Shown here one piece after another: positions 1 through 64,000 of a DNA stretch of 64,000 nucleotides (position 1 is its first letter; each line of letters starts with the position of its first letter). The notes beneath the pieces were generated by a model. That model had not been told where the DNA came from. It was given only the letters and a program-made list of their open reading frames with translations, and searched no databases. The stretch spans positions 124,001-188,000 of the forward strand of contig AZWL01000004.1 of assembly GCA_000514715.1 (NCBI GenBank), in the 5' to 3' direction. A program made the translations under genes and the position numbers. This DNA is from Streptomyces sp. CNH099 (GTDB taxonomy: Bacteria; Actinomycetota; Actinomycetes; Streptomycetales; Streptomycetaceae).

Positions 1-461
1 ACCTCGCCGCCACCGGAGCCGACGAGCGGGGCCGGCTCACCGTGACCCGGCTCCTGGACCGTCCGGTGCCCGACGGGCAGGAGCGGCCGGACGGCCCGCT
101 CATCGTGCTGAGCGCCTGCGAAACCGACCTGAGCACCCGCGACCACGACGAGGCCCTGACCCTCACCACGGCGTTCGTCGCCGGCGGGGCACGTGATGTC
201 GTGGGGTCGCGGTGGACCGTCCAGGACAGTGCGTCGATCCTGCTGATGGCGGTCTTCCACCACCATCTGCGGGCCGGCCGCAGCCCCGTCGACGCCCTGC
301 GGGCCGCGCAACTGTGGATGCTCGACCCGGACCGGGAGGACCCCGGCTGTCTGAGCGGGACGCTACGGTCGGACATCGGCCGGCCCGACCTCCGACGCCC
401 CTCCCTCTGGGCCGCGTTCATCCACCAGGGGCACCCCGGCCGGGGAGAGGAGACCGTATGA
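1..461 (+). CDS. CHAT domain protein, C-terminal part (5' end outside window)
   Basis: The reading frame is open from base 3, so the gene begins before the window; 152 residues are visible. The segment IVLSACETDLS near the start matches the catalytic-cysteine strand of CHAT domains (caspase-like proteases). The following stretch with GARDVVGSRWTVQDSAS and the ending LWAAFIHQG are the usual CHAT C-terminal landmarks. The partner histidine would lie upstream, out of view. Known family role: CHAT proteases are effector domains, often fused to TPR or NTPase sensor regions, that cleave partner proteins when a sensor fires. The stop overlaps the ATG of the next gene, so the two are translationally coupled. 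Which sensor it is fused to cannot be seen. Confidence 0.85.
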   Translation, partial: LAATGADERGRLTVTRLLDRPVPDGQERPDGPLIVLSACETDLSTRDHDEALTLTTAFVAGGARDVVGSRWTVQDSASILLMAVFHHHLRAGRSPVDALRAAQLWMLDPDREDPGCLSGTLRSDIGRPDLRRPSLWAAFIHQGHPGRGEETV

Positions 462-1153
462 CGACGGGTGCGGACGGCGGGGCGGACGTGCTCGGCCTCG
501 TCGAGGAACATCTCGACAGCATCCACGACCGGCTGACGGACGAGGAGTACGAACTGCTGCTCACCCGGCTGCGGGCCCTCGCCGACACCCCGCCGGACGA
601 CGCGAGGGCCGTGCGCCGCGCCTTCCAGGGCGTACGGCTCGGCCTGCTGCCGCTGCCGTTCGACCACCCGGTCCGGGCCGGACTCGACGCCTTCCGGCTC
701 ACCCCCACAGCGCCCGACAGACGGCTGGCCGTGGAGCGGACGCGGGCCCTGCTGGCCCGGCTCGCGGCCGGGCCGCCCGACCCGCCGCGCTCCCCCGGCA
801 CCGCGGCCGTCATCGCCGCCGCCGAGCGCAGGCTGCTCCGGGTCCCCGCCCTGACCGCCGCCGAGGCCCGCACGCGCTGCGGCGGTGCACCGCCGGTCGA
901 GCTGATCATCCTCGTGGACCCCGACCGGGGCGACCGCTACCCGGAGTTCCAGTTCGAGCCCGGCGACGGACCGTACGGGGTCGTCCTTCAGATCAACCGC
1001 GTACTGCACGCCGACGCGGACCCGTGGGGGGCCGCCGACTGGTGGCTGACCGCCAACACCTGGCTGGACGGCGGTCCGCCCGCGGCGGCCCTCGGCGTCC
1101 GGCCGGACGCCGACCTGGTCGACGCGGCCGTCGCGCTGGTGGCGGCGGACTGA
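458..1153 (+). CDS. DUF2384/MbcA-like antitoxin candidate, partner of the RES protein
   Basis: A 231-residue protein starting at the ATG that overlaps the CHAT stop (ATGA). The N-terminal part is alpha-helical and charged. Near the C-terminus the segment DPWGAADWWLTANTWLDG followed by PAAALG resembles the toxin-binding DUF2384 signature (a Trp, an asparagine-rich turn and a G-x-P-A-like loop) found in Xre/MbcA/ParS antitoxins that pair with RES toxins. The RES gene follows with a TGATG overlap, the usual order for such a pair. The protein is longer than most MbcA antitoxins and I see no clear Xre helix-turn-helix in its N-terminus, so the assignment rests on the C-terminal motif and the neighbour. 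Confidence 0.6.
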   Translation: MTTGADGGADVLGLVEEHLDSIHDRLTDEEYELLLTRLRALADTPPDDARAVRRAFQGVRLGLLPLPFDHPVRAGLDAFRLTPTAPDRRLAVERTRALLARLAAGPPDPPRSPGTAAVIAAAERRLLRVPALTAAEARTRCGGAPPVELIILVDPDRGDRYPEFQFEPGDGPYGVVLQINRVLHADADPWGAADWWLTANTWLDGGPPAAALGVRPDADLVDAAVALVAAD

Positions 1154-1830
1154 TGCGCGACGACACCGTGGCGCCCGCCGCGTACCGCTTCCGCCCGCAC
1201 TGGGAGGTGCTGCCGGCCGGTACGCAGCTGTGGCGCAGGCACTCGTCCCGGTTCGCGCCCGAGGAGTTCAAGCCGTTCGACCCGCGCGACCCCGCGCCCG
1301 GCCGCTTCCACGGCACCGCCGCCGACCCGTACCCCAGCCTGTACGCGGCGCAGGACCCGGAGACCGCGCTCGCCGAGACCCTGCTGCGCTCGGTCGACTT
1401 CGACCCGGTGAGCGGCGTGCGGCTGGTGCCCTGGGCGTGGGCGCGGGGCAGGTCCCTGAGCGTGCTGCGGACCCGGTGCGAGCTGAAGCTCGTCTCGCTG
1501 TGCACGGGCGCGGCCCTCGCCGCGGTCTGCCAGGACAGCCGCCTGCTGGAGAGCGAGGGGAGGGAGCACTACGAGCAGACGCGCAGCTGGGCGCGGGAGC
1601 TGCGGGTCCAGGCCCCCGAGGCCGCCGGGATGGTCTGGGACTCGAAGCGCAACCCGTCGGGGCGGGCCATGGTGCTCTTCGGGGACCGGTTGCCGGATCT
1701 CGCGGACGGGCCGCTCACCCCACTGTCGTACCGCACCATCGCCGACCTCGGCTCCCCCGACGGCATCAAGGAGACCAACCAGCTGCTGGAGCCGCTCCGC
1801 GCGGCGATCCGGGAGCCGCTGCACCGCTGA
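1153..1830 (+). CDS. RES domain protein, NAD-degrading toxin candidate
   Basis: A 225-residue protein starting in the TGATG overlap with the antitoxin candidate. The stretch around residues 55-80, including YPSLYAAQDPETALAETLLR, matches the RES-domain pattern in which substrate-like gene products read LYxAxDPxTALAE, with the conserved Glu. The Arg and Ser that complete the name-giving triad are plausible in the flanking sequence but were not fixed by alignment. RES toxins characterised elsewhere (for example MbcT) destroy NAD+ by phosphorolysis or hydrolysis, and their activity is held off by the DUF2384 partner. The next gene, a macro-domain protein, would be able to handle ADP-ribose products, an attractive but inferred link. 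A solitary RES enzyme without toxicity is the alternative. Confidence 0.78.
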   Translation: MRDDTVAPAAYRFRPHWEVLPAGTQLWRRHSSRFAPEEFKPFDPRDPAPGRFHGTAADPYPSLYAAQDPETALAETLLRSVDFDPVSGVRLVPWAWARGRSLSVLRTRCELKLVSLCTGAALAAVCQDSRLLESEGREHYEQTRSWARELRVQAPEAAGMVWDSKRNPSGRAMVLFGDRLPDLADGPLTPLSYRTIADLGSPDGIKETNQLLEPLRAAIREPLHR

Positions 1831-1877
1831 CCGCGTCCGCGTGCGCCGTTCGCTTGTCCGCCCGTGGCGCGGGTGCC

Positions 1878-2990
1878 ATGGTGGTCGCCATGGCAGCGCC
1901 GCTCCTTGACACCGCGTCAGTCCTCGTGGACTTACGGGCCGTCCGCCGTGCCGGACTGCTGCGACTACGAGGCCGTGAGCTGCCCTCCCTGGAGGCCGCC
2001 GCGGCCTTGCTGGTGACCGCACGCACCCGCGAGGGCGCCGTGGAGGCGCTGCTCCGCCGCGCGGTCGAGCGGCTCGACGCGGGCACGCTGCGCACCGCGG
2101 CCGAGTACACGCTGGGGCTGGCGCAGGGCACGCGGGACTGGCCGGCGTCCTCCCGCCGGGCCCGCGCGGCCGAGGTGTACCGGGTGAGCGAGGAGCGGTT
2201 CCGCAAGCACCACGAGGTGATGGTCCTGGAGCAGGTGGCCGGGCAGATCGTGGAGTTGGCCGAGGGCGGCGGCGAGCCGGACGAAACCGACTGGCCGGCC
2301 GACACCCACCGGTCCCTGGAGGTCCTGGCGGGCGACCGGACCGTGCGCCTCACGCTCCATCTGCACCCGGTCGAACTGCTGCGGGACGTGGACGCGGTGG
2401 TCTCCCCGGTGAACACGTACTTCGCGCTGCCCGAGCCGTACAAGTCGTCGGTCTCCGCCTCGCTGCGCCGGGCCGCCTCGGTGCGCGGCGTGACCGGCGA
2501 CCTGCTGGACGACCCGGTCCACGACGAGCTGCGCAGGTGGACGGCGCGGCACGGCACGTCGGGCCGCCCGGTGATCCCCGGGACGGTGGCGGCGACGGGC
2601 GCGGGGGCGATGGCCGAGCAGGGCGTGCGGCGCATCTACCACGCCGCCGTGGCCCGGCCCCGGGCCGGCACGAACGACTACGACGTGCTGCCCGCCGACG
2701 TCACGCGCGCCGCCTCGCGCGCGCTCGCGCTGCTGGCCGAGGAGCACGACCGGTACACGCCGCCGCTGCGGTCGGTGTGCTTCGCGCTGCTCGGCTCGGG
2801 GCGCGGCGGGCTGCCGTACCGGGTGAGCGCGGCCGCGGTGTGGAGCGCCGTCGAGGCGGAGCTGGCCCGCGGCGCCCCCTGGGACGTGCACGTCGTCGTC
2901 CGCGACCCGGAGGCGGCCCGCGTGGTGGAGCGGACGGCGTCCAGGACCCGCCCGGGCCACGACCGGTCGGCGCCCGGCCGGTCCGCTTGA
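1878..2990 (+). CDS. Macro-domain-like protein with helical N-terminal region
   Basis: A 370-residue protein 47 bases after the RES gene. Two in-frame ATGs (1878 and 1890) are possible; I take the first. The N-terminal ~150 residues are helical and rich in Arg/Ala and look like a DNA- or protein-binding region. From about residue 170 the order VDAVVSPVNTYFALPE, then GTVAATGAGAMAEQGVRRIYHAAV, then a C-terminal helix follows the macro-domain pattern of a VVNaxN-like loop, a glycine-rich phosphate loop and an IxHAA strand, although the usual first Asn is replaced. Macro domains bind or hydrolyse ADP-ribose and its derivatives. Position after a RES toxin suggests processing of NAD breakdown products or of ADP-ribosylated targets. 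A hairpin terminator follows immediately. Confidence 0.68.
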   Translation: MVVAMAAPLLDTASVLVDLRAVRRAGLLRLRGRELPSLEAAAALLVTARTREGAVEALLRRAVERLDAGTLRTAAEYTLGLAQGTRDWPASSRRARAAEVYRVSEERFRKHHEVMVLEQVAGQIVELAEGGGEPDETDWPADTHRSLEVLAGDRTVRLTLHLHPVELLRDVDAVVSPVNTYFALPEPYKSSVSASLRRAASVRGVTGDLLDDPVHDELRRWTARHGTSGRPVIPGTVAATGAGAMAEQGVRRIYHAAVARPRAGTNDYDVLPADVTRAASRALALLAEEHDRYTPPLRSVCFALLGSGRGGLPYRVSAAAVWSAVEAELARGAPWDVHVVVRDPEAARVVERTASRTRPGHDRSAPGRSA

Positions 2991-3000
2991 CTGGACGTGC

Positions 3001-3046
3001 GGGCCGCCCGGACGGGTGCCGGGGGCAACTCCCCCCCGGGCGGCCC
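3001..3046 (+). terminator. Hairpin terminator after the macro-domain gene
   Basis: GGGCCGCCCG at 3001-3010 is a perfect reverse complement of CGGGCGGCCC at 3037-3046. It begins 10 bases after the macro-domain stop codon and separates the CHAT/RES/macro group from the operon beginning at 3131. There is no U-tract, as usual in Streptomyces. Confidence 0.65.
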
Positions 3047-3093
3047 GTGCACCGGTCCCGATGTCCCGACGGTGCGTCAATTCTCGTAAGGAC

Positions 3094-3122
3094 CAGACAT
3101 GCGGGTGACGAAGCCCCATACC
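3094..3122 (+). promoter_or_regulatory. Candidate promoter of the conflict operon, leaderless transcript
   Basis: A -35-like CAGACA (3094-3099) and -10-like CATACC (3117-3122) are separated by 17 bases. Transcription would begin close to the ATG at 3131, giving a leaderless mRNA, which agrees with the absence of a good ribosome binding site before 3131. The hexamers are weak matches to the HrdB consensus. Confidence 0.35.
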
Positions 3123-3130
3123 GTGGTCGC

Positions 3131-3343
3131 ATGACCGGCGGAATGGTGCGGTGGGCGCACGGCCGCGCGGGTCGCACGGTGACCTGGCCGGCTCCGGACG
3201 CGTACGTCCTCGTCGACGGCGTCCTGTTGCGCATGCGTCCCGAGCCGGCCGGAGTGCCGCCGGGCACGCCCGTCACCGTGCGCCTCGGCGAGGGAGAGCG
3301 GGGGCTGGTGGCGCACGCCGGCCCGGAAGCGGAGGACGGATGA
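3131..3343 (+). CDS. Small protein of unknown function, first gene of the TerY-P/GTPase operon
   Basis: A 70-residue protein beginning MTGGMVRWAHGR, with a beta-strand-rich middle (TVTWPAPDAYVLVDGVLLRM) and an acidic end. It overlaps the following VWA gene by ATGA, so it is translationally coupled and very likely a real part of the operon. I recognise no family. The size, the alternating hydrophobic pattern and the position beside a phosphatase-kinase pair would suit a small regulatory or substrate protein, but nothing in the sequence proves this. The start has no clear ribosome binding site, consistent with a leaderless transcript. Confidence 0.7.
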   Translation: MTGGMVRWAHGRAGRTVTWPAPDAYVLVDGVLLRMRPEPAGVPPGTPVTVRLGEGERGLVAHAGPEAEDG

Positions 3344-4107
3344 GCCGCCAGGGCATCGAGGTCGGGGAAGGGTACGGGGAGCGGCAGCCCGTCGTCCTGC
3401 TCCTCGACACCTCCGCGTCCATGGGCCGGCCCGCGGAACACCCGCGGATCGACGAGCTGAACGAGGCGCTGACCCGCTGGTTCGACGGGATCCGGAAGCA
3501 GGAGCGGCTGCGCAGCCGGGTGGAGGTCTGCCTCCTCACCTTCGACTCCGCGGTACGGGTCCACGACCCGGAGCCCGGCGGCCTCGTCCCCGTCGGGGAC
3601 GCCGACGCCGGCCGGCTCTTCGTGCCGGTGCACGACCTGCGGCCGCCCGCCCTGCGGGCCGGGGGCCTGACCCGGCTGACGGAGGCCGTGGAGGCGGCCC
3701 TCGACCTGGCCCGCCACCGCTACCGCGCCCTCCAGGAGCAGCGGGTGCCCGTCCGGCGCCCCTTCGTCTGGGTCCTCACCGACGGTGCGCCCAGCGACGC
3801 CCGGGGCCGCCCGCTGGACGAGGCGGGCCTGGCGGACACCGCGGAGCGGATCCGCCGGGGCGAGGCGGACCGGGAGTGGGTGGTCCAGGTGGTCGGGGTG
3901 CGCGACGCCGACATGCCGATGCTCCGGGTCCTCGCGCCGCAGGGCACCTTCGCCCTGGCGCACCTGGACTTCGGCCGGATCATCGACCTGTTCTTCCAGA
4001 GCACCGACGACAGCTTCCCGGACGACGACGCGGACGGCGTGCACGCGCGCATCAAGGAGCGCGCCGCCAGGCTGGCGCGCATGGAGAGGCTGGAGAGGAG
4101 CCTCTAG
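3340..4107 (+). CDS. TerY-like von Willebrand factor A (VWA) protein
   Basis: A 255-residue single-domain VWA protein. The metal-ion-dependent adhesion site is visible: LLLDTSASMG (DxSxS, about residues 21-30), a Thr in GGLTRLTEAV around residue 110, and LTDGAPSD around residue 147. The start ATG overlaps the preceding stop and the stop codon is followed directly by the GTG of the phosphatase. VWA, PP2C phosphatase and kinase in this order is the TerY-P triad named in comparative genomic work on tellurite-resistance and conflict systems. There the VWA protein is thought to be the scaffold or target whose metal-dependent binding is set by phosphorylation. Cytoplasmic; no signal peptide or membrane segment. 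Confidence 0.88.
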   Translation: MSRQGIEVGEGYGERQPVVLLLDTSASMGRPAEHPRIDELNEALTRWFDGIRKQERLRSRVEVCLLTFDSAVRVHDPEPGGLVPVGDADAGRLFVPVHDLRPPALRAGGLTRLTEAVEAALDLARHRYRALQEQRVPVRRPFVWVLTDGAPSDARGRPLDEAGLADTAERIRRGEADREWVVQVVGVRDADMPMLRVLAPQGTFALAHLDFGRIIDLFFQSTDDSFPDDDADGVHARIKERAARLARMERLERSL

Positions 4108-4923
4108 GTGATCATCGCGGGCGCCGCCGTCCAGGGCACCGCGCACCTCGCCGCAGCGCAGGGCTGCCAGGACGCGTTCAAGGCGGTCGACCTGGGCGGC
4201 GCGGCGGTGCTCGCGGTGTCCGACGGCGCGGGCAGCCGGGACCGCAGCGCGCTGGGCGCCCATCTGGCGGTCGACGCGGCGTGCCGCCTGCTGGCGCGGG
4301 ACGTCCCGGACGGCGCGGCGGCCCCGGAGCGGTGGACGCGCTGGATCGCCGGGCGGGGGCGGCGGGTGGTCGGGGAGTATCTGCGGGCGGTGTCGGGGGT
4401 GCTGGGCGCGGGCTCAGGACCGGCGGAGCCCGGCCCCGGGGACCCCGGCGCGGCGGAGCCCGGCCCGGCGGACCCGGGCGCCCTGGCGGCGACCCTGACC
4501 GCGGCGGTCGTGGCCCCGCCCTGGGTCGCGTTCGTCTCGCTGGGCGACGGCTTCGGCACCCTGCTGACCCGCGACGACCGCAGCCACCTGGTCCTCCCGC
4601 CGCCCGCCGGCCCGGCCGCCTTCCTCTCCTCCCCCGCCGCCGGGTTGCGCATCCGCACGTTCGCGGTCTGGGAACCCGAACTCGGCGGCGTCGCCCTGGC
4701 CACCGACGGCCTGGCCGCCCTCGCCCTCGACCACCCGTCCGTCCGCGGGCTGCCGCCGGCGGCCGGCCCGCTGCCCGCCGGGCGCTTCTTCGCCGGGGTG
4801 GCGGCGGCGCTCCGCGCGTCCGGCGGGGACGCCGAGCCGCTGCGCCGGCTGCTCTCCGGGCCGGAGGCCGCCCGGACCGGTGACGACCTGACCCTGCTGT
4901 GCGCTCTGGTCGAGGGGCGGTGA
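4108..4923 (+). CDS. PP2C-family Ser/Thr protein phosphatase of the TerY-P triad
   Basis: A 271-residue protein starting at GTG immediately after the TAG of the VWA gene. PP2C metal-binding landmarks are present: SDGAGSRD near residue 38, LATDGLAAL near residue 195 and RTGDDLTLLCAL near the C-terminus. There is no membrane segment and the protein is a catalytic domain only, with a low-complexity Pro/Gly/Glu stretch around residues 100-125 encoded by near-repeated triplets. By family role it removes phosphate from Ser/Thr residues, here presumably from the VWA protein or GTPases, opposing the kinase encoded next. Its stop codon overlaps the GTG start of the kinase. Confidence 0.88.
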   Translation: MIIAGAAVQGTAHLAAAQGCQDAFKAVDLGGAAVLAVSDGAGSRDRSALGAHLAVDAACRLLARDVPDGAAAPERWTRWIAGRGRRVVGEYLRAVSGVLGAGSGPAEPGPGDPGAAEPGPADPGALAATLTAAVVAPPWVAFVSLGDGFGTLLTRDDRSHLVLPPPAGPAAFLSSPAAGLRIRTFAVWEPELGGVALATDGLAALALDHPSVRGLPPAAGPLPAGRFFAGVAAALRASGGDAEPLRRLLSGPEAARTGDDLTLLCALVEGR

Positions 4924-5984
4924 CCGTGGCGCTGACCGTGGTGTCCGGGAACGGGCGCGCCTGGCGGCTCACCGAGCAGATAGGCAGCGGCTCGGAGGGG
5001 TTCGTGTACGGCGTCGAGGACACCCGCCCGCTCGTCGCGAAGCTCGTCCCGGATCCGCCCGACCCCGAGGCGTTCCGGTGCCGGGTGGCCCGCCTTGTAC
5101 GGCAGCGCCGCGAACCGCGCACCGTCGAGCTGCTCTCCGGCACGCCGGTCCGGCTGTCGTGGCCGCTGGTGCCGGTCCGTACGGCCGGCGACGGACCGGA
5201 GCGCGTCGACGGCTACGTCATGACCGACATGCGCCACGCCTACCAGCCGTTCAGCCACCTCCTCGACCCGCACGCCCGCCGGGCCCACCTGCCCGCGGCG
5301 ACCTGGGCGACCGCCCTGTGCGCCGCCCTCGCCCTCTCCCGGCTGCTGGCCCGGGTGCACGCCGAGGGGTACGTCGTGGGCGACCTGAAGCCCGACAACC
5401 TGTGGGTCGACGAGACCGGGCGGATCGGCATGGCCGACGTCGACTCCTGGCAGTTCACCGACGGCCGCGACACCTTCGCCGGCCGTATGCGCACCCCCGG
5501 CTACACGGCCCCGGAACGGATCGCCGCCCCCGCCGGCGCGCCGCCGGACAGCGCGTCGGACGACTTCGCCCTGGCCGTCCTCGTCCATCAGCTGCTCGTC
5601 GCCGGCCTGCACCCGTTCGCGGGCCACCCGGCCGGGGGCGGCTGCCTCCGTGACTACGCGTCGTACGACGACAACGTCGTGCACGGCCGCTGCCGGCTCC
5701 TCGACCGCACGTCGGTGCTGCTGCCCCGCTCGGCGCCGCCCGCCGACCTGCTGCCGCGACCGCTCGCCGAGGGGTTCCGGGCGGCGTTCGCGCCCGCGGG
5801 GCGGCGGCCGACGGCGGCGGGCTGGGCCCGGTCGCTCGCGGCCGAACTGGCCCCCGGCCGGCTGAAGGTGTGTGCGGTGAACGCCCGGCACGTGCACACC
5901 GTGGAGCGGCCCTGGTGCCCGTGGTGCGACCAGGCCGGGCAGGGCTTCGACAGCTACCCCGGCGACCCGCGGGAGGACGCGTGA
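4920..5984 (+). CDS. Ser/Thr protein kinase of the TerY-P triad with C-terminal Cys motif
   Basis: A protein kinase of about 354 residues. The glycine loop (IGSGSEGFVYGV), the lysine strand (PLVAKLVPD), the catalytic loop GDLKPDN and the metal loop ADVDSW are visible. The usual HRD is GD and DFG is DVD, substitutions typical of this kinase subgroup. The C-terminus carries CPWC with an upstream Cys and His, probably a small zinc knuckle. I place the start at the GTG in the GTGA overlap with the phosphatase; the GTG at 4926 has better spacing from GAGGGG at 4912-4917 and is an equal alternative. Expected role: phosphorylates the VWA protein or other operon products in response to an unknown signal. 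Confidence 0.85.
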   Translation: MTVALTVVSGNGRAWRLTEQIGSGSEGFVYGVEDTRPLVAKLVPDPPDPEAFRCRVARLVRQRREPRTVELLSGTPVRLSWPLVPVRTAGDGPERVDGYVMTDMRHAYQPFSHLLDPHARRAHLPAATWATALCAALALSRLLARVHAEGYVVGDLKPDNLWVDETGRIGMADVDSWQFTDGRDTFAGRMRTPGYTAPERIAAPAGAPPDSASDDFALAVLVHQLLVAGLHPFAGHPAGGGCLRDYASYDDNVVHGRCRLLDRTSVLLPRSAPPADLLPRPLAEGFRAAFAPAGRRPTAAGWARSLAAELAPGRLKVCAVNARHVHTVERPWCPWCDQAGQGFDSYPGDPREDA

Positions 5985-6625
5985 CCGGCCTGCTCTCCGT
6001 CGCCCGCACGCTGGACCGCTGCACGGTCCTCGGCCCCGGCACCCGCGCCGTCGTCTGGGTCCAGGGCTGCCCGCTGCGCTGCCGGGGCTGCGTGGCCGCG
6101 GAGACGCTGCCGTTCGACGGCGGCACCGCCCGGCCCGTCGCCGACGTCGCCGGCTGGCTGTGCGGTCTGGACGGCATCGAGGGCGTGACCCTCTCCGGCG
6201 GCGAGCCCTTCAGCCAGGCCCGGGCCCTGGCCGAGCTGCTCGACGCGGTACGCGCCGAGCGCCCGGACTTCGGCGCGATGGCGTACTCCGGCTTCCGGCA
6301 CGAGGCCCTGCGGCGCGGCGGCCCCGACCGGCGCGCCCTGCTCGCCCGGCTGGACCTGCTGGTCGACGGGCCGTACGTCGCGGCGCGGCACGGCAGTCTG
6401 CGCTGGCGCGGCTCGGCCAACCAGCGGCTGATCCCGCTCACCGACCGCTACGCGCACGCGCTGGCCGGCCCGGACACGACCGCGGGGATCGAACTGTCCG
6501 TCGGCCCGGACGGATCCGTCTCGTGGGCGGGGGTACCGCCCGCGCCCGGATTCCGCGAGGGACTCGAAGACCGGCTCGCGGCACGGGGGTTCGTGCTGCA
6601 CACCGAAGCCCGGAGGGAACGATGA
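5981..6625 (+). CDS. Radical SAM protein, activase-like (4Fe-4S single cluster)
   Basis: A 214-residue protein starting at GTG overlapping the kinase stop. CPLRCRGC (residues 30-37) is the CxxxCxxC cluster-binding motif, and SGGEPF (about residue 66) is the SAM-binding motif. The size, the VWVQGCPLRC context and a DGPYV segment resemble the NrdG/PflA activating-enzyme group. There is no glycyl-radical enzyme in view, and inside this operon the enzyme is more likely to modify an operon protein or make a signalling compound. The C-terminal third is shorter than in biosynthetic radical SAM enzymes and lacks SPASM cysteines. The stop codon overlaps the next start by ATGA. Confidence 0.85.
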   Translation: MTGLLSVARTLDRCTVLGPGTRAVVWVQGCPLRCRGCVAAETLPFDGGTARPVADVAGWLCGLDGIEGVTLSGGEPFSQARALAELLDAVRAERPDFGAMAYSGFRHEALRRGGPDRRALLARLDLLVDGPYVAARHGSLRWRGSANQRLIPLTDRYAHALAGPDTTAGIELSVGPDGSVSWAGVPPAPGFREGLEDRLAARGFVLHTEARRER

Positions 6626-8142
6626 GCGGATCGCCGAAGTACAGCACAGTCCGCGTGGGCGCCGCGTACGCCCGGCGGGAGGCGGCGGAGCGCCGGCGCC
6701 GGGAGGCGCGGCGCCGCGCCCGGGAGCAGCAGCGGGCCGCCGAACGGGCCCGGCTCGCCCGGGAGGCGGCGGCCCGCCGGGAACGCGCCCGCGCCGAGAC
6801 GCAGCGGCGCCGGGAGGAGGTCGCCCGCCGGGAGGCCGAGCGCACGGCCCGGCGGGCCGCCGAGCGCGACGCCGCGCGGGCGCGGGCGCGGGCCGAGCAG
6901 AGCCGCGCCGACGAGCGCGGTCTCGACGAGGTACGGACCCTCCTCGACCAGGCCCGGCGGTCCGGCGCCCGGGCCGGGCTCGACGACCTGGAAGGGCGGT
7001 TGGCCGGCCTGCGGGAGCGGGCGGCCCGCGGCGAGCAGCTCGGCGGCACGGTGGAGGAGCTGCGCGGCCGGGTCGTCAGCCTGGGCCCGGAGGCCGGCGC
7101 GGCCGCTGCGGAGGACAGCGCCGCCGTACTCGCCGGGCTGGAGCGCCGCTTCGCCGCGGCCGGGGCGGACGGCGCCGCCCTCGACCCGGACGGCCACCGG
7201 CGCTGCACCGACCTGCTCGACCAGCTCCGCGCCGCCGCCGCGGAGGACCGGCGGGTCCGCTTCGAGGCGCTGCGCGGCACCGCAGAACACGCCTTCGCCC
7301 GGCACGCGGCGGCGGTCGGGCAGGCACGGGAGGCCGCCGCGCGGGAGGCCGGCGAGGCGCCGCCGCGCGCGGCAGAGAAGGCGGCGGACGAGGCGGCGGA
7401 GGAGGCGGCGGAGGCGGAAGCGGAGGCCGAAGCGGAGGCCGAAGCGGAAGCGGAGGCGGTGCGGGCGGAAGCCGCGGAGCGCGAGCGCGCCGAGGCCGCG
7501 GAGGCGGCGCTGGAACTGGCGCTCGCGGAGGCCGCGGAACGCCTCGACGCCGTACGCCCCGCGGCCGAGGGCGTCGTGGACACCGCCGCCGACCTGGGCG
7601 CCCCGGAGATCGCCGACGACGTCGCGGACGCCCTGCGTACGGCCACCGAGGCACTCGCCGCCCGCTCGGCGGCCGGCGCGCTCGCGGCGGTCGCCGGGGT
7701 CGAGCGGCTGCTGCCCGACGCCGAACGCCGGCTGGACGAGCTGGAGCTGGCCGACGAGCGGCGCCGCGACCTGGTGGCGGCGCTCAAGGACGCCATGACC
7801 GACGAGGGCTTCGCCTTCGAGGGCGGGGAGAGCGAAGGCGACAGCTTCCGGCTGTACTTCACGCGGCCGACCGGAGCCGCGTACGAGGCGACGGTCGCCA
7901 GCGAGGACGACGGCACCCCGGTCCTCGTCTACCACGTGGCGGGCGAGCCGGACGTGACGCTGTCCGCGCCCGGGGCCGAGGCGGTGTGCGACGCCACCGA
8001 GGCGCTGCTGGAGCGCGTGCACGGGTCGCTGGGCGGCGACGACGGCTTCGTACCGGGCGAGCTGACCTGGGACGGCAAGCCGCCGGGCCGGCGGGCCGAG
8101 CCGCTGCCGCACGACGCCTCCTGGAGGTGGACGGCGCCGTGA
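6622..8142 (+). CDS. Coiled-coil protein with conserved C-terminal globular domain
   Basis: A 506-residue protein. Residues ~15-105 are a long Arg/Glu/Ala helix (repeated RREA, ERARLAREA) and residues ~245-300 are an Ala-Glu repeat encoded by near-perfect 6- and 12-base repeats around 7381-7460. A globular C-terminal ~130 residues carry FRLYFTRPTGAAYEATV and FVPGELTWDG. There is no transmembrane segment, signal peptide or enzyme motif. It resembles scaffold proteins of ATPase-driven complexes; position before the ClpB-like gene (GTG overlap at 8139) suggests it feeds or tethers that ATPase. No named family is claimed. Confidence 0.75.
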   Translation: MSGSPKYSTVRVGAAYARREAAERRRREARRRAREQQRAAERARLAREAAARRERARAETQRRREEVARREAERTARRAAERDAARARARAEQSRADERGLDEVRTLLDQARRSGARAGLDDLEGRLAGLRERAARGEQLGGTVEELRGRVVSLGPEAGAAAAEDSAAVLAGLERRFAAAGADGAALDPDGHRRCTDLLDQLRAAAAEDRRVRFEALRGTAEHAFARHAAAVGQAREAAAREAGEAPPRAAEKAADEAAEEAAEAEAEAEAEAEAEAEAVRAEAAERERAEAAEAALELALAEAAERLDAVRPAAEGVVDTAADLGAPEIADDVADALRTATEALAARSAAGALAAVAGVERLLPDAERRLDELELADERRRDLVAALKDAMTDEGFAFEGGESEGDSFRLYFTRPTGAAYEATVASEDDGTPVLVYHVAGEPDVTLSAPGAEAVCDATEALLERVHGSLGGDDGFVPGELTWDGKPPGRRAEPLPHDASWRWTAP

Positions 8143-10118
8143 CCGCGGTCGACTTCACGAAGGGCGGCGACGAGGGCCGCGACGAGGACGCGGGCGCGCC
8201 GGGGCCGGTGACCGCCGACGGCATGATGCCCCTGTGGGCGGTGTCGCTCGGCTGGGAGCTGCGGCGCGGCCGCCAGGTGGTCCTCAGCGGGCAGATCCGG
8301 GACCGCTGGTGGTTCAACGACGCGCCCGCCGACTTCCGGGCGGTCGTCGCCGGGGTGCTGGAGACCCGCGGCGCCGACGTGGTGGGCTGGTGGGACCCGG
8401 TGGCCGGACTCACCTTCCCGCTGCCGGACCACGCGGAGCGCTTCGCGGAGCTGGCGGCGGACCGGCCCCGTACGGCCGCCGGGAACAGCGGCCGGCCCGC
8501 CGGCGGTGAGGAGCGGCCGGGCGGCGAGCCGCGCACCCGGCGCGGCGCCCAACGCGAGCGGGACCGCGCCGGTCTGCTCGCCCCGCGCCGGGCCGCCGCC
8601 GGGTGGTCGTTCGACGACGTGGTCGCCGCCGTGCACCGCGTCGTCGCCTCGCCCGACACCGCCACGGCCTTCGTCTTCCAGGACGTCGACCACCATCTCC
8701 CGCCCGGCCGGCCGGAGTCGAACGCCGGCTATCTGCGGCTGCGCGCGGCCATGGCCGACGCCGTGACCCCCCGCACCGCTCCCCCGGACCGCCGTCCGCA
8801 CGCCCGCAACGCCGTGCTCTGCGCGGTCGGCGACGTCGGCCGGCTGCCCGGCTGGTTCCACCTGGAGGACCCCCGGATCGCCACCCTGCACATCGGCCCG
8901 CCGGACCCGGGTGAGCGCCGGCTGTGGCTGACCTGGCTGCGGGACCGCTTCAACGGCGCCGCCGACGCCACCCGGAACGAGGTGGAGGCGCTGGTCGGCG
9001 CGACCGACGGGATGTCCGGCTGGGACATCGACGCCCTCGCGCGGACGTCGTGGCTGCGCGACGCCCCGGTGCAGAAGCCGGACAAGCTGCTGGAGGTGCA
9101 CCGGCTGAACGTGAGCGTCGACCCGTGGACCCAGCTGGACCGGGAGACCGTCGCCCGCGCGGCCGACGTGCTGGGCGCCCGGGTGGTCGGGCAGCAGAAG
9201 GCCGTCGACGCGGTGGCCGCCGCGCTCCAGGCCGCGTTCGTGGGCGTCGACTTCGGCGGCTCCGGCACCGCCCGCCCGCGCGGCGCGTTCTTCTTCGTCG
9301 GCCCGACCGGCGTGGGCAAGACCGAACTCGCCAAGGCCGTCGCCGAGCTGATGTTCGGCGACCGGAGCGCGTACGCCCGCTTCGACATGAGCGAGTACCG
9401 GATGGAGCACGCGGCCGAGCGGCTCGCGGGGGCCCCGCCCGGCTACATCGGCCACGAGCAGGGCGGGGAGCTGACCCGGCGGGTCCGGGAACGGCCGTTC
9501 AGCGTCCTCCTCTTCGACGAGATCGAGAAGGCGCACCCCCGGGTGCTGGACAAGTTCCTCCAGATCCTGGAGGACGGCCGCCTCACCGACGGCCGCGGCC
9601 AGACCGCCTACTTCTCCCAGTGCCTGATCATCTTCACCTCCAACACCGGTGCGGAGGCCGTCCAGGACCTGCTGTACGAAGGCGACGACGACCTGCCGTA
9701 CGGCGTGCTGGAGGCGCACTTCACCCGGGCCGTGGAAGAGAAGTTCCGGCAGATCGGCCGGCCGGAGATCTACGGCCGGCTCAAGCCCGGCGTGGTCGTC
9801 TTCGACATGCTGCGCCGCGAGCACATCGTGAAGATCGCCGACCGGCTGCTCGGCCAGCTCGCGGAGTCCGTCCGCGAGCGCCACCGGATCGTCCTCGTGC
9901 CCGACACGGACTCGCTGCACCCCTGGATCACGGAGCGGATGAGCGACCCGGAGCACCAGGCGTACGGCGGGCGCCAGATCCGCAACGAGATGGAGCGGCT
10001 GCGGGCGGCCGTCGTCACCCACTTCCTGGCCCGCCGGCCCGCCCCGGGCAGCCGGCTCCGGCTCGGCGTCGACGCGGACGGCACCGCGTGGGTCAGGACC
10101 GGGGAAGGGGAGTGCTGA
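8139..10118 (+). CDS. ClpB-like AAA+ ATPase with degenerate first AAA module
   Basis: A 659-residue protein whose GTG start overlaps the previous stop. The C-terminal module is a full Hsp100 D2-type AAA+ domain: GPTGVGKTELAK (Walker A, about residue 388), FDMSEY, GAPPGYIGHEQGG with the GYIG pore loop, LLFDEIEKAHP (Walker B), LQILEDGRLTDGRG, TSN (sensor 1) and GGRQIRNE (sensor 2). The N-terminal half keeps a Walker-B-like FVFQDVDHHLP and the AAA lid pattern but has no Walker A, so it looks like a dead AAA module. There is no ClpP-binding loop that I can see. Expected role: ATP-driven remodelling or threading of a protein complex formed by the operon products. Confidence 0.88.
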   Translation: MTAVDFTKGGDEGRDEDAGAPGPVTADGMMPLWAVSLGWELRRGRQVVLSGQIRDRWWFNDAPADFRAVVAGVLETRGADVVGWWDPVAGLTFPLPDHAERFAELAADRPRTAAGNSGRPAGGEERPGGEPRTRRGAQRERDRAGLLAPRRAAAGWSFDDVVAAVHRVVASPDTATAFVFQDVDHHLPPGRPESNAGYLRLRAAMADAVTPRTAPPDRRPHARNAVLCAVGDVGRLPGWFHLEDPRIATLHIGPPDPGERRLWLTWLRDRFNGAADATRNEVEALVGATDGMSGWDIDALARTSWLRDAPVQKPDKLLEVHRLNVSVDPWTQLDRETVARAADVLGARVVGQQKAVDAVAAALQAAFVGVDFGGSGTARPRGAFFFVGPTGVGKTELAKAVAELMFGDRSAYARFDMSEYRMEHAAERLAGAPPGYIGHEQGGELTRRVRERPFSVLLFDEIEKAHPRVLDKFLQILEDGRLTDGRGQTAYFSQCLIIFTSNTGAEAVQDLLYEGDDDLPYGVLEAHFTRAVEEKFRQIGRPEIYGRLKPGVVVFDMLRREHIVKIADRLLGQLAESVRERHRIVLVPDTDSLHPWITERMSDPEHQAYGGRQIRNEMERLRAAVVTHFLARRPAPGSRLRLGVDADGTAWVRTGEGEC

Positions 10119-10120
10119 AC

Positions 10121-11770
10121 ATGCTCGGTATCGCCCTGGGCCACCGCGTGGCCCGGATCGGCCGGACCGGCCCGGACGGCCGCCCGGAGATGACGGTCAC
10201 GGACCTTCGGGACACGGACGGCGTCGCCGACCCGGCCGCCGCGCTGGCTGTGCTGACGGCAGGCGCCGCCGGGGCAGCCGGGACCGCCGGCGAGGAGGCC
10301 GTGTTCGGCCTGCCCGCGTCCGCCGGCCGCGGGGCCGAGGCCCGGCTGCGCCGCGCCGCCGAGGGCGCCGGTCTCACCGTCGGGCGGATCGTGCCGGAAC
10401 CGGTCGCGGCGGCCGTGCACTACGGCGCGATCAGCGAGGGCGTACGCCGTACGGTCCTGGTGGTCGACCGGACCGCCGCGGCGGTCGCCCTGACCGTCCT
10501 GGACATCGCGCCGAACCTGACGGTCCGCGTCGTCAGCACGCACACCGAGGATCCGGCCGCCGACCGCGCGCTCCCGGCCGTGGCCCGGGTGCTGGCCGAG
10601 ACGCTGCCGGACGCCGTGCTCCTGTCCGGGGAGCACTACGCCGCACCCGGCCACCGCGAGGAGATCGAGAGCCTCCCCGGCGCCCGGGGGGTCACGGTCC
10701 GCTGCACCGATCCCGAACTGGCCGTCGTCCACGGGCTCCTGCGGCTGGACGACGACTTCGGCCCGTTGCGCGTCACGACCGGCCCGGCGCCGGGGCGTAC
10801 CGGGTTCTCCGCCCCTCTGGAAGACCCCGAGCCGCACGCCTGGAGACAGCCGCCCGACGACCCCGAGCCCCGGCGGACCGGCGCCGCCCCGGCCGGGGCG
10901 GCCGGACGGCACGAAGACGGCGCGGCGCCCGCGGGGGTGCCGACCGCGCCCGCCGGTGCCGAGCCCGCGCCGGAGCCGGAGCGCGAGCCGGAACCGGCGC
11001 AGGAGCAGGAGCACGGACCGGAACCGGGACCCCGGCCGGAGCCGGAGCCCGCCCCGCGGCCGGAACCGCGACCGGCCCCCGGACCGGAGCCCGCGCCCGC
11101 CCCGGAGGACGGCGCCCTCCACTCCGTACCCGTCACGCAACTCCAGGCCATGCGCCGGGACGACCACCTCCTCGTCCTCTGGGCCTGGCCCGACTCCGCC
11201 CTGACCGCGCGCGTCCGCTGGCGCCGCGAGGACGCGGCGGCCACCGGCGACGGGCCGCGCGACGGCGACATCCGCTGCCAGCGCCGCGTCTACGAACACG
11301 ACGGCGGGCTGGACCTCCACGTCGGCCGGGGCGCCGTCACGCTCACCGTCGAGGCCCTGGTCCCCGACCCCGCCGTCGACACCGAGGGCGCCGCCGCCCT
11401 GCGCGTCCCGGCCGAGCCGCCCATCGTCGAGTACGAGCCGTCCCTGCGCCGCCGGCTCACCGGCGGCCGCGTCGCGACGGTCACCTTCACCGCCCGTACC
11501 GGCTGCGACCTCCCCCCGCTCCGGATCGTCCACGGACTCGGCCGCTACCGCCCCACCAGCACGGCCGAGGGAACCGTCCTGTACGAGGTCCCCGCCCAGC
11601 GCCTCCCGGCCGGCACCCCGCTCACCGTGGAGTTCCCGCTGCCCGGCACCCGGGGGCCGTCCTGGCTCGTCTGCTTCCCCGCCGACGGCCCCGCGTCCGG
11701 CCGGGACCGCGACCGGGAACCCGGCATCGACATCCGCCCCACGGCGCTGCACCGGCTGCGAGTGACCTGA
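10121..11770 (+). CDS. Hsp70/actin-fold-like protein with Pro-Glu linker and beta-rich C-terminus
   Basis: A 549-residue protein. The first ~215 residues read like a shortened Hsp70-type actin fold: an opening GIALGHRVARI strand, VGRIVPEPVAAAVHYG (matches the Hsp70 ROxNEPTAAALAYG region), TVLVVDRTAAAVALTVLD (phosphate-2 strand) and AVLLSGEHYAAP. Residues ~225-330 form a Pro/Glu/Arg-rich linker of repeated PEPEP units. The remaining ~200 residues look like one or two fibronectin/Ig-like beta domains. I chose ATG 10121, eight bases after AAGGGGAG, rather than GTG 10112. As a chaperone-like partner next to a ClpB-like ATPase, it may present substrates; this is inference. Confidence 0.72.
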   Translation: MLGIALGHRVARIGRTGPDGRPEMTVTDLRDTDGVADPAAALAVLTAGAAGAAGTAGEEAVFGLPASAGRGAEARLRRAAEGAGLTVGRIVPEPVAAAVHYGAISEGVRRTVLVVDRTAAAVALTVLDIAPNLTVRVVSTHTEDPAADRALPAVARVLAETLPDAVLLSGEHYAAPGHREEIESLPGARGVTVRCTDPELAVVHGLLRLDDDFGPLRVTTGPAPGRTGFSAPLEDPEPHAWRQPPDDPEPRRTGAAPAGAAGRHEDGAAPAGVPTAPAGAEPAPEPEREPEPAQEQEHGPEPGPRPEPEPAPRPEPRPAPGPEPAPAPEDGALHSVPVTQLQAMRRDDHLLVLWAWPDSALTARVRWRREDAAATGDGPRDGDIRCQRRVYEHDGGLDLHVGRGAVTLTVEALVPDPAVDTEGAAALRVPAEPPIVEYEPSLRRRLTGGRVATVTFTARTGCDLPPLRIVHGLGRYRPTSTAEGTVLYEVPAQRLPAGTPLTVEFPLPGTRGPSWLVCFPADGPASGRDRDREPGIDIRPTALHRLRVT

Positions 11771-12958
11771 ATGGCCAGAAGACTCACCTGCCCCTACTGC
11801 TACGAGACCCTCGTCCCGCGGGAGATCCGGTTCCGCTGCCACGGCCGGCTCAGCCGCACCGGCAAGCAGTGCCGGCGCCGCCGCGACCCGGTCCTCGACG
11901 AGCGCTTCGGCCGCCGCCCCAGCCACGACGTGGGGCCCGACTTCGCCGCCGACGGCCGCAGGCCGACGGCGGTCTGCCCGGACTGCGACGGCGAGACGAC
12001 GTACCGCGTCTGCCCGGTCTGCCACGTCGAACTGCCGGTGCAGTTCGGCATGGTGGAGAACCGGCTGATCGCCATGGTGGGCGCCCGGTCTTCCGGCAAG
12101 ACCATCTACATGACCGTGCTGCTGCACGAGATGCGCCACCGGGTCGGCGAGGCGTTCGGCGCCGCGCTGATGGGCCTGGACGACGCCACCATGCGCCGCT
12201 ACGGCTCCGAGTACGAGGACCGGCTCTACCGGGACCGGCGGATGTTCCCGCCCACGCAGACCGCGACCACCAACGCCAACCGGGTCGAACCCCTGGTGTT
12301 CCGCTTCGGGCTGCGCCGCAGGAGGCTCTTCGGGGAGCGGCCGCAGCACACCGTGCTGTCGTTCTTCGACACGGCGGGCGAGGACTTCAACAGCAGGGAG
12401 AGCGTCGAGCTGAACACCCGCTACCTGACCAACGCGGACGGCATCATCCTGCTGCTCGACCCGCTCCAGATGCCGGGCGCCCGGGACCTGGCGGCACCGG
12501 GCACCGCGCTGCCCGGCCTGGACGGCATCGACCCGCCGATCAGCCTGCTGAGCCGGGTGAGCAGCATGCTGCTGGCCGCCCGGGGCGGCAGGGCCGTGCG
12601 CATCGACACCCCGATCGCCGTGGTCTTCTCCAAGATGGACGCCTTCTGGCACCTGCTGGAGAACGGCAGCCCGCTGCGGTCGCACGCGCCCGCGCGCGGC
12701 CGCTTCGAGGTCGGCGACAGCCTCAGCGTCCACGAGGAGGTGCGCCGGCTGCTCAAGGACTGGGACGGGGTGCCGATCGACCAGTCGCTGGAGAACACCT
12801 TCGCCCGCTACCGCTACTTCGGCGTCTCCTCGCTGGGCCGCAGCGCCACCCCCGACGCCCGGGTCGCCGACACCGGCATCCAGCCCTACCGGGTCGCCGA
12901 CCCGCTGCTGTGGCTGCTCAGCGAGTTCGGTTCGGTGCCGAAGGCGGGCCGGGGATGA
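11771..12958 (+). CDS. Zinc-ribbon TRAFAC-clade GTPase (first of a pair)
   Basis: A 395-residue protein starting directly after the previous stop. The N-terminus carries CPYC (residues 8-11) and later CPDC and CPVC pairs, suggesting two zinc ribbons. The GTPase domain has a P-loop GARSSGKT (about residue 101), FFDTAGEDF (G3) near residue 198, and VVFSKMD (G4, SKxD instead of NKxD) near residue 285. There is no membrane segment. This fits the DO-GTPase group found in pairs around a GAP1 protein in conflict operons, as I recall from work by the Aravind group. Probably a GTP-dependent switch; the zinc ribbons may bind protein or nucleic acid. Overlaps the next gene by ATGA. Confidence 0.83.
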   Translation: MARRLTCPYCYETLVPREIRFRCHGRLSRTGKQCRRRRDPVLDERFGRRPSHDVGPDFAADGRRPTAVCPDCDGETTYRVCPVCHVELPVQFGMVENRLIAMVGARSSGKTIYMTVLLHEMRHRVGEAFGAALMGLDDATMRRYGSEYEDRLYRDRRMFPPTQTATTNANRVEPLVFRFGLRRRRLFGERPQHTVLSFFDTAGEDFNSRESVELNTRYLTNADGIILLLDPLQMPGARDLAAPGTALPGLDGIDPPISLLSRVSSMLLAARGGRAVRIDTPIAVVFSKMDAFWHLLENGSPLRSHAPARGRFEVGDSLSVHEEVRRLLKDWDGVPIDQSLENTFARYRYFGVSSLGRSATPDARVADTGIQPYRVADPLLWLLSEFGSVPKAGRG

Positions 12959-15399
12959 GCGGCTTCCAGCAGCTCTACTACACCTCCTGCGAACACGGGC
13001 TCAGCGGCTCCGCCGGCTTCCAGTTCAACGCGGTGAGCGAGGGGGTGTCGGCCGAGACCCGGCACCGGGTGGAGGGGCTGGCCGGGTACGAACCCCCGCG
13101 CGCCCTGGTCGAGTCGGACACCGCAGAGCTTCTGGCCCGCTGCCCCGTCAACCTCTGCCACACCCCCGGCCGGCCGGGCGGCGTGACCACGCTGTGCGTG
13201 CGGTACGCCGGCCGGGACTCGGCGCGCCGCTTCGGCAACTACTTCGCCCACGCCCTGCACACCGAGGGCGAGTTCACCCGGGACAGCGGCGGGCTGCTGG
13301 CGATCGAGCTGTGGGACTCCCCGCTGTGGACGTCCCGGGTCGCCGCGACCACCGAGATCCCGGAGCTGTCCGGGCCCCTGCCGCGCGGCCCGCTGTCCCC
13401 CCGTTCCGTACGCGCCTTCCTGCGCGCGCACCCGCACGCGGAGCAGTTGCCCGCCCTGCTGGCCGCGGTGTTCGCGGCGCTCGCCGAGGACGGCTCGGTG
13501 GTGGTGGTCGACGAGTCGACCGACCGGATCGCGCACTGGTTCGCGGCGGTCTCGTACCTGCTGCCGCCCGCGACGGCCCGCTCCCTGTCCTTCGCCACCT
13601 ACCTCTTCCGCCCCGCCCGCAGCCGCCTGCACCTGATCGGCTCGGTGCCCGGGGCGGACCTCGCGTTCGGCCCCGACGACGGGGAGTCGTACACGGTCTT
13701 CGACTTCTCCGCGGGCCGGTTCCCGGAGGTCGTGCCCGCCCATCCCCTGGTGCACCTGCTGACCCGGATCGGGGTCGGCTCGGTGCGCTCGGTGTGGTCC
13801 TGGACCGCCGAGTACACGGACGGCGAGGAGCGGCACCCCGCCGACTGGCACGCCCCGGTGGCGGCGGCCGCCGCGGCCGGCGGCATCGGGCTGGCCGGCC
13901 CCGACGTCCGCGCGGTGATCGACTGGCTCCCCGGCGCGGACCACCTCGGGCCGCGCCGGGCGGCGGTGGCGGCGGACATCCACGACAAGCACCGGGACCT
14001 GGACGACGACCGGCTGGCCGTGCTGAGCGCCGCCGCCCGGGCGGGCGGCGACACCGCGCTGCACCGGGAGCTGGAGGGCCGGCTCCACCGCTCCCGGATC
14101 CGCGCCTACGCGTCCGGTGCGCCGGACGCGCCGGATCCCGTGCCGCTCACCGACCCCGCCGAGCGGGCGGAGGGCACGGCGCTGTGGCACAGCCTGCTCG
14201 GCGAGGCCACCACGACCCGCCGGCGGGTCCGGCTGCTGCTGTGGGCGGCGGGGGCGCGGCTCGACGTGCCGGCGGAGGTGCTCGCGGCCGAGAGCCGGGA
14301 CGCGGCCCGCGCCCTCCTCGGCGTGCCGGGCGCGGGGGCGGCGCTGGAGCAGGACGTCGCGTACCTGGTCCGCGTCCTCCCGGAGTTCAGGGCCGCGCTC
14401 GCGGCCGCGGTGCGGGAGGCGCTGGAGGCGCGGGGCGGTCAGGAGCAGCTCTTCACCCAGTTCCCCGCCCAACTGCTGAGGGAGAAGGACCTGGAGGGCC
14501 AGCCCCGGCTGCTGGAGCACTACTGGCGGGCGCAGGCCGAGCGGAACCCCGCGCGCACGGTCGACCTGCTCTTCCGGATCCTGGCGGTACGCGGCGAGCC
14601 CGCGCCGGACGCGGAGCTGCTGCGCGGGCTGTGGCGGCGGCCGTCGCCGGCCTGGCGGCACGAGGAGGCGACGCAGATCGCCCGCCGGCTGCCCGCGGAC
14701 CGGCCGCCGGGCGACGCGGTCGGCGAGTGGTTCGACCGCGCGGTGAAGCAGCCGATCGACGACGAGCGTGCCCTGCGGCCCTGCCTGGAGCTGTGCGCCG
14801 TGCTCGCCGCGCCCCGCCGCTACGCCTGGCTGAAGCCGGTCACCCAGGAGTGCGTACGGGTCACGCTCGAACTGGACGCGGCGCTGGGCGCGGCCACCGA
14901 GGCCACCGCGCTCGCCCGCGCCTTCCGGATTCCGCAGATCGACGCCTGGGCGCCGACGCTCGCGCTGAAGCGCCACCGGCTCGTCCCCGCCATGCTCCGG
15001 CTGCCGGCCGACCCGCGCCTGCTGGCCGCGGAGATCGGGGAGTTCGACCACTCGACCGCCGACGGCTACCTGCGCGCCGTGCACCGGGCCACCCTGTCCT
15101 CGTCCGCCGTCGGCGACGTGCTGTTCAGCCATCTCACCGGTCTCCTCGCGGCCTACGGCGCCCGGGTCCGGATGGCGCACGGCCACCGGGAACTCATCGA
15201 GGCGGTGCACCTGCACCTCACCGGGCGGTGGTCCGCGCCGCAGCTGGAGCGGATGTCCCGCGCGCTGGAGCGCTGCGGCTCGGAACTCGCGGGCGCCTAC
15301 GCGGAGCACGCCGAGCAGCGGCTCGGCCGGCTGCAGAAGTGGAGCCGCAGACGGAGCCGGCGGCGGCGCCCGGACGGCTCCCGGCCGGAGCGGGGGTGA
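12955..15399 (+). CDS. GAP1-like GTPase-associated protein
   Basis: An 814-residue cytoplasmic protein between the two GTPase genes. The opening QQLYYTSCEHGLSGSAGFQF and VRYAGRDSARRFGNYFAHAL are typical of the N-terminal domain of GTPase-associated protein 1. A middle region around residues 150-330 has repeated hydrophobic strands (SLSFATYLFRP), and the long C-terminal half is all helical. No enzyme motif is visible. Gene position, start overlap with GTPase 1 and near-contact with GTPase 2 argue that the three proteins work as one module. The family is known from genome comparison only; its biochemical role is not established. Confidence 0.75.
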   Translation: MSGFQQLYYTSCEHGLSGSAGFQFNAVSEGVSAETRHRVEGLAGYEPPRALVESDTAELLARCPVNLCHTPGRPGGVTTLCVRYAGRDSARRFGNYFAHALHTEGEFTRDSGGLLAIELWDSPLWTSRVAATTEIPELSGPLPRGPLSPRSVRAFLRAHPHAEQLPALLAAVFAALAEDGSVVVVDESTDRIAHWFAAVSYLLPPATARSLSFATYLFRPARSRLHLIGSVPGADLAFGPDDGESYTVFDFSAGRFPEVVPAHPLVHLLTRIGVGSVRSVWSWTAEYTDGEERHPADWHAPVAAAAAAGGIGLAGPDVRAVIDWLPGADHLGPRRAAVAADIHDKHRDLDDDRLAVLSAAARAGGDTALHRELEGRLHRSRIRAYASGAPDAPDPVPLTDPAERAEGTALWHSLLGEATTTRRRVRLLLWAAGARLDVPAEVLAAESRDAARALLGVPGAGAALEQDVAYLVRVLPEFRAALAAAVREALEARGGQEQLFTQFPAQLLREKDLEGQPRLLEHYWRAQAERNPARTVDLLFRILAVRGEPAPDAELLRGLWRRPSPAWRHEEATQIARRLPADRPPGDAVGEWFDRAVKQPIDDERALRPCLELCAVLAAPRRYAWLKPVTQECVRVTLELDAALGAATEATALARAFRIPQIDAWAPTLALKRHRLVPAMLRLPADPRLLAAEIGEFDHSTADGYLRAVHRATLSSSAVGDVLFSHLTGLLAAYGARVRMAHGHRELIEAVHLHLTGRWSAPQLERMSRALERCGSELAGAYAEHAEQRLGRLQKWSRRRSRRRRPDGSRPERG

Positions 15400-15405
15400 C
15401 CGCCG

Positions 15406-16950
15406 GTGTCCGACATCGTGATGTTCGTCCTCGTCCCGGCCGTCTACCTGGCCCTGCTGCTGCTCTATCTGTTCGTCGCGCCGTTCATCGCCGCCCTGCG
15501 CGCCCTCGCCCTGCTCAGCGAACTGGTCTGGCGCTACGCCCGGTTACTCGACGGCGTGCTGCGCCGGCGCACCCCCGAGTTCGTCACCCTCCCGCCGTAC
15601 CGCCCCGCCGAGGAGACGGCCTACCGCACCTACTTCTACGGCCCCGCCACCCGCGACCTGCGCCAGCTCCTCACCCTGGGGCGGCGGCTGTACGTCCGCA
15701 CGGTCGCGGACGCCTGCCGGCGGGTGGCCGCCGCCCAGTTCACCGCGCCGACCGTGCACCGGGCCGTCTCGGTGCCGTACGGCGTGACCCTCCTCGTCGG
15801 CCTCGGCGCCGGCGCCGTCCTCGGCGCGCCCCTGCTGGGGCTGCTGTTCGGCGTCCAGGCGCTCGGGGTGGCGCTGCTGGCGGGCGGCGCCCGGCTGACC
15901 GCGCTCGCCCTGCGGGCCGCGGACCGGACGGTGCTGGTCCTGCGCGGGCTGCCGCGCGGCATGCTCTGCCCGAGCTGCTTCGAGCGGGTTCCGTATCCGC
16001 AGTACGAGTGCCCCCGCGCGAGCTGCCGGCGCCGGCACGTGGACATCCGGCCGGGCACCTTCGGGCTCTTCCGGCGCCGGTGCGCCTGCTCCGCGCGGAT
16101 GCCGACGCTGCTGATGCTGATGGGCAGGGACGCCCGGCTGAGCGGCTTCTGCGTCCACCCGGCCTGCGGCAGGCCCATGAACCCGGACGCCGGGCACATG
16201 CCCGAGCTGATCCTGCCGCTGGTCGGCGGCCGGGCCGCGGGCAAGACGCAGCTGATGGCGGCGATGGTGAAGGCGATGGAGGACGCGGCGGCGGGCGGCG
16301 GACCGGCGGTCCGGCTCGCGGATCCCGAGACGAGCGCCAGCCAGCGGGTGCTGAACGAGGTCCTGGAGATCCAGGGCCACACCCGCCCCACCCAGAAGGC
16401 GCTGCCCCGGGCCCACTCCCTGGTGCGCGGCAGCGGCCGCGGCGAACGCCTCGTCCACATCTTCGACACGGCCGGCGAGCGGTTCCTGAACCGCGAGGAG
16501 ACCGACGCGCTGCGCTACGTCCGCGAGGCCGGCACCTTCGTCCTCGTCCTCGACCCGATGTCCGTCGCGGAGTTCTGGACCCGCCTCGACCCGGCGGGCC
16601 CGCGGGTGGACCGCACGCTGGCCTCGACGGTCGACCCGGAGGACGTGTTCGCCCACGCGGTGACGGCGACCCGCACCATGGGCGCCCGGCTGGACCGGGC
16701 CCGGCTCGGCGTCGCCGTCAGCAAGCGCGACCTGCTGACCGGGCAGCCCGCCCTGCTGCCCGAGCGCCCGGACGACAGCGCCGCGGTCCGGGGCTGGCTG
16801 TGCGAGCGGCTGGGGCTGCGGAACCTGGTGGAGTCGATGGAGCTGGAGTTCGGCGAGGTGCGGTTCTTCTGCACGGCGGCGGTGGCGGACGCGGAGGGGC
16901 ACGTGGACCCCAGCATTCCGGTGTTCGTCGACTGGTGTCTGGACGAGTGA
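15406..16950 (+). CDS. Membrane-anchored zinc-ribbon TRAFAC-clade GTPase (second of the pair)
   Basis: A 514-residue protein starting at GTG six bases after the GAP1-like stop. The N-terminus is a strong membrane segment (residues ~4-36, LVPAVYLALLLLYLFVAPFI), and a second hydrophobic pair lies near residues 125-160. A zinc ribbon follows (CPSC, CPRASC, CACS, CVHPAC between residues ~186 and 260). The GTPase domain has GGRAAGKT (P-loop), IFDTAGERFLNRE (G3) and AVSKRD (G4). It would anchor the GAP1 assembly at the cell membrane. The pairing of one soluble and one membrane GTPase around GAP1 is the known arrangement for this type of conflict system. Last gene of the operon; a terminator follows. 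Confidence 0.83.
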   Translation: MSDIVMFVLVPAVYLALLLLYLFVAPFIAALRALALLSELVWRYARLLDGVLRRRTPEFVTLPPYRPAEETAYRTYFYGPATRDLRQLLTLGRRLYVRTVADACRRVAAAQFTAPTVHRAVSVPYGVTLLVGLGAGAVLGAPLLGLLFGVQALGVALLAGGARLTALALRAADRTVLVLRGLPRGMLCPSCFERVPYPQYECPRASCRRRHVDIRPGTFGLFRRRCACSARMPTLLMLMGRDARLSGFCVHPACGRPMNPDAGHMPELILPLVGGRAAGKTQLMAAMVKAMEDAAAGGGPAVRLADPETSASQRVLNEVLEIQGHTRPTQKALPRAHSLVRGSGRGERLVHIFDTAGERFLNREETDALRYVREAGTFVLVLDPMSVAEFWTRLDPAGPRVDRTLASTVDPEDVFAHAVTATRTMGARLDRARLGVAVSKRDLLTGQPALLPERPDDSAAVRGWLCERLGLRNLVESMELEFGEVRFFCTAAVADAEGHVDPSIPVFVDWCLDE

Positions 16951-16954
16951 GCCC

Positions 16955-16983
16955 GCCGGGCGCGGCTCACCGGCCGCGCCGGC
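16955..16983. terminator. Bidirectional hairpin between convergent GTPase and permease genes
   Basis: GCCGGGCGCGGC (16955-16966) pairs with GCCGCGCCGGC (16973-16983) with one bulge and a 6-base loop. It sits between the stop of the plus-strand GTPase gene and the stop of the minus-strand permease gene, whose last codons it overlaps. Confidence 0.55.
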
Positions 16984-17764
16984 GGCGGGTGCGGAGGCGG
17001 AAGACGAGCAGGCCGGCGGCGGTGAAGCCGGCCGCCCAGAGCAGGCCGAGGGCGAGGTGCCCCCACAGCGCGCTGCGGTCGAAGGCGCCGGCGACGGCGA
17101 ACTGCGTCGGGCCGAAGGAGGGCAGCCACTGCAGTACCGGCTCGTTGGCCAGCGGGTTGCCCAGCGGATTCTGCAGGAACGTGTCGAGCAGCCCGCCCAT
17201 GATGATCAGGAAGAAGCCTTCCAGGTCGTTCTTGACCAGCACGCCGAGCAGGAGCCCGAAGGCGCCGTAGGTGAGCGCCATGACGGTGAAGCCGGCCAGG
17301 ATCGCCGACCAGCCCGCGGGGCCGGGCCGCCAGTAGGCGAGCAGCACCACCGCGGTGTACGTCGCGACGGCGGCGCTGACCAGGGCGATGGACAGGGACT
17401 TGGCGCCGACGAGACGGGACTGCCGGTAGCCGGCGAAGACCAGGCGGCGGTCGAAGACCAGGGTCCTGCGTACGGCGTCGAAGACGGCGAAGCCCGTGAT
17501 CATGGTGAGGGCGTTGAGCCCGGCGGTGATCAGCGTCAGGTCGGCGGCGTCGACGACGAGCGTCTCGCCGGTGGCGAAGAGCCTGAAGCGCAGCGGCTTG
17601 TCCTCGCCGGCGGCCATGGCGCGCATGGCGACGAACCAGACGGGGACGAAGCCCACCAGCAGCAGCGCCGCCATCCGGTTGCGGACCTGGTTGCGCAGGG
17701 AGAAGCGCAGCGCGGTGGGGAACTGCCCGTAGCCCGGGGCCGGCGTCGTGTCAGGCGCGGACAT
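16967..17764 (-). CDS. ABC-2 type transporter permease
   Basis: A 265-residue membrane protein with about six hydrophobic segments (for example AALLLVGFVPVWFVAM, ALVSAAVATYTAVVLLAYW, VMALTYGAFGLLLGVLV and HLALGLLWAAGFTAAGLLVF). The FSLRNQVRNRMAA start and LVKNDLEGFFLIIMGGLLDTF loop fit ABC-2 permeases that export drugs, lipids or peptides. The start overlaps the end of the ATPase gene by 14 bases. It is the last gene of a TetR-ATPase-permease operon. The substrate cannot be read from the sequence; TetR control of such a pair often means efflux of a toxic compound. Confidence 0.85.
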   Translation of the reverse strand: MSAPDTTPAPGYGQFPTALRFSLRNQVRNRMAALLLVGFVPVWFVAMRAMAAGEDKPLRFRLFATGETLVVDAADLTLITAGLNALTMITGFAVFDAVRRTLVFDRRLVFAGYRQSRLVGAKSLSIALVSAAVATYTAVVLLAYWRPGPAGWSAILAGFTVMALTYGAFGLLLGVLVKNDLEGFFLIIMGGLLDTFLQNPLGNPLANEPVLQWLPSFGPTQFAVAGAFDRSALWGHLALGLLWAAGFTAAGLLVFRLRTRRRRGR

Positions 17765-18398
17765 GGTCGTCCTCCGGGTGGTGGGCGCGGGGGCGGATCC
17801 GGCCGTCGACGAGTTCGGCGAGCTGGTCGAACCGCTCCTGTTCGAACACGAGATGGGTGATCACCACGATCGCCGCGCCGCGGTCGCGGAGGGTCTGGAC
17901 GAGATCCCAGAAGTGCAGGTAGGTCTCCCAGTCGAAGCCCTGGTACGGCTCGTCGAGCAGCAGCACGTCGGGGTCGTGGAGCAGGGCGAGGGCGAGGTTG
18001 ACCTTCTGGCGGGTGCCGCCCGACATCTCGCCCACCGAGGTGCGCAGATACCGCTCGCCGCCCAGCTCGCGCAGCAGCTCCAGGCCGCGCTCGGTGCCGG
18101 GCAGCCGGTAGGCGGCGGCGAAGTAGCGCAGGTGCTGCTCCGCGGTCAGGCTGGGGCTGAGCACCGGCTCCTGCGGGCAGTAGCCGAGCCGGCCGTGGAC
18201 GCGGACCTCGCCGCGGTCCGGCGGCTGGATGCCGGCCAGCGCCTTCAGCAGCGTGGACTTGCCGGAGCCGTTCTCGCCGACGACGGCGACGAGTTCGCCC
18301 CGTCGCACCGTGAGGTCGGCGCCGCGGAGCACGCGGTGCCGTCCGTACGCCTTGTGCACGTCCCGCGCCTGAAGCGCGGTCTCCGTCCGGGTGCTCAC
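17751..18398 (-). CDS. ABC transporter ATP-binding protein
   Basis: A 215-residue ATPase subunit. Walker A is GENGSGKST (about residue 43), the signature is MSGGTRQKVNLA (about residue 135), and Walker B is DVLLLDEPYQGFDW (about residue 155), followed by the H-loop VITHL. A Q-loop (CPQEP) is present. The start is GTG in a four-base overlap with the TetR stop. Forms the exporter with the downstream permease. Drives transport by ATP hydrolysis on the cytoplasmic side of the membrane. Confidence 0.9.
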   Translation of the reverse strand: MSTRTETALQARDVHKAYGRHRVLRGADLTVRRGELVAVVGENGSGKSTLLKALAGIQPPDRGEVRVHGRLGYCPQEPVLSPSLTAEQHLRYFAAAYRLPGTERGLELLRELGGERYLRTSVGEMSGGTRQKVNLALALLHDPDVLLLDEPYQGFDWETYLHFWDLVQTLRDRGAAIVVITHLVFEQERFDQLAELVDGRIRPRAHHPEDDHVRA

Positions 18399-19054
18399 GC
18401 GGTTCCCTCCTCTTCCGGCTCCCGTTCCGGCTCCTCCTCCGGCGCCGCCAGGAGCCCGCCGCCGTAGATCGCGAGCATCTCCGGCGCCCAGCGCACGACG
18501 CCCTCCTCCGACAGCGGGTCCGTGCCCAGCACCCCGGTCAGGTGGTCGCGCAGCAGGAACACGGCCAGGTCGTTGGCGAGCAGGAAGGCGGCACGCACCT
18601 CCGGGTCCCGGCCGCGCGCCGCCACCCCGGCCTCCGCCAGCGCGGCCAGGGTCCGCCCGCTCAGCTCGAAGAGGCCGCGGAACAGGGCGCGGGACGCCTC
18701 GCCGCCGGTCAGCAGCAGGCGCCGCAGGTAGGCGCCCAGGGGCAGGTCCGCGGGCAGGTGCCGCAGCAGGGCTTCGGACAGCGTCCCGCCCGCCGCGGGA
18801 TCGGTCAGCATCGCCGACCCCTCGCCGGTCAGTTCGCCGAGCAGCGCCTCGAACGTCGCCACCACGTACGCGTCGACCTCGCGGCGCAGCCCGTCCTTCC
18901 CGCCGAAGTGGTGCACCACCAGCGCCGGCGACACCCCGGCGGCGGCGGCGACCTGCCGCACGCTCACCGCGTCCGGATCCCGCTCGGCGAACAGCCGCAG
19001 CGCCTCGTCGCGGATGGCGGCCCGTGCGGTGCGGTCGTCAGGGATTGAACGCAT
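18395..19054 (-). CDS. TetR family transcriptional regulator of the ABC operon
   Basis: A 219-residue regulator. The TetR N-terminal helix-turn-helix is clear: IRDEALRLFAERD, VSVRQVAAAAGVSPALVVHHFGGKDGL. The C-terminal ligand-binding region ends in a Glu-rich tail (EEEPEREPEEEG). An upstream in-frame ATG at 19063 would lie inside the likely -10 hexamer, so I prefer the ATG at 19054, which would be leaderless. An inverted repeat lies just upstream, so it probably represses its own transcription and that of the two transporter genes, released by an unknown small molecule. Confidence 0.88.
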   Translation of the reverse strand: MRSIPDDRTARAAIRDEALRLFAERDPDAVSVRQVAAAAGVSPALVVHHFGGKDGLRREVDAYVVATFEALLGELTGEGSAMLTDPAAGGTLSEALLRHLPADLPLGAYLRRLLLTGGEASRALFRGLFELSGRTLAALAEAGVAARGRDPEVRAAFLLANDLAVFLLRDHLTGVLGTDPLSEEGVVRWAPEMLAIYGGGLLAAPEEEPEREPEEEGTA

Positions 19055-19061
19055 GTACAGC

Positions 19062-19090
19062 ATACTAAACGACTGTTCAGCACCACGGCA
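19062..19090 (-). promoter_or_regulatory. TetR-operon promoter overlapped by operator-like inverted repeat
   Basis: Reading the minus strand, a TGCCGT -35-like element (19090-19085) and TAGTAT -10 (19067-19062) are 17 bases apart. CTGAAC-AGTC-GTTTAG (19080-19065) is a 16-base near-palindrome (5 of 6 arm positions) that overlaps the -10, the classic location of an autoregulated TetR operator. The start point would fall about at the ATG 19054. Confidence 0.5.
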
Positions 19091-19148
19091 AGCAGGCCCG
19101 GGGGAGGCATGGGAAACCCCTGGTCAAACCCCGGTTCCGGCGGCCGCC

Positions 19149-19991
19149 TCAGAGGCTCCGGCCGGGCAGGCGCAGGAGGTTCAGGCGGTACTCCTCGACC
19201 TGCGGCAGGCCCTGCGCGGCGAGCCCGGCGAGCATCTCCCGGTACGCGGCGGGCAGCGCCCGGCGCATGGGCTCCGGCAGGCTGGTGAGCGTGTGCGAGT
19301 CGAGCACCCGGGCGCCGGGGCGCCAGCCGGCCACCTCCGCGGGGTCCGCGCACGCCCACCGCATCCGGGCCTCGACCTTGCTCAGCGCGTCGTGCGACTC
19401 CTGCGTGCCGACGATCCCCGGGCCCGCGGTGTCCAGGGCCAGCAGGGCGCCGGGGAACCGGGCGCCGGCCAGGTCCACGACCCGGCGCACCTCCGCCTCC
19501 GGCAGGAACGGCAGCACCGCCTCGGCGGCGAGGAAGTACGGCCCCGCGCCGCCCAGCGCGACCGCCTCATCCGCCCACGAGCCGTCCGTCACCGAGGCGG
19601 CGAGCATCCGGCGGCGGCCGGCGTCGGCGAAGAGCGTCCGGCGCAGCTCGATCACGTCGGGCAGGTCGAACTCCAGCCAGCGCGCGGTGCCGTTGTCGAC
19701 GCGCTCGAAACGGGTGTTGAGCCCGGTGCCGATCTCGACCACGGTGCCGTCCGGGTGGACGGCGAGGAACTCCCGCACCCACCGGTCGAACAGCGCGGTG
19801 CGCAGCACCGTGCCGGTCAGGCTCGGCAGGCCGTCGAAGCGGGCGAAGTTGTAGGCGAGCGAGGCGACGATCTCCTCGGCCCGCGGGTCCCGCAGGGCGG
19901 GCTCGGCCCTGCCGTTCTCCACGGCGCGTCCGTAGAGGGGGATCAGCAACGTCTCCTGGACCGGGCCCAGGTCGATGCGGTGTCGGGTCAC
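19149..19991 (-). CDS. LCM-family SAM-dependent methyltransferase
   Basis: A 280-residue methyltransferase of the leucine carboxyl methyltransferase (PF04072) type. SAM-binding residues lie in VVEIGTGLNTRFERVDNG (around residue 85) and WLEFDLPDVIELR, both typical of this family, followed by FLAAEAVLPFLPEAEVRR. The start is GTG with AGGAGG five bases upstream. Members methylate carboxyl or hydroxyl groups of secondary metabolites or lipids; the substrate is unknown. It stands alone, downstream in the same direction as a Zur/Fur-like box at 20066-20086, which suggests metal control. It is not adjacent to any biosynthetic cluster in the window. Confidence 0.85.
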   Translation of the reverse strand: MTRHRIDLGPVQETLLIPLYGRAVENGRAEPALRDPRAEEIVASLAYNFARFDGLPSLTGTVLRTALFDRWVREFLAVHPDGTVVEIGTGLNTRFERVDNGTARWLEFDLPDVIELRRTLFADAGRRRMLAASVTDGSWADEAVALGGAGPYFLAAEAVLPFLPEAEVRRVVDLAGARFPGALLALDTAGPGIVGTQESHDALSKVEARMRWACADPAEVAGWRPGARVLDSHTLTSLPEPMRRALPAAYREMLAGLAAQGLPQVEEYRLNLLRLPGRSL

Positions 19992-20060
19992 GGGTGCCTC
20001 CTGCGTGCGGGCCGGCGGATCGGCGGGTCACGGGGCCGGGTCGTCGGCGTACGAGCGGCG

Positions 20061-20086
20061 TTATCGATAATGATTTCCATTTTTAT
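20061..20086. promoter_or_regulatory. Zur/Fur-like box upstream of the methyltransferase gene
   Basis: The AT-rich GATAATGATTTCCATTTTT (20066-20084) matches the classic Fur box at 13 of 19 positions and contains AATG-N5-CATT. It is preceded by the perfect palindrome TTATCGATAA (20061-20070). The core TTTCCATTTTTAT (20074-20086) recurs with one change in inverse orientation at 33005-33017 in front of the zinc-starvation ribosomal genes, so the two sites probably bind the same metalloregulator. Lies 75 bases or more upstream of the methyltransferase start and would overlap its promoter. Confidence 0.55.
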
Positions 20087-20117
20087 AACACGCCCGGGGC
20101 AGGGGCGGCGGCGACCC

Positions 20118-20146
20118 TTGTCAACCGCCTCGGCGCCTTCTATCGT
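20118..20146 (+). promoter_or_regulatory. HrdB-type promoter of the endoglucanase gene
   Basis: TTGTCA (20118-20123) and TATCGT (20141-20146) are separated by exactly 17 bases, a good vegetative promoter. The start point near 20152 lies just before the CebR-like operator, so repressor binding would block transcription. Confidence 0.7.
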
Positions 20147-20155
20147 CTCCACGAC

Positions 20156-20169
20156 TGGGAGCGCTCCCA
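20156..20169 (+). promoter_or_regulatory. CebR/CelR operator
   Basis: TGGGAGCGCTCCCA is a perfect 14-base palindrome identical to the known CebR (CelR) operator that controls cellulase and cellobiose-uptake genes in actinomycetes. It lies immediately downstream of the -10 element. Cellobiose or cellotriose releases the repressor in characterised strains. Confidence 0.88.
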
Positions 20170-20199
20170 CAGTCCCCCACCTGAAGGAGCACCACGGAT

Positions 20200-20973
20200 A
20201 TGAGATCAGCGAAGCCCCGTATACGCGCCCTCGGAGCGGCGGCCCTCCTCGCCCTCGGCTCCCTGACCGCGTCCCTGACGACCGCCGAGGCGTCCCCGGC
20301 CGCCGCCCAGGCGGAGATCTGCGAGAAGTACGGCACCACGACGATCCAGAACAGGTACGTGGTGCAGAACAACGCCTGGGGCACGGACCAGACGCAGTGC
20401 ATCACCACCACCGACAGCGGCTTCCGCATCACGCGGGCGGACGGCAGCGCCCCCACCAACGGCGCCCCGAAGTCGTACCCGTCGGTCTACCTCGGCTGCC
20501 ACTACTCCAACTGCTCGCCGGGCAGCAACCTGCCGCGGCAGATCGGGGCGATCTCCAGCGCGCCCAGCCAGGTCTCGTACTCCTACGTCGACAACGCCGT
20601 CTACAACGCGTCGTTCGACATCTGGCTGGACCCGGAGCCGCGGACCAACGGGGTGAACCGGACCGAGATCATGATCTGGCTCAACCGCGTCGGGCCGATC
20701 CAGCCCATCGGCTCACCGGTCGGCACCGCCCAGGTCGCGGGCCACACCTGGGAGGTGTGGCGGGGCAGCAACGGGGCGAACGACGTGATCTCCTTCGTCG
20801 CGCCCGCCACGGTCCACAGCCTCACCTTCGACCTGAGGGACTTCATCGACCGGGCGATCGACGCGGGGCTGGCCACGGACCAGTGGTACCTGACCAGCGT
20901 CCAGGCGGGCTTCGAGCCCTGGGAGGGCGGCACCGGCCTCGGCGTGAACTCGTTCTCGGCGTCGGTCAACTGA
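20200..20973 (+). CDS. celB: Secreted GH12 endo-beta-1,4-glucanase
   Basis: A 257-residue secreted enzyme. AAGGAG (20184-20189) precedes the ATG by 10 bases. A Sec signal peptide (MRSAKPRIRALGAAALLALG..., cleavage around residue 36 after AAA-type residues) is followed directly by a GH12 catalytic domain. Motifs include CEKYGTTTI, YPSVYLGCHYSNC, the nucleophile region NRTEIMIWLN and the acid/base region GFEPWEGG. There is no carbohydrate-binding module, unlike some S. lividans/halstedii CelB forms that carry a C-terminal one. It hydrolyses internal beta-1,4 bonds of cellulose or beta-glucan outside the cell. Regulation by CebR is strongly indicated. The gene symbol follows the GH12 enzymes of Streptomyces. 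Confidence 0.9.
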   Translation: MRSAKPRIRALGAAALLALGSLTASLTTAEASPAAAQAEICEKYGTTTIQNRYVVQNNAWGTDQTQCITTTDSGFRITRADGSAPTNGAPKSYPSVYLGCHYSNCSPGSNLPRQIGAISSAPSQVSYSYVDNAVYNASFDIWLDPEPRTNGVNRTEIMIWLNRVGPIQPIGSPVGTAQVAGHTWEVWRGSNGANDVISFVAPATVHSLTFDLRDFIDRAIDAGLATDQWYLTSVQAGFEPWEGGTGLGVNSFSASVN

Positions 20974-21010
20974 CCGCGCGCCGGCGACGATCGGGGTCAC
21001 ACCCCGGGTC

Positions 21011-21045
21011 GCCGCCCGCGGACACGGCATGTCCCCGCGGGCGGC
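21011..21045. terminator. Bidirectional terminator between endoglucanase and xylanase genes
   Basis: GCCGCCCGCGGACA (21011-21024) pairs with TGTCCCCGCGGGCGGC (21030-21045), with a two-base bulge and a 5-base loop. It sits between convergent stop codons and can serve both genes. Confidence 0.7.
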
Positions 21046-21071
21046 GGCACGCCGGCGTCACAGCAGCGCGG

Positions 21072-22067
21072 TCACGCGCTGCAGGAGACGGTGGGCCAGT
21101 TCCAGTTGCCGTTGGCCTGGATGGTCACGCCCCAGTTGTTGCCGTTGCCGTTGGGGCGGGCGACCAGCGTCTGGCTGTCGGGCCAGTCGGCGCTGATGTT
21201 CCAGGTGGCGATGATCTTCGCGGGTGACGGGACGTTCATCGTCACGGTCCAGTTGCTGGAGCCCGACGTGGCGACGTTGAGGTTGTACCGGTCGCCCCAC
21301 CGCTCCCCCGCGGACAGGGTCGAGGTGCAGCCCCCGCCCCCGGGCCCGCCGGGGTCGTCGCCGCCGCCACCGGTGCCGCCGACCGTGATGTTCGAGTTGC
21401 CACTGCTCTGGTAGCCCTCGGTGGCCATGATCATGTAGTAGTTGAAGCTGCCCAGGTTCATCCCGGCCCGGGCCCAGGCGTCGAAGTGGTTGCCGGTGTT
21501 GATGGTGCCGCCGGTGCGCCTGCCGCGGTTGACGCTCCAGTACTGCGGGAAGGTCTTGTTGTCGCCTTCGATGGACGGAGCGTTGTACCGCATCGTGTGG
21601 TACAGGTCGTACGTGACGCCGTCGCTGCTCACCGAGCCCCGGTTGTCACCGGTGGGGCGGTAGGAGCCGTAGTTGTCGACGATGTAGTACTCGACGAGCG
21701 GGTTCGAGGTCCAGCCGTAGAGGCAGAGGTAGCCGTTGCCGGACGGGTTGAAGCTGCCGGAGTAGCTCACGTTGCGGCGGCTGCCGTTGCTCCAGCCCTT
21801 GCCGCAGACGAAGTTGCCGGTGTTCTGCCAGGAGGTGCTGTACTGCCCGCCGGACCCCATGGTCATGGAGACCGTGTTCTGGCTGTCGGTCCAGAACGAG
21901 AAGAAGTAGCCGTTGTGCGTGCCGGTCTGGTTGGTCGTGACCGTCTGCGCGTGCGCCGTGCCGGGCAGCAGCAGCGGCGACGCCGCCGCCACGGCCAGGC
22001 CGCCGGCGCCGGCGGCGACGAATCGTCTTCGGCTGAGCGAGCGGGCGGGTTCGTGGTGCATGTCCAT
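21072..22067 (-). CDS. Secreted GH11 endo-beta-1,4-xylanase with C-terminal CBM2
   Basis: A 331-residue secreted enzyme. The start ATG follows AGGAGGAAGC. The signal peptide has a twin-arginine motif (SRRRFVAAG), so export by Tat is likely. The GH11 domain (residues ~42-230) shows [10 protein letters not shown], the nucleophile Glu in [12 protein letters not shown], and the acid/base Glu in [13 protein letters not shown] Gly-rich linker ([17 protein letters not shown]) leads to a CBM2 of about 85 residues bounded by two cysteines (CTSTLS...TVSCSA) with exposed Trp residues. It cleaves xylan outside the cell; the module anchors it to cellulose or xylan. It lies convergent with the endoglucanase, forming a small plant-polysaccharide locus. 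Confidence 0.92.
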
Positions 22068-22194
22068 GCTTCCTCCTCGACGAAGGCTGGAGAGGGACAG
22101 ACAGCGTGATGTGACCGTGCGGTGACGCGGATGGGCAGTGACGAACGCCTGCCGATGTCACAGAAGTTGCCTCAGACCGGACGGGGCTGTCAAC

Positions 22195-22221
22195 AGTTTC
22201 TGCCGCAGTTTCGCAAGTTTC
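22195..22221 (-). promoter_or_regulatory. Three GAAACT direct repeats, possible xylan-regulator site
   Basis: On the minus strand CGAAACTTGCGAAACTGC is followed by a third GAAACT; spacing between repeats is 9 and 12 bases. Similar CGAAA-type repeats occur upstream of Streptomyces xylanase genes and bind sugar-responsive repressors. The exact protein is not identified here. Confidence 0.4.
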
Positions 22222-22403
22222 GACGCCGCCCAATTCGGCATCTCTGCTGCTCACTTGGACACAAAGGAACAGGAGCCGCTTCCTCCGCAAAGGATCTCGC
22301 CGAATCCTTGATCTTCACACCGGCGAGGCACTCGAACTTTTCGATGTGATCTACGAAAATCCTCGGAAACGCGCAGGTCCGGCTCACCGGCCTCCCCGGC
22401 AAC

Positions 22404-22440
22404 CCGGCGCCCGCGGGCGCGCAGCACCCGCGGGCGCCGG
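22404..22440 (-). terminator. Strong hairpin after the alpha/beta hydrolase gene
   Basis: CCGGCGCCCGCGGG (22404-22417) and CCCGCGGGCGCCGG (22427-22440) form a perfect 14-base-pair stem with a 9-base loop. It begins 11 bases after the hydrolase stop. Confidence 0.8.
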
Positions 22441-22451
22441 ACGGCCCGGCG

Positions 22452-23174
22452 CTACTTCAGGTGCCGGTCCAGGAACCGGCAGCCGTCCTCCAGCTCGAAC
22501 CACGGGGTGCCGGTGTGGCCCCCCGGGTTGGCGTGCAGCGTCTTCTCCTTGCTGCCGAAGGCGCCGAACAGGTCGAGGGCACGTTGCCGGGGGTTCGCTT
22601 CGTCGTCCCACTGCAGCAGGAAGAGCAGCGGAACGGTGACCTGCCGGGCCTCCTCGCGCTGGGCGCGGGGCACGTATCCCCCGGCGTGGAAGCCCGCGGC
22701 CACCAGGCGCGGCTCGGTCACCGCCAGCCGGATGCCGAGGGCGGCCCATCCCCCGGAGTATCCGACGGGGCCGTCGATCCCGGGCAGTTCGAGGAGGGCG
22801 TCCAGGGTGGTCCGCCATTCCGGGGCCGCCTGCTCGACCAGCGGGGCGACGACGGACTCCAGGAGTTCGTCGGCCGGCTCGCCGGCCTCCACGGCCCGCC
22901 GGAGGTCGGCGCGGGCCTGCTCGTCGGCGGCGGTACGGGGACGGTCGCCGCAGCCGGCGGCGTCGATGGTGGCCACCGCGTAGCCGCGCGCGGCGGTGTA
23001 CCGGGCCCGGGCCGCCAGCCGGGGGTCGGCCTTGGGCAGGCCGTTGTTGTGGGCCATCAGGACCAGCGGGGCGGGCGCGGGCCCGGGCGTCCACAGGGTG
23101 CCGGGGATCTCGCCGAGGGTGAACTCGCGTTCGCGGACGCCGTCGTCGTGGCGCCGCTCGGAAGTGACGTGCAT
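22452..23174 (-). CDS. Alpha/beta hydrolase, dienelactone hydrolase-like
   Basis: A 240-residue cytoplasmic hydrolase. The nucleophile elbow is GYSGG (around residue 140), the His loop is NPGGHTG (about residue 220) and an acidic residue lies in LLQWDDEAN (about residue 190), spaced as in the dienelactone hydrolase and carboxylesterase group. ATIDAAGCGDRPR is a typical strand-turn for the fold. No signal peptide. The start ATG is preceded by GAAAGG. It is a single-gene unit pointing toward the xylanase; substrate not deducible. Confidence 0.82.
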   Translation of the reverse strand: MHVTSERRHDDGVREREFTLGEIPGTLWTPGPAPAPLVLMAHNNGLPKADPRLAARARYTAARGYAVATIDAAGCGDRPRTAADEQARADLRRAVEAGEPADELLESVVAPLVEQAAPEWRTTLDALLELPGIDGPVGYSGGWAALGIRLAVTEPRLVAAGFHAGGYVPRAQREEARQVTVPLLFLLQWDDEANPRQRALDLFGAFGSKEKTLHANPGGHTGTPWFELEDGCRFLDRHLK

Positions 23175-23735
23175 GGTCGTGCCTTTCGGGAGTGCGCGTG
23201 AAGGCGCTCCCGGACGACCTACCGCCCGGCCGTGACCCCGGAGGGGAGCACCCGTACCGATACTGCGTTCACGGGTACCACCTCCTCGTCGTCGTGCACG
23301 GCCCCCGGGAGGCTAGCAACGGCCGCCCCGGCCCGCCAACGGGATTTCGCGCTCCCCGCCGGCCCCCGCCCCGCCGGTCACCGTCGGCGGGACGAACGGC
23401 ATGGCCGTGTCCGGCCGCTCCCCCGGGTCACGGCAGGTCGTCTCCGGCGGTGCCGACGCGGTCCCACTCCACGATCACGGCCTCATGGGATCCCTCCTCG
23501 GCATCCGCTCCGGCAGGCACCTGTTCCCGCACGGGCGCTACCTGGACACACCGGGGTCCCCGGGAGTACTCGCGCGCCGCGGGCGGACGCCGCGGGGCCG
23601 CGGGGGCGTCAGGGCCGTGCCACCTGGGTAAGACCTGAGCGGCACTTCGTGTCGTGAAAGGCTCACGCTGCGCCAGCCTGCATGAGAGCTCGACGTACGC
23701 ACATGCAGTCCGGGCGGGTACTCCAAGGGGACCGA
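23175..23735. other. 561-base divergent intergenic region, no supported gene
   Basis: Lies between the hydrolase (minus) and the trypco2-type gene (plus). Several open frames cross it on both strands but none has a good start, ribosome binding site or recognisable domain. The minus-strand frame ending at 23428 has a coding-looking tail (VREQVPAGADAEEGS), possibly the worn end of an old gene. Promoters for both flanking genes must be here; no convincing hexamers were found. Confidence 0.5.
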
Positions 23736-24068
23736 ATGGGGCGGGACTTACAGCGGCTGACACTGACCGAGGCCATCGAGTCGCTGCGCCGGGATCTGGA
23801 GGCCGCGCAGCGCCAGGGGGTGGGCAGAGGCATCGGCTTCAGCGTCCAGGACATCAGCGTGGAACTGGCCGTCGAGGCCGAGCGGAGCGACAGCGTGGAG
23901 GGCGGGGTGTCCTGGTACGTGACCGCCAAGGGCGGCCGGTCGCGGATCCGGCGCAACGCCACCCGGCTGGTGGTGTCGCTGAAGCCGCGCGGCACCCTCA
24001 ACGTCGCGGACGACACCGGCCGGCCGCGCAACAGCCCCGCTCCCCGAACCGGCGACACGGCGCGGTGA
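23736..24068 (+). CDS. Trypco2-type small protein (trypsin co-occurring domain)
   Basis: A 110-residue protein; the ATG at 23736 follows AAGGGGA. LTLTEAIESLRRDLEAAQRQG followed by IGFSVQDISVELAVEAER and SWYVTAKGG matches the trypsin-co-occurring domain 2 (trypco2) recognised in conflict systems. It is encoded four bases before a trypsin-like protease gene, the association that gives the domain its name. Role unknown; it is probably a partner or substrate of the protease in a signalling complex. Longer starts at 23682 and 23703 are possible but less well placed. Confidence 0.78.
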   Translation: MGRDLQRLTLTEAIESLRRDLEAAQRQGVGRGIGFSVQDISVELAVEAERSDSVEGGVSWYVTAKGGRSRIRRNATRLVVSLKPRGTLNVADDTGRPRNSPAPRTGDTAR

Positions 24069-24072
24069 CGGG

Positions 24073-26382
24073 GTGTCCGGTGCGCTTCCGCCGGAGCCGC
24101 CGGAGGGCGGTCCGGCGGACGACGAAGCCGCCGACGCCGTAGCCGGGGCCGCGCAGACCCCGGACCGGCTGGTCGAGATCAGTCTGCGGAACGGCCGGGG
24201 CGAGCCCGTCGGGCACGGGTCCGGCTGGCTGCTCGACGACGACCTCGTCCTGACCGCGGCGCACGTGCTGTGGCCCGCCGCCCGCCCGGACGCCGACGGG
24301 GTGGCGATCGAGGTCCGGTGCGGGAACGTGCCGCCCCATCAGCCCTGGCACCGCTGCGAGATCGTGTGGAGCGGGCTGCCGCTCCCCACCGGTCCCCCGG
24401 ATGCCGGTCCCCCGCAGGCCGGGGAGGACGAGCCGGCCGGTCTCGACGCCGCGCTCCTGGCGGTGACCGGCTCCGGCTGGCGGCCGCCCGACCCCCGGTG
24501 CCCGCCGCGGCTGGGCTGGCGGGGTTCGAGCATCACCGAGTTCGAGGTCTTCGGCTTCCCGGCGTTCCTCCACAGCGAGCGGCACGCCTACGACGTGCAC
24601 CAGTGCGGCGGGCGGCTGCGGCCGGCCAACCTGAGCCGGTCGGACGTGCGGACGGTCGAGGTCGCCGCCGAGGACGCACCCGAGATCCCGGAGGGCTGGA
24701 CGGGCATCTCGGGCTCCGCGGTGCTGGTCGGCGCGGAGCGCGCGGTGATCGGTGTGGTCGTGGGCGGCGACCAGGGCAACGCCCGCAGGCTCCGGGTCCT
24801 GCCGGTGACCCGGCTGACCGCGGACCCGGAGTTCCGCCGGCGGTGGCAGGGCCACCGGCGCGGCGAGGCCCACAGCCGGCGCACGGTGCTGGCCGCGATC
24901 CGGCTGCGGCTGGAGCGGGCCGAGCCGCTGGCGGCGGCGGGCTCCCGGCGCGCGCTGCTGGAGCGGCTGCTGCCCGACGCGCTCCGGGATCCCGAAGTGG
25001 CCGCCCTCGACGGCCCCTTCCTGCTCGCCGCCCTGGTCGACCGGCTCGCCCCGGTCCCCGGCGGCTTCGCCGCGCTGGCCGCCGAGTACGCAGCGTCGTA
25101 CGCCGCATCGAACGCTGACGAGGACGCCACCGGCGGCGACCTCCGCTTTCTCGCCGAGGAGTGCCGCGCCCTGGAGCTGCTGGGCGCCGAGAGCTGGGGC
25201 GGACTGCGCGGGGCCCTGCGGGTCCTGGTGCAGGACGACCTCCACGGCGTCCCCGTCACCGCGCTCTACGCCCGGGCCACCGCCGGCGCCGCGGAGCCGG
25301 CGATGCCGGCGCACTGCGACGAGCCGTGGAAGGCGTTCGTGCACCTGGTGTGCGCGGGCACGGGCACCGAGGAGCTGCCGGCGGCGCTGCGCTTCCTGGA
25401 GCTGGTCGCCAGCGCGGTCGGCGGCTCGACCGCCGACACCGTCCGGGCACACAACCGGCGGTGGGCGGTCCGGCTGGACATCGCCGGGCGCGCCCCGGCC
25501 GAGGGCGCGGAGACGGGGGCCGCGGCGGCGGAGACGGCGGCCGGCGGCGGGCGCGGCGGCTACGCCCGCCAGGTGGACGAGCTGCGCCGCCGGCTGGTCA
25601 GCGCCCCCGTGCAGCGCCCGACGTCCGCCCGGCTGCTGGTCGAGCTGATACCGGACCCGGACGGCGACCCGGACTGCTGGACGGTCTCCTTCTACTTCCA
25701 GTGCCGCCCCCGCCCCGCCGCCTGGCAGCGGCTGCCGATGCCGCTCGCCGAGCGGGTCATCCACCTGACCCTGCTGTCCGACCGGGTGGAGGTGGCCCGC
25801 GGCATGCTCCGGGACGTCCACGGGGTGCCCGACGGCCGCATCGAGGTCGAGTACATCCTGCCGCTGGACCTCATCGACCACCCCGACAAGCTGATAGCCC
25901 ACGGCGGGCTGCCCCAGGCCGCCACGTCCTTCCCGCTGGTCGTCCACAGCCTGGACCGGCTGCACAACAGCACCTGGCGCGCGGTGTGGCAGGAGCACTG
26001 GCGGCGCACCCGGCGGACGCCGGGCCGGCTGACGTTCCAGGTCGCCGCGCTGGACGGGCCTCAGGCGGCCGCGGCGGAACCGGTCTCCGGCGTGCTGCTC
26101 ACCCAGAAGCCCGGCTCCGACACCGGCCGCAACGAGGTGAGCACGGCCCTCCGGCACGGCGTGCCGCTGGTGATGTGGCGGCACCACCCGCGTGCGCAGC
26201 CGGACTTCACCGCGCTGTCCCGGCGCATCATGGCCGAAGGCCGTCTCGACGTGCGGCAGTTCGGCCGGGACGACGGCGACGGTCCGGCGGCCGGCGAGTC
26301 GGTCTGGAACAGCCAGTTCGTCGTCATCTTCGACACCCCGGAGAACCTGCCCGGCCTCGTGTACGGCGAGGTGTCACCGTGA
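24073..26382 (+). CDS. Trypsin-like protease fused to vWA-MoxR-associated (VMAP) C-terminal region
   Basis: A 769-residue protein starting at GTG. Residues ~30-250 are a trypsin-like domain with the full triad: His in LVLTAAHVLW, Asp in LDAALLAVTG and Ser in TGISGSAVLV. A helical middle (residues ~280-500) precedes a C-terminal domain of about 250 residues (ARLLVELIPDPDGD..., VEYILPLDLIDHP, GVLLTQKPGSDTG, PLVMWRHHP, ending in FDTPENLPGLVYGEVSP) that I recognise as VMAP-C. No signal peptide is present, so the protease acts inside the cell. In such systems the protease is the presumed effector, gated by an NTPase; here that is the STAND protein encoded next. Confidence 0.85.
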   Translation: MSGALPPEPPEGGPADDEAADAVAGAAQTPDRLVEISLRNGRGEPVGHGSGWLLDDDLVLTAAHVLWPAARPDADGVAIEVRCGNVPPHQPWHRCEIVWSGLPLPTGPPDAGPPQAGEDEPAGLDAALLAVTGSGWRPPDPRCPPRLGWRGSSITEFEVFGFPAFLHSERHAYDVHQCGGRLRPANLSRSDVRTVEVAAEDAPEIPEGWTGISGSAVLVGAERAVIGVVVGGDQGNARRLRVLPVTRLTADPEFRRRWQGHRRGEAHSRRTVLAAIRLRLERAEPLAAAGSRRALLERLLPDALRDPEVAALDGPFLLAALVDRLAPVPGGFAALAAEYAASYAASNADEDATGGDLRFLAEECRALELLGAESWGGLRGALRVLVQDDLHGVPVTALYARATAGAAEPAMPAHCDEPWKAFVHLVCAGTGTEELPAALRFLELVASAVGGSTADTVRAHNRRWAVRLDIAGRAPAEGAETGAAAAETAAGGGRGGYARQVDELRRRLVSAPVQRPTSARLLVELIPDPDGDPDCWTVSFYFQCRPRPAAWQRLPMPLAERVIHLTLLSDRVEVARGMLRDVHGVPDGRIEVEYILPLDLIDHPDKLIAHGGLPQAATSFPLVVHSLDRLHNSTWRAVWQEHWRRTRRTPGRLTFQVAALDGPQAAAAEPVSGVLLTQKPGSDTGRNEVSTALRHGVPLVMWRHHPRAQPDFTALSRRIMAEGRLDVRQFGRDDGDGPAAGESVWNSQFVVIFDTPENLPGLVYGEVSP

Positions 26383-26478
26383 GGCCGCGTGCGGCCGGGC
26401 CGCGCGGGCACGACTCCGCCCGGCCGGGGAACGGCATCGCCTCCGCCAGGGGCGAGCATCCGATCCGAGGGGGATCCC

Positions 26479-29088
26479 ATGCCCAGCGCCAGTGAACCGC
26501 CGCAGCGCCCCCGCCCGGACTCCGACCAGGGCCCGGACCCGGCGAGGCGTGCGGCACCGCCGCGCCAGCCGCCGGGCGGCGCACCGGCGGTGTGGGAGAA
26601 CGTCCCGCCGCGCAACCCCAACTTCACCGGCCGGGAGCGGCTGCTCAGCGCACTGGCCGAACGGCTGGCCGACGAGCGGACCCCCACCGCGGTCCTCCCC
26701 GAGGCGATGTACGGGCTCGGCGGCATCGGCAAGTCCCAGCTCGCCATCGAGTACGTGTACCGGCACCAGGCCGACTACGACGTCGTGTGCTGGGTGCCCA
26801 GCGAGCACACCCCCGGCATCGTCAACACCCTCTCGCACCTGGCCGGCCGGCTCGGCCTCGACGACGGCGGCGACGCCGGCGCCGGCGTGGCGCAGGCGCT
26901 GGACTCGCTGCGCCGCGGCGTGCCCTACTCCCGCTGGCTGCTGGTCTTCGACAACGCGGAGAACGCACAGGCCCTGGCGCCGTACCTGCCGAACTCCCGC
27001 CGCGGCGCCGTGCTCATCACCTCGCGCAACCCGCAGTGGGAGGACATCGCGGGCTGCCTCGAAGTGCGGGTCTTCGAGCGGGCGGAGAGCATCGCGCTGC
27101 TCAACAAGCGCGGGCCCGCGCTCGACCCGGAGGACGCCGACAGGCTGGCCGAGGCCCTCGGCGACCTGCCGCTGGCGATCGAGCAGGCGGCGGCGTGGCG
27201 GGCGCAGACCGGCATGCCCGTGGCGGAGTACCTGCGGCTGTTCGAGGACAAGCGCGGCGACCTGCTCTACGAGGGCGCGCCGCACCTGTATCCGGAGTCC
27301 GTCGCCACCGCGTGGAACGTCTCCCTCGACCGGATCGAGCAGACCAACCCCGAGGCGCTGCACCTGCTCCAGGTGTGCGCGTACTACGCGCCCGAGCCGA
27401 TCCCCCGCTCGCTGTTCCACGGCGCGCACCGCGGCAGGATAACGCCGGAGCTGGACGCGGCGCTGGCCGACCCGATGCGGCTGGGGCGGGCGATCCGCGA
27501 GATCAAGCGGTTCTCGCTGGCGCGGATCGACGCCCGCAACAACTCGCTGCAGATGCACCGCCTGGTGCAGACCGTGCTGTCGCAGCGGATGACGCCGCCG
27601 GAGCGGGAGCTGATGCGGCTCGGCGCCCAGCTGCTGCTGGCCGCCGCGGATCCGCGGGACCCGGAGTCGAACGCGCAGTGGGGCCGCTATTCGGAGTTGT
27701 ACCCGCACGTCGTGGCCACCGACGCCGTCCACTCGACGGACCCGTGGGTACGTGACCTCGTGATCAACACGGCGAAGTACCTGCAGCGGTTCGGCGACCA
27801 CGAGAGCGCCCTGCGGTTCACCCGCGAGGCGCACGGAGCCGCCGCGGCGCTGTTCGGCGCCGAGCACGAGCGGACGCTGCAGCTCGCCTTCTGGCTCGGC
27901 TGGACCCTGTTCAGCATGGGCCGCTACGAGGAGGCCGCCGAGATCAACAAGGAGACGCTCGACGCCCACGAGCGCGTGGTCGGCCCGGGGCCGATCCGGG
28001 TGGCCGACGCCAACGAGGCCCATCTGGACGCCCTCGGCGCGGTCGCCGCGGACCTGCGGGTCAGAGGGGCCTTCGGGAAGGCCCTGGCGCTGAGCCGGCG
28101 GGTCTTCGACACCGCGACCGCGGCGTTCGGCGAGGACGACCCCTTCACGCTGAACGCGGCCCACAACCTCGGGGTGGCGCTGCGCCTTGTCGGCAGCTTC
28201 CGGGAGGCGTACGAGCTGGACCGCCACACCTGGGAGCTGAAGCAGACGCTGCTGGGCGCGGAGCACGAGCAGACCCTGCTGACCCGGGTGGGCCTGACCA
28301 TCGACGAGCGCGAGCTGGGCCTCTACCTGCAGGCGCGCAACCGTCAGGAGGAGGTCGTCAGCCTGTACGCCCGCTACCTGCGGGAGGACAACCCGGCCGT
28401 GCTGCACGCCAAGCGGGTGCTCGCGGTGACCCGGCGGAAGGCGGGCGACCACGCCGCCGCCCTGGAGCTGTCCGAGGAGGTGATGGCCGTGATCGAGGAG
28501 CGCTTCGGACGCGCCCACCCGGCCACGATCGCCGCCTGCCTGGGCATGTCGGTGGACCTGCGCCACGCCGGGCAGATGGAGCGGGCCCGCGAGCTGGCCG
28601 AGGTGTCGCTCGAGCGCTTCCGGGGCATCTTCGGCGACCGCCACCCGCACACCGTGTCGGCCCAGGCCAACCTGGCGATCATCGCCCGGCTGGACGACCG
28701 GTGCCGGCCGGCGTACGAACTCGACCAGGCCGCCTACGACGCGCTGCTCGGCCAGCTCGGCGAGCTGCATCCGCTGACCCTGATGGTGGCCACCAACCTG
28801 GCCAGCGACCTCGCCGGGCTCGGCCGGCACCGGGACGCCCTGGACCTGGACGCGGCGACGCTGGAGCGCTCGGCGGAGGTGCTCGGCGAGAAGCACCCCT
28901 CGACGCTGACCCTGGCCGCCAACCGGGCGCTGGACCTGCACGCGCTGGAGCGCCACGCCGAGTGCGACGACCTGCACGGCGCCGTGCTGGCGGAGATGCG
29001 CGAGCGCCTCGGCCCGGACCACCCGGCGGCGGCCACGCTGGCGAACCGGGAGCGCGCCAACTGCTTCATCGACCCGCTGCCGCTGTGA
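26479..29088 (+). CDS. STAND NTPase with TPR repeats (FxsT-like)
   Basis: An 869-residue sensor-type protein. GAGGGGG precedes the ATG at 26479. VPPRNPNFTGRERLL leads to the nucleotide-binding region: GLGGIGKSQLAIEYVYRH (Walker A), WLLVFDNAENA (Walker B), LITSRN (sensor) and LPLAIEQAAAW (GLPL-like). The second half (residues ~380-869) is a run of TPR-like repeats (ALRFTREAHGAAAALFGAEHERTL and similar, spaced ~42 residues). This is the FxsT/STAND layout used as a ligand sensor. It belongs with the trypco2 and trypsin-VMAP genes, 96 bases upstream. It is also found near FxSxx-type peptide genes, and a HExxH enzyme with a peptide gene lies just beyond in convergent orientation. Confidence 0.85.
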   Translation: MPSASEPPQRPRPDSDQGPDPARRAAPPRQPPGGAPAVWENVPPRNPNFTGRERLLSALAERLADERTPTAVLPEAMYGLGGIGKSQLAIEYVYRHQADYDVVCWVPSEHTPGIVNTLSHLAGRLGLDDGGDAGAGVAQALDSLRRGVPYSRWLLVFDNAENAQALAPYLPNSRRGAVLITSRNPQWEDIAGCLEVRVFERAESIALLNKRGPALDPEDADRLAEALGDLPLAIEQAAAWRAQTGMPVAEYLRLFEDKRGDLLYEGAPHLYPESVATAWNVSLDRIEQTNPEALHLLQVCAYYAPEPIPRSLFHGAHRGRITPELDAALADPMRLGRAIREIKRFSLARIDARNNSLQMHRLVQTVLSQRMTPPERELMRLGAQLLLAAADPRDPESNAQWGRYSELYPHVVATDAVHSTDPWVRDLVINTAKYLQRFGDHESALRFTREAHGAAAALFGAEHERTLQLAFWLGWTLFSMGRYEEAAEINKETLDAHERVVGPGPIRVADANEAHLDALGAVAADLRVRGAFGKALALSRRVFDTATAAFGEDDPFTLNAAHNLGVALRLVGSFREAYELDRHTWELKQTLLGAEHEQTLLTRVGLTIDERELGLYLQARNRQEEVVSLYARYLREDNPAVLHAKRVLAVTRRKAGDHAAALELSEEVMAVIEERFGRAHPATIAACLGMSVDLRHAGQMERARELAEVSLERFRGIFGDRHPHTVSAQANLAIIARLDDRCRPAYELDQAAYDALLGQLGELHPLTLMVATNLASDLAGLGRHRDALDLDAATLERSAEVLGEKHPSTLTLAANRALDLHALERHAECDDLHGAVLAEMRERLGPDHPAAATLANRERANCFIDPLPL

Positions 29089-29095
29089 CCCGGCG

Positions 29096-29134
29096 GCTGG
29101 GCCACGCCGCTGGGCCACGCGGCTGGGCCACGCC
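29096..29134. repeat. Three 13-base tandem repeats between convergent genes
   Basis: GCTGGGCCACGC occurs at 29096-29107, 29109-29120 and 29122-29133, each followed by C or G, giving a 13-base period. It lies just after the STAND gene stop. A fourth unit starts (GCTGCGCCC) and degenerates. Function unknown. Confidence 0.8.
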
Positions 29135-29173
29135 GCTGCGCCCGGCCGCCGCGCCGGGGCCGCCGGCCTCGGC

Positions 29174-30988
29174 TCAGCGGCTCAAGGCGGCGGCCAGGCG
29201 TACGGGGTCGGGCGCGGGCCCGGCGCCGCCGCGGCGCAGTTCCGCGTGGACGGCCAGCACGAACTCCGGGCGCTCAAGCAGCACACCGGCCGCCGGGTGG
29301 CCCCGGGCCCGCAGCGCCAGGCCGAGGCCGGACCAGGCGTCGGGGTCGGGGCCGGGCCCGCGCACAATCCGGTCCGTGAAGGCGGCGCGGGCCGCGTCGT
29401 GGTCGCCGGTCACCAGCGCCAGGTCCTCGGGCCGCGCGCCTTCGACCGCCCCGGCCGCCGCCTCCACCCACGCCGGGTCGCCGGCGCCGTCCACGAGCAT
29501 CCGGCGCAGCAGGACCGCCCGCGTGTCCAGGCCCCGCCCCGGCCGGCCCGGCACGATGCGGCCGTCCGCGGCCGGCGGCGCGCCGGGGGCGTTTCCCGCC
29601 GCGCCGTACGCGCGGGCGGCGCGGGCCACCGCGTCGGCCGGGGGCCGCAGGTGGTACGCCCGCCAGGTGGCCCGGTGGTCGGCGGCGGCCAGCGCGGCCG
29701 CGTCCCGGGCCCGGGCCCCCACCGGCTCGTCCCGCCAGCCGGCCAGGCGGCCGGCCAGCTCGTCGACCAGGTCGCGGCCCATCGGGGTGAGCCGGTCCGC
29801 GCCGCGGATCGCGTGCAGCGCGGTGAGCGTCTGCTGCCGCCACAGCGCGTACTCGAACTCCGCCAGCTCCCCGCGCCGCCGCCGCCAGAAGCGGGTGACG
29901 CCGAAGAACGCGTAGACGCCCTGCAGGAGCCCGCCCAGCGGGCGGGGGTCGTCGCGCCAGGGCGCGTAGAACCGTTCCGCCCCGCCGTCCTCGTGCAGGG
30001 TGAACAGATGCATGAACGCGCCGAGTTTGTGGTGCTGGAACTCGTGCACGAGCGTGCACGCGAGCTGCTCGGCGTCGTCGGGCTCCGAGGCCACGACGGC
30101 GCCGAAGGCGTCCCCCGACGAGGCGCTGTGCGGGCGGTACCGCTCGGACCGGGGCCGGGGCACCACGGAGCGCAGCCCGGCCGCGGCGGCCCGCGCCGCC
30201 TCGGGGTCGTCGCGCGCCAGCAGCCGCCACGCCTCGGCGAACAGCCCGGCCCAGCGGTCCGCGCCGCCCAGCGGTTCGGGCGCGCGCGGCCCGCGCAGCG
30301 CCCGGTACGGGTCGATGTCGTCGAGCAGCAGGGTGCAGCCCTCGGCGCGCAGCTCCCGCAGCCCGTGCCAGCCGCCCGCCCCGCCGGATCCGTCGACCCC
30401 CTCGGACCCGCCGGTCCCGCCGGCCGCGTCCGCCCGTACGCGCACCGGGCCGACCCGTACGTCACCGTCCGCGGCGACCACCTCGGCGGCGGCCCAGCGG
30501 CCCGCCGCCGACTCCACCCGGGCGCCGCCGAGGCCGGGCAGCACCGCCCAGCCGTCGCGGACCGGCACGCTCGTACGGAAGGTGAGGCCGGCCAGCACCG
30601 CGGCGGAGGCGGCCACCGCGTGCAGGTGGCCGGTCTCGACCCACAGCGGCGAGTCGGCGGGGGCCGTGCCCCGTACCCGCCGCAGCGCGTGCGCGGCCCA
30701 GGTCCCGACCGCCGGATAGGCCAGCAGCCGTTCCACCTCGGCGGGGGCGGACCGCCAGGCGCGGGTCAGCAGCCGCCAGCCGTCGTGCAGTCCGGGCAGC
30801 GGGCCGGGCGGCGTGTCCGCGGCGCCCGCGGCCGCGTCGGCGGCGTCCGCCAGCGCCCGTAACAGCAGCAGCCGCCAGCTGCGTTCGGCGGCACCGAGCA
30901 GGGCGATCGCGTCCGGCCCGCCCCCGCCGCGCAGCAGTTGGCGGTGCTCGGCACGTCCCAGCCGGTGCTGCTGCGCTTCCACCCGCAC
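29174..30988 (-). CDS. HExxH-type peptide beta-hydroxylase candidate (standalone)
   Basis: A 604-residue protein starting at GTG 30988 (or 30982), 44 bases after the stop of a 57-residue peptide gene. HRQLLRGGGGPDAIALLGAAERS is the usual N-terminal signature of the HExxH-domain family. The motif CTLVHEFQHHKLGAFMHLF (about residue 320) contains HEFQH. The same domain is fused to radical SAM/SPASM modules in FxsB-type enzymes, where work on RiPPs showed alpha-ketoglutarate-dependent beta-hydroxylation. Here it stands alone. The C-terminal half is helical with TPR-like units. Probable reaction: hydroxylation of a residue in the peptide encoded upstream. A protease role suggested by the motif is less likely given the family. 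Confidence 0.78.
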   Translation of the reverse strand: MRVEAQQHRLGRAEHRQLLRGGGGPDAIALLGAAERSWRLLLLRALADAADAAAGAADTPPGPLPGLHDGWRLLTRAWRSAPAEVERLLAYPAVGTWAAHALRRVRGTAPADSPLWVETGHLHAVAASAAVLAGLTFRTSVPVRDGWAVLPGLGGARVESAAGRWAAAEVVAADGDVRVGPVRVRADAAGGTGGSEGVDGSGGAGGWHGLRELRAEGCTLLLDDIDPYRALRGPRAPEPLGGADRWAGLFAEAWRLLARDDPEAARAAAAGLRSVVPRPRSERYRPHSASSGDAFGAVVASEPDDAEQLACTLVHEFQHHKLGAFMHLFTLHEDGGAERFYAPWRDDPRPLGGLLQGVYAFFGVTRFWRRRRGELAEFEYALWRQQTLTALHAIRGADRLTPMGRDLVDELAGRLAGWRDEPVGARARDAAALAAADHRATWRAYHLRPPADAVARAARAYGAAGNAPGAPPAADGRIVPGRPGRGLDTRAVLLRRMLVDGAGDPAWVEAAAGAVEGARPEDLALVTGDHDAARAAFTDRIVRGPGPDPDAWSGLGLALRARGHPAAGVLLERPEFVLAVHAELRRGGAGPAPDPVRLAAALSR

Positions 30989-31032
30989 TTCCGCTCCAGG
31001 TTCCGTGACATCAGGGCCGTCCGGGCGCAGGG

Positions 31033-31206
31033 CTACTCGTCGCGCTGCGGGTTGTAGCCGCCCATGCTGCTCGCGGGGTCGTCGATCCGGTGGAGCAGGC
31101 GGTGCATCGACGCCGTCACGACCGGCGCGTCCATGGCGAGCAGCTCGTCCGGGCCGACGGCCCCGAGATCAGCCAGCTCCGCTTCGACGCTGTTCTGCTC
31201 GCTCAC
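31033..31206 (-). CDS. 57-residue precursor peptide candidate for the HExxH enzyme
   Basis: This small gene is easily missed. From GTG 31206 to TAG 31033 it encodes 57 residues: an acidic helical N-terminal part (SVEAELADLGAVGPDELLAM), then DAPVVTASMHRLLHRIDDP, then ASSMGGYNPQRDE at the C-terminus. The leader pattern (L..+..+..LL..D.PV+..S+.RLL..+) resembles FxsA-type FxSxx-COOH precursors, but the ending is GGYNPQRDE rather than FxSxx. It directly precedes the HExxH gene on the same strand. The GG and the polar tail look like a leader/core boundary with Asn, Gln or Asp as modification targets; this is inference. The ribosome binding site is weak (GGGTGGGG). Confidence 0.65.
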   Translation of the reverse strand: MSEQNSVEAELADLGAVGPDELLAMDAPVVTASMHRLLHRIDDPASSMGGYNPQRDE

Positions 31207-31313
31207 ACCCCACCCGTCTAGGGGTCAGGCGGCGGTGCGCCGCCGCAGTCCGGGGAACCTGGCCGGAGGCCGGACAGCCCGTGCCGGACTGCCGGGCCAG
31301 AATAGCGCGGCGC

Positions 31314-31330
31314 GGGGCCGGAGAGGCCCC
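31314..31330 (-). terminator. Short hairpin between the HTH gene and the peptide gene
   Basis: GGGGCC (31314-31319), loop GGAGA, GGCCCC (31325-31330). It lies downstream of the HTH gene stop and upstream of the peptide gene, so it may insulate the peptide/HExxH unit. Confidence 0.4.
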
Positions 31331-31399
31331 GATTATTTCGCGGCCCGCGAACCCGGCCCGGCGTCGTCGGCGGCGGCCGGGGCCGCCGGACCGGGGCGA

Positions 31400-32215
31400 T
31401 CACGACCGCGGCATCACCACCGTGATCAGCCTCCGGTCCCGTGCGGGTTCGGCTTCGATGTCCGGCGGCGGGGGCGGGCTCGGCGCGGGCACGGAGAACT
31501 CGGTCTCCCAGGCGGCCCACGGGTCCGGCGACACGCCCGCGTCCGCCTCCTCCGGAATCTGCCCGCCCCGCTGTCCGGGGTCCGCGTCCGGCGGGACGTG
31601 GGCGGCGAGGAACCCCTCGTCGCTGCGGGTGCCCTGCGGGGAGGCACGCGGGAAGTGCGCGGAGTCACCGGTGCGGCGGTGCCGTCCCCGGGGGGCGGTG
31701 GGGCCCTCGGGGTCGGGCAGAAGCCCCTGAGTGGAGAGCTTCTTGAGCCGGTCGACCACGGTGCTCACCTCCACGCCGGCCTCGGCGGCCAGCACATGCA
31801 GGTCCACACCGCTGCGCCAGCCCTGCGCCAGCGCCTCGTCCAGCGCCGACAGGGCCGGGGGACCGGAGGAGGCGTATCCGCCGGATCCGTCCGGGCGGTC
31901 GGCGCTTTCGGCGGCACGCTCCTTTTCTGCGCGCTCGTGGAAGGAGGTCAGCAATTCCTCGGCCACGATGCGGGCGTCTTTCCGGCCGACGCTCCGGCGC
32001 GCGGCCCGTACCTCACGTTCCGCCAGCCCCAGCAGGTCGGCCGCCGAGCGGTCCCTGCCGAGGTTGACCGCGAACGCGGCCAACGCGTGCCGACGGGCCG
32101 TCTGTGCCTGCGCAAGCACTGTTTCGGCGATCCTGACCTGCTCGTCGTAGTAGCAGAATTCCTCTGCGATAGCCCGATTCCGATGCCACGAGTGTCGCGG
32201 TTCCATACGCCCCAT
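31400..32215 (-). CDS. HTH-containing protein of unknown function
   Basis: A 271-residue protein. Residues ~15-100 are helical (EEFCYYDEQVRIAETVLAQAQTARRHALAAFAVNLGRDRSAADLLGLAE), including an LGRDRSAADLLGLAEREV helix-turn-helix-like stretch. A second one lies near residue 145 (VLAAEAGVEVSTVVDRLKKL). The C-terminal third is disordered and Pro/Asp-rich. I place the start at 32215; ATG 32206 is an alternative, and a longer frame to 32353 lacks a ribosome binding site. It looks like a DNA-binding regulator specific to actinomycetes; no named family. A perfect 12-base palindrome lies about 33 bases upstream and may be its operator. Confidence 0.65.
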   Translation of the reverse strand: MGRMEPRHSWHRNRAIAEEFCYYDEQVRIAETVLAQAQTARRHALAAFAVNLGRDRSAADLLGLAEREVRAARRSVGRKDARIVAEELLTSFHERAEKERAAESADRPDGSGGYASSGPPALSALDEALAQGWRSGVDLHVLAAEAGVEVSTVVDRLKKLSTQGLLPDPEGPTAPRGRHRRTGDSAHFPRASPQGTRSDEGFLAAHVPPDADPGQRGGQIPEEADAGVSPDPWAAWETEFSVPAPSPPPPPDIEAEPARDRRLITVVMPRS

Positions 32216-32247
32216 ATCCCGATCTACGGAATGTCGTAAGAATGGCT

Positions 32248-32259
32248 CTGACCGGTCAG
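32248..32259 (-). promoter_or_regulatory. Palindrome CTGACCGGTCAG upstream of the HTH gene
   Basis: A perfect 12-base palindrome 33 bases upstream of the start at 32215, in a stretch of otherwise moderate GC. The size and place fit an operator for a dimeric regulator, perhaps the HTH protein itself. Confidence 0.35.
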
Positions 32260-32411
32260 CACCAAGACCGCGCCCGGAATGTTTTTCCCTGCTATCAGAG
32301 CATCCACCCGCTTCATCAACGCCCCAACCCCCGTATGGGACACGACCCGCCATCGGCTGTTTCAGACCATTACGTGCACCTCTCCGCCTCCGCCCCCGGA
32401 AGACGGCCGGG

Positions 32412-32717
32412 TTACCAGCTGGACTTGCGGACTCCGGGCAGGTGCCCGGCGTGGGCGTGGGTGCGGACGTTGACGCGGGACAGGCCGAAGGCGCGGAAGT
32501 AGCCGCGGGGGCGGCCGTCGACGCTGTCGCGGTTGCGCACGCGGGTGGCGCTGGCGTCGCGGGGCTGCGCGCGCAGCTCGCGCCGGGCCGCCTCGCGTAC
32601 GTCCGGCGGGGTGGCCGGCTGGCGGATCAGTTCCTTCAACTCCGCGCGGCGCGCGGCGTAGCGGGCGACGACGGCCCGCCGCCGCTCGTTCTTCGCGATC
32701 TTGCTGGTCTTCGCCAT
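32412..32717 (-). CDS. rpsN: 30S ribosomal protein S14, zinc-independent paralog
   Basis: A 101-residue protein ([14 protein letters not shown]... [39 protein letters not shown]). The length and the conserved C-terminal half identify the long S14 form. It has no cysteine and so lacks the CxxC zinc knuckle of the short form; such C-minus copies replace zinc-binding S14 when zinc is scarce. It overlaps the L28 stop by one base (TGATG), so both are made from one transcript starting near 32953. Zinc-dependent repression by Zur is expected from the box at 33005-33030. Confidence 0.95.
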
Positions 32718-32953
32718 CAGATCTTCTCCCCCCGGGCGCGCATCCGCGCCACCGCGCACTCGATGCCCATGGCGTCGACGGACTTGATGCCCTTGGCGCT
32801 CAGCGTGAGCCGGACGTACCGGTGCTCGCTGGGCAGCCGGTAGCGCTTGCGCTGGATGTCGGGGTCGAAGCGCCGGCGGGTGCGGCGGTGGGAGTGGGAG
32901 ATGTTGTTGCCGAAGCCGGGTGTGCGGCCGGTCAGCTGGCATCGGGCCGACAT
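32717..32953 (-). CDS. rpmB: 50S ribosomal protein L28, zinc-independent paralog
   Basis: A 78-residue L28 ([34 protein letters not shown]...). Only two isolated cysteines are present, so the paired CxxC zinc motif of the primary copy is missing. The first gene of the minus-strand ribosomal pair, followed by S14 with a one-base overlap. Expected to replace the zinc-bearing L28 under zinc starvation. Divergent from the L31 gene with a shared 118-base control region. Confidence 0.95.
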
Positions 32954-33000
32954 GGGACGGTCCTCCGATCGGTCGGGTCCTGCGGTGACGAGACGGAACC

Positions 33001-33030
33001 CTACATAAAAATGAAAACCGTTACGATGTA
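33001..33030. promoter_or_regulatory. Zur box candidate between divergent L28 and L31 genes
   Basis: ATAAAAATGAAAACCGTTACGAT (33005-33027) is strongly AT-rich in a 74 percent GC context. It has the TGAAAAC-N-GTT core of streptomycete Zur boxes (TGAAAACC...). The half ATAAAAATGAAAA is shared with the box upstream of the methyltransferase gene. It lies centrally, so one bound dimer could repress both directions. Confidence 0.72.
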
Positions 33031-33071
33031 TCCTGCCGGACACTGAAGAGCGCTGAAGGGAGCCACCCGAC

Positions 33072-33326
33072 ATGAAGCCCGGCATCCATCCCGCCTACCG
33101 CCCCGTCGTCTTCCGCGACCGGGCCGCGAACTTCGCCTTCCTCACCCGGTCCACCGCCACCAGCGAGCAGACCGTGACCTGGACGGACGGCCGCACCTAC
33201 CCCGTCGTCGACGTGGAGGTCTCCGCCGCCGGCCACCCCTTCCACACCGGTCGGACCAAGGTGCTCGACACCGCGGGCCGCGTCGAGCGGTTCGAGCGCC
33301 GCTACGCCCGCCGGCAGGAGCGCTGA
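33072..33326 (+). CDS. rpmE2: 50S ribosomal protein L31 type B (zinc-independent)
   Basis: An 84-residue protein ([16 protein letters not shown]... [25 protein letters not shown]). The opening KPGIHP and the C-terminal YTG-like FHTGRTK identify L31 of type B, which lacks the zinc-binding cysteines. AAGGGAG lies upstream. Under zinc shortage this form replaces zinc-containing L31 and frees the metal. It is followed after one base by the CobW-like gene. Confidence 0.95.
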
Positions 33327-33327
33327 G

Positions 33328-34485
33328 ATGGCCCGGAAACGCCGGCCGCTGCCGGTGGCCGTGGTCGCCGGGATGCACCACGACGCGCGCACCGCGGCCG
33401 TCGAGGCGCTGCTGCACGGCGTACCCGGCGCCGTCGCCGTGCACCACGACCTGGGCGGCGCCGGCAACGGCCGGGTGCCGCGCACCGTGCGGGACGCGGC
33501 CGGGGTACGCGACCGGGGCCGGCCCCGCATGTCCGTGCCCTGCGGCTGCTGCGCCGTCCGCGACGACCTCGTACCCACCCTGCTGGCGCTGGCCGCCGAC
33601 GGCGCCTGCCCACTGGCGGTGGTCGAGCTGTGGGACTCGGTGGAGCCCCGGGCCATCGCCGAGCTGATCGCCGCCGGGCCCGGGGAGGCCGTCACGCTCG
33701 CCGGCGTGCTCACCGCCGTCGACACCGACTCGCTGCTGCCGTTCCTCAGCTGCGGCGACGACCTCGCCGAACAGGACCTCGCGGTGGCGCCCGACGACCG
33801 GCGCACCGTCGCCGACACGTTCGCCCGCCAGCTGGAGTACCCGCCGGTGCTCGCCGTCACCTGCGTCGGCGCCCCCGAACCGGCCGACCTCGCGCTGCTG
33901 GACCAACTCCACGCCACCGCCCACCGGGTACGGATCGGCTCGGCGGAGCTGGTCCGCGCCGCGCTGACCGGTGTCGACGTCGACGCCGCGGCCGCGCGGC
34001 ACCATCCGGCCTGCGCACTGCTGCCCCAGGAGGCCGAGGAGCACGGCGTGGCCACCCTCGTCTGGCACCGCACCCGCCCCCTGCACCCCGGCCGGCTGTA
34101 CGCGGCCCTGGAGGACGTCACCTGCGCCGCCGTACGCAGCCGCGGCCGCCTCTGGCTCGCCGACCGCCCCGACGCGCTGCTGTCCTGGGACGCCAGCGGC
34201 GGCGCGCTGTGCATCGAGCACGCCGGACCGTGGCTGGCGGCGCTGCCGGAGGCCGCCTGGGAGCTGGAGCCGGCCGCCCGCCGGGTCGCCGCCGCCCTCG
34301 ACTGGCACCCCCGGCACGGCGACCGCGCCCAGCACCTCACGTTCACCGGCCCGGACCTGGACCGCGACATCCTGCCCCGGGTCCTGGACTCGTGCCTGCT
34401 CACCGACGACGAGTTCGCCGCGGGCCCGGGCGCCTGGCGCGCGCTGTCCACCGCGTTCGACGCGCTGCTGGGCGCACCCGCCTGA
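33328..34485 (+). CDS. COG0523/CobW-family GTPase-like metallochaperone with altered P-loop
   Basis: A 385-residue protein directly following L31. The conserved CGCC metal-binding motif (PCGCCAVRDDL, residues ~71-81) and the VVELWDSVEP switch-like strand identify the CobW/COG0523 family of zinc or cobalt chaperones. The region that normally reads GFLGSGKTT is instead VVAGMHHDARTAAVE, so the canonical Walker A lysine is absent; GTP hydrolysis may be lost or changed. The C-terminal domain (LEDVTCAAVRSRGRLWLADRPD, then SWDASGG, ending HLTFTGPDLDRD) is complete. In Zur regulons such proteins deliver zinc to essential enzymes during starvation. The linkage supports this role. Confidence 0.88.
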   Translation: MARKRRPLPVAVVAGMHHDARTAAVEALLHGVPGAVAVHHDLGGAGNGRVPRTVRDAAGVRDRGRPRMSVPCGCCAVRDDLVPTLLALAADGACPLAVVELWDSVEPRAIAELIAAGPGEAVTLAGVLTAVDTDSLLPFLSCGDDLAEQDLAVAPDDRRTVADTFARQLEYPPVLAVTCVGAPEPADLALLDQLHATAHRVRIGSAELVRAALTGVDVDAAAARHHPACALLPQEAEEHGVATLVWHRTRPLHPGRLYAALEDVTCAAVRSRGRLWLADRPDALLSWDASGGALCIEHAGPWLAALPEAAWELEPAARRVAAALDWHPRHGDRAQHLTFTGPDLDRDILPRVLDSCLLTDDEFAAGPGAWRALSTAFDALLGAPA

Positions 34486-34498
34486 CCGCCCCCGGGCG

Positions 34499-36496
34499 TC
34501 AGCCGGCGGACTCCGGTGCCTCCGCGCCCGCGCGGTGCCACGCCTTGTCGCGGAGCAGCCGCAGTCCGTTCAGCCCCACGAGGACGGTGGAGCCCTCGTG
34601 GCCGGCCACGCCGAGCGGCAGGGGCAGGTGCCCGGCCAGGTCCCAGACGACCAGCGCGGCGATGAACGTCCCGGCGACGGCCAGGTTCTGCACCACCAGC
34701 CGGCGGGCGCGCCGGGAGAGCGCCACGACGGCGGGTACGGCGGCGAGTTCGTCGCGTACGACGACGGCGTCGGCGGTCTCCAGCGCCAGGTCGGAGCCGG
34801 CTCTGCCCATGGCGACGCCGACGTGGGCGGCGGCCAGCGCCGGGGCGTCGTTGACGCCGTCGCCGACCACCAGCACCCGCCGCCCGGCCCGCTCCTGCTC
34901 CCGTACCGCCGCCACCTTGTCCTGCGGCAGGAGGCCCGCGCGGACGTCGGCGATCCCCACCGTGTCGGCCAGCCGGGCGGCGGCGCGCTCGTTGTCGCCG
35001 GTGAGCAGCGTCGGCGCGGTGCCGGTCAGCGCCGTCAGGGCGGTGACGGTGGCGGCGGCGTCGGGGCGCAGCCGGTCGGCGAGGCCCAGCACCCCGGCCG
35101 GGACGCCGTCCACGGTGACCGTCACGGCGGTGCGGCCGCCGGCCTGGAGGGCGGCCACCTCGGCGGCGGCGGTCCGCACCTGCGGTCCGGCCAGGCCGGC
35201 GAGCAGGGCGGGGCTGCCGACGGCCACCCGCGCCCCGTCGACGACGGCGGCCACGCCGATGCCCGGGGTGGCGGTGAAGTCGTCCACGGGCGGGACGGGA
35301 AGGCCGCGGGTGCGGGCGGCGTCGACCACCGCGCGGGCCAGCGGGTGCTCACCGGGGTACTCGGCCGCCGCGGCCAGGCCGAGCAGGGCGTCCTCGTCCC
35401 GGCCTGCCCCGGGCAGCGGGCGGACGTCGGTGACGTACGGGACGCCCTGGGTGAGGGTGCCGGTCTTGTCCAGCGCCGCCGCGTCGACCTGGCCGAGGCG
35501 CTCCATCACCACGGCGGACTTGACCAGGACGCCGTGGCGGCCGGCGGTGGCGATGGCGGACAGCAGCGGCGGCATGGTGGCCAGCACCACGGCGCAGGGC
35601 GACGCCACGATCATGAAGGTCATCGCGCGCAGCAGCGCGTCGCTCAACTCGGCGCCGAAGGCCAGCGGGACGAGGAAGACGGCCAGGGTGGCGACGACCA
35701 TGCCCACCGAGTAGCGCTGCTCGACCTTCTCGATGAACAGCTGGGTCGGCGCCTTGGTCTCGGACGCCTCCTCGACCATGGCGACGATGCGGGCGATGAC
35801 GAAGTCGGCCGCGTCCCGCTCCACCCGCACGCGCAGCGCACCGGTGCCGTTGAGGGTGCCGGCGAAGACCTCGTCGCCGGCCTGCTTGGCCACCGGCAGC
35901 GGCTCGCCGGTGATGGTGGCCTGATCGACCTCGCCGGCCCCGTCCAGCACCCGCCCGTCGGCGCCGACCCGCTCCCCGGGCCGGACCAGGACGACGTCGC
36001 CGACGGCCAGTTCCTCGACGGCCACCTGCTCCTCGCCGCCGCCGGCGGTGAGCCGGGTGGCGGTGGCGGGGGTCAGGTCGAGCAGGCCGCGTACGGAGTC
36101 GGCGGTCCGGGCGGTCGCGAGGGCCTCCAGCGCGCCGGAGGTGGCGAAGATGACGATCAGCAGCGCGCCGTCCCGCACCTGCCCGATGGCGGCCGCGCCG
36201 AGCGCGGCGACCACCATCAGCAGGTCGACGTCGAGGGTCCGGGCCGCGAGCGCCCGCACCCCGGCCAGGCCGGGCGCCCAGCCCCCGGTGACGTAGACGG
36301 CGGCGTACAGCGGCCCCCACGACCAGGCCGGCGGGCCGGCCAGGTCCAGCGGCAGCGCCAGCAGGAACAGCGCCAGCGCGGCGGCGGCCCAGCGCGCCTC
36401 GGGGAGCGCGAGCACCCGCGTGCGCCGCGGGGGCGCGACCGGGGACGGCGGGGTGGCCGCGGGCGGGGGGTGGGCGGCGAGGGTGGTGGGCGACAT
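34499..36496 (-). CDS. P1B-4-type heavy metal ATPase (Co/Zn/Fe exporter)
   Basis: A 665-residue P-type ATPase. Signature elements are the metal-site SPC in MIVASPCAVVLATMPPLL, the phosphorylation site DKTGTLTQG, TITGEPLPVAK, HP in PGEHPLARA, GDGVNDAPAL, and a C-terminal HEGST motif. SPC plus HEGST with no N-terminal heavy-metal-binding domain defines subclass P1B-4, associated with Co2+, Zn2+ or Fe2+ export. The start is ATG 36496; an open frame continues upstream but lacks support. Divergent from an ArsR regulator, with overlapping promoters and an inverted repeat between them. Probable role: protection against metal excess, complementing the starvation genes to its left. Confidence 0.92.
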   Translation of the reverse strand: MSPTTLAAHPPPAATPPSPVAPPRRTRVLALPEARWAAAALALFLLALPLDLAGPPAWSWGPLYAAVYVTGGWAPGLAGVRALAARTLDVDLLMVVAALGAAAIGQVRDGALLIVIFATSGALEALATARTADSVRGLLDLTPATATRLTAGGGEEQVAVEELAVGDVVLVRPGERVGADGRVLDGAGEVDQATITGEPLPVAKQAGDEVFAGTLNGTGALRVRVERDAADFVIARIVAMVEEASETKAPTQLFIEKVEQRYSVGMVVATLAVFLVPLAFGAELSDALLRAMTFMIVASPCAVVLATMPPLLSAIATAGRHGVLVKSAVVMERLGQVDAAALDKTGTLTQGVPYVTDVRPLPGAGRDEDALLGLAAAAEYPGEHPLARAVVDAARTRGLPVPPVDDFTATPGIGVAAVVDGARVAVGSPALLAGLAGPQVRTAAAEVAALQAGGRTAVTVTVDGVPAGVLGLADRLRPDAAATVTALTALTGTAPTLLTGDNERAAARLADTVGIADVRAGLLPQDKVAAVREQERAGRRVLVVGDGVNDAPALAAAHVGVAMGRAGSDLALETADAVVVRDELAAVPAVVALSRRARRLVVQNLAVAGTFIAALVVWDLAGHLPLPLGVAGHEGSTVLVGLNGLRLLRDKAWHRAGAEAPESAG

Positions 36497-36559
36497 GTCC
36501 GGGGTGGCTCCTTCGCGCGGACCGGTGGGGTGCCGACCCGCCCACCATACAGGAACACA

Positions 36560-36573
36560 TGAACACCTCTTCA
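36560..36573. promoter_or_regulatory. ArsR/SmtB-type operator between the ATPase and ArsR genes
   Basis: TGAACA-CC-TCTTCA is an inverted repeat (5 of 6 arm positions) in the 104-base AT-rich control region. Read on the minus strand, TTGAAG (36574-36569) and TGTATG lie 17 bases apart and would serve the ATPase. On the plus strand, TAGGAT (36589-36594) lies 6 bases before the ArsR ATG, giving a leaderless transcript. Confidence 0.5.
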
Positions 36574-36600
36574 AGCATTCTCTATTGTTAGGATGGGCGC

Positions 36601-36999
36601 ATGGGCCACGGAGCCGCATCCCCCGCCGAGAACGCCGTCCCGCGTGCGCGCCTGGACGCGGCCGACGCGGCGAAGGTGGCCACGACGCTCCAGGCCCTGG
36701 CCACCCCCTCCCGGCTGCTGATCCTCGCCCGGCTGCGAGAAGGCCCCTGCACGGTCACCGAGTTGGCGCACGCGGTCGACATGGAGCAGTCCGCGTGCTC
36801 GCACCAGCTGCGGCTGCTGCGCAACCTGGGCCTGGTCACCGGCACCCGCAAGGGCCGTTCCGTGGTGTACGCCCTCTACGACAACCACGTCGCCGAACTC
36901 CTCGACCAGGCCGTCTACCACATCGACCACCTGCGGCTCGGCCTGAGCGACGCCCCCGGGGCCGGCGCGGGGGCCGCGGCGCCGGCGCCGACCGAGTAG
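36601..36999 (+). CDS. ArsR/SmtB family metal-sensing repressor
   Basis: A 132-residue winged-helix protein. The DNA-recognition helices are VTELAHAVDMEQSACSHQLRLLRNLGLV. The C-terminal alpha-5 helix carries DNHVAELLDQAVYHIDH, whose Asp/His spacing matches the alpha-5 metal site of Zn/Co/Ni sensors of the NmtR/CzrA type. The tail is Ala/Pro-rich. Divergent from the P1B-4 ATPase; expected to repress it and itself until metal binds. Leaderless start at 36601. Confidence 0.9.
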   Translation: MGHGAASPAENAVPRARLDAADAAKVATTLQALATPSRLLILARLREGPCTVTELAHAVDMEQSACSHQLRLLRNLGLVTGTRKGRSVVYALYDNHVAELLDQAVYHIDHLRLGLSDAPGAGAGAAAPAPTE

Positions 37000-37000
37000 C

Positions 37001-37035
37001 GCGGACCGGGCGGCCGAGCCCTCCGGCCGGTCCGC
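37001..37035 (+). terminator. Hairpin after the ArsR gene
   Basis: GCGGACCGG (37001-37009) pairs perfectly with CCGGTCCGC (37027-37035), starting one base after the ArsR stop codon. Confidence 0.7.
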
Positions 37036-37073
37036 GGTTCAGCCGGGGTCCACCGGGCGGTACGCGAGGCCCC

Positions 37074-37220
37074 TCACTCGCGGCCGGGCAGGCAGCGGTC
37101 GCAGACGCCGCTGAGTTCGAGGGTGTGCTCGATGTCGGCGAAGCCGGTCGTGGCGGCGAGGCGCTCGGCCCGGCACTCGACGACGCCGGTGCCGTCGTCG
37201 GCGTGGGCGCCGGGTAACGG
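37074..37220 (-). pseudogene. C-terminal fragment of a Fur/Zur-family regulator
   Basis: On the minus strand the last ~48 codons of an open frame read ...TGVVECRAERLAATTGFADIEHTLELSGVCDRCLPGRE. This matches the last beta strand and the final CxxC of Fur-family proteins, most closely those of Zur type (xxRLAAExGFTDVSHTLEIFGxCxxC). No N-terminal DNA-binding half or first CxxC is present upstream. It is therefore a remnant, left by deletion next to zinc-related genes. No promoter or start codon was found. Confidence 0.6.
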
Positions 37221-37315
37221 GAGGACGCCGGCGAGCAGGGCGCGGGGGGCGGGCGTCGGGGGCGCCGGGGGACCTGGTCGGCGGCCCGCCTCCCGGCGGC
37301 CGGCGCCGATCCGGG

Positions 37316-38359
37316 TCAGTCCCCCTGAGGTGCGGGCGCGGAGCCGGTGATCTCCAGGACCGCGCTGGAGCAACTGTACCCCGTGCCGCCGCCCACCAGG
37401 AGCACCCTGTCTCCCGCTTGCACCTGCCGCGACTCCACCAGGTGGTCGAGGCCCGCGAAGTGGTCGCCCGCGCCCAGGTGGCCCACCGTGCCGCTCAGCT
37501 CCCAGTTCGAGACCTTCTCCGGGACGCCGAGCTGGAGTTCCAGCTGCCAGCGCATCCGCGACCGCCCGGTGGAGACGAGGACCACGCGGTCGATGCCGGA
37601 CATGGTGGTGTCCGCGTCGGTCAGCGCGTCGCGGACGGAGGCGTCGGCGACCTGCGCCATCCGCTGGGCGATCTGCCGCATGTTCCCGTGGGCCCGCGTG
37701 TACGCGTCCGCGCCGGCGGCGAGGTCGAGCGGGGTCTCGACGGCCCGGGGGTCGTCGGCGAGCCGCGCTGCCCTGGAGACCGGCTCCAGGGAGTTGTCGA
37801 CGCGGGTGGCCGTCGACAGCAACCGCGCGAAGCCGCCGGTGCCCGACAGCACCAGCGCCGTCCCGCCGTCCCCGTAGACGAGGCCGCGTTCGCAGCGCCA
37901 CCGGTCGAAGGAGGGGCCCGTGAAGCGGTCGGCGGTGGTCAGCAGCGCCGCATCGGCGGTCCCGAGACGACCGGCGGCGAGCTCGAGCGACGCGACGCCC
38001 GCGTTGCAGGACTGCTGAAGGCCGAAGGCCGGAACAGCCGAACCCACCGTGTGCTCCGCGACGTAGGAGGCCGGCGCCCACAACTCGGCACCCTGGAACC
38101 ACAGGTGGCTGTGGAACACCGTGGCGACCCGCTGCGCCGCCTCCCCGGCCCGCTCCAGCGCGACGCGGGCGGCGCGCACCGCCATCTCGGGTGCGCTGGG
38201 GCCGCCGTCGGGCTCGGTGTCGGCGGCCGCGACCGAGACGATCCTGTTGGCCGCGTGCTCCTCCGCGTCGTAGCGGCCGGACCGCACCGCCTCCTCGGCG
38301 GAACGGCGACCGGGCAGCCAGACGCCCGTCGCGGCGATGTGCACCTGACCCCAACGCAT
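37316..38359 (-). CDS. Ketoacyl-ACP synthase III-like enzyme of the NRPS cluster
   Basis: A 347-residue thiolase-fold enzyme; ATG follows AGGAGGAAG. The active-site Cys is in FGLQQSCNAGVASLEL (about residue 115). The C-terminal half has TVGHLGAGDHFAGLDHL in place of the usual His and Asn region of FabH, so the His is kept but the second motif differs; YGDGGTALVLSG and GTGYSCSSAVLEI complete the fold. Such divergent KAS III proteins in peptide clusters (CerJ-like) can transfer an acyl group to O or N or make a starter unit. It is the last gene of the operon. A change in the catalytic triad makes condensation less sure than acyl transfer. Confidence 0.8.
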   Translation of the reverse strand: MRWGQVHIAATGVWLPGRRSAEEAVRSGRYDAEEHAANRIVSVAAADTEPDGGPSAPEMAVRAARVALERAGEAAQRVATVFHSHLWFQGAELWAPASYVAEHTVGSAVPAFGLQQSCNAGVASLELAAGRLGTADAALLTTADRFTGPSFDRWRCERGLVYGDGGTALVLSGTGGFARLLSTATRVDNSLEPVSRAARLADDPRAVETPLDLAAGADAYTRAHGNMRQIAQRMAQVADASVRDALTDADTTMSGIDRVVLVSTGRSRMRWQLELQLGVPEKVSNWELSGTVGHLGAGDHFAGLDHLVESRQVQAGDRVLLVGGGTGYSCSSAVLEITGSAPAPQGD

Positions 38360-38443
38360 GGCTTCCTCCTGTCCGGCCCGTCGGACGGTTCACGGGCCGC
38401 AGTCTTCCGGGGCACTGTCCTGAGCGATGTCACCCGCGTGCGT

Positions 38444-40267
38444 TCATGTCGGACCCGTCCCGGGCGGGGAGGCGGTCTCCTCCAGGTACGCGGCGATGCC
38501 GGCGACGGTCGGGCGTTCGAAGAGGAGACCGAGCGGGGGGACCGCGCCGAACTCGTCGCGGACGCGTTCGACGAGCCGGGCCATCACCAGGGAGTGGGCG
38601 CCCCGGTCGAAGAGGTCGTCGTCCCTGCCGATGCGGACCTCCGGTATGAGCGCGGAGACGATGCCGGCCACCCGCCGTTCGGCGTCGGTGCGCGGCGGCT
38701 CCGGCGCATCCTGCGCCGTGCCGGGCGTGCTCTGGCCGGGACCGGGCAGCGCGCGGCGGTCGACCTTTCCGTTGGGCGTGAGCGGCAGCGCGGCCACGGT
38801 CGTGAGGAGCGCAGGCACGGCGTAGGCCGGCAGCCACGACCGCAGGGCCGCACGCAGCTCCCCGGGCGTCACCTGCTCGCCGGCGGGCTCCACGAACGCG
38901 CTGAGCCGGGCCTGCGCCCCCTCCCCGGCCACGACCACCGCGGCCCGGCGCACCCGCGGATCGCGCTCCAGCGTCGCCTCGACCTCGCCCAGTTCGATGC
39001 GGTGCCCGTGCAGCTTGATCTGGGTGTCGGCGCGTCCGACGAAGGTGATCCGGCCGTCGTCACGCCGCCGCACCAGGTCGCCGGTGCGGTACATGCGGGC
39101 CCCGGCGCGCGTGGTGAACGGATCCGGCACGAAGCGTTCGGCGGTCTGTGCGGGCCGCCGCAGATAGCCGTGGGTCACGCCGTCGCCGCCGATGCACAGC
39201 TCACCCGTCGTACCCACCGGCACGGGACGCAACGCGGCGTCGAGGACGTGCAGGTGGGTGTTGGCCAGCGGGGCGCCCAGGGGCACCTCGTCGAGGGTGT
39301 CCTCGACGCGGGTGCTCACCGACCACACGGTGGTCTCCGTCGGCCCGTACATGTTCCACAGGCGGGCTCCCCGGGCGGGCAGGGCGCGGGCCAGCGACGC
39401 CGGCATCCGCTCCCCTCCGCACAGCGCGGTGAGCCCCGGGGTGCCGGCCCAGCCGGCGTCGAGCAGCAGCTGCCAGCTCACCGGAGTGGCCTGGAGGTGG
39501 GTGACGCCGGGGCTCTCCAGACACGCACGCAGGCGGCGGCCGGAGCGTGTGGTGTCCTCGTCGGCGAGATGTACCGACGCGCCCCGGGAGAGGGGCAGGT
39601 AGTAGTCGGCGACCGCCATGTCGAACGACGGTGTGGTCACGGACAGCCAGCCGTCGCCGGGGCCGAGCGGGAAGTCGCGGCCGAGCGCGGCGAGCAGGTT
39701 GGTGAGGGCCCGGTGCGGGACGACGACCCCCTTGGGGGTGCCCGTGGACCCCGAGGTGTAGATCACGTATGCCGGGTGCTCCGGCCCCGGCCGCACGGCG
39801 GGCGGTTCCTGCGCCTCACCGCCGTCCGGCCGGACGGCCGGCGCGTGGTCGACCCGGCGGTCGGTGAGCACGGCCGCGGCCCCGGAGTCCGCCAGCAGGA
39901 AGGCCAGCCGTTCTGCGGGCAGCGCCGGGTCGAGGGGGACGTATGCAGCGCCCGCCTTCATCACGCCGATGAGCGCGGCGAGCAGGACCGGCGTACGCGG
40001 CAGCAGCACGGCGACCGGACGCCCGGGGCCGATCCCCTCGGCGTGCAGCCGGTGGGCGATTCCGTTGGCCATGCGGTCGAGGCGGGCGTAGTCGAGGGGC
40101 TCGGTGCCCGCACCGGCGGCGACCACGGCCGGCGCCTCGGGGGTGCGGAGCGCGGCCTCCTCGAACTGCTCCAGAAAGCCCCTCTTCGCGTCGTACGGCA
40201 CGTCGGTGGCGTTCCACTCCCGTGCCGGGCCGCTGACAGCTGATGGCTGTCCCACTCTGTTCACCAC
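38444..40267 (-). CDS. Free-standing NRPS A-PCP didomain
   Basis: A 607-residue protein starting at GTG six bases after the thioesterase stop. The adenylation domain has YVIYTSGSTGTPKGVV (A3), NMYGPTETTVWS (A5), YRTGDLVRR (A7), GRADTQIKLHGHRIELGEVE (A8) and NGKVDR with the catalytic Lys (A10). The carrier domain carries DRGAHSLVMA, so the phosphopantetheine Ser is kept although the usual GG is altered. There is no condensation domain. The ten-residue specificity code by my alignment is DMAQLGMVWK, with no substrate I recognise. Its layout with a P450 and thioesterase is that of beta-hydroxylation cassettes (NovH/NovI type): the amino acid is bound here and then oxidised. Confidence 0.92.
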   Translation of the reverse strand: MVNRVGQPSAVSGPAREWNATDVPYDAKRGFLEQFEEAALRTPEAPAVVAAGAGTEPLDYARLDRMANGIAHRLHAEGIGPGRPVAVLLPRTPVLLAALIGVMKAGAAYVPLDPALPAERLAFLLADSGAAAVLTDRRVDHAPAVRPDGGEAQEPPAVRPGPEHPAYVIYTSGSTGTPKGVVVPHRALTNLLAALGRDFPLGPGDGWLSVTTPSFDMAVADYYLPLSRGASVHLADEDTTRSGRRLRACLESPGVTHLQATPVSWQLLLDAGWAGTPGLTALCGGERMPASLARALPARGARLWNMYGPTETTVWSVSTRVEDTLDEVPLGAPLANTHLHVLDAALRPVPVGTTGELCIGGDGVTHGYLRRPAQTAERFVPDPFTTRAGARMYRTGDLVRRRDDGRITFVGRADTQIKLHGHRIELGEVEATLERDPRVRRAAVVVAGEGAQARLSAFVEPAGEQVTPGELRAALRSWLPAYAVPALLTTVAALPLTPNGKVDRRALPGPGQSTPGTAQDAPEPPRTDAERRVAGIVSALIPEVRIGRDDDLFDRGAHSLVMARLVERVRDEFGAVPPLGLLFERPTVAGIAAYLEETASPPGTGPT

Positions 40268-40273
40268 CCCGCG

Positions 40274-40996
40274 TCAGCCGGCCATGTCCGCCACGAAGGC
40301 GTCGAGCAGGTCGTCGGGCGCCTCCATGAACCGGTAGTGCGGGCCGTGCAGCAGCCGGAACGTGGTCTCCCCGCACGCCGCCCAGCCGTCCATCAGCCGA
40401 TGGTCGACCTCGGCGTCCTCGTCCCAGCCGAGCGCGGTGATCGGGACCGGGAGGCGCACCGGCTCGGCGGGGCGGTAGCGCTTGTTGGCCTCCACATCGC
40501 CCCGCAGGACCTCCAGGCTGAGGTCGACCAGGTCCGGCCGGGGCGTGCCGCCCAGTTCCACGATCAGGGTGCGTACCTCGTCGGTGAGTTCCGCGTCGGA
40601 CATCTGCAGGAAGCGGCCGTGCGGGCCCTCGTGCGGGGCGATCTGCGAGGAGACGAAGAGCCGCGCCGGCAGCGGGCCTCCGCGTTCGTGCAGCCGGACG
40701 GCCGTCTCGTACCCCGGAAGGGCCGAACCGCAGTGGCCGAAGAGGCCGAACGGGCGGTCCAGGTACGGCAGGAGCACGTCGGCGAGGTCGTCGGCCAGCT
40801 TCTCGTACGTCGGGTAGGACGGCTCGCGGAAGCGGTTCTCCCGTCCGGGCAGCTGTACCGGGACGACCTCCATGTCGCCGACGAACCGCGGCCACCCGCG
40901 GTACATGCTGGCGCCACACCCCGAGTAGGGCAGGCAGAACAGCCGGGCGGCGCCCTCGGCGGAGGGCTCGCGGAGGAACCAGCGGGAGGCGCTCAT
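40274..40996 (-). CDS. Type II thioesterase-like protein with Cys at the nucleophile position
   Basis: A 240-residue alpha/beta hydrolase of the RifR/GrsT type: LFCLPYSGCGASMYRGWP, VPVQLPGRENRF, LFGHCGSALPGYE and GPHYRFMEAPDDLL with the catalytic His. The nucleophile elbow, normally GHSMG, is GHCGS, so Ser is replaced by Cys. Type II enzymes free misloaded carriers; with a Cys it could instead release or transfer the hydroxylated aminoacyl group. It overlaps the P450 stop by ATGA. No other thioesterase in the visible cluster is standalone. Confidence 0.9.
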   Translation of the reverse strand: MSASRWFLREPSAEGAARLFCLPYSGCGASMYRGWPRFVGDMEVVPVQLPGRENRFREPSYPTYEKLADDLADVLLPYLDRPFGLFGHCGSALPGYETAVRLHERGGPLPARLFVSSQIAPHEGPHGRFLQMSDAELTDEVRTLIVELGGTPRPDLVDLSLEVLRGDVEANKRYRPAEPVRLPVPITALGWDEDAEVDHRLMDGWAACGETTFRLLHGPHYRFMEAPDDLLDAFVADMAG

Positions 40997-42264
40997 GCGG
41001 CCGGCTCCCCGAGTCGGCCGACGGCGTCGCGGCGCACCCGCCCCGCCATCGGCATGTGCTTGATGCCGGCGACGAAGTTCGAGTGCAGGTGCTCGATCCC
41101 GCCCGCGAACTCGAACGACTCGAAGGTCCGGAAGAGTTCGGTGAAGAGGATCTTCAGGCTCATCCGGGCGACGGTGTGTCCCACGCAGTAGTGCGGACCG
41201 CTGCCGAACGCCAGGTGCCGGTTGGGCTTGCGCCGGATGTCGAAGGTGAAGGGGTCGGCGAAGGCCTCCGCGTCCCGGTTGGCCGCGCCCAGCCAGACCA
41301 CGACCGCGTCGCCCGCGCGGATCTTCTCGCCCCGCAGCTCGACGTCCTGCAGGGCGTAGCGCATGAAGTGGTTGGTGGGAGAGGCCCAGCGGAGTGCCTC
41401 GTCCAGTCCGGTGTTCAGCAGCTTCGGGTCCGCACGCCACTCGTCCCAGACGCCGGTGCCCACGACCTCGGCCATCGCGCCGGTCGGCACGAAGGGCGTG
41501 GTGACGTTGGCCCCGAGGATCAGGCTGTAGCAGTTCGACAGGACGGCACCGGTCTCCAGCCGGGAGCCGTCGATCTCCATGTCGAGCAGCAGGCTGACGA
41601 GGTCGTCACCGAGGTGGTGGCGACGCTCGCGCAGGATGTCGTGGAAGTACGCGAACAGCTCGCGGTGAGCGCCCTGCAGCGTCTCGTCGACCCCGTCGGG
41701 CCCCCCGAACTCGGGGTCCTCCGGGGCGATGGACATCGTCGTCAGCCGGGTGAGGTGCGGCCAGTCCTCGCGCGGCAGGCCCATCATCGTGCCGGCCGTC
41801 GCCATCGGCAGCGCCATCATCGCCTCGGCGAAGTCGAACCGCTCCCCTCCGAGCGCGGGGGCCAGCAGTCGGTGCACCTCCGCGGTGACCGCGTCGCTGT
41901 ACTTCTCCACCCGCTTGTTGGTCAGGGCACGCTGCATCGGGGCCCGCATCCTCGTGTGCCTCGGCGGGTCGGTCGCGGCCATCTGCCGGCCCCGGGCCGG
42001 GTCGTCCTTGCCCAGCAGGAAGAGCATGGTGCCGCGCTGGGAGGTGAACAGGGTGTGGTCGCGCAGCACGAGGTCGGCGTCCTCGAACCTGGTCACCGAC
42101 CAGAACCCGAGCGTGTCGTCGACCTGCTGCCAGTGCACCGGCGCGTGCTCCCGCATGTCCTCCCAGACGGCGTGCGGGTCGCCGTGCGCGAACAGCAGGG
42201 GGTCGGTCAGGTCGACCGCGTGCCGGTCGACCTCGTCCGGGGCTGCGGACTTGTTGAGCCTCAT
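40993..42264 (-). CDS. Cytochrome P450, probable aminoacyl-PCP beta-hydroxylase
   Basis: A 423-residue P450. The heme-binding loop is FGSGPHYCVGHTVARM; the ExxR motif is in DEALRWAS; the I-helix has LILGANVTTPF, with Asn where the acid usually precedes Thr. The region HFMRYALQDVELRGEKIRAGDAV and ANRDAEAFADPFTFDIRRKPNRHLAFG matches class CYP163-type enzymes (NovI, NikQ) that hydroxylate the beta carbon of PCP-bound amino acids. It lies between the Val-module gene and the thioesterase and A-PCP genes. A redox partner is not encoded in the window. Confidence 0.93.
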   Translation of the reverse strand: MRLNKSAAPDEVDRHAVDLTDPLLFAHGDPHAVWEDMREHAPVHWQQVDDTLGFWSVTRFEDADLVLRDHTLFTSQRGTMLFLLGKDDPARGRQMAATDPPRHTRMRAPMQRALTNKRVEKYSDAVTAEVHRLLAPALGGERFDFAEAMMALPMATAGTMMGLPREDWPHLTRLTTMSIAPEDPEFGGPDGVDETLQGAHRELFAYFHDILRERRHHLGDDLVSLLLDMEIDGSRLETGAVLSNCYSLILGANVTTPFVPTGAMAEVVGTGVWDEWRADPKLLNTGLDEALRWASPTNHFMRYALQDVELRGEKIRAGDAVVVWLGAANRDAEAFADPFTFDIRRKPNRHLAFGSGPHYCVGHTVARMSLKILFTELFRTFESFEFAGGIEHLHSNFVAGIKHMPMAGRVRRDAVGRLGEPAA

Positions 42265-42281
42265 CTGATGGGTCTCCTGGA

Positions 42282-44648
42282 TCAGGGTGCGGGGACGGAC
42301 GGGGCGGGTGCCGAGGCCTGTTGCTCCCGAAGCTCGCCGGCGAGCTCCGCCACCGTGGGCCGCAGGTAGAGCGTCCGTGCGGAGAGTTCCACGGAGTACT
42401 GCTCGTGGAGGCGGTTGAGCAGGTCGGCGGCGATCAGGGAGTGGCCGCCCAGTTCGAAGAAGTCGTCGTCCACGCCCACCGGCTCGACGCCCAGCAGGTC
42501 GGCCCACTCCTCGGCGACCGCCGCCTCGGTCGGCGTCCGGGGCGCCGTGTACTCCGACGGCAGCGCGCGCGGCGCCCGGCGGGCCGCGGGCAGCGCGGCC
42601 CGGTCCACCTTGCCGTTGCGGTTCAGCGGCAGTTCGGGCAGCGTGAGGACGGCCCAGGGCACCAGGTAGCCGGGCAGCCGGCCGCGCAGCCACTCCCGCA
42701 GCCGCCGGCCCAGCTCGGCGGGGGCGTCGTCCCCGGGCCGTACCGCGGTGACGTACGCCAGCAGCCGCTTGCCGCCGGCGCCGTCGCCCTGGCCGACCAC
42801 GACGGCCTGGCGTACGTCCTCGTGGCCGCCGAGCACCGTCTCGACCTCGCCGGGCTCGACCCGGTAGCCCTGTATCTTGAGCTGGCGGTCGGCGCGCCCC
42901 AGGAACTCCAGCGCCCCGTCGGCGAGGCGCCGCACCAGGTCGCCGGTCCGGTAGAGCCGCGCGCCCGGCACCGCGGCGAACGGGTCCGGCACGAAGCGCT
43001 CGGCGGTGGCCGCCGGACGTCCCAGATACCCGCGCGCCAGGCCGTCTCCCCCCGCGTACAGCTCACCGGGCACACCGACGGGTACGGGGTGCAGCGCCGG
43101 GTCGAGGACCAGGGCCCGGGTGCCGCTGATCGGCCGGCCCAGCGGCACCGAGGTGCCGGCGACCGGTTCGCGGGAGGTCCAGCACGCGGTGAACGTGGTG
43201 TTCTCCGTGGGGCCGTAGCCGTTGGTGAACAGCAGATGAGGATGGGCGCCGAGCAGGCGGCGCACATGCACGGCGGAGACCACGTCGCCGCCGGCCAGCA
43301 CATGGCGCAGCCCCGCGAACGCGTCCAGCTGCTGGTTGACCATCTGGTGGAAGAGGCCGGCGGTCATCCAGGCGACGGTCACCCCCTCGTCGACCAGCGT
43401 GGCGGCGAGGGCGTCGACGGACAGCGGGCCGGGGGGATGGACCACCAGCCGGCCGCCGTTGACGAGCGGGGCCCACACTTCGAGGGTGGACGCGTCGAAG
43501 GCCATCGGGGCGAGCTGCAGCACGCTGTCCGTCGGGCGGAACTCGGCCCAGTCCGGCTCCACGACCAGCCGCGCCACCGCCGCGTGCGGGACGCAGATCC
43601 CCTTGGGCTCGCCGGTCGAGCCCGAGGTGAAACTCACGTACGCGGCGGCGGCCGGCGGCACCGGCACGCAGACCGGCGGCCCGGCCCCGGGGTCCCCGGC
43701 GCCGGAATCGAGCGGCAGGAGCGTGACGTCGTCGGACCACGACGCGGCGGCGCCGTCCTCCGCCAGCACCGTGCGGGCTCCCGTCCCGGCGAGTTGTCCG
43801 CGCAGGCGCTGGGCGGGGAGATCGGGTTCGAACGCGGCGTAGGCCGCACCGGTCTTGAGGATGGCCAGCAGCGCCACGACGAGCCGCACCGACCGTCCGG
43901 CGACGACTCCGACCACCTGGTCGGGGCCCGCCCCGGCCCGGCGCAGCCGCACGGCCAGCGCGTCGGCGGCACGGACCAGCCCCCGATAGGTGAGCGACTC
44001 GTCTCCGCACGTGACCGCCACCGCGTCGGGGCTGCGCTCCGCCTGCTCCTGGACCAGGACGTGAACGGGCCGCGGGGCGACTGGTGCGACGCCGGAACCG
44101 GCGAGGGACATGACCTCGGCCAGGTCGCCGGGGGGCAGCAGCGGCAGCACGGACAACGCGACGTCCTCGGGCCCCCGCACGGCCAGGAGCGCCTGGTGCA
44201 GCTGTCCCTCCAGGTACGCGGCCTCCCGCGCCGACAGCGCCCCGGGGCCGGCCCCCGGCAGCACGGCCAGCCCGCCGGCGTGGGCCGCGACGGTCAGGCC
44301 GCGGACGGGCGGCTGCGGTTCGACCGCCCACTCCAGCCGGGCATCCGCGAGGGCGGCCGTGTCGGCGTCGTACTCGTCGTCCTCGTCGGCGTCCGCCAGG
44401 TCGCGGAGCGCCTCCGCGGCGTCGGCGGCCAGCCCGTGGACGCCCGCGTCCTCCCCGGCCTCGAACGCCAGCCCGCCTTCGCGGTCCGCGTCCCGGTACG
44501 CCACCCGTACCGTCTCCTGCAGCGTACGGCGGTGCAGTACGGCGGCCAGCGCGGCGAGCACCGGGGCGGGGGACAGCTCGGTGCCGGGCTTCACCCTCGG
44601 CTGCGATCCGGGCTGCGATCCGGGCTGCGATCCGGACAACGAGGTCAC
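42282..44648 (-). CDS. NRPS: C-lobe-only condensation remnant, A (predicted Val), PCP
   Basis: A 788-residue protein starting at GTG overlapping the previous stop. Residues ~30-180 match only the C-terminal lobe of a condensation domain (VLAALAAVLHRRTLQETV..., LSARE..., LSVLPLLPPGDLAEV); the N-lobe with HHxxxDG is absent. The adenylation domain is complete: FTSGSTGEPKG, GYGPTENTTFT, YRTGDLVRR, GRADRQLKIQGYRVEPGEVE and NGKVDR. My reading of the code, DALWLGGTFK, is nearly that of valine (DALWMGGTFK). The PCP has FELGGHSLIAAD. The N-terminus contains GSQP three times, from three perfect 12-base repeats. The module cannot form a peptide bond itself, so its A domain may load other carriers. Confidence 0.93.
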   Translation of the reverse strand: MTSLSGSQPGSQPGSQPRVKPGTELSPAPVLAALAAVLHRRTLQETVRVAYRDADREGGLAFEAGEDAGVHGLAADAAEALRDLADADEDDEYDADTAALADARLEWAVEPQPPVRGLTVAAHAGGLAVLPGAGPGALSAREAAYLEGQLHQALLAVRGPEDVALSVLPLLPPGDLAEVMSLAGSGVAPVAPRPVHVLVQEQAERSPDAVAVTCGDESLTYRGLVRAADALAVRLRRAGAGPDQVVGVVAGRSVRLVVALLAILKTGAAYAAFEPDLPAQRLRGQLAGTGARTVLAEDGAAASWSDDVTLLPLDSGAGDPGAGPPVCVPVPPAAAAYVSFTSGSTGEPKGICVPHAAVARLVVEPDWAEFRPTDSVLQLAPMAFDASTLEVWAPLVNGGRLVVHPPGPLSVDALAATLVDEGVTVAWMTAGLFHQMVNQQLDAFAGLRHVLAGGDVVSAVHVRRLLGAHPHLLFTNGYGPTENTTFTACWTSREPVAGTSVPLGRPISGTRALVLDPALHPVPVGVPGELYAGGDGLARGYLGRPAATAERFVPDPFAAVPGARLYRTGDLVRRLADGALEFLGRADRQLKIQGYRVEPGEVETVLGGHEDVRQAVVVGQGDGAGGKRLLAYVTAVRPGDDAPAELGRRLREWLRGRLPGYLVPWAVLTLPELPLNRNGKVDRAALPAARRAPRALPSEYTAPRTPTEAAVAEEWADLLGVEPVGVDDDFFELGGHSLIAADLLNRLHEQYSVELSARTLYLRPTVAELAGELREQQASAPAPSVPAP
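44599..44634 (-). repeat. Three perfect 12-base tandem repeats at the start of the Val-module gene
   Basis: GGCTGCGATCCG at 44599-44610, 44611-44622 and 44623-44634, giving GSQP three times in the protein near residue 6-18. The unit is in frame, so copy number can change without breaking the gene. Confidence 0.85.
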
Positions 44649-47600
44649 GGGCGGTTCTCCTTCGCGGGTGCGGACCGGGCCGGCTCCGCGGGGCGGGGCC
44701 GGCGCAGGGCGGACCGGTCGATGCGCTCGATCGCGGGCACGGCCGGGGCCCGGGGCTTCGCCAGCAGTTCGTCCACGTAGCAGGCGACCGCCGCGATGGT
44801 CGGGGACTCGAAGAGCAGGCTGAGCGGCACGTTGATCTCGTACTGCTGGCGGACGCGGTCCATGACCTCGGAGCCGAGCAGGGAGTGCCCGCCCAGCGCG
44901 AAGAAGTCGTCGTGGACCCCGACCCGGTCGAGTCCGAGGGCCTCGGCCCAGATGGCGGCCACCGCGGTCTCGGTCGGCGTGCTCGGCGCCTGGTGCGCCC
45001 CCGCCGGGTCGACGGCCGGGTCGGGGCCGGGCAGCGCGTCACGGTTCACCGCTCCGTTCCGGTCCGCGGCGAACCCGGGCACGACGACGAGGTGGGACGG
45101 CACCGCGGGGGCGGGCAGCCGGTCCTGCAGTCGCCGGTGCAGCCGCGCCACGACCCGGCGGCCGCGTGCGACCGACCGCGGGTCGTTCGCCACCGGGCGG
45201 TCTCCCCCGCCGCGGGCGCCGGGCCCCGGGCGCCGGCCGAAGCCGGCCGGCGGTGCCGCGGCCCGTTCGGCGCGCTCCTCCGCGCCCGGCCGCCCGGCGG
45301 GCGCGCCGAGCAGCAGTTCCAGGGATCCGGGAGCCGCGCCGTACTGGACGAGCGCCGGGTACCCGGCGGCCTCGGCCGCCGCGACCGGGGCGGCCGGGTC
45401 GACGGGACCGCCCGGCGCGGCGGGGCGGGGGGCGAGGGCCGCGGTCACGTCGGCGGCGGTGACGCCCGGGCCGCTCCCGGCGTGTGCCAGGGCCGCGAGC
45501 CGCCCGTGCACGCGGGCGTCGGGCACCGAGGTCACGAGGAGCCGCTCGGGAGCGTGCGCGTCCAGGTACCGGGTGAGGGCCTCGGTGGTCAGGCCGTCCG
45601 ACACCCAGTCGAGGGTGTCCGCGGGCGCGCCGGCGGCAACGGGCGCGCCGGCCCGCAGGACCACGTCGTAGCAGTACACGCTCAGCTCGTTCCGGTGCCG
45701 GCCGAGCCGCGGCAGCACGTACACCTCGGCCAGCCCGTCGAGGCGCCCGGCCAGCCCGGTGAAGTACTCCGGGTCCAGCAGCAGTTCCTCCTCCTGGCCG
45801 ACGCGGGCGGCCAGCGCGCGGCGCAGTCGCCGGGCGTCCGCGTCCGGCTCCAGCGTCTCCAGCCGCCCCGGCAGGTGCAGCGCCTCGGCCAGCGGCAGAC
45901 TGCGGACGGACCCCAGGTAGACGTGGCCCCCCGGACGCAGCACCCGCAACGCGCCGGACAGGACCCGCTCCAGGTAGGCGGCGTCGGGGAAGTACTGGGT
46001 GACCGCGTTGAGGACGACCGTGTCGAACCCGCCCTCCGGCAGCCCGTCGAAGTCGTCCGCGGCCTGCTGCCGGAGCGAGACGTCGTCCGCCTTGGTCGCC
46101 AGCCAGTCCTGGTGCTCGCGGACGTGGCGCAGCGCGACCGCCGAGAGGTCCGTGGCGGTGTACGTGGCGCAGCGCGGCGCGAGCCGGAACAACAGGGCGC
46201 CGGTGCGGCAGCCGATCTCCAGCACGTCGGACGGCCCGAGCGAGCGCACCCGGCGGAACGTGGTGTCGGCCCACTCCCGCATCTCGGCACCCGTGAGGTG
46301 CTCACCGGTGTGCGGGCTGTTCCAGCCGGTGATGTTGAGGGCCGGGTCGTCCTCCGCGGCCCGCGCACCGTAGGTCTCCTCGAACGCCGCGCCCGGGTCC
46401 TCCCCGCCGCGGCCGTCGTCCGGGCGCAGCGCCACGTGCGCCACCAGCTCCGGGCCCTCCGCACCGTCGTGCACGCCGACCAGGGCACGCTCGACGTCGC
46501 ACGCGGCGTGCAGGACGGACTCGACGTCGGTGGGCTCGACCCGGTGGGTGCGGATCCGGATGCCGCGGCCCAGCGGCTCGACGTGCCCGTCGGGCGTGAC
46601 GCGGGCGCGCAGTCCGGTGCGCAGCAGCCTGCGCCCCGCCGTCAGGGGGTCGTCGGCCAGGAGGCGATCCAGCTCCCGCGGCCGGCCCAGGACCCCCCGG
46701 GGCAGCGGTACGCCGCCGACGCACAGTTCTCCCGGTACGGAACCGGGGACCGGCAGCCCCGCCCCGTCCAGCACCCAGAGCCCCGGCCCGGGCTCGGGCG
46801 CGCCGAGCTGCGCCAGCCCGCCGGCCTCCGCCGTGTCGCCGACCGTGTGCACGACGACGTCCGCCGCCAGGTGCGCCGGCCCGGAGCGCAGCTGGAGTAC
46901 GCAGTTCCGTGCGGCGGCGCGCAGGCGTGCGACGAGCGCCGGCCAGGGCCGTTCGCCCGCGCAGACCACCCGGCTCAGCGCCGGCAGTTCGGGTGCCGTG
47001 TCGAGCAGTTCGTGCAGCGTCGCGGTGGCGCAGCCGAGCACGGCGACCGGCGCGGACCGTACCGTCGCGGCCAGCGCCTCCGGCGTCCGGTCCACGGGGA
47101 GGACCAGGGGAACCCCCGCGGCCAGCGGCCACAGCAGCTCCCACGGCCCCAGGTCGAACCCGCGGGGAACCGTCAGGACCCCTCGTCCCGTGCCGGCATC
47201 CGCGCCGTCCCGATGCGGGGCGGCGGCCCGCAGCAGCCGGTGGGCGACCCCCGCATGCGTGTTGACGGTGCCCTTCGCCACCCCGTCCACGACCTCCGGG
47301 TAGTTCACGAACGCGCCCTGTCCGGGCTCGGGTACGGCCGCGGGCCGGTCCGCGGGCCACCGGGACAGGTCGGCGGCCATGTCGAACGCCCGCACCAGCG
47401 GGTCGAGGCCGTCCGGGCCCGGGCCGTCGGTCAGCACCACGGCAGCCGAGCAGTCGAGCAGCACGTCGTTGAGGTCCCGGACCGCAGCCGCCGGGTCGAG
47501 CGGCACCGCCAGGGCCCCGGCCTTGAGCACACCGAGGAGGGCGGCGAGCAGCCGGGGCGAGGGCGGCAGGCAGACGGCGACGGGCTGCCCGGCCGCCACG

Positions 47601-49228
47601 CCCAGCTCGCCGAGCTGCCACGACAGCCGGTTGGCCCAGGCGTCGAGCGCACCGCGGCCCAGGACCTCGTCGCCGTACCGCACCGCGGTGTCCTCGGGGT
47701 GCTCGCGCGCCCGGCGTTCGACCAGGGCGTTCACCGTGGTCTCGGGGAGCGGGTCCGCCGGCCCGGAGATCTCGTCCAGCCGGGTCAGCTCGCCGCGGCC
47801 CACGACGGGAAGCTCTCCGACCGGGGTGTCCGGAGCCTCGCACACGGCGTCGATGACCGTGGTCAGCGAGTCCAGCATCCGGCGCACGATGTCCTCGGTG
47901 AAGACGTCGGTGGAGAAGTAGACCGTGCCGCGGATGCCGCCGTCGTCGTCCGGCTCCAGGTCCACCTCCAGATCGAACCGGGCCGTGTTCGTGCTGAGCG
48001 GCTCGATGGTGAAGGTGAGGTCGCCCAGCCGCGCACTCCAGCGGGGCGAGTTGTCGAAGCCCATCTGGTGCCGCACCAGCGGGACCCGGGCCCGGTTGTC
48101 CCGTTCGGGCGTGATGACCTCGACGATCCGCTCGAAGGGCACGTCCTGGTTCTCGTACGCCCCGAGGCTCACCTCCCGTGCCTGCCGCAGCAGTTCGCGG
48201 TACGACGGCGTGCCGGAGGTGTCCATGCGGAGCACCAGTTCGTTGACGAAGCAGCCCGTGAGGTGTTCGAGCTCTGCCCGGCGGCGGCCCGCCACGGCCG
48301 AGCCGATGATGATGTCGTCCTGTCCGCTCCACCGGGACAGCACCAGCGACTGGGCGGCCAGCAGCGCCATGAACGGCGTGGCCCGCTCGGCCTCCGCCAG
48401 CGCGGTCAGGCGGCGGACCACCTCCGGCTCCACCCGGTGCCGGATCGATCCGCCCTGCCAGGTCAGCTCGGCGGAGCGGGGCAGGCCGGCGGCGACGTCC
48501 ACGAGCCGGGTGTCCGCCAGGCGTTCGCGCCAGTAGTCGAGTTGCTCGGTGACCTCCGGCCCGTCGAGCCACTCGCGCTGCCACACGGCGAAGTCGCCGT
48601 ACTGCACGGTGAGGTCGGGCAGGTGCGGGTCGCGGCCCTCCACGCGGGCCGAGTAGCGTTCGCCCAGCTCCCGGATGAGGACGTTCATGGCCCAGCCGTC
48701 GGTGGCTATGTGGTGCTGCACCATCAGCAGCAGGTGCTCGTCGGGGGCGAGCCGCAGCAGCGTGGGCCGCAGCATCAGGTCGTGTTCGAGGTCGAAGGGC
48801 CGGCCGGTCTCCTCGGCGCAGCGCCGCCGGGCCGCCTCCTCGCGTTCCCCGGCCGGCAGCGGACCGAGATCGACCAGCGGCAGGTCGAGGCCCCGGTACG
48901 GGTTGACGCACTGCACGGGCACGCCGTCCACCTGGTGGTAGGTCGAGCGCAGCACCTCGTGCCGCTCGACGATCTCACCGAGGCACCGCCGCAGCAGCTC
49001 AGCGTCCAGCCGGCCGCGCAGCCGTGCGGCGCCCGCCACGTTGTAGAACACGCTCTGCTCTTTCATCTGGCTGAAGAACCAGATGCGCTGCTGGGCGGGC
49101 GACACGGGCATGGCCCGGCGGTCGCCGGCGTAGCGTGCGATGCGCCCGGTGGACGCGGTCAGGGCCTGTCGGGCGACCAACCGGTCGAGCAGTTCCCGCT
49201 GTTCGGCTGTGAGTGGGGTCGGTCGCAT
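44645..49228 (-). CDS. NRPS: C, inactive A with embedded N-methyltransferase, PCP
   Basis: A 1527-residue protein. The condensation domain (residues ~40-460) is intact with HHIATDGW. The adenylation domain (from ~490) has lost all core motifs: no SGSTGxPKG, GPTE is replaced by SGPAH, YRTGD by LLRTGL, and NGKVDR by NGAVNR, removing the catalytic Lys. Between A8 and A10 sits a methyltransferase (~900-1200) with the entry NSPHTGEHL and the SAM site VLEIGCRTGALLFRLAP. The carrier FFALGGHSLLGSE is intact. The frame has no interruption and normal composition, so this is a maintained dead A domain, loaded by another protein. The methyltransferase would act on the nitrogen of the bound residue. Confidence 0.92.
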   Translation of the reverse strand: MRPTPLTAEQRELLDRLVARQALTASTGRIARYAGDRRAMPVSPAQQRIWFFSQMKEQSVFYNVAGAARLRGRLDAELLRRCLGEIVERHEVLRSTYHQVDGVPVQCVNPYRGLDLPLVDLGPLPAGEREEAARRRCAEETGRPFDLEHDLMLRPTLLRLAPDEHLLLMVQHHIATDGWAMNVLIRELGERYSARVEGRDPHLPDLTVQYGDFAVWQREWLDGPEVTEQLDYWRERLADTRLVDVAAGLPRSAELTWQGGSIRHRVEPEVVRRLTALAEAERATPFMALLAAQSLVLSRWSGQDDIIIGSAVAGRRRAELEHLTGCFVNELVLRMDTSGTPSYRELLRQAREVSLGAYENQDVPFERIVEVITPERDNRARVPLVRHQMGFDNSPRWSARLGDLTFTIEPLSTNTARFDLEVDLEPDDDGGIRGTVYFSTDVFTEDIVRRMLDSLTTVIDAVCEAPDTPVGELPVVGRGELTRLDEISGPADPLPETTVNALVERRAREHPEDTAVRYGDEVLGRGALDAWANRLSWQLGELGVAAGQPVAVCLPPSPRLLAALLGVLKAGALAVPLDPAAAVRDLNDVLLDCSAAVVLTDGPGPDGLDPLVRAFDMAADLSRWPADRPAAVPEPGQGAFVNYPEVVDGVAKGTVNTHAGVAHRLLRAAAPHRDGADAGTGRGVLTVPRGFDLGPWELLWPLAAGVPLVLPVDRTPEALAATVRSAPVAVLGCATATLHELLDTAPELPALSRVVCAGERPWPALVARLRAAARNCVLQLRSGPAHLAADVVVHTVGDTAEAGGLAQLGAPEPGPGLWVLDGAGLPVPGSVPGELCVGGVPLPRGVLGRPRELDRLLADDPLTAGRRLLRTGLRARVTPDGHVEPLGRGIRIRTHRVEPTDVESVLHAACDVERALVGVHDGAEGPELVAHVALRPDDGRGGEDPGAAFEETYGARAAEDDPALNITGWNSPHTGEHLTGAEMREWADTTFRRVRSLGPSDVLEIGCRTGALLFRLAPRCATYTATDLSAVALRHVREHQDWLATKADDVSLRQQAADDFDGLPEGGFDTVVLNAVTQYFPDAAYLERVLSGALRVLRPGGHVYLGSVRSLPLAEALHLPGRLETLEPDADARRLRRALAARVGQEEELLLDPEYFTGLAGRLDGLAEVYVLPRLGRHRNELSVYCYDVVLRAGAPVAAGAPADTLDWVSDGLTTEALTRYLDAHAPERLLVTSVPDARVHGRLAALAHAGSGPGVTAADVTAALAPRPAAPGGPVDPAAPVAAAEAAGYPALVQYGAAPGSLELLLGAPAGRPGAEERAERAAAPPAGFGRRPGPGARGGGDRPVANDPRSVARGRRVVARLHRRLQDRLPAPAVPSHLVVVPGFAADRNGAVNRDALPGPDPAVDPAGAHQAPSTPTETAVAAIWAEALGLDRVGVHDDFFALGGHSLLGSEVMDRVRQQYEINVPLSLLFESPTIAAVACYVDELLAKPRAPAVPAIERIDRSALRRPRPAEPARSAPAKENRP

Positions 49229-49284
49229 GCGCGCCTCGCCTTCGCTGGCTGGTCATCGGTGCTGGTCGTGGTGGCGGTACGGGA

Positions 49285-50670
49285 TCACCCGGCCGCGGCC
49301 GCGGCGGCCCGGTCGGCCCCCGCGGGCGCCGTCAGGGGCAGCGGGTGTCCGGGCAGCGGGAAGCGGCGGCACAGGACCGCCACCCGGGCGGCCGCCTCGG
49401 CCCGTACGACCGGATCGAGGTGGTGGCGGCGGGGGCCGTCCGGCCGTACGGCCGACAGGACCGTGTCGAGGAGGTCCGCGCACGCGGTCATCTCGGCGAC
49501 CCCCATCCCGCGCAGCGCGAGTACGTTGGTTCCCAGGCGGACCCCGCTGGTGACCCGGGGGCCGTGGGGATCGCCGGGGATGGTGTTCTTGTTGACGACG
49601 ACTCCGCAGCTCTCCAGGGCGCGTTCGGCGATGCGCCCGGTCAGGCCGCGGCATCCGACGTCCAGCAGGACCATGTGGGTGTCCGTGCCGCCGGTCAGCA
49701 CGCGGTGGCCCCGGTCGTGCAGCTCGGCGGCGAGCGCGCGGGCGGTGGCGACGATGCGCCGGCCGCGCTCCCGGAACCGGGCGGTGCCCAGCTCGGCGAA
49801 GGCCCGGGCCTTCGCGGCGACCGTGTTGAGCCGCGGAGTGCCCTGGACGTACGGGAAGACCCCGTCCTCCAGCGTGGCCCGCAGCGTCCTGCCCTCGGCG
49901 GTGTGCGTCTCCGCGTCCCGGCCCAGCAGGATCAGCCCGCCGCGGGGGCCGTACAGCTGCTTGTACGTGCTGGTCGTCGTCACGTGGGCCACGTCGATCG
50001 GGCTGGGGTGGACGCCGGCGGCGACCAGCCCGGCGATGTGCGAGATGTCGGCCACCAGATATGCGCCGACCTCGTCGGCCACCTCCCGGAAGCGCCGGAA
50101 GTCGATGGTCCGCGGATACGCGCTCGCGCCGCAGAAGATGAGCCGCGGCCGGTGCCGGCGGGCCAGTTCCGCCACGGCCCCGTAGTCGATCAGCCCGTCG
50201 TCGTCCAGGCCGTAGCGGACGGGCGTGAAGAAGCGTCCCGACATCGAGGCGGAGGCCCCGTGCGTGAGGTGCCCCCCGGCCTTGAGGTCCATGCCGAGCA
50301 CGGTGGCCCCGGGGTCGAGCAGCGACCCCAGCACCACCTGGTTGGCGGTGGAACCGGAGTGCGGCTGGACGTTGGCGTGCGCGGCGCCGAAGGCCTGCTT
50401 CGCGCGGCGCACGGCGAGCCGCTCCACCTCGTCGACGAGTTCGCAGCCCGCGTGGTAGCGGGCCCCGGGGTACCCCTCGGCGGTCACGTTGCCGGCGGCG
50501 CTCGCCTCGCACACCAGGACGGCGGGGTCGGCCGTACTGGCGGCCGCGACCATGGCGAGCGTCTCGTGCTGGCGGACCTGCTCGCGCTGCAGCAGCCCGT
50601 ACAGCTCCTCGTCGCGCGCCTGGAGCACGTCGGCGCCGTGCGCGAGGGTCCGGTGCAGGATGCCTGCCAT
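49285..50670 (-). CDS. SHMT-like PLP enzyme of the NRPS cluster
   Basis: A 461-residue serine hydroxymethyltransferase-family protein. NVTAEGYPGARYHAGC, NVQPHSGSTANQ, DISHIAGLVAAG, SGVRLGTN and the PLP-Lys stretch TSTYKQLYGPRGG identify the family. In housekeeping SHMT the stretch is THKTLRGPRGG; the His before Lys is Tyr here and Thr-Leu-Arg is Gln-Leu-Tyr. The C-terminus has a variable end. The gene overlaps the NRPS stop by one base, so it belongs to the cluster. It may make an unusual beta-hydroxy or alpha-methyl amino acid by aldol chemistry, as in L-threonine transaldolases, or feed glycine/serine. The housekeeping copy would lie elsewhere. Confidence 0.88.
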   Translation of the reverse strand: MAGILHRTLAHGADVLQARDEELYGLLQREQVRQHETLAMVAAASTADPAVLVCEASAAGNVTAEGYPGARYHAGCELVDEVERLAVRRAKQAFGAAHANVQPHSGSTANQVVLGSLLDPGATVLGMDLKAGGHLTHGASASMSGRFFTPVRYGLDDDGLIDYGAVAELARRHRPRLIFCGASAYPRTIDFRRFREVADEVGAYLVADISHIAGLVAAGVHPSPIDVAHVTTTSTYKQLYGPRGGLILLGRDAETHTAEGRTLRATLEDGVFPYVQGTPRLNTVAAKARAFAELGTARFRERGRRIVATARALAAELHDRGHRVLTGGTDTHMVLLDVGCRGLTGRIAERALESCGVVVNKNTIPGDPHGPRVTSGVRLGTNVLALRGMGVAEMTACADLLDTVLSAVRPDGPRRHHLDPVVRAEAAARVAVLCRRFPLPGHPLPLTAPAGADRAAAAAAG

Positions 50671-53600
50671 CAGGAGGTCTCCTCCTCAAGGCCGTCCAGC
50701 ATGGCCCGGGTCTGCGCGCCGTCCAGGGACCGCACGTGCAGATAGATCTCCGCGAGGGCCTGTGCGTCGGCGCCGGCCGCCCGGGCCGTGCTCTCGGCCA
50801 CGGCGGCCTGGTCGGCGAGGGTCCGCGCCTCGAAGACGTCGCGCAGCGACACGTCGATCCGCAGGTGGTCGCTGAGCGCGTACGCGATCTGCGTGACGCC
50901 CAGGGAGTTGCCGCCGCGTTCGAAGAAGTCGTCGTGGACACCGACGCGTTCGGCTCCGAGCACGTCGGCCCAGATGTCCGCGAGCGCGTGCTCCAGCGGG
51001 GTGCTGCAGGCCACGTAGGGCGTGGACGTGCCCAGCCGCACGGGATCGGCGTCCGGCAGCGCCGAGCGGTCGACCTTCCCGTTCGCCGAGAGCGGCAGGG
51101 TGCCGAGCCGCACGAAGGTGTCGGGGATCATGTAGTCCGGAAGCCGGGCCGCGAGGTGGGTCCGCAGCTCCCCGGCGTCGGGGCCGTCCTGGCCGGCGGG
51201 CACCACGTACGCGGTCAGCCCCACGCCGTGGCCGTCGTCGTCGGTGCGGACGACGGTCACCGACTCGGCCAGGCCCGGGTGGCGGCCGAGGGCCGCGTCG
51301 ACCTCGCCGAGTTCGATCCGGAAGCCCCGCACCTTCACCTGGTGGTCGAGCCGCCCGACGAGGTGGATCAGGCCGTCCTCCGCATACCGGGCCAGATCAC
51401 CGGTCCGGTACAGCCTGGCCCCCGGGGGGACGGCCGGGAAGACGCCCGCGTACGGGTGCGGGACGAAGCGCTCCGCGGTCAGCGCCGGGCGCCCCAGGTA
51501 CCCCCGGGACAGGCCCGTGCCGGCCAGGCACAGCTCACCCGCCACCCCGACGGGGACCGGCTCCCCGCGCTCGTCGACGATCAGCGCCTGCTGGTTGTCC
51601 ATGGGGCGCCCGTACGGGATGTGGACCCACCCGGGGTCGGTCCGCACGACCCGGTGGACGATGGAGTGGATCGACGCTTCGGTGGCACCGCCCATCACGA
51701 CGACGTCGAGGTCCGGGAAGAGCGCGCGCGCCCGGTCCGGCAGGGACACCGGCACCCAGTCCCCGCCGAGGAAGGCGGTGCGCAGCGAGGGTGCGGCGGG
51801 GCGCGCGGAGCCGTAGGAGTCCACCAGGGACTCCAGCAGGCTGGGTGCGGAGTTCCACACGGTGACCGCGTGCCGCTCCACCAGCTCCGCCCAGTGCCGC
51901 GGGTCCTTCGCCGACGCGGCGTCCGGCAGCACCGTGGTGCCGCCCGCCGCCTGCATGCCGAGGAGTTCGTACACCGACATGTCGAAGCTCAGCGACGACA
52001 GGGACAGTACGGAGTCGCCCGGGCCGATCGACTGGCGGCGGTTGAGGTCGGCGATGTTGTTGGCGGCGCCGCGGTGGGTGACCGCGATGCCCTTGGGCCG
52101 GCCGGTGGAGCCGGACGTGTAGATGATGTACGCGAGGTCGTCCGGCCGGGCCGCCGCGGTCCTCCCGTCCCCTGCCGCCTCAGGCTCCCGGTCGAGGTCG
52201 CCGGGCAGCAGCACGACCGGCCCCGGCTCCCCGCCGCCGCCCCGAGCCGCGGCCACGGGCAGCCTGCCCAGACGGTCCTCGTCCGTCAGCAGTACGGCGG
52301 GACGGGCGTCGCGGAGCATGAACTCCAGCCGCTCCGCCGGATAGGCGGCGTCCAGCGGCACGTACGCGCCGCCGGCCTTGAGCGTGCCGAGCACCGACAC
52401 GGCCACCTCCGCGGTGCGGTCGAGGCACACGGCGACCGCGACGTTCGGCCCGACCCCCGCCCCGCGCAGCCGCCTCGCCAGTCGTTCCGCCCGCTCGTCC
52501 AGCTCGCCGTAGGTGAGGGCGCCCCCGGACCAGACGAGCGCGGGCGCGTCGGGGCGCTCCCGCGCCTGCCGCTCGACCAGTTCGTGCAGGCATTCCTCCG
52601 GCGCGGGCGCCCCGGTGGCGTTCCACCCCGCCACCGCGCGCTCCACCTCCGCGGGCGTGAGCCACGGAAGGGAGTCGAGGCGGGCGTCGGGATCAGCGGT
52701 GGCGGCGGTGAGCAGCACCTCGTAGTGCTCCCAGAGCCGGCGGACCGTCGACTCGTCGAAGAGGTCCGTCGCGTACTCGATGAACCCGGTGAAGGCACCG
52801 TCCACCTCGCGCAGCTGGACGTTCAGGTCGCACTGGGTGCCGTTGCGCTCGATGCCGGTGGCCACGGCCTCAAGACCCGGCAGGTCGAGGACCGGCTCGG
52901 GGGCGTTCTGCAGCAGGAACAGCACCTGCGCCAGCGGGTTGACGCTCAGGTCACGCGGAATCTGCAGCTCCTCGACCAGCCGCTGGAAGGGCAGGTCCTG
53001 GTTGTCCAGGGCGGCCAGCGTGGTGGCCCGGACCCGTCCCAGCAGGTCGGCGAACGTATGGGCGCCGTCGAGCGAGGTGCGCAGCGGCACGGTGTTGACG
53101 AAGCAGCCCATGGTCCGCTCCGTCTCCGGGGTGCGGGTGGCGACGCCCGTGCTCACCACGACGTCCTGCTGGCCGGTGCTCCTGGCGAGCAGCACCTTGA
53201 ACGCGGCCAGCAGCACCATGAACGGCGTGCTGCCGGCGGCGCGGGCCGCCGCCGCCACGGCGCGGGACAGTTCGCGGGACAGGGCGACCGGCAGCTGGCG
53301 GCCGCGCAGGGTCTGCGCGGCGGGGCGTGGCCGGTCCAGGGGGAGGTCGAGCAGCCGGGGCGCGTCCTTGAGCCGCTCGCGCCAGTACGCCAGCTGGGAC
53401 CCCAGGCGCTCCGGGGCCAGGTGCTCGGCCTCCCACACCGAGAAGTCCGGGTAGTGCACCTCGGGTTCCGGCAGGCCGTGGCCGTCGGGCGCGCCGGCGG
53501 TGAGGGCCGCGTACAGGGCCCCCGTCTCCTGCAGCAGGATGCCGCACGACCACATGTCGGAGACCAGGTGGTGCACGCTGAGGGCGAGGACGTGGTCGTC

Positions 53601-53972
53601 GGCCGCCAGCCGCAGCAGCCGGGCGCGCAGCAGCGGCCCGTCCGCGAGATCGAAGGGGAGGGCCGACTCGGCGGTGAGCGCCGCGTCGAGTTCCTCCTCG
53701 GTGACCTCGGTCAGCGGCAGCCCGATGTCCACGCGTGCGTCGACGATCTGCACGGCCTCACCGTCGAGCTGGGCGAACCGGGTGCGCAGCGCCTCGTGCC
53801 GGTCGGTCACCCGCCGGAGTGCTCCGTGCAGCGCCTCCGGGTCCAGCGGGCCCTTCAGCCGAACGGCCAGCGGGATCGTGTACGCGCTCGTGCCCGGAGT
53901 GAGCTGCTCGACGACCCACAGGCGTTCCTGCGCGGAGGCCATGGGAAAGATGGTCGGCGGGGATTTCTGCAT
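50670..53972 (-). CDS. NRPS: C-A-PCP, first gene of the peptide operon
   Basis: A 1100-residue single module. ATG 53972 follows GGAG; an in-frame GTG lies at 53984. Condensation domain (residues ~15-440): ASAQERLWVVEQL and HHLVSDMWS, with Met instead of Gly after the Asp. Adenylation domain (~460-980): YIIYTSGSTGRPKGIA, MGGATEASIHSI, YRTGDLARY, GRLDHQVKVRGFRIELGEVD and NGKVDR. My code reading is DMYNFGMIHK, sharing six of ten positions with threonine codes and five with cysteine codes; a small polar residue is likely. PCP: FFERGGNSLGVTQ. As its first domain is a condensation domain, it receives a chain or starter from another protein. Confidence 0.93.
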   Translation of the reverse strand: MQKSPPTIFPMASAQERLWVVEQLTPGTSAYTIPLAVRLKGPLDPEALHGALRRVTDRHEALRTRFAQLDGEAVQIVDARVDIGLPLTEVTEEELDAALTAESALPFDLADGPLLRARLLRLAADDHVLALSVHHLVSDMWSCGILLQETGALYAALTAGAPDGHGLPEPEVHYPDFSVWEAEHLAPERLGSQLAYWRERLKDAPRLLDLPLDRPRPAAQTLRGRQLPVALSRELSRAVAAAARAAGSTPFMVLLAAFKVLLARSTGQQDVVVSTGVATRTPETERTMGCFVNTVPLRTSLDGAHTFADLLGRVRATTLAALDNQDLPFQRLVEELQIPRDLSVNPLAQVLFLLQNAPEPVLDLPGLEAVATGIERNGTQCDLNVQLREVDGAFTGFIEYATDLFDESTVRRLWEHYEVLLTAATADPDARLDSLPWLTPAEVERAVAGWNATGAPAPEECLHELVERQARERPDAPALVWSGGALTYGELDERAERLARRLRGAGVGPNVAVAVCLDRTAEVAVSVLGTLKAGGAYVPLDAAYPAERLEFMLRDARPAVLLTDEDRLGRLPVAAARGGGGEPGPVVLLPGDLDREPEAAGDGRTAAARPDDLAYIIYTSGSTGRPKGIAVTHRGAANNIADLNRRQSIGPGDSVLSLSSLSFDMSVYELLGMQAAGGTTVLPDAASAKDPRHWAELVERHAVTVWNSAPSLLESLVDSYGSARPAAPSLRTAFLGGDWVPVSLPDRARALFPDLDVVVMGGATEASIHSIVHRVVRTDPGWVHIPYGRPMDNQQALIVDERGEPVPVGVAGELCLAGTGLSRGYLGRPALTAERFVPHPYAGVFPAVPPGARLYRTGDLARYAEDGLIHLVGRLDHQVKVRGFRIELGEVDAALGRHPGLAESVTVVRTDDDGHGVGLTAYVVPAGQDGPDAGELRTHLAARLPDYMIPDTFVRLGTLPLSANGKVDRSALPDADPVRLGTSTPYVACSTPLEHALADIWADVLGAERVGVHDDFFERGGNSLGVTQIAYALSDHLRIDVSLRDVFEARTLADQAAVAESTARAAGADAQALAEIYLHVRSLDGAQTRAMLDGLEEETS

Positions 53973-54188
53973 GGCCGTCTCCACACGTAGGCGTTGCGGT
54001 CTCGGTCGGCAGCCGGGCGGGCGCCCCGCAGGGCGCGGTCCGGCGGCACCCCGGTGGCGGGGACAGACTGGCAAGGAACGCGGGCTCGCAGACAGTCCGG
54101 AACTTTCCTGACGGGCCGCCGCCCCGCGGCCCCTGCCGGGGAGGTCGGCCGGGTTCTAGGGTCGTTCGTACGCCCCGTGCCCCGATCC

Positions 54189-54194
54189 GGGAGG
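54189..54194 (+). promoter_or_regulatory. Strong ribosome binding site deciding a TTG start
   Basis: GGGAGG (54189-54194) lies five bases before TTG 54200, with no ATG or GTG nearby. It fixes the start of the hotdog-like gene at TTG. Confidence 0.7.
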
Positions 54195-54199
54195 ATCCC

Positions 54200-54934
54200 T
54201 TGTCGCCCGTACCGGATCTCGTCATCGCCCGGCGCTTCAACGGGCCGCCCGACAGCGCCAACGGCGGCTACGCCTGCGGCCGGCTGGCCGCCCTCGCCGA
54301 GGCCGCGGGGCATCTGGACGGCTGCGCCGCGGTCACGCTGCATCTGCCGGTGCCGCTGGACTCCCCGCTGACCTACCGGGTCTGCGGCAGGCGCGGGCAC
54401 GCCTGGCACGGAGACGACCTCGTCGCGTCCGTGGCGGGCGGCGGCACCGACCTCCCGGCCCCGCCGCCGGTGGGGCCGGCGCAGGCCGGGGCGGCGGAGG
54501 CCGCGTTCGACGGTGCCGGGCATCCCTTCCCCGGCTGCTTCGTGTGCGGCACCGAACGCCCCCGCGACGGGATGGGCCTGCGGCCGGGGCCGGTCGCGGG
54601 CAGTCCCGGCACGGTGGCGTGCGCCTGGACCCCGGGTCTGGACCTGGCCGACGAGAACGGCCGGATCCGCGCGGAGTTCGTGTGGAGCGCGCTCGACTGC
54701 CCGGGCGGCTGGACCGCCGACCCGGCGCGCAGGCCCCGGGTGCTCGGCCGGATGACCGCGGCCGTCGGCGAACTCCCGCTCGCCGGTGCGCGGCTCGTTC
54801 TGGTGGGCCGGCTGGAGCGCCTGGACGGGCGTACCGCCGCCATCAGCACCGCCCTGTACGGCACGGCGCACGGACGACCGCTGGCCGTGGCCGGTTCCGT
54901 GTGGGTCGCGCTCGACGGGGCGGCCACGGGCTGA
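54200..54934 (+). CDS. Hotdog-fold-like protein (thioesterase superfamily?)
   Basis: A 244-residue protein, the only plus-strand gene inside the NRPS region. VPDLVIARRFNGPPDSANGGYACGRL and later HPFPGCFVCGTERPRDGMGLR with AEFVWSALDCPGGWTAD and LVGRLERLDGRTAAISTALY recall a two-hotdog arrangement seen in PaaI-type acyl-CoA thioesterases. The FVCG with a nearby Cys is typical of an uncharacterised actinobacterial group. No membrane segment or signal peptide. It may be a housekeeping or accessory enzyme, and its tie to peptide synthesis is only positional. A promoter near 54150 (TAGGGT) is possible. Confidence 0.65.
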   Translation: MSPVPDLVIARRFNGPPDSANGGYACGRLAALAEAAGHLDGCAAVTLHLPVPLDSPLTYRVCGRRGHAWHGDDLVASVAGGGTDLPAPPPVGPAQAGAAEAAFDGAGHPFPGCFVCGTERPRDGMGLRPGPVAGSPGTVACAWTPGLDLADENGRIRAEFVWSALDCPGGWTADPARRPRVLGRMTAAVGELPLAGARLVLVGRLERLDGRTAAISTALYGTAHGRPLAVAGSVWVALDGAATG

Positions 54935-54939
54935 CCGGG

Positions 54940-54960
54940 CCGGCGCGGCACCGCGGCCGG
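54940..54960. terminator. Hairpin between the hotdog-like gene and the terminal NRPS
   Basis: CCGGCGCGG (54940-54948) and CCGCGGCCGG (54951-54960) with a two-base loop and one bulge, between convergent stop codons. Confidence 0.45.
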
Positions 54961-55011
54961 GGCGCGCGGCGGTGCGTTCCCGATGTCGTGTGGTCTCCTC
55001 CGAGGCGGGCG

Positions 55012-58000
55012 TCATCGGCGGTCGGCGTCCGCCAAAACGGTGCGCAGGCGGGCCGCCAGCGTCGTCACGTGCGGTTCCGTCAGCAGGGAGAAGTGGTCTC
55101 CGGGGACCTCGTGGACGGTCAGGGGGGTCCGGGCGAGGTCCTGCCAGCCGAGTGCGGGGTCGTGGGTCAGGTCTCCGGAGCGGTCGGCCGCGCGGAGCAG
55201 CACCAGGGGTGTGCGCACGGGCTCGGGCCGGTACCGGCTCATGGCATGGACGTGTGCGCGGGCGACCTTCCGGGCGTGCGCGTCGAGCAGCAGGAGGCGG
55301 TGCACGGAGTCGGGGTCCGTGGAGAGCAGTTCCTCGACGAGGTCCGCCGGCACGCCGGACGGGTCCGCCCCGTCCCCCGCGGGGTGCGGTTGCGGCATGT
55401 CGAGCAGCCGGGACAGCGCCGGCAGGTGCGGTTCGCACCGGTCGAGGAAGTCCACGAGGCCCTCCATCTGACGTGCCATCCGGCGCGGTGCCCTGCTGTC
55501 CAGGAGCACGACCGGCCCCACCGCACGTCCCGCCTCCCCGAGTTGCCTGGCCACTTCGGTGGCGACCACGCCGCCGAAGGACCAGCCGCCGAGCAGGATC
55601 GGGCCGTCCGGCCGCAGCTCCCGGATGTGCCGGGCGTGGTGGCGGGCGAGTTCGCGGACGTCCCGGCAGGGCTCCCCCTCGCCGTCCACGCCGGGGGCCT
55701 GCAGCGCGTGGAACGGCCGCTTTGTGCCGAGGGCGTTCGCGAGCAGGCGGAACCCGCCCACGCCGCCTTCGACCGGGTGGACGCAGAAGAACGGGGGTGC
55801 GTCTCCGGCGGGCTGCAGGGTGACGACCGGACCGGTGGTGCGGTCGTCGCTCCGCAGCCACCGGGCGAGGGACGCGGGGGTCGTGTGCTGGAAGAGGCCG
55901 GCCAGGGGGACCCGCCGGCCGAGCAGTTCCTCCAGCCGGGTCTGGACCCGGACGAGGAGGAGGGAGTTGCCGCCGGCGTCGAAGAAGTCGTCCTGCCTGC
56001 CCGTCCCTGGCCGGGAGAGCACCTCGTTCCAGACGCGGGCGATGTCGCTCTCCAGTCCGGCCCGGGGCGGGACGGCGACGGCGTCGGCGTCGGCGGTCCG
56101 TCCGGCGGCGGGCAGCCGGGAGCGGTCCAGCTTCCCCCTCGGCGTGAGGGGCAGTTCGGTCAGGACCGTCACCGTGGGCACCACGGGCGTGGGGAGCAGG
56201 GTGCGCAGATGCCGGCGGACGGCCTCGGCCGAGGCGTCCGGGCCGGTCACGTAGCCGATCAGCCGGTCGTCCCGCAGGAGGACGGCGGCCGTGCGGACGC
56301 CGGGTGCGGATCTCAGGGCGGCCTCGATCTCGCCGGGCTCCACCCGGTGGCCGCGCAGGTTCACCTGGTCGTCCGCCCTGCCGAGCACCAGGACCGTGCC
56401 GTCGGCGCACCGGCGGCCGAGGTCGCCGGTGCGGTAGGTGCGCTCCCCGTCCTGCTCGCCGAACCGGGCCGCGGTGCCGGCCGGATCGCCGTCGTATCCG
56501 GCCGACAGGTACGGCGTACGGACGACGATCTCGCCGGTCTCGTCGATCGCCGCCGGGAACCCGCCGGGTGTCCGCACCTGCAGGTCCACTCCGTCGATTC
56601 CGGTGCCGACCGGGATCGGGTCGCGGGGCGGGCGGGGGACCCGGTGCCAGGACACCGCCTGCGGTGTCTCCGTGGTGCCGTAGAGGTTGACGAACTCGGC
56701 GTGCGGCGCCGGGAGGTCCTCGACGTGCCGGGCGGTCAGCCGGTCGCCGCCGAAGAAGACGTACCGCAGATCGGGCAGTTCCCGGCCCGGCCGCGCGACC
56801 AGCTCGCCGAGGCCCGGGGTGAGGTGGGCGACGGTGACCCGCTGCCGGAGCAGCCAGCGTACGAGCCGTTCGGGGGACCGCGCCTGCTCCTCGTCCGGTA
56901 CGCACACCGTGCCGCCGAGGGTCAGCGGTCCGAGCGCCTCGCGCAGGAACGGGTCGTGCCCGAGCCCGCCCAGTGCGCTCCACCGGTCGCCGGGGCCGAG
57001 GCCGAACTCGCGCGCCTGCCGGTCGAAGAAGTGGGTCAGCGGGGCGTGCGTGCCCAGCACGCCCCTGGGGGTGCCCGTGGTCCCGGAGGTGAACGCGAGG
57101 TACGCGGCGTCCCACGGACCGACCGGGACACCGGGCCGCGGCGCCGTCGCGGTGAGGTCGGTCCGCAGCACCACCGGTGCGTCGAGATCCGCCGCCGGCC
57201 CGAGCCGGACGAGCGCGCGGGCCCCGGAGGCGGCCAGCAGCCGACCGCGTCTGGCCGGCGGGTCCGCGGGGTCGAGCAGGACGAACGCCGCGCCGGCCTT
57301 CAGCACGCCGACCGTCGCGCACACCAGTGCCGCGGACCGCGGCCCGTCCAGGGCGACCCGCTCCCCCGGCCGGATCCCGGCGCCGGACAGTTCGGCGGCG
57401 AGCGCGTTGGCCCGCTCGTCCAGTTCCCGATAGGTCCAGGTCCCGGCGGCGTCGGTGAGCGCGACCGCCTCCGGTGCGCGGTCCGCCTGTGCTTCGACGA
57501 GGTGGTGCACGGCGTGCTCGGCCCGCCGCGGCAGCACCGGCGCGGGCCGCACGGGGGCCGCCGCCGGGTGCTGGAGCCGGTACTCCTCGACGGGGCGGTC
57601 CGGTTCCGCCGCGATCTGCTCCAGCAGGGACACGTACTGTCCGAGGAGCCGCTCCATGCGCTCCGGCAGGAACAGATCGGTGTTGTGGACCAGCGAGAAC
57701 GACAGCCCGGGGCCCTCGTCGTCCACGTACAGCGTGAGGTCCAGTTTCGACGCCGTCTCGTCCGGCAGGTCGGCCGTCGCCGTCACGTCCGCGAGGTCGG
57801 CCACCGGCGCGGCCCCGGGGAGCATGTTGAGCATGACCTGGAAGAGCGGCTGCCGGCTGAGGTCGCGTTCCGGCGCGACGGCCTCGACGATCTGCTCGAA
57901 CGGCACGTCCTGCCGGTCGAACACCTCCAGCACGTGGTCGCGGACGCGGTCCAGGAGGTCACGGAACCCGGGGTTCCCGGACAGGTCCGTGCGCAGCGGC

Positions 58001-61000
58001 AGCATGTTCAGAAAGCAGCCGACCAGCTGCTCCACCTCGGTGTGGTGCCGGCCCGACACGGGGGTGCCGACGACGACGTCGCGCTGTCCCGCGGCCCGGC
58101 CCAGCAGGAGCTGGAAGGCGGTGAGCAGGGTCATGAACAGCGTCGCACCGACCGGCCGGCCGACGGCCCGCAGGCGGGCGGCGCTCCCGGGGTCCAGTTC
58201 GGCGTGGACCCGGCCGCCGGTGAAGGTCTGCACCCGGGGCCGGGGCCGGTCGGTCGGCAGGTCCAGCAGCGGGGCGTCGGCCAGGTCGGCGTGCCAGCCG
58301 GCCAGCTGGTCCGCCAGCGGGAGCCGGCGCTGCCAGTACGCGTAGTCGGCGTACTGCACGGGCAGCGGCGCGAGGCCCGCGGCCGAGCCGCCGGCCCGGT
58401 ACATCTCGGAGAGTTCCCGCGTCAGCACCCGCAGGGACAGACCGTCCCCGGCGATGTGGTGCAGCGTCGCCGCCAGGACGTGTTCGCCGGGCCGGACGCG
58501 CAGCAGCAGCCACCGGATCGGCACGTCGCGCGCCAGGTCGAACGGGACCGCATGCTCCTGCCGGCAGCGGGCGGCGACCTCCTCCCCGGTGACGTCCACG
58601 GTCGGCAGCACGTCCGCGGGCGGCTCGACCACCCGCGCCCACGGCGCCCCGTCGCGTTCCTCGGACACGGTGCGCAGGACTTCGTGGCGCTGCATCAGGT
58701 GCGTGATCGACCGGCGCAGCGCCGGGACGTCGAGATCCCCGGTGAGGCGCAGGGTGCAGGGGATGTGGAAGGCGTCGCCGGCGGACCCGAGCCGCTCGAC
58801 GAACCAGATCCGCTGCTGCGCGTAGGACAGCGGGGCCGGTTCGCCGTCCGGCCGGCGGGTGAGCGGGGCCGCGGCCGGCTTTCCGGAGCCGGTCCGGGCG
58901 GCGCGTTCGAGCAGCCGGGCGAGCCCCGCGGGGGTCGGAGCGTCGAACACGGCCCGCACGGGCAGGTCCGCGCCGAAGGCCGTGCGTATCCTGCGCACGA
59001 GGGTGGCCACGAGCAGTGAGTGGCCGCCCAGCTGGAAGAAGTCGTCGTGCGGCCCGGCCGCGTCGATGCCGAGCACCTCGGCGACGAGTCCGCAGAGGAT
59101 CTCCTCGCGCTGGGTCCGCGCGCGCCCCGGGCCGCCGGCGGCAGCCGCGGGCGGGTCGGGGAGCGCGCGCAGGTCGACCTTGCCGTTGCGGCTGAGCGGC
59201 AGCGCGTCGAGCGGGACGTACGCCGCGGGCACCAGGTGCCTGGGCACGATCGCCCCGACGTGCTCGCGCAGCGCCTCGCCGTCGACGTCCCCGGCCTCCG
59301 GGACGACGTAGGCGATCAGCCGCTGGTCCCGTACCCGCACCACCGCCTGCCGGACGGCGGGGTGCCGGCTGAGCGCGGCCTCGATCTCGCCCGGCTCGAT
59401 GCGGAACCCGCGCAGGGAGATCTGCCGGTCCGCCCGTCCCAGGTACTCCAGGGCGCCCGACCCCGACCAGCGGGCCAGGTCGCCGGTGCGGTACATGCGC
59501 TCTCCGCCGCGGCCGAACGGGTCGGGCAGGAACGACGCGGCGGTGCGCCCCGGCTGCCGCAGGTACCCGCGCGCCAGCTGGGCGCCCGCCACGTAGAGTT
59601 CACCGGTCACCCCGGCGGGGACCGGTTGCAGCCGGTCGTCCAGGACGTAGCAGCGTACGTTCCACACCGGGCGGCCGATCGGCGGGAGCGGCGCGGTCTG
59701 CTCGTCCGCGGGCGGCGACGTCCACGTGGTGACGACGTGGGTCTCGGTGGGTCCGTAGTGGTTGTGGACGCGGGCCCGGGTGCGCAGGCGCTCCACGGCG
59801 TCGGTCAGCACGAGGGCTTCGCCGGCCTGGACGACGTCGGCCAGCTCGGGGGGCTCCTCCCCCGGCGCCTCGGCCACCGCCTCGATCACGGTGCTGGGCG
59901 CGAAGTACCGGTCGATGCGCTGCTCCCGCAGCCAGGCCCGCATGGCCTCCGGTTCCAGCCGCAGGTCCCGCTCGGGCACCACCAGGCACTGGCCGGTGGT
60001 CAGGACGGACAGGACCTCCTGGGCGAAGACGTCGAAGCCGCTGGCCGCGGTCTGGGCGGTCCGCGTCCCCGGCCCCCCGGGAAGCCGGTCGGCGTGCCAG
60101 GCCAGCAGGTTCACCAGCGCACTGCCCGGCATGACGACGCCCTTGGGGGCGCCGGTCGATCCCGAGGTGTGGATGACGAAGGCGGGGTGCGCGGGGAGCA
60201 GGGGGGCGGTGCGCTCCCGGTCGGTGACGTCGCGGCCGGAGTACGCCGCGAGGTCCTCCGGCAGCTCGCTGAGGACGAGGTCCGCCTCGGACGAGAGCAG
60301 GGCGATCCGCTCCGCGGGGTGCTCCCGGTCGATCGGCAGGTAGGCGGCACCGGCCTTGAGGACGGCGACCACGGCCACCACCAGCTCCGGCGAGCGCGGC
60401 AGGGCGAGGCCGACGGCCGACTCCGGTCCCGCGCCGCGGGCGATGAGCCACCGCGCCAGCCGGTTCGCCCGGGTGTTCAGCGCGGTGTAGGTGAGGGCGC
60501 CGTGCACGGCCTCGGCGTCCGGTGTGCGCGCCACCTGGGCCTCGATGAGGTCCGGCAGGGTGCGGGGCGGGACCGGCCGGCGGGTGTCGTTCCACTCGCT
60601 CAGCACGCGGTCCCGTTCGGCCGCGTCCAGTAGGGGCAGGGCACCGATGCGTACGCCGGGGTCGGCCGCGACGGCGGAGAGGACCGCGAGGTACCGGGCC
60701 CCGATGCGCTCGACGGTGGCGCGCTCGAAGAGGTCGGCGTTGTACTGGAGCCCCAGGTCGATCCCGGCGGCCTCGCCCTGCGCGTCGTGCGCCCGCACGT
60801 TGAACAGCAGGTCGAACTTGGGCGCCGCGACCTCGGCCTGCTCCCAGCGCATGGTCAGGCCCTCGACGTCCAGCTGCCCGTCCGGGAACTGGTCGAAGGC
60901 GATCATGGTCTGCACCAGGGGGTGCCGGGCGGCCGAGCGTACGGGGCCGAGCTGGTCGACGACCCGCTCGAACGGGACCTCGGCGTTGGCGTAGGCGTCG

Positions 61001-64000
61001 AGGGCGACCGCGCGCACCCGCTCCAGGAGAGCGGCGAAGGACGGGTCGCCGGAGGTGTCGGCACGCAGCACGAGCGTGTTGACGAAGAACCCGACCAGCT
61101 CGTCGAGCCGCGGATCGTCCCGCCCCGTGGTGGGTACGGCGACGGGAACGTCCTCGCCCGCGCCGAGCCGGGTGTACAGCGCGGCGAGCGCCGCCTGCAT
61201 CACCAGGAAGAGCGTGGCCCTGTTGCCCCCGGCCACCCGCAGCAGGGCCCGGTGCAGGTCGGGGTCGATGCTGAAGGGCACCGTGCCGCCGCGGCCGGTG
61301 GGCCGCGCGGGCCGCGGCCGGTCGGTGGGCAGGGCCAGTTCCTCGGGGAGCCCTGCCAGGGCCTCCCCCCAGTAGCCGAGCTGCCGGGACATCCTGCTGT
61401 CCGGGTCGCCCTCCCGCCCGAGCAGCTCGGTCTGCCAGTGCGTGTAGTCGGCGTACTGCACGGGCAGCTGCGGCAGGCCGGAGGTCCCGCCGGCCCGGCG
61501 CGCGGCGTAGGCGGCCGCCGTGTCGCTGATCAGCGGGCCCATGGACGCGCCGTCGCAGGCGATGTGGTGGAGCACCAGCAGCAGGACGTGCTCCCGGGCG
61601 CCCAGGGTGAACAGATGCGCGCGCAGCGGGATGTCGGCGCGCAGGTCGAAGGGGACCGCGGCCGCCTCGGTGAGCCGGTCCGCCAGCTCCGGCTCCGTCA
61701 CGGTCTCCGTCCACAGGTCCGGTGTCCGGTCGAGGACGTGCTGGTACGGCTCCCCGGCCGCCGCGGGGAAGACGGTGCGCAGGCTCTCGTGCCGCCGCAC
61801 CACGTCGGCGAGCGCCGCGCGCAGCGCCGCCGGGTCCAGCTCGCCGGACAGGCGCACCGCGATCGGCATGTGGTAGGCCGGGCTGTCCGGCTGCATCTCG
61901 GCGAGGAACCACAGCCGCTGCTGCGCGTGCGACAGCGGCACGGCGTCGCGCCGCGGCACGGCCCGCAGCTCAGGGCGTGCCTCACCCGCGTCCGCCAGGC
62001 GCGGCCCCAGCTCGGCGACGGTGGGGGACTCGAACAGCACCCGCAGCGGCAGTTCGACGCCGAGCGCCTTGCGTACCCTGCTGACCAGCCGGGTCGCGAG
62101 GAGGGAGTGCCCGCCGAGGGCGAAGAAGCCGTCGTCGATGCCGACCCCGTCCACCCCGAGGACGTCGGCGAAGACGGCGCACAGGATCTCCTCGCGCGGC
62201 GTGCGCGGCGCCCGGGACGCGGCCCCGGCACCGGGGTCGGGCAGGCGCGCCCGGTCCAGTTTGCCGTTGGCGGTCAGCGGCAGCTCGGGCAGGACGACGA
62301 CCCCCGCCGGCACCGCGTGCGACGGCAGCCGGCCCGCCGCGTGCCGGCGCACGGCCGCCGGGTCCACGGTCCGGCCCGGGGCGGGCACCGCGTAGCCGTA
62401 CAGGTGCCCGCCGCCGACGATGTGCGCCGCGGCCTGCGCGACGTCGGGGTGGTCGGCGAGGGCGGCGGCGACGTCGCCGAGTTCGACGCGGAACCCGCTG
62501 ACCTTCACCTGCTCGTCGGCGCGGCCGAGGAACTCCACCAGGCCGTCGGCGCGGCGGCGGCCGAGGTCGCCCGTGCGGTACATCCGCGCCCCCGGCCCGC
62601 CGAGCGGGTCCGGCAGGAACCGGGACGCGGTGAGGCCCGGCCGGCGGTGGTAGCCGCGGGCGAGGCAGTCACCGGTCGCGTACAGCTCCCCGGCCGCGCC
62701 GCCCTCGACCGGACGCAGGTCTGCGTCGAGGACGTGCAGCCCGGCTCCGTCCACCGGGGTTCCGATCGCCGGGGTCTCGCTCGTGTGCAGGCCGCACACG
62801 AGCATGTCGACCGTGCACTCGGTCGGCCCGTACAGGTTGAACGCCCGCACGCCGGTCAGCGCACGCAGGCGCCGCCACAGCGGCTCGGGGACCGCCTCGC
62901 CGCCGAGCAGCACCACGCCGGGCCGGTGCCGCCCGGGGGCGAACAGCCCGGCGTTCAGCAGGTGGCCGCAGAAGGTCGGGGTGACGTCCACGACGTCGAT
63001 CCGGTGCTTCTCGACGGTGGTGAGGAACGCCCCGGTGTCGCCGAGGACCGCGTCGTCGACCAGGTGCAGATGGTGCCCGGCCAGCATCCACAGCAGTCCG
63101 CACCAGGAGGCGTCGAATCCCAGCGGCGCGGAGAGCGCGACGCGCAGCCGCCGGTCGCCGGCGGTGGGCGCGAAGACGGTCTTGCCGTGCGAGTGGAACA
63201 GGCTGACCACGCTGCGGTGTTCGACCGCGACGCCGTTGGGCCGGCCCGTGGTGCCCGACGTGTACAGGATGTAGGCCCGCTGCGCCGGATCGGTGCGCAG
63301 GCCGAGGGGGCCGGGATCCTCGCCGTCGGCGTCGAGTTCGTCCAGGCACAGCCGGGGCACGCCCTCGGCGTCGGCGGCCCCGGCCGCGGTGCGGGCGCCG
63401 CGCGAGTGGAGCAGAAGGCGGGGGGCGGCGTCGGCCAGGACGAGGGTGCACCGCTGGGCGGGGGCGTCCTCGGCCAGGGGCAGGTACGTCGCCCCGGCCT
63501 TGAGCACGGCCAGCAGGACCGCGACGGTGTCCGCCGACTTGCCCGTGGCCACGGCCACGATCTCCTCGGGGCCGGCGCCGTGCCGGCGGAGCACCCGGGC
63601 GAGCCGGTTGGCGCGGGCGTCCAGCTCGGCGAAGGTCAGGTCGTGCGTGCCGTCGGTCACCGCGGGCGCCCGGGGGGTGCGGGCCGCCTGCCGCTCGAAG
63701 GCCTCGGGCAGGGTCCGGGCGGTGCCGGCGTCCAGCCGGGCCCGGTCCACCTTGCCGCCGACGGTGACGGGCATCTCCGGCACCGCGACGACCCGCGAGG
63801 GGATCATCACCGGGGGCAGCCTGTCGCGCAGGAACGAACGGACGGCCGCGGCCGTCGGCGCCTCGCCGGCCGCGGGCACCACGTGGGCGACCAGGTCCTT
63901 GTCGCCGTTCCCGCGGTCGTTCACCGACACCGCGACCTGGGCGATGTCGGGGTGGTCGGCGAGCACCACCTCGATCTCGCCGGGCTCGACGCGGTGCCCG
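55012..64000 (-). CDS. Terminal NRPS: ...A-A-PCP-C-A(Pro)-PCP-C-A-PCP-TE (5' part outside window)
   Basis: The frame is open to the window edge; about 2995 residues are visible. Order from the edge: the end of an adenylation domain (GHRVEPGEIE to GGKVDR), immediately a second complete one (TSGTTGRPNGV, code read DACDLGLVDK, close to Glu/Gln/Dpg types), PCP (LGGHSLL), C (HHIACDG), A with code DVQYVAHVVK (proline type), PCP, C (HHIAGDG), A of Lys2-like HDP type (DPRHFGLQAK, with TSGTTGTPRGV), PCP (GGNSLLLV) and a thioesterase with GWSFGG that ends the protein. No PCP lies between the first two A domains. As the only module chain ending in TE, it releases the final peptide. Confidence 0.95.
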   Translation of the reverse strand, partial: GHRVEPGEIEVVLADHPDIAQVAVSVNDRGNGDKDLVAHVVPAAGEAPTAAAVRSFLRDRLPPVMIPSRVVAVPEMPVTVGGKVDRARLDAGTARTLPEAFERQAARTPRAPAVTDGTHDLTFAELDARANRLARVLRRHGAGPEEIVAVATGKSADTVAVLLAVLKAGATYLPLAEDAPAQRCTLVLADAAPRLLLHSRGARTAAGAADAEGVPRLCLDELDADGEDPGPLGLRTDPAQRAYILYTSGTTGRPNGVAVEHRSVVSLFHSHGKTVFAPTAGDRRLRVALSAPLGFDASWCGLLWMLAGHHLHLVDDAVLGDTGAFLTTVEKHRIDVVDVTPTFCGHLLNAGLFAPGRHRPGVVLLGGEAVPEPLWRRLRALTGVRAFNLYGPTECTVDMLVCGLHTSETPAIGTPVDGAGLHVLDADLRPVEGGAAGELYATGDCLARGYHRRPGLTASRFLPDPLGGPGARMYRTGDLGRRRADGLVEFLGRADEQVKVSGFRVELGDVAAALADHPDVAQAAAHIVGGGHLYGYAVPAPGRTVDPAAVRRHAAGRLPSHAVPAGVVVLPELPLTANGKLDRARLPDPGAGAASRAPRTPREEILCAVFADVLGVDGVGIDDGFFALGGHSLLATRLVSRVRKALGVELPLRVLFESPTVAELGPRLADAGEARPELRAVPRRDAVPLSHAQQRLWFLAEMQPDSPAYHMPIAVRLSGELDPAALRAALADVVRRHESLRTVFPAAAGEPYQHVLDRTPDLWTETVTEPELADRLTEAAAVPFDLRADIPLRAHLFTLGAREHVLLLVLHHIACDGASMGPLISDTAAAYAARRAGGTSGLPQLPVQYADYTHWQTELLGREGDPDSRMSRQLGYWGEALAGLPEELALPTDRPRPARPTGRGGTVPFSIDPDLHRALLRVAGGNRATLFLVMQAALAALYTRLGAGEDVPVAVPTTGRDDPRLDELVGFFVNTLVLRADTSGDPSFAALLERVRAVALDAYANAEVPFERVVDQLGPVRSAARHPLVQTMIAFDQFPDGQLDVEGLTMRWEQAEVAAPKFDLLFNVRAHDAQGEAAGIDLGLQYNADLFERATVERIGARYLAVLSAVAADPGVRIGALPLLDAAERDRVLSEWNDTRRPVPPRTLPDLIEAQVARTPDAEAVHGALTYTALNTRANRLARWLIARGAGPESAVGLALPRSPELVVAVVAVLKAGAAYLPIDREHPAERIALLSSEADLVLSELPEDLAAYSGRDVTDRERTAPLLPAHPAFVIHTSGSTGAPKGVVMPGSALVNLLAWHADRLPGGPGTRTAQTAASGFDVFAQEVLSVLTTGQCLVVPERDLRLEPEAMRAWLREQRIDRYFAPSTVIEAVAEAPGEEPPELADVVQAGEALVLTDAVERLRTRARVHNHYGPTETHVVTTWTSPPADEQTAPLPPIGRPVWNVRCYVLDDRLQPVPAGVTGELYVAGAQLARGYLRQPGRTAASFLPDPFGRGGERMYRTGDLARWSGSGALEYLGRADRQISLRGFRIEPGEIEAALSRHPAVRQAVVRVRDQRLIAYVVPEAGDVDGEALREHVGAIVPRHLVPAAYVPLDALPLSRNGKVDLRALPDPPAAAAGGPGRARTQREEILCGLVAEVLGIDAAGPHDDFFQLGGHSLLVATLVRRIRTAFGADLPVRAVFDAPTPAGLARLLERAARTGSGKPAAAPLTRRPDGEPAPLSYAQQRIWFVERLGSAGDAFHIPCTLRLTGDLDVPALRRSITHLMQRHEVLRTVSEERDGAPWARVVEPPADVLPTVDVTGEEVAARCRQEHAVPFDLARDVPIRWLLLRVRPGEHVLAATLHHIAGDGLSLRVLTRELSEMYRAGGSAAGLAPLPVQYADYAYWQRRLPLADQLAGWHADLADAPLLDLPTDRPRPRVQTFTGGRVHAELDPGSAARLRAVGRPVGATLFMTLLTAFQLLLGRAAGQRDVVVGTPVSGRHHTEVEQLVGCFLNMLPLRTDLSGNPGFRDLLDRVRDHVLEVFDRQDVPFEQIVEAVAPERDLSRQPLFQVMLNMLPGAAPVADLADVTATADLPDETASKLDLTLYVDDEGPGLSFSLVHNTDLFLPERMERLLGQYVSLLEQIAAEPDRPVEEYRLQHPAAAPVRPAPVLPRRAEHAVHHLVEAQADRAPEAVALTDAAGTWTYRELDERANALAAELSGAGIRPGERVALDGPRSAALVCATVGVLKAGAAFVLLDPADPPARRGRLLAASGARALVRLGPAADLDAPVVLRTDLTATAPRPGVPVGPWDAAYLAFTSGTTGTPRGVLGTHAPLTHFFDRQAREFGLGPGDRWSALGGLGHDPFLREALGPLTLGGTVCVPDEEQARSPERLVRWLLRQRVTVAHLTPGLGELVARPGRELPDLRYVFFGGDRLTARHVEDLPAPHAEFVNLYGTTETPQAVSWHRVPRPPRDPIPVGTGIDGVDLQVRTPGGFPAAIDETGEIVVRTPYLSAGYDGDPAGTAARFGEQDGERTYRTGDLGRRCADGTVLVLGRADDQVNLRGHRVEPGEIEAALRSAPGVRTAAVLLRDDRLIGYVTGPDASAEAVRRHLRTLLPTPVVPTVTVLTELPLTPRGKLDRSRLPAAGRTADADAVAVPPRAGLESDIARVWNEVLSRPGTGRQDDFFDAGGNSLLLVRVQTRLEELLGRRVPLAGLFQHTTPASLARWLRSDDRTTGPVVTLQPAGDAPPFFCVHPVEGGVGGFRLLANALGTKRPFHALQAPGVDGEGEPCRDVRELARHHARHIRELRPDGPILLGGWSFGGVVATEVARQLGEAGRAVGPVVLLDSRAPRRMARQMEGLVDFLDRCEPHLPALSRLLDMPQPHPAGDGADPSGVPADLVEELLSTDPDSVHRLLLLDAHARKVARAHVHAMSRYRPEPVRTPLVLLRAADRSGDLTHDPALGWQDLARTPLTVHEVPGDHFSLLTEPHVTTLAARLRTVLADADRR

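Follow-up and report, generated by a model that had tools for sequence, protein, structure and literature searches.

The window analysed here, a stretch of 64,000 nucleotides from Streptomyces sp. CNH099 (contig AZWL01000004.1), carries on its minus strand a gene for a precursor-like peptide of 57 aa (MSEQNSVEAELADLGAVGPDELLAMDAPVVTASMHRLLHRIDDPASSMGGYNPQRDE; 31033..31206), which starts with GTG and ends in SMGGYNPQRDE. The same strand continues, after a gap of 44 nt between the end of one gene and the start of the other, with the gene of a standalone HExxH enzyme of 604 aa (29174..30988), also with a GTG start and with GGAG five bases upstream of it. Both ORFs were found as the initial annotation had described them, that is, a 57-codon gene ending GGYNPQRDE placed 44 bases ahead of a same-strand HExxH gene. 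On the plus strand lie a Trypco2 (trypsin-co-occurring domain 2) protein (23682..24068; PF19631, 60.8 bits), a trypsin-like - VMAP-M0 - VMAP-C protein (24073..26382; PF19916 and PF20028 over their cut-offs, PF13365 short of its own), and, starting 6 nt past the VMAP gene and convergent with the HExxH gene, an NB-ARC-TPR protein of the FxsT type with 899 aa (26389..29088; NF040586, 838 bits; NB-ARC and TPR_12 domains).

The enzyme matched the TIGR04267 profile (aKG-HExxH peptide oxygenases) at 178.6 bits against a cut-off of 40, and is the sole match of that profile in its own genome; it also matched NF040587, under the cut-off of that family. Its HEFQH motif occupies residues 315-319 (30032..30046, minus strand) and is followed by WRDDPRP at residues 344-350, and the HExxH was intact and W-R-x-D-P-R invariant in all 88 standalone rows, the window included. 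An AlphaFold2 model built from 13 sequences (mean pLDDT 82) matched two solved structures strongly, namely that of SjiH (22ob; Z 39.6 over 381 residues, 2.8 A) and that of the ChlB HExxH domain (8s5f; Z 25.1), the latter being described as a 2-oxoglutarate-dependent oxygenase; the next row stood at 6.1. From the model, roughly the first 420 residues are equivalent to the HExxH half found in radical SAM fusions, while the part from about residue 482 looks TPR-like; this C-terminal extension (residues 482-604; 29174..29545, minus strand) lies outside the part matching that HExxH half. Counted from the start of the match, the enzymes of the window and of loci L003-L014 measured 546-643 aa, compared with 395-472 aa for the 10 radical SAM-linked rows with comparable starts, five other radical SAM-linked matches being left out of this comparison as they start inside the domain. 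In a quick, unrooted tree, one branch (SH-aLRT 97) separated the 88 standalone from 15 radical SAM-linked enzymes; the tree did not include L030, nor L057 and L076, which repeat L003 and L005. Recent loss of the radical SAM half from a fusion is not favoured, given the single-branch split and the extra C-terminal part on the standalone enzymes. Among 72,556 plasmid records, partial matches to the enzyme were found in 4, none of them covering 80% of it.

The peptide gene has a GC content of 0.76, 0.41 and 0.95 at codon positions 1, 2 and 3. Its frame is kept in the close homologue L032, where the peptide is 77% and the HExxH protein 72% identical, and in others, and the ratio pN/pS was 0.43 in the proposed frame versus 1.20 and 1.85 in the shifted frames (20 sequences including the window, 27 codons; the sequences were picked by motif search, which lowers pN at a few positions). 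The coding bias and frame conservation to be expected of a real peptide gene were thus seen in relatives, and a chance ORF was rejected, since the pairing is conserved across loci and the substitutions fit the proposed frame. An FxsA-like leader had also been suggested for this peptide, and this holds weakly: residues 12-45, all within the leader, matched TIGR04268, the FxSxx-COOH precursor family, at 20.1 bits (E 5.5e-4), a weak match that stays under the cut-off of 28. The same profile matched at E<=1e-3 in 7 of 32 scanned peptides, the window peptide included.

A peptide profile, built from the window peptide and its relatives, matched a small ORF on the same strand ahead of the HExxH gene in 87 of 91 cases, across 76 named loci of actinobacteria, which derive from the best 80 of 507 relatives and hence favour close ones; the fragment L056:2-319 was too short for this count. 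At these loci the median position of the peptide was 52 nt ahead of the aligned enzyme start, and the pair was found in Streptomyces, Micromonospora, Actinoplanes, Frankia, Amycolatopsis and other genera. The four remaining genes (L073, L080, L087 and L096) are standalone HExxH genes with no peptide match in the upstream range, and L073 has a peptide-like ORF downstream of its HExxH gene, at 13240-13491. At further Streptomyces loci, hand-chosen from the middle of a scan of that genus and scored with the profile trained on the earlier loci, the peptide matched on the same strand in 40 of 40 cases and on the opposite strand in none; without L119 and L126, which repeat L038 and L101, this becomes 38 of 38, and in three of the 40 (L124, L147 and L149) the matching frame is open for more than 390 codons, leaving the peptide start ambiguous. 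In the genus scan itself, 215 of 392 genomes had an HExxH match at E<=1e-60, a number that includes radical SAM-linked relatives such as the one in genome G034 (locus L019). That homologous HExxH genes are accompanied by such a peptide is therefore borne out by both samples.

At 14 of the loci (L033-L037, L039-L045, L051 and L059) two divergent HExxH-peptide cassettes with unlike tails were observed, for example GGYNPQRDA and SDFNPAERFD. A gene of the trypsin-EAD2 family lies between the divergent cassettes in 13 of these 14 loci and a Trypco2-like gene in 9, and 13 of the 14 have one NB-ARC-TPR gene.

The setting of the pair proved to be larger than one enzyme and one peptide. By tblastn against the fetched stretches, an NB-ARC-TPR protein of the FxsT type was present in 71 of the 76 loci and VMAP-C was present in 57, with a distant NB-ARC-TPR relative (27% identity) in L066 beyond the 71 counted; at L058 and L075 the peptide-HExxH pair is accompanied by neither FxsT nor VMAP-C in full stretches of 21.8 kb. 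With the NB-ARC-TPR, trypsin-VMAP and Trypco2 genes as neighbours in the window as well, the minimal RiPP pathway of a single enzyme and a single peptide proposed in the initial annotation was not upheld. At least 300 extra N-terminal residues were seen on the NB-ARC-TPR protein in 65 of 71 mapped relatives, lengths that are rough with the gene caller used (a simple GC3 rule, which misses genes and may set starts too early), and the window and its closest relative L032 are without them. A trypsin-like VMAP N-terminus akin to that of the window was found by tblastn only in L032 and L038 among the 76 loci. Among called genes that were clustered, for which all counts are lower bounds, a family including trypsin-EAD2 proteins (checked by Pfam in L041 and L057) occurred in 29 of 76 loci, Trypco2-like proteins and an AAA family each occurred in 21, and a family to which a caspase-EAD2 protein of L072 belongs occurred in 7. 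Five window proteins compared with PADLOC gave no match at E<=1e-3, a result that does not argue against a defensive module. Upstream of the peptide, an ORF of 317 aa (31400-32353, minus strand) had no Pfam match at E<=0.05 and no tblastn match in the 76 loci, and a GTPase-like protein at 33328-34485 (plus strand) lies near the ribosome-hibernation-factor-recruiting GTPase family, below the cut-off of that family.

The C-terminal ends of the peptides fall into recurring groups. GGYNPQRDE, which in the window takes up codons 49-57 (31036..31062, minus strand) and is the predicted core, recurs exactly or in near variants in a group of Streptomyces, and SGYNPQR[IL]D tails are found in Micromonospora, Actinoplanes and Catenuloplanes; SYNPSRFD, GPPGRAD, GGSEPGRAE and STIGGSSGS are other tails among the relatives. 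From 141 peptides we obtained 117 distinct C-termini, and 52 of them end exactly in R-x-[DE], compared with a mean of 1.6 and a maximum of 7 in 1000 shuffles, although these counts include shared ancestry. The wider pattern xRx[DE], at most 3 residues from the end, was present in 59 of the 117 tails and absent near the end in 58, and the residue preceding the Arg in those 59 was G in 14, Q in 12, S in 9, A in 8, E in 7 and others in 9. An FxSxx end was found in none of the 117 distinct tails, the window peptide ending in NPQRDE with R-D-E where many relatives have R-x-D. The ending, called new in the initial annotation, is not entirely new in kind: Kaur et al. (2020, PMC7159879) already list an RxD motif type of peptide next to a zincin-like enzyme.

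That article (eLife 2020), to the extent of its accessible text, describes peptide-processing modules within VMAP systems with peptides of FxSxx, RxD and acidic types, interprets the HExxH protein as a zincin-like peptidase, names radical SAM genes only for the FxSxx and FtsH-associated types, and gives the RxD type an AP-ATPase fused to vWA, a MoxR gene belonging to that arrangement. Like the RxD-type module as described there, the window has a zincin-like HExxH gene and a small divergent peptide, no local radical SAM gene, and VMAP together with an AP-ATPase (NB-ARC) with TPRs. Unlike it, the NB-ARC-TPR protein of the window begins near the NB-ARC domain, with no vWA fusion and no MoxR-like gene found in the window, and its peptide tail is R-D-E versus the RxD motif, a comparison made with the wording of the article. 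No Pfam vWA was found in three extended NB-ARC-TPR proteins scanned, and a MoxR-like gene was found with two AAA queries in 29 of 76 loci, the window and L032 having none. Judged by gene content and sequence, we take the window pair to work like the RxD type, and we call it a variant because it shows no AP-ATPase-vWA fusion and its tail is R-D-E. Beyond Kaur et al., our search of openly available main texts found no paper on this pair; the mention of RxD in PMC8195603 concerns death-like domains.

No radical SAM gene occurs at the window locus, and an FxsB-type sequence was found in none of the fetched stretches of the 76 named relatives. The claimed absence of a radical SAM half was in this sense confirmed, with the addition that the window's genome has FxsB genes on other contigs. 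Compared with the FxSxx-COOH/FxsB-HExxH systems (ChlBH, and SjiH going by its PDB chain name, the literature search having returned nothing on the SjiH protein), the window shares the homologous HExxH domain, an FxsT-type neighbour and a weak leader similarity. It differs from them in having neither a radical SAM domain or local FxsB nor an FxSxx end, in the extra C-terminal TPR-like part, and in lying on a separate side of the tree. Sequence comparison supports a conserved pairing of a standalone HExxH enzyme, with no radical SAM gene at the locus, and a precursor-like peptide whose leader is weakly FxsA-like and whose tail is not of the FxSxx kind.

Several HExxH enzymes in the literature are, like that of the window, unfused to radical SAM domains: PflC and PosC (Pseudomonas), PesO (Peribacillus) and BipH and BpmH (Streptomyces). 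PosC and PflC hydroxylate Gln residues and cut oxidatively at the Ala of an ARMD motif, at which Ala and Gly favour cleavage and an A91Q exchange led to hydroxylation without cleavage (PMC12636437). PesO hydroxylates the Pro ahead of R(V/T)DN (PMC13060819), and a beta-hydroxyl on the second aromatic residue of FRFRS, before Arg-Ser, was assigned to BipH (PMC12707348), to which the BpmH named in PMC12257519 is homologous. In the PosC, PesO and BipH systems the oxidised residue directly precedes an Arg near the C-terminus, an arrangement that for the window is a prediction, and the ChlB enzyme acts elsewhere than before a tail Arg (PMC12636437). The PflC/PosC, PesO and BipH/BpmH clusters carry further modifying genes, with an MNIO in each and a nitroreductase, arginase, radical SAM or nitrile-forming enzyme in some, and the PflA leader is nitrile hydratase-like (PMC12636437).

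Taken together, the reading we prefer, at a probability of roughly 0.58, is that the tail of the precursor peptide is oxidised within a conflict module by an Fe(II)/2-oxoglutarate HExxH enzyme that docks on the leader and works without radical SAM. The N-terminal half of the peptide (V-E-x-E-L-x-D-L...) would dock on the HExxH enzyme, the tail GGYNPQRDE would be its substrate, and the enzyme, as a predicted Fe(II)/2-oxoglutarate peptide oxygenase, would need no radical SAM step. Because three characterised HExxH systems act directly before an Arg and the window has Gln in that place (NPQ-R-DE), Gln54 (31045-31047, minus strand) is by analogy with PosC, PesO and BipH the most likely site and would become 3-hydroxy-Gln, with Pro53 second in line. 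Where sister families have Gly or Ala ahead of the Arg, the enzyme might instead break the backbone by oxidation, so that a C-terminal amide remains. A single site rule cannot cover the whole family, since 58 of 117 tails are without xRx[DE] near the end. The conserved R-x-D need not be a tag for the enzyme either, since Arg, Met and Asp of the PosA ARMD were each dispensable and single changes did not stop PosC (PMC12636437), and R-x-D as an obligatory tag is weakened by that alanine scan together with the 58 tails; the tail Arg may instead serve the trypsin-like protease of the module. The product would belong to the NB-ARC-TPR/VMAP/protease conflict module, not to a free-standing antibiotic pathway. 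We found no such reading, an oxygenase acting before a tail Arg in these modules, in the openly available main texts searched.

An alternative that we consider doubtful is the one of Kaur et al. (2020), in which the HExxH protein would act as a zincin-type metallopeptidase and free a C-terminal peptide by cutting the precursor. It is stated in PMC7159879, it agrees with the hydrolysis of leaderless peptides by the family member PflC with several metals (PMC12636437), and zincin-type peptidases do appear among the weak fold matches of the enzyme model, at a Z of about 5. Both strong fold matches, however, are SjiH and a described 2-oxoglutarate-dependent oxygenase domain, full-length PflA was not hydrolysed by PflC under anaerobic conditions (PMC12636437), and the module of the window already has a trypsin-like domain.

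The peptide could also be a small protein that stays unmodified and acts as partner or regulator, either for the HExxH enzyme or for the NB-ARC protein, which we hold to be somewhat less probable still. This would suit the position of the only invariant or nearly invariant columns among 32 aligned peptides, L14 and D13 respectively, both of which lie in the leader. It would likewise suit the neighbourhoods, in which, by simple clustering with most smaller families unannotated, none of the families apart from the enzyme, FxsT and VMAP exceeds 29 of 76 loci and one family of MFS transporters reaches 13 of 76. The tails, on the other hand, end in recurring short motifs, and the leader weakly resembles that of the FxSxx precursor family.

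A third possibility, oxidative backbone cleavage as the main reaction in the window itself, removing the tail and leaving an amide as PosC does on ARMD, is improbable in our opinion. PosC and PflC provide the precedent with a similar Arg-containing end (PMC12636437), and Gly or Ala ahead of the Arg is common in sister tails (22 of 59), but the window has Gln there, the residue which at this place in PosA gave hydroxylation without cleavage. The least probable of all, to which we give very little credit, is that an FxsB encoded elsewhere adds a tail crosslink (at Tyr51, for example) before or after the HExxH step: the window's genome does encode FxsB on contig C1 (583 bits) and again on contig C79 (428 bits), both above cut-off, but none of the 76 loci has one in its fetched stretch, no FxsB reached the cut-off in six (G009, G011, G017, G022, G024 and G032) of the 12 related genomes that carry the pair, and the C79 enzyme is accompanied by its own precursor-like peptide.

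When the RxD-type modules were named in 2020, their enzyme was taken for a peptidase; HExxH proteins were later found to be 2-oxoglutarate oxygenases. With this finding and the conserved tails, the RxD-type modules become a large family for which a single reaction and a single site can be put to the test. If the preferred reading of a leader-docked oxygenase is true, the peptide side of the VMAP/NB-ARC conflict systems would gain a chemistry, and one could then ask if a bacterial NLR-like protein is under the control of an oxidised peptide. A pair of peptide and HExxH enzyme that recurs in many soil bacteria, usually beside an immune-receptor-like gene, makes a promising candidate for an oxidised peptide used as signal or weapon. 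A bolder extension, which we think unlikely, is that the modified peptide stays inside the cell and that its hydroxylation, dependent on O2, Fe(II) and 2-oxoglutarate, would signal a status that the TPRs of the NB-ARC protein sense. The trypsin-like VMAP protein would then cut at the tail Arg as a switch, the whole would guard an NLR-like effector of bacteria in a prolyl-hydroxylase-like manner, and oxidation before the Arg would be general for standalone HExxH enzymes.

The two FxsB genes of the window's genome have contexts of their own. On contig C1, a frame of 993 aa with an FxsB radical SAM domain (L113:8567-11548) has an extension in which the HExxH is lost, with NF040587 over cut-off, and its C-terminal region matched aminoglycoside 3-N-acetyltransferase families below cut-off. 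On contig C79, an FxsB-type radical SAM gene with an upstream peptide of 72 aa was observed (L112:7839-8918 and 9218-9436); this peptide ends in PDDDD and matched the YxD-tail RiPP family with a score short of its cut-off, and downstream of the FxsB gene an FxsT-type protein is encoded.
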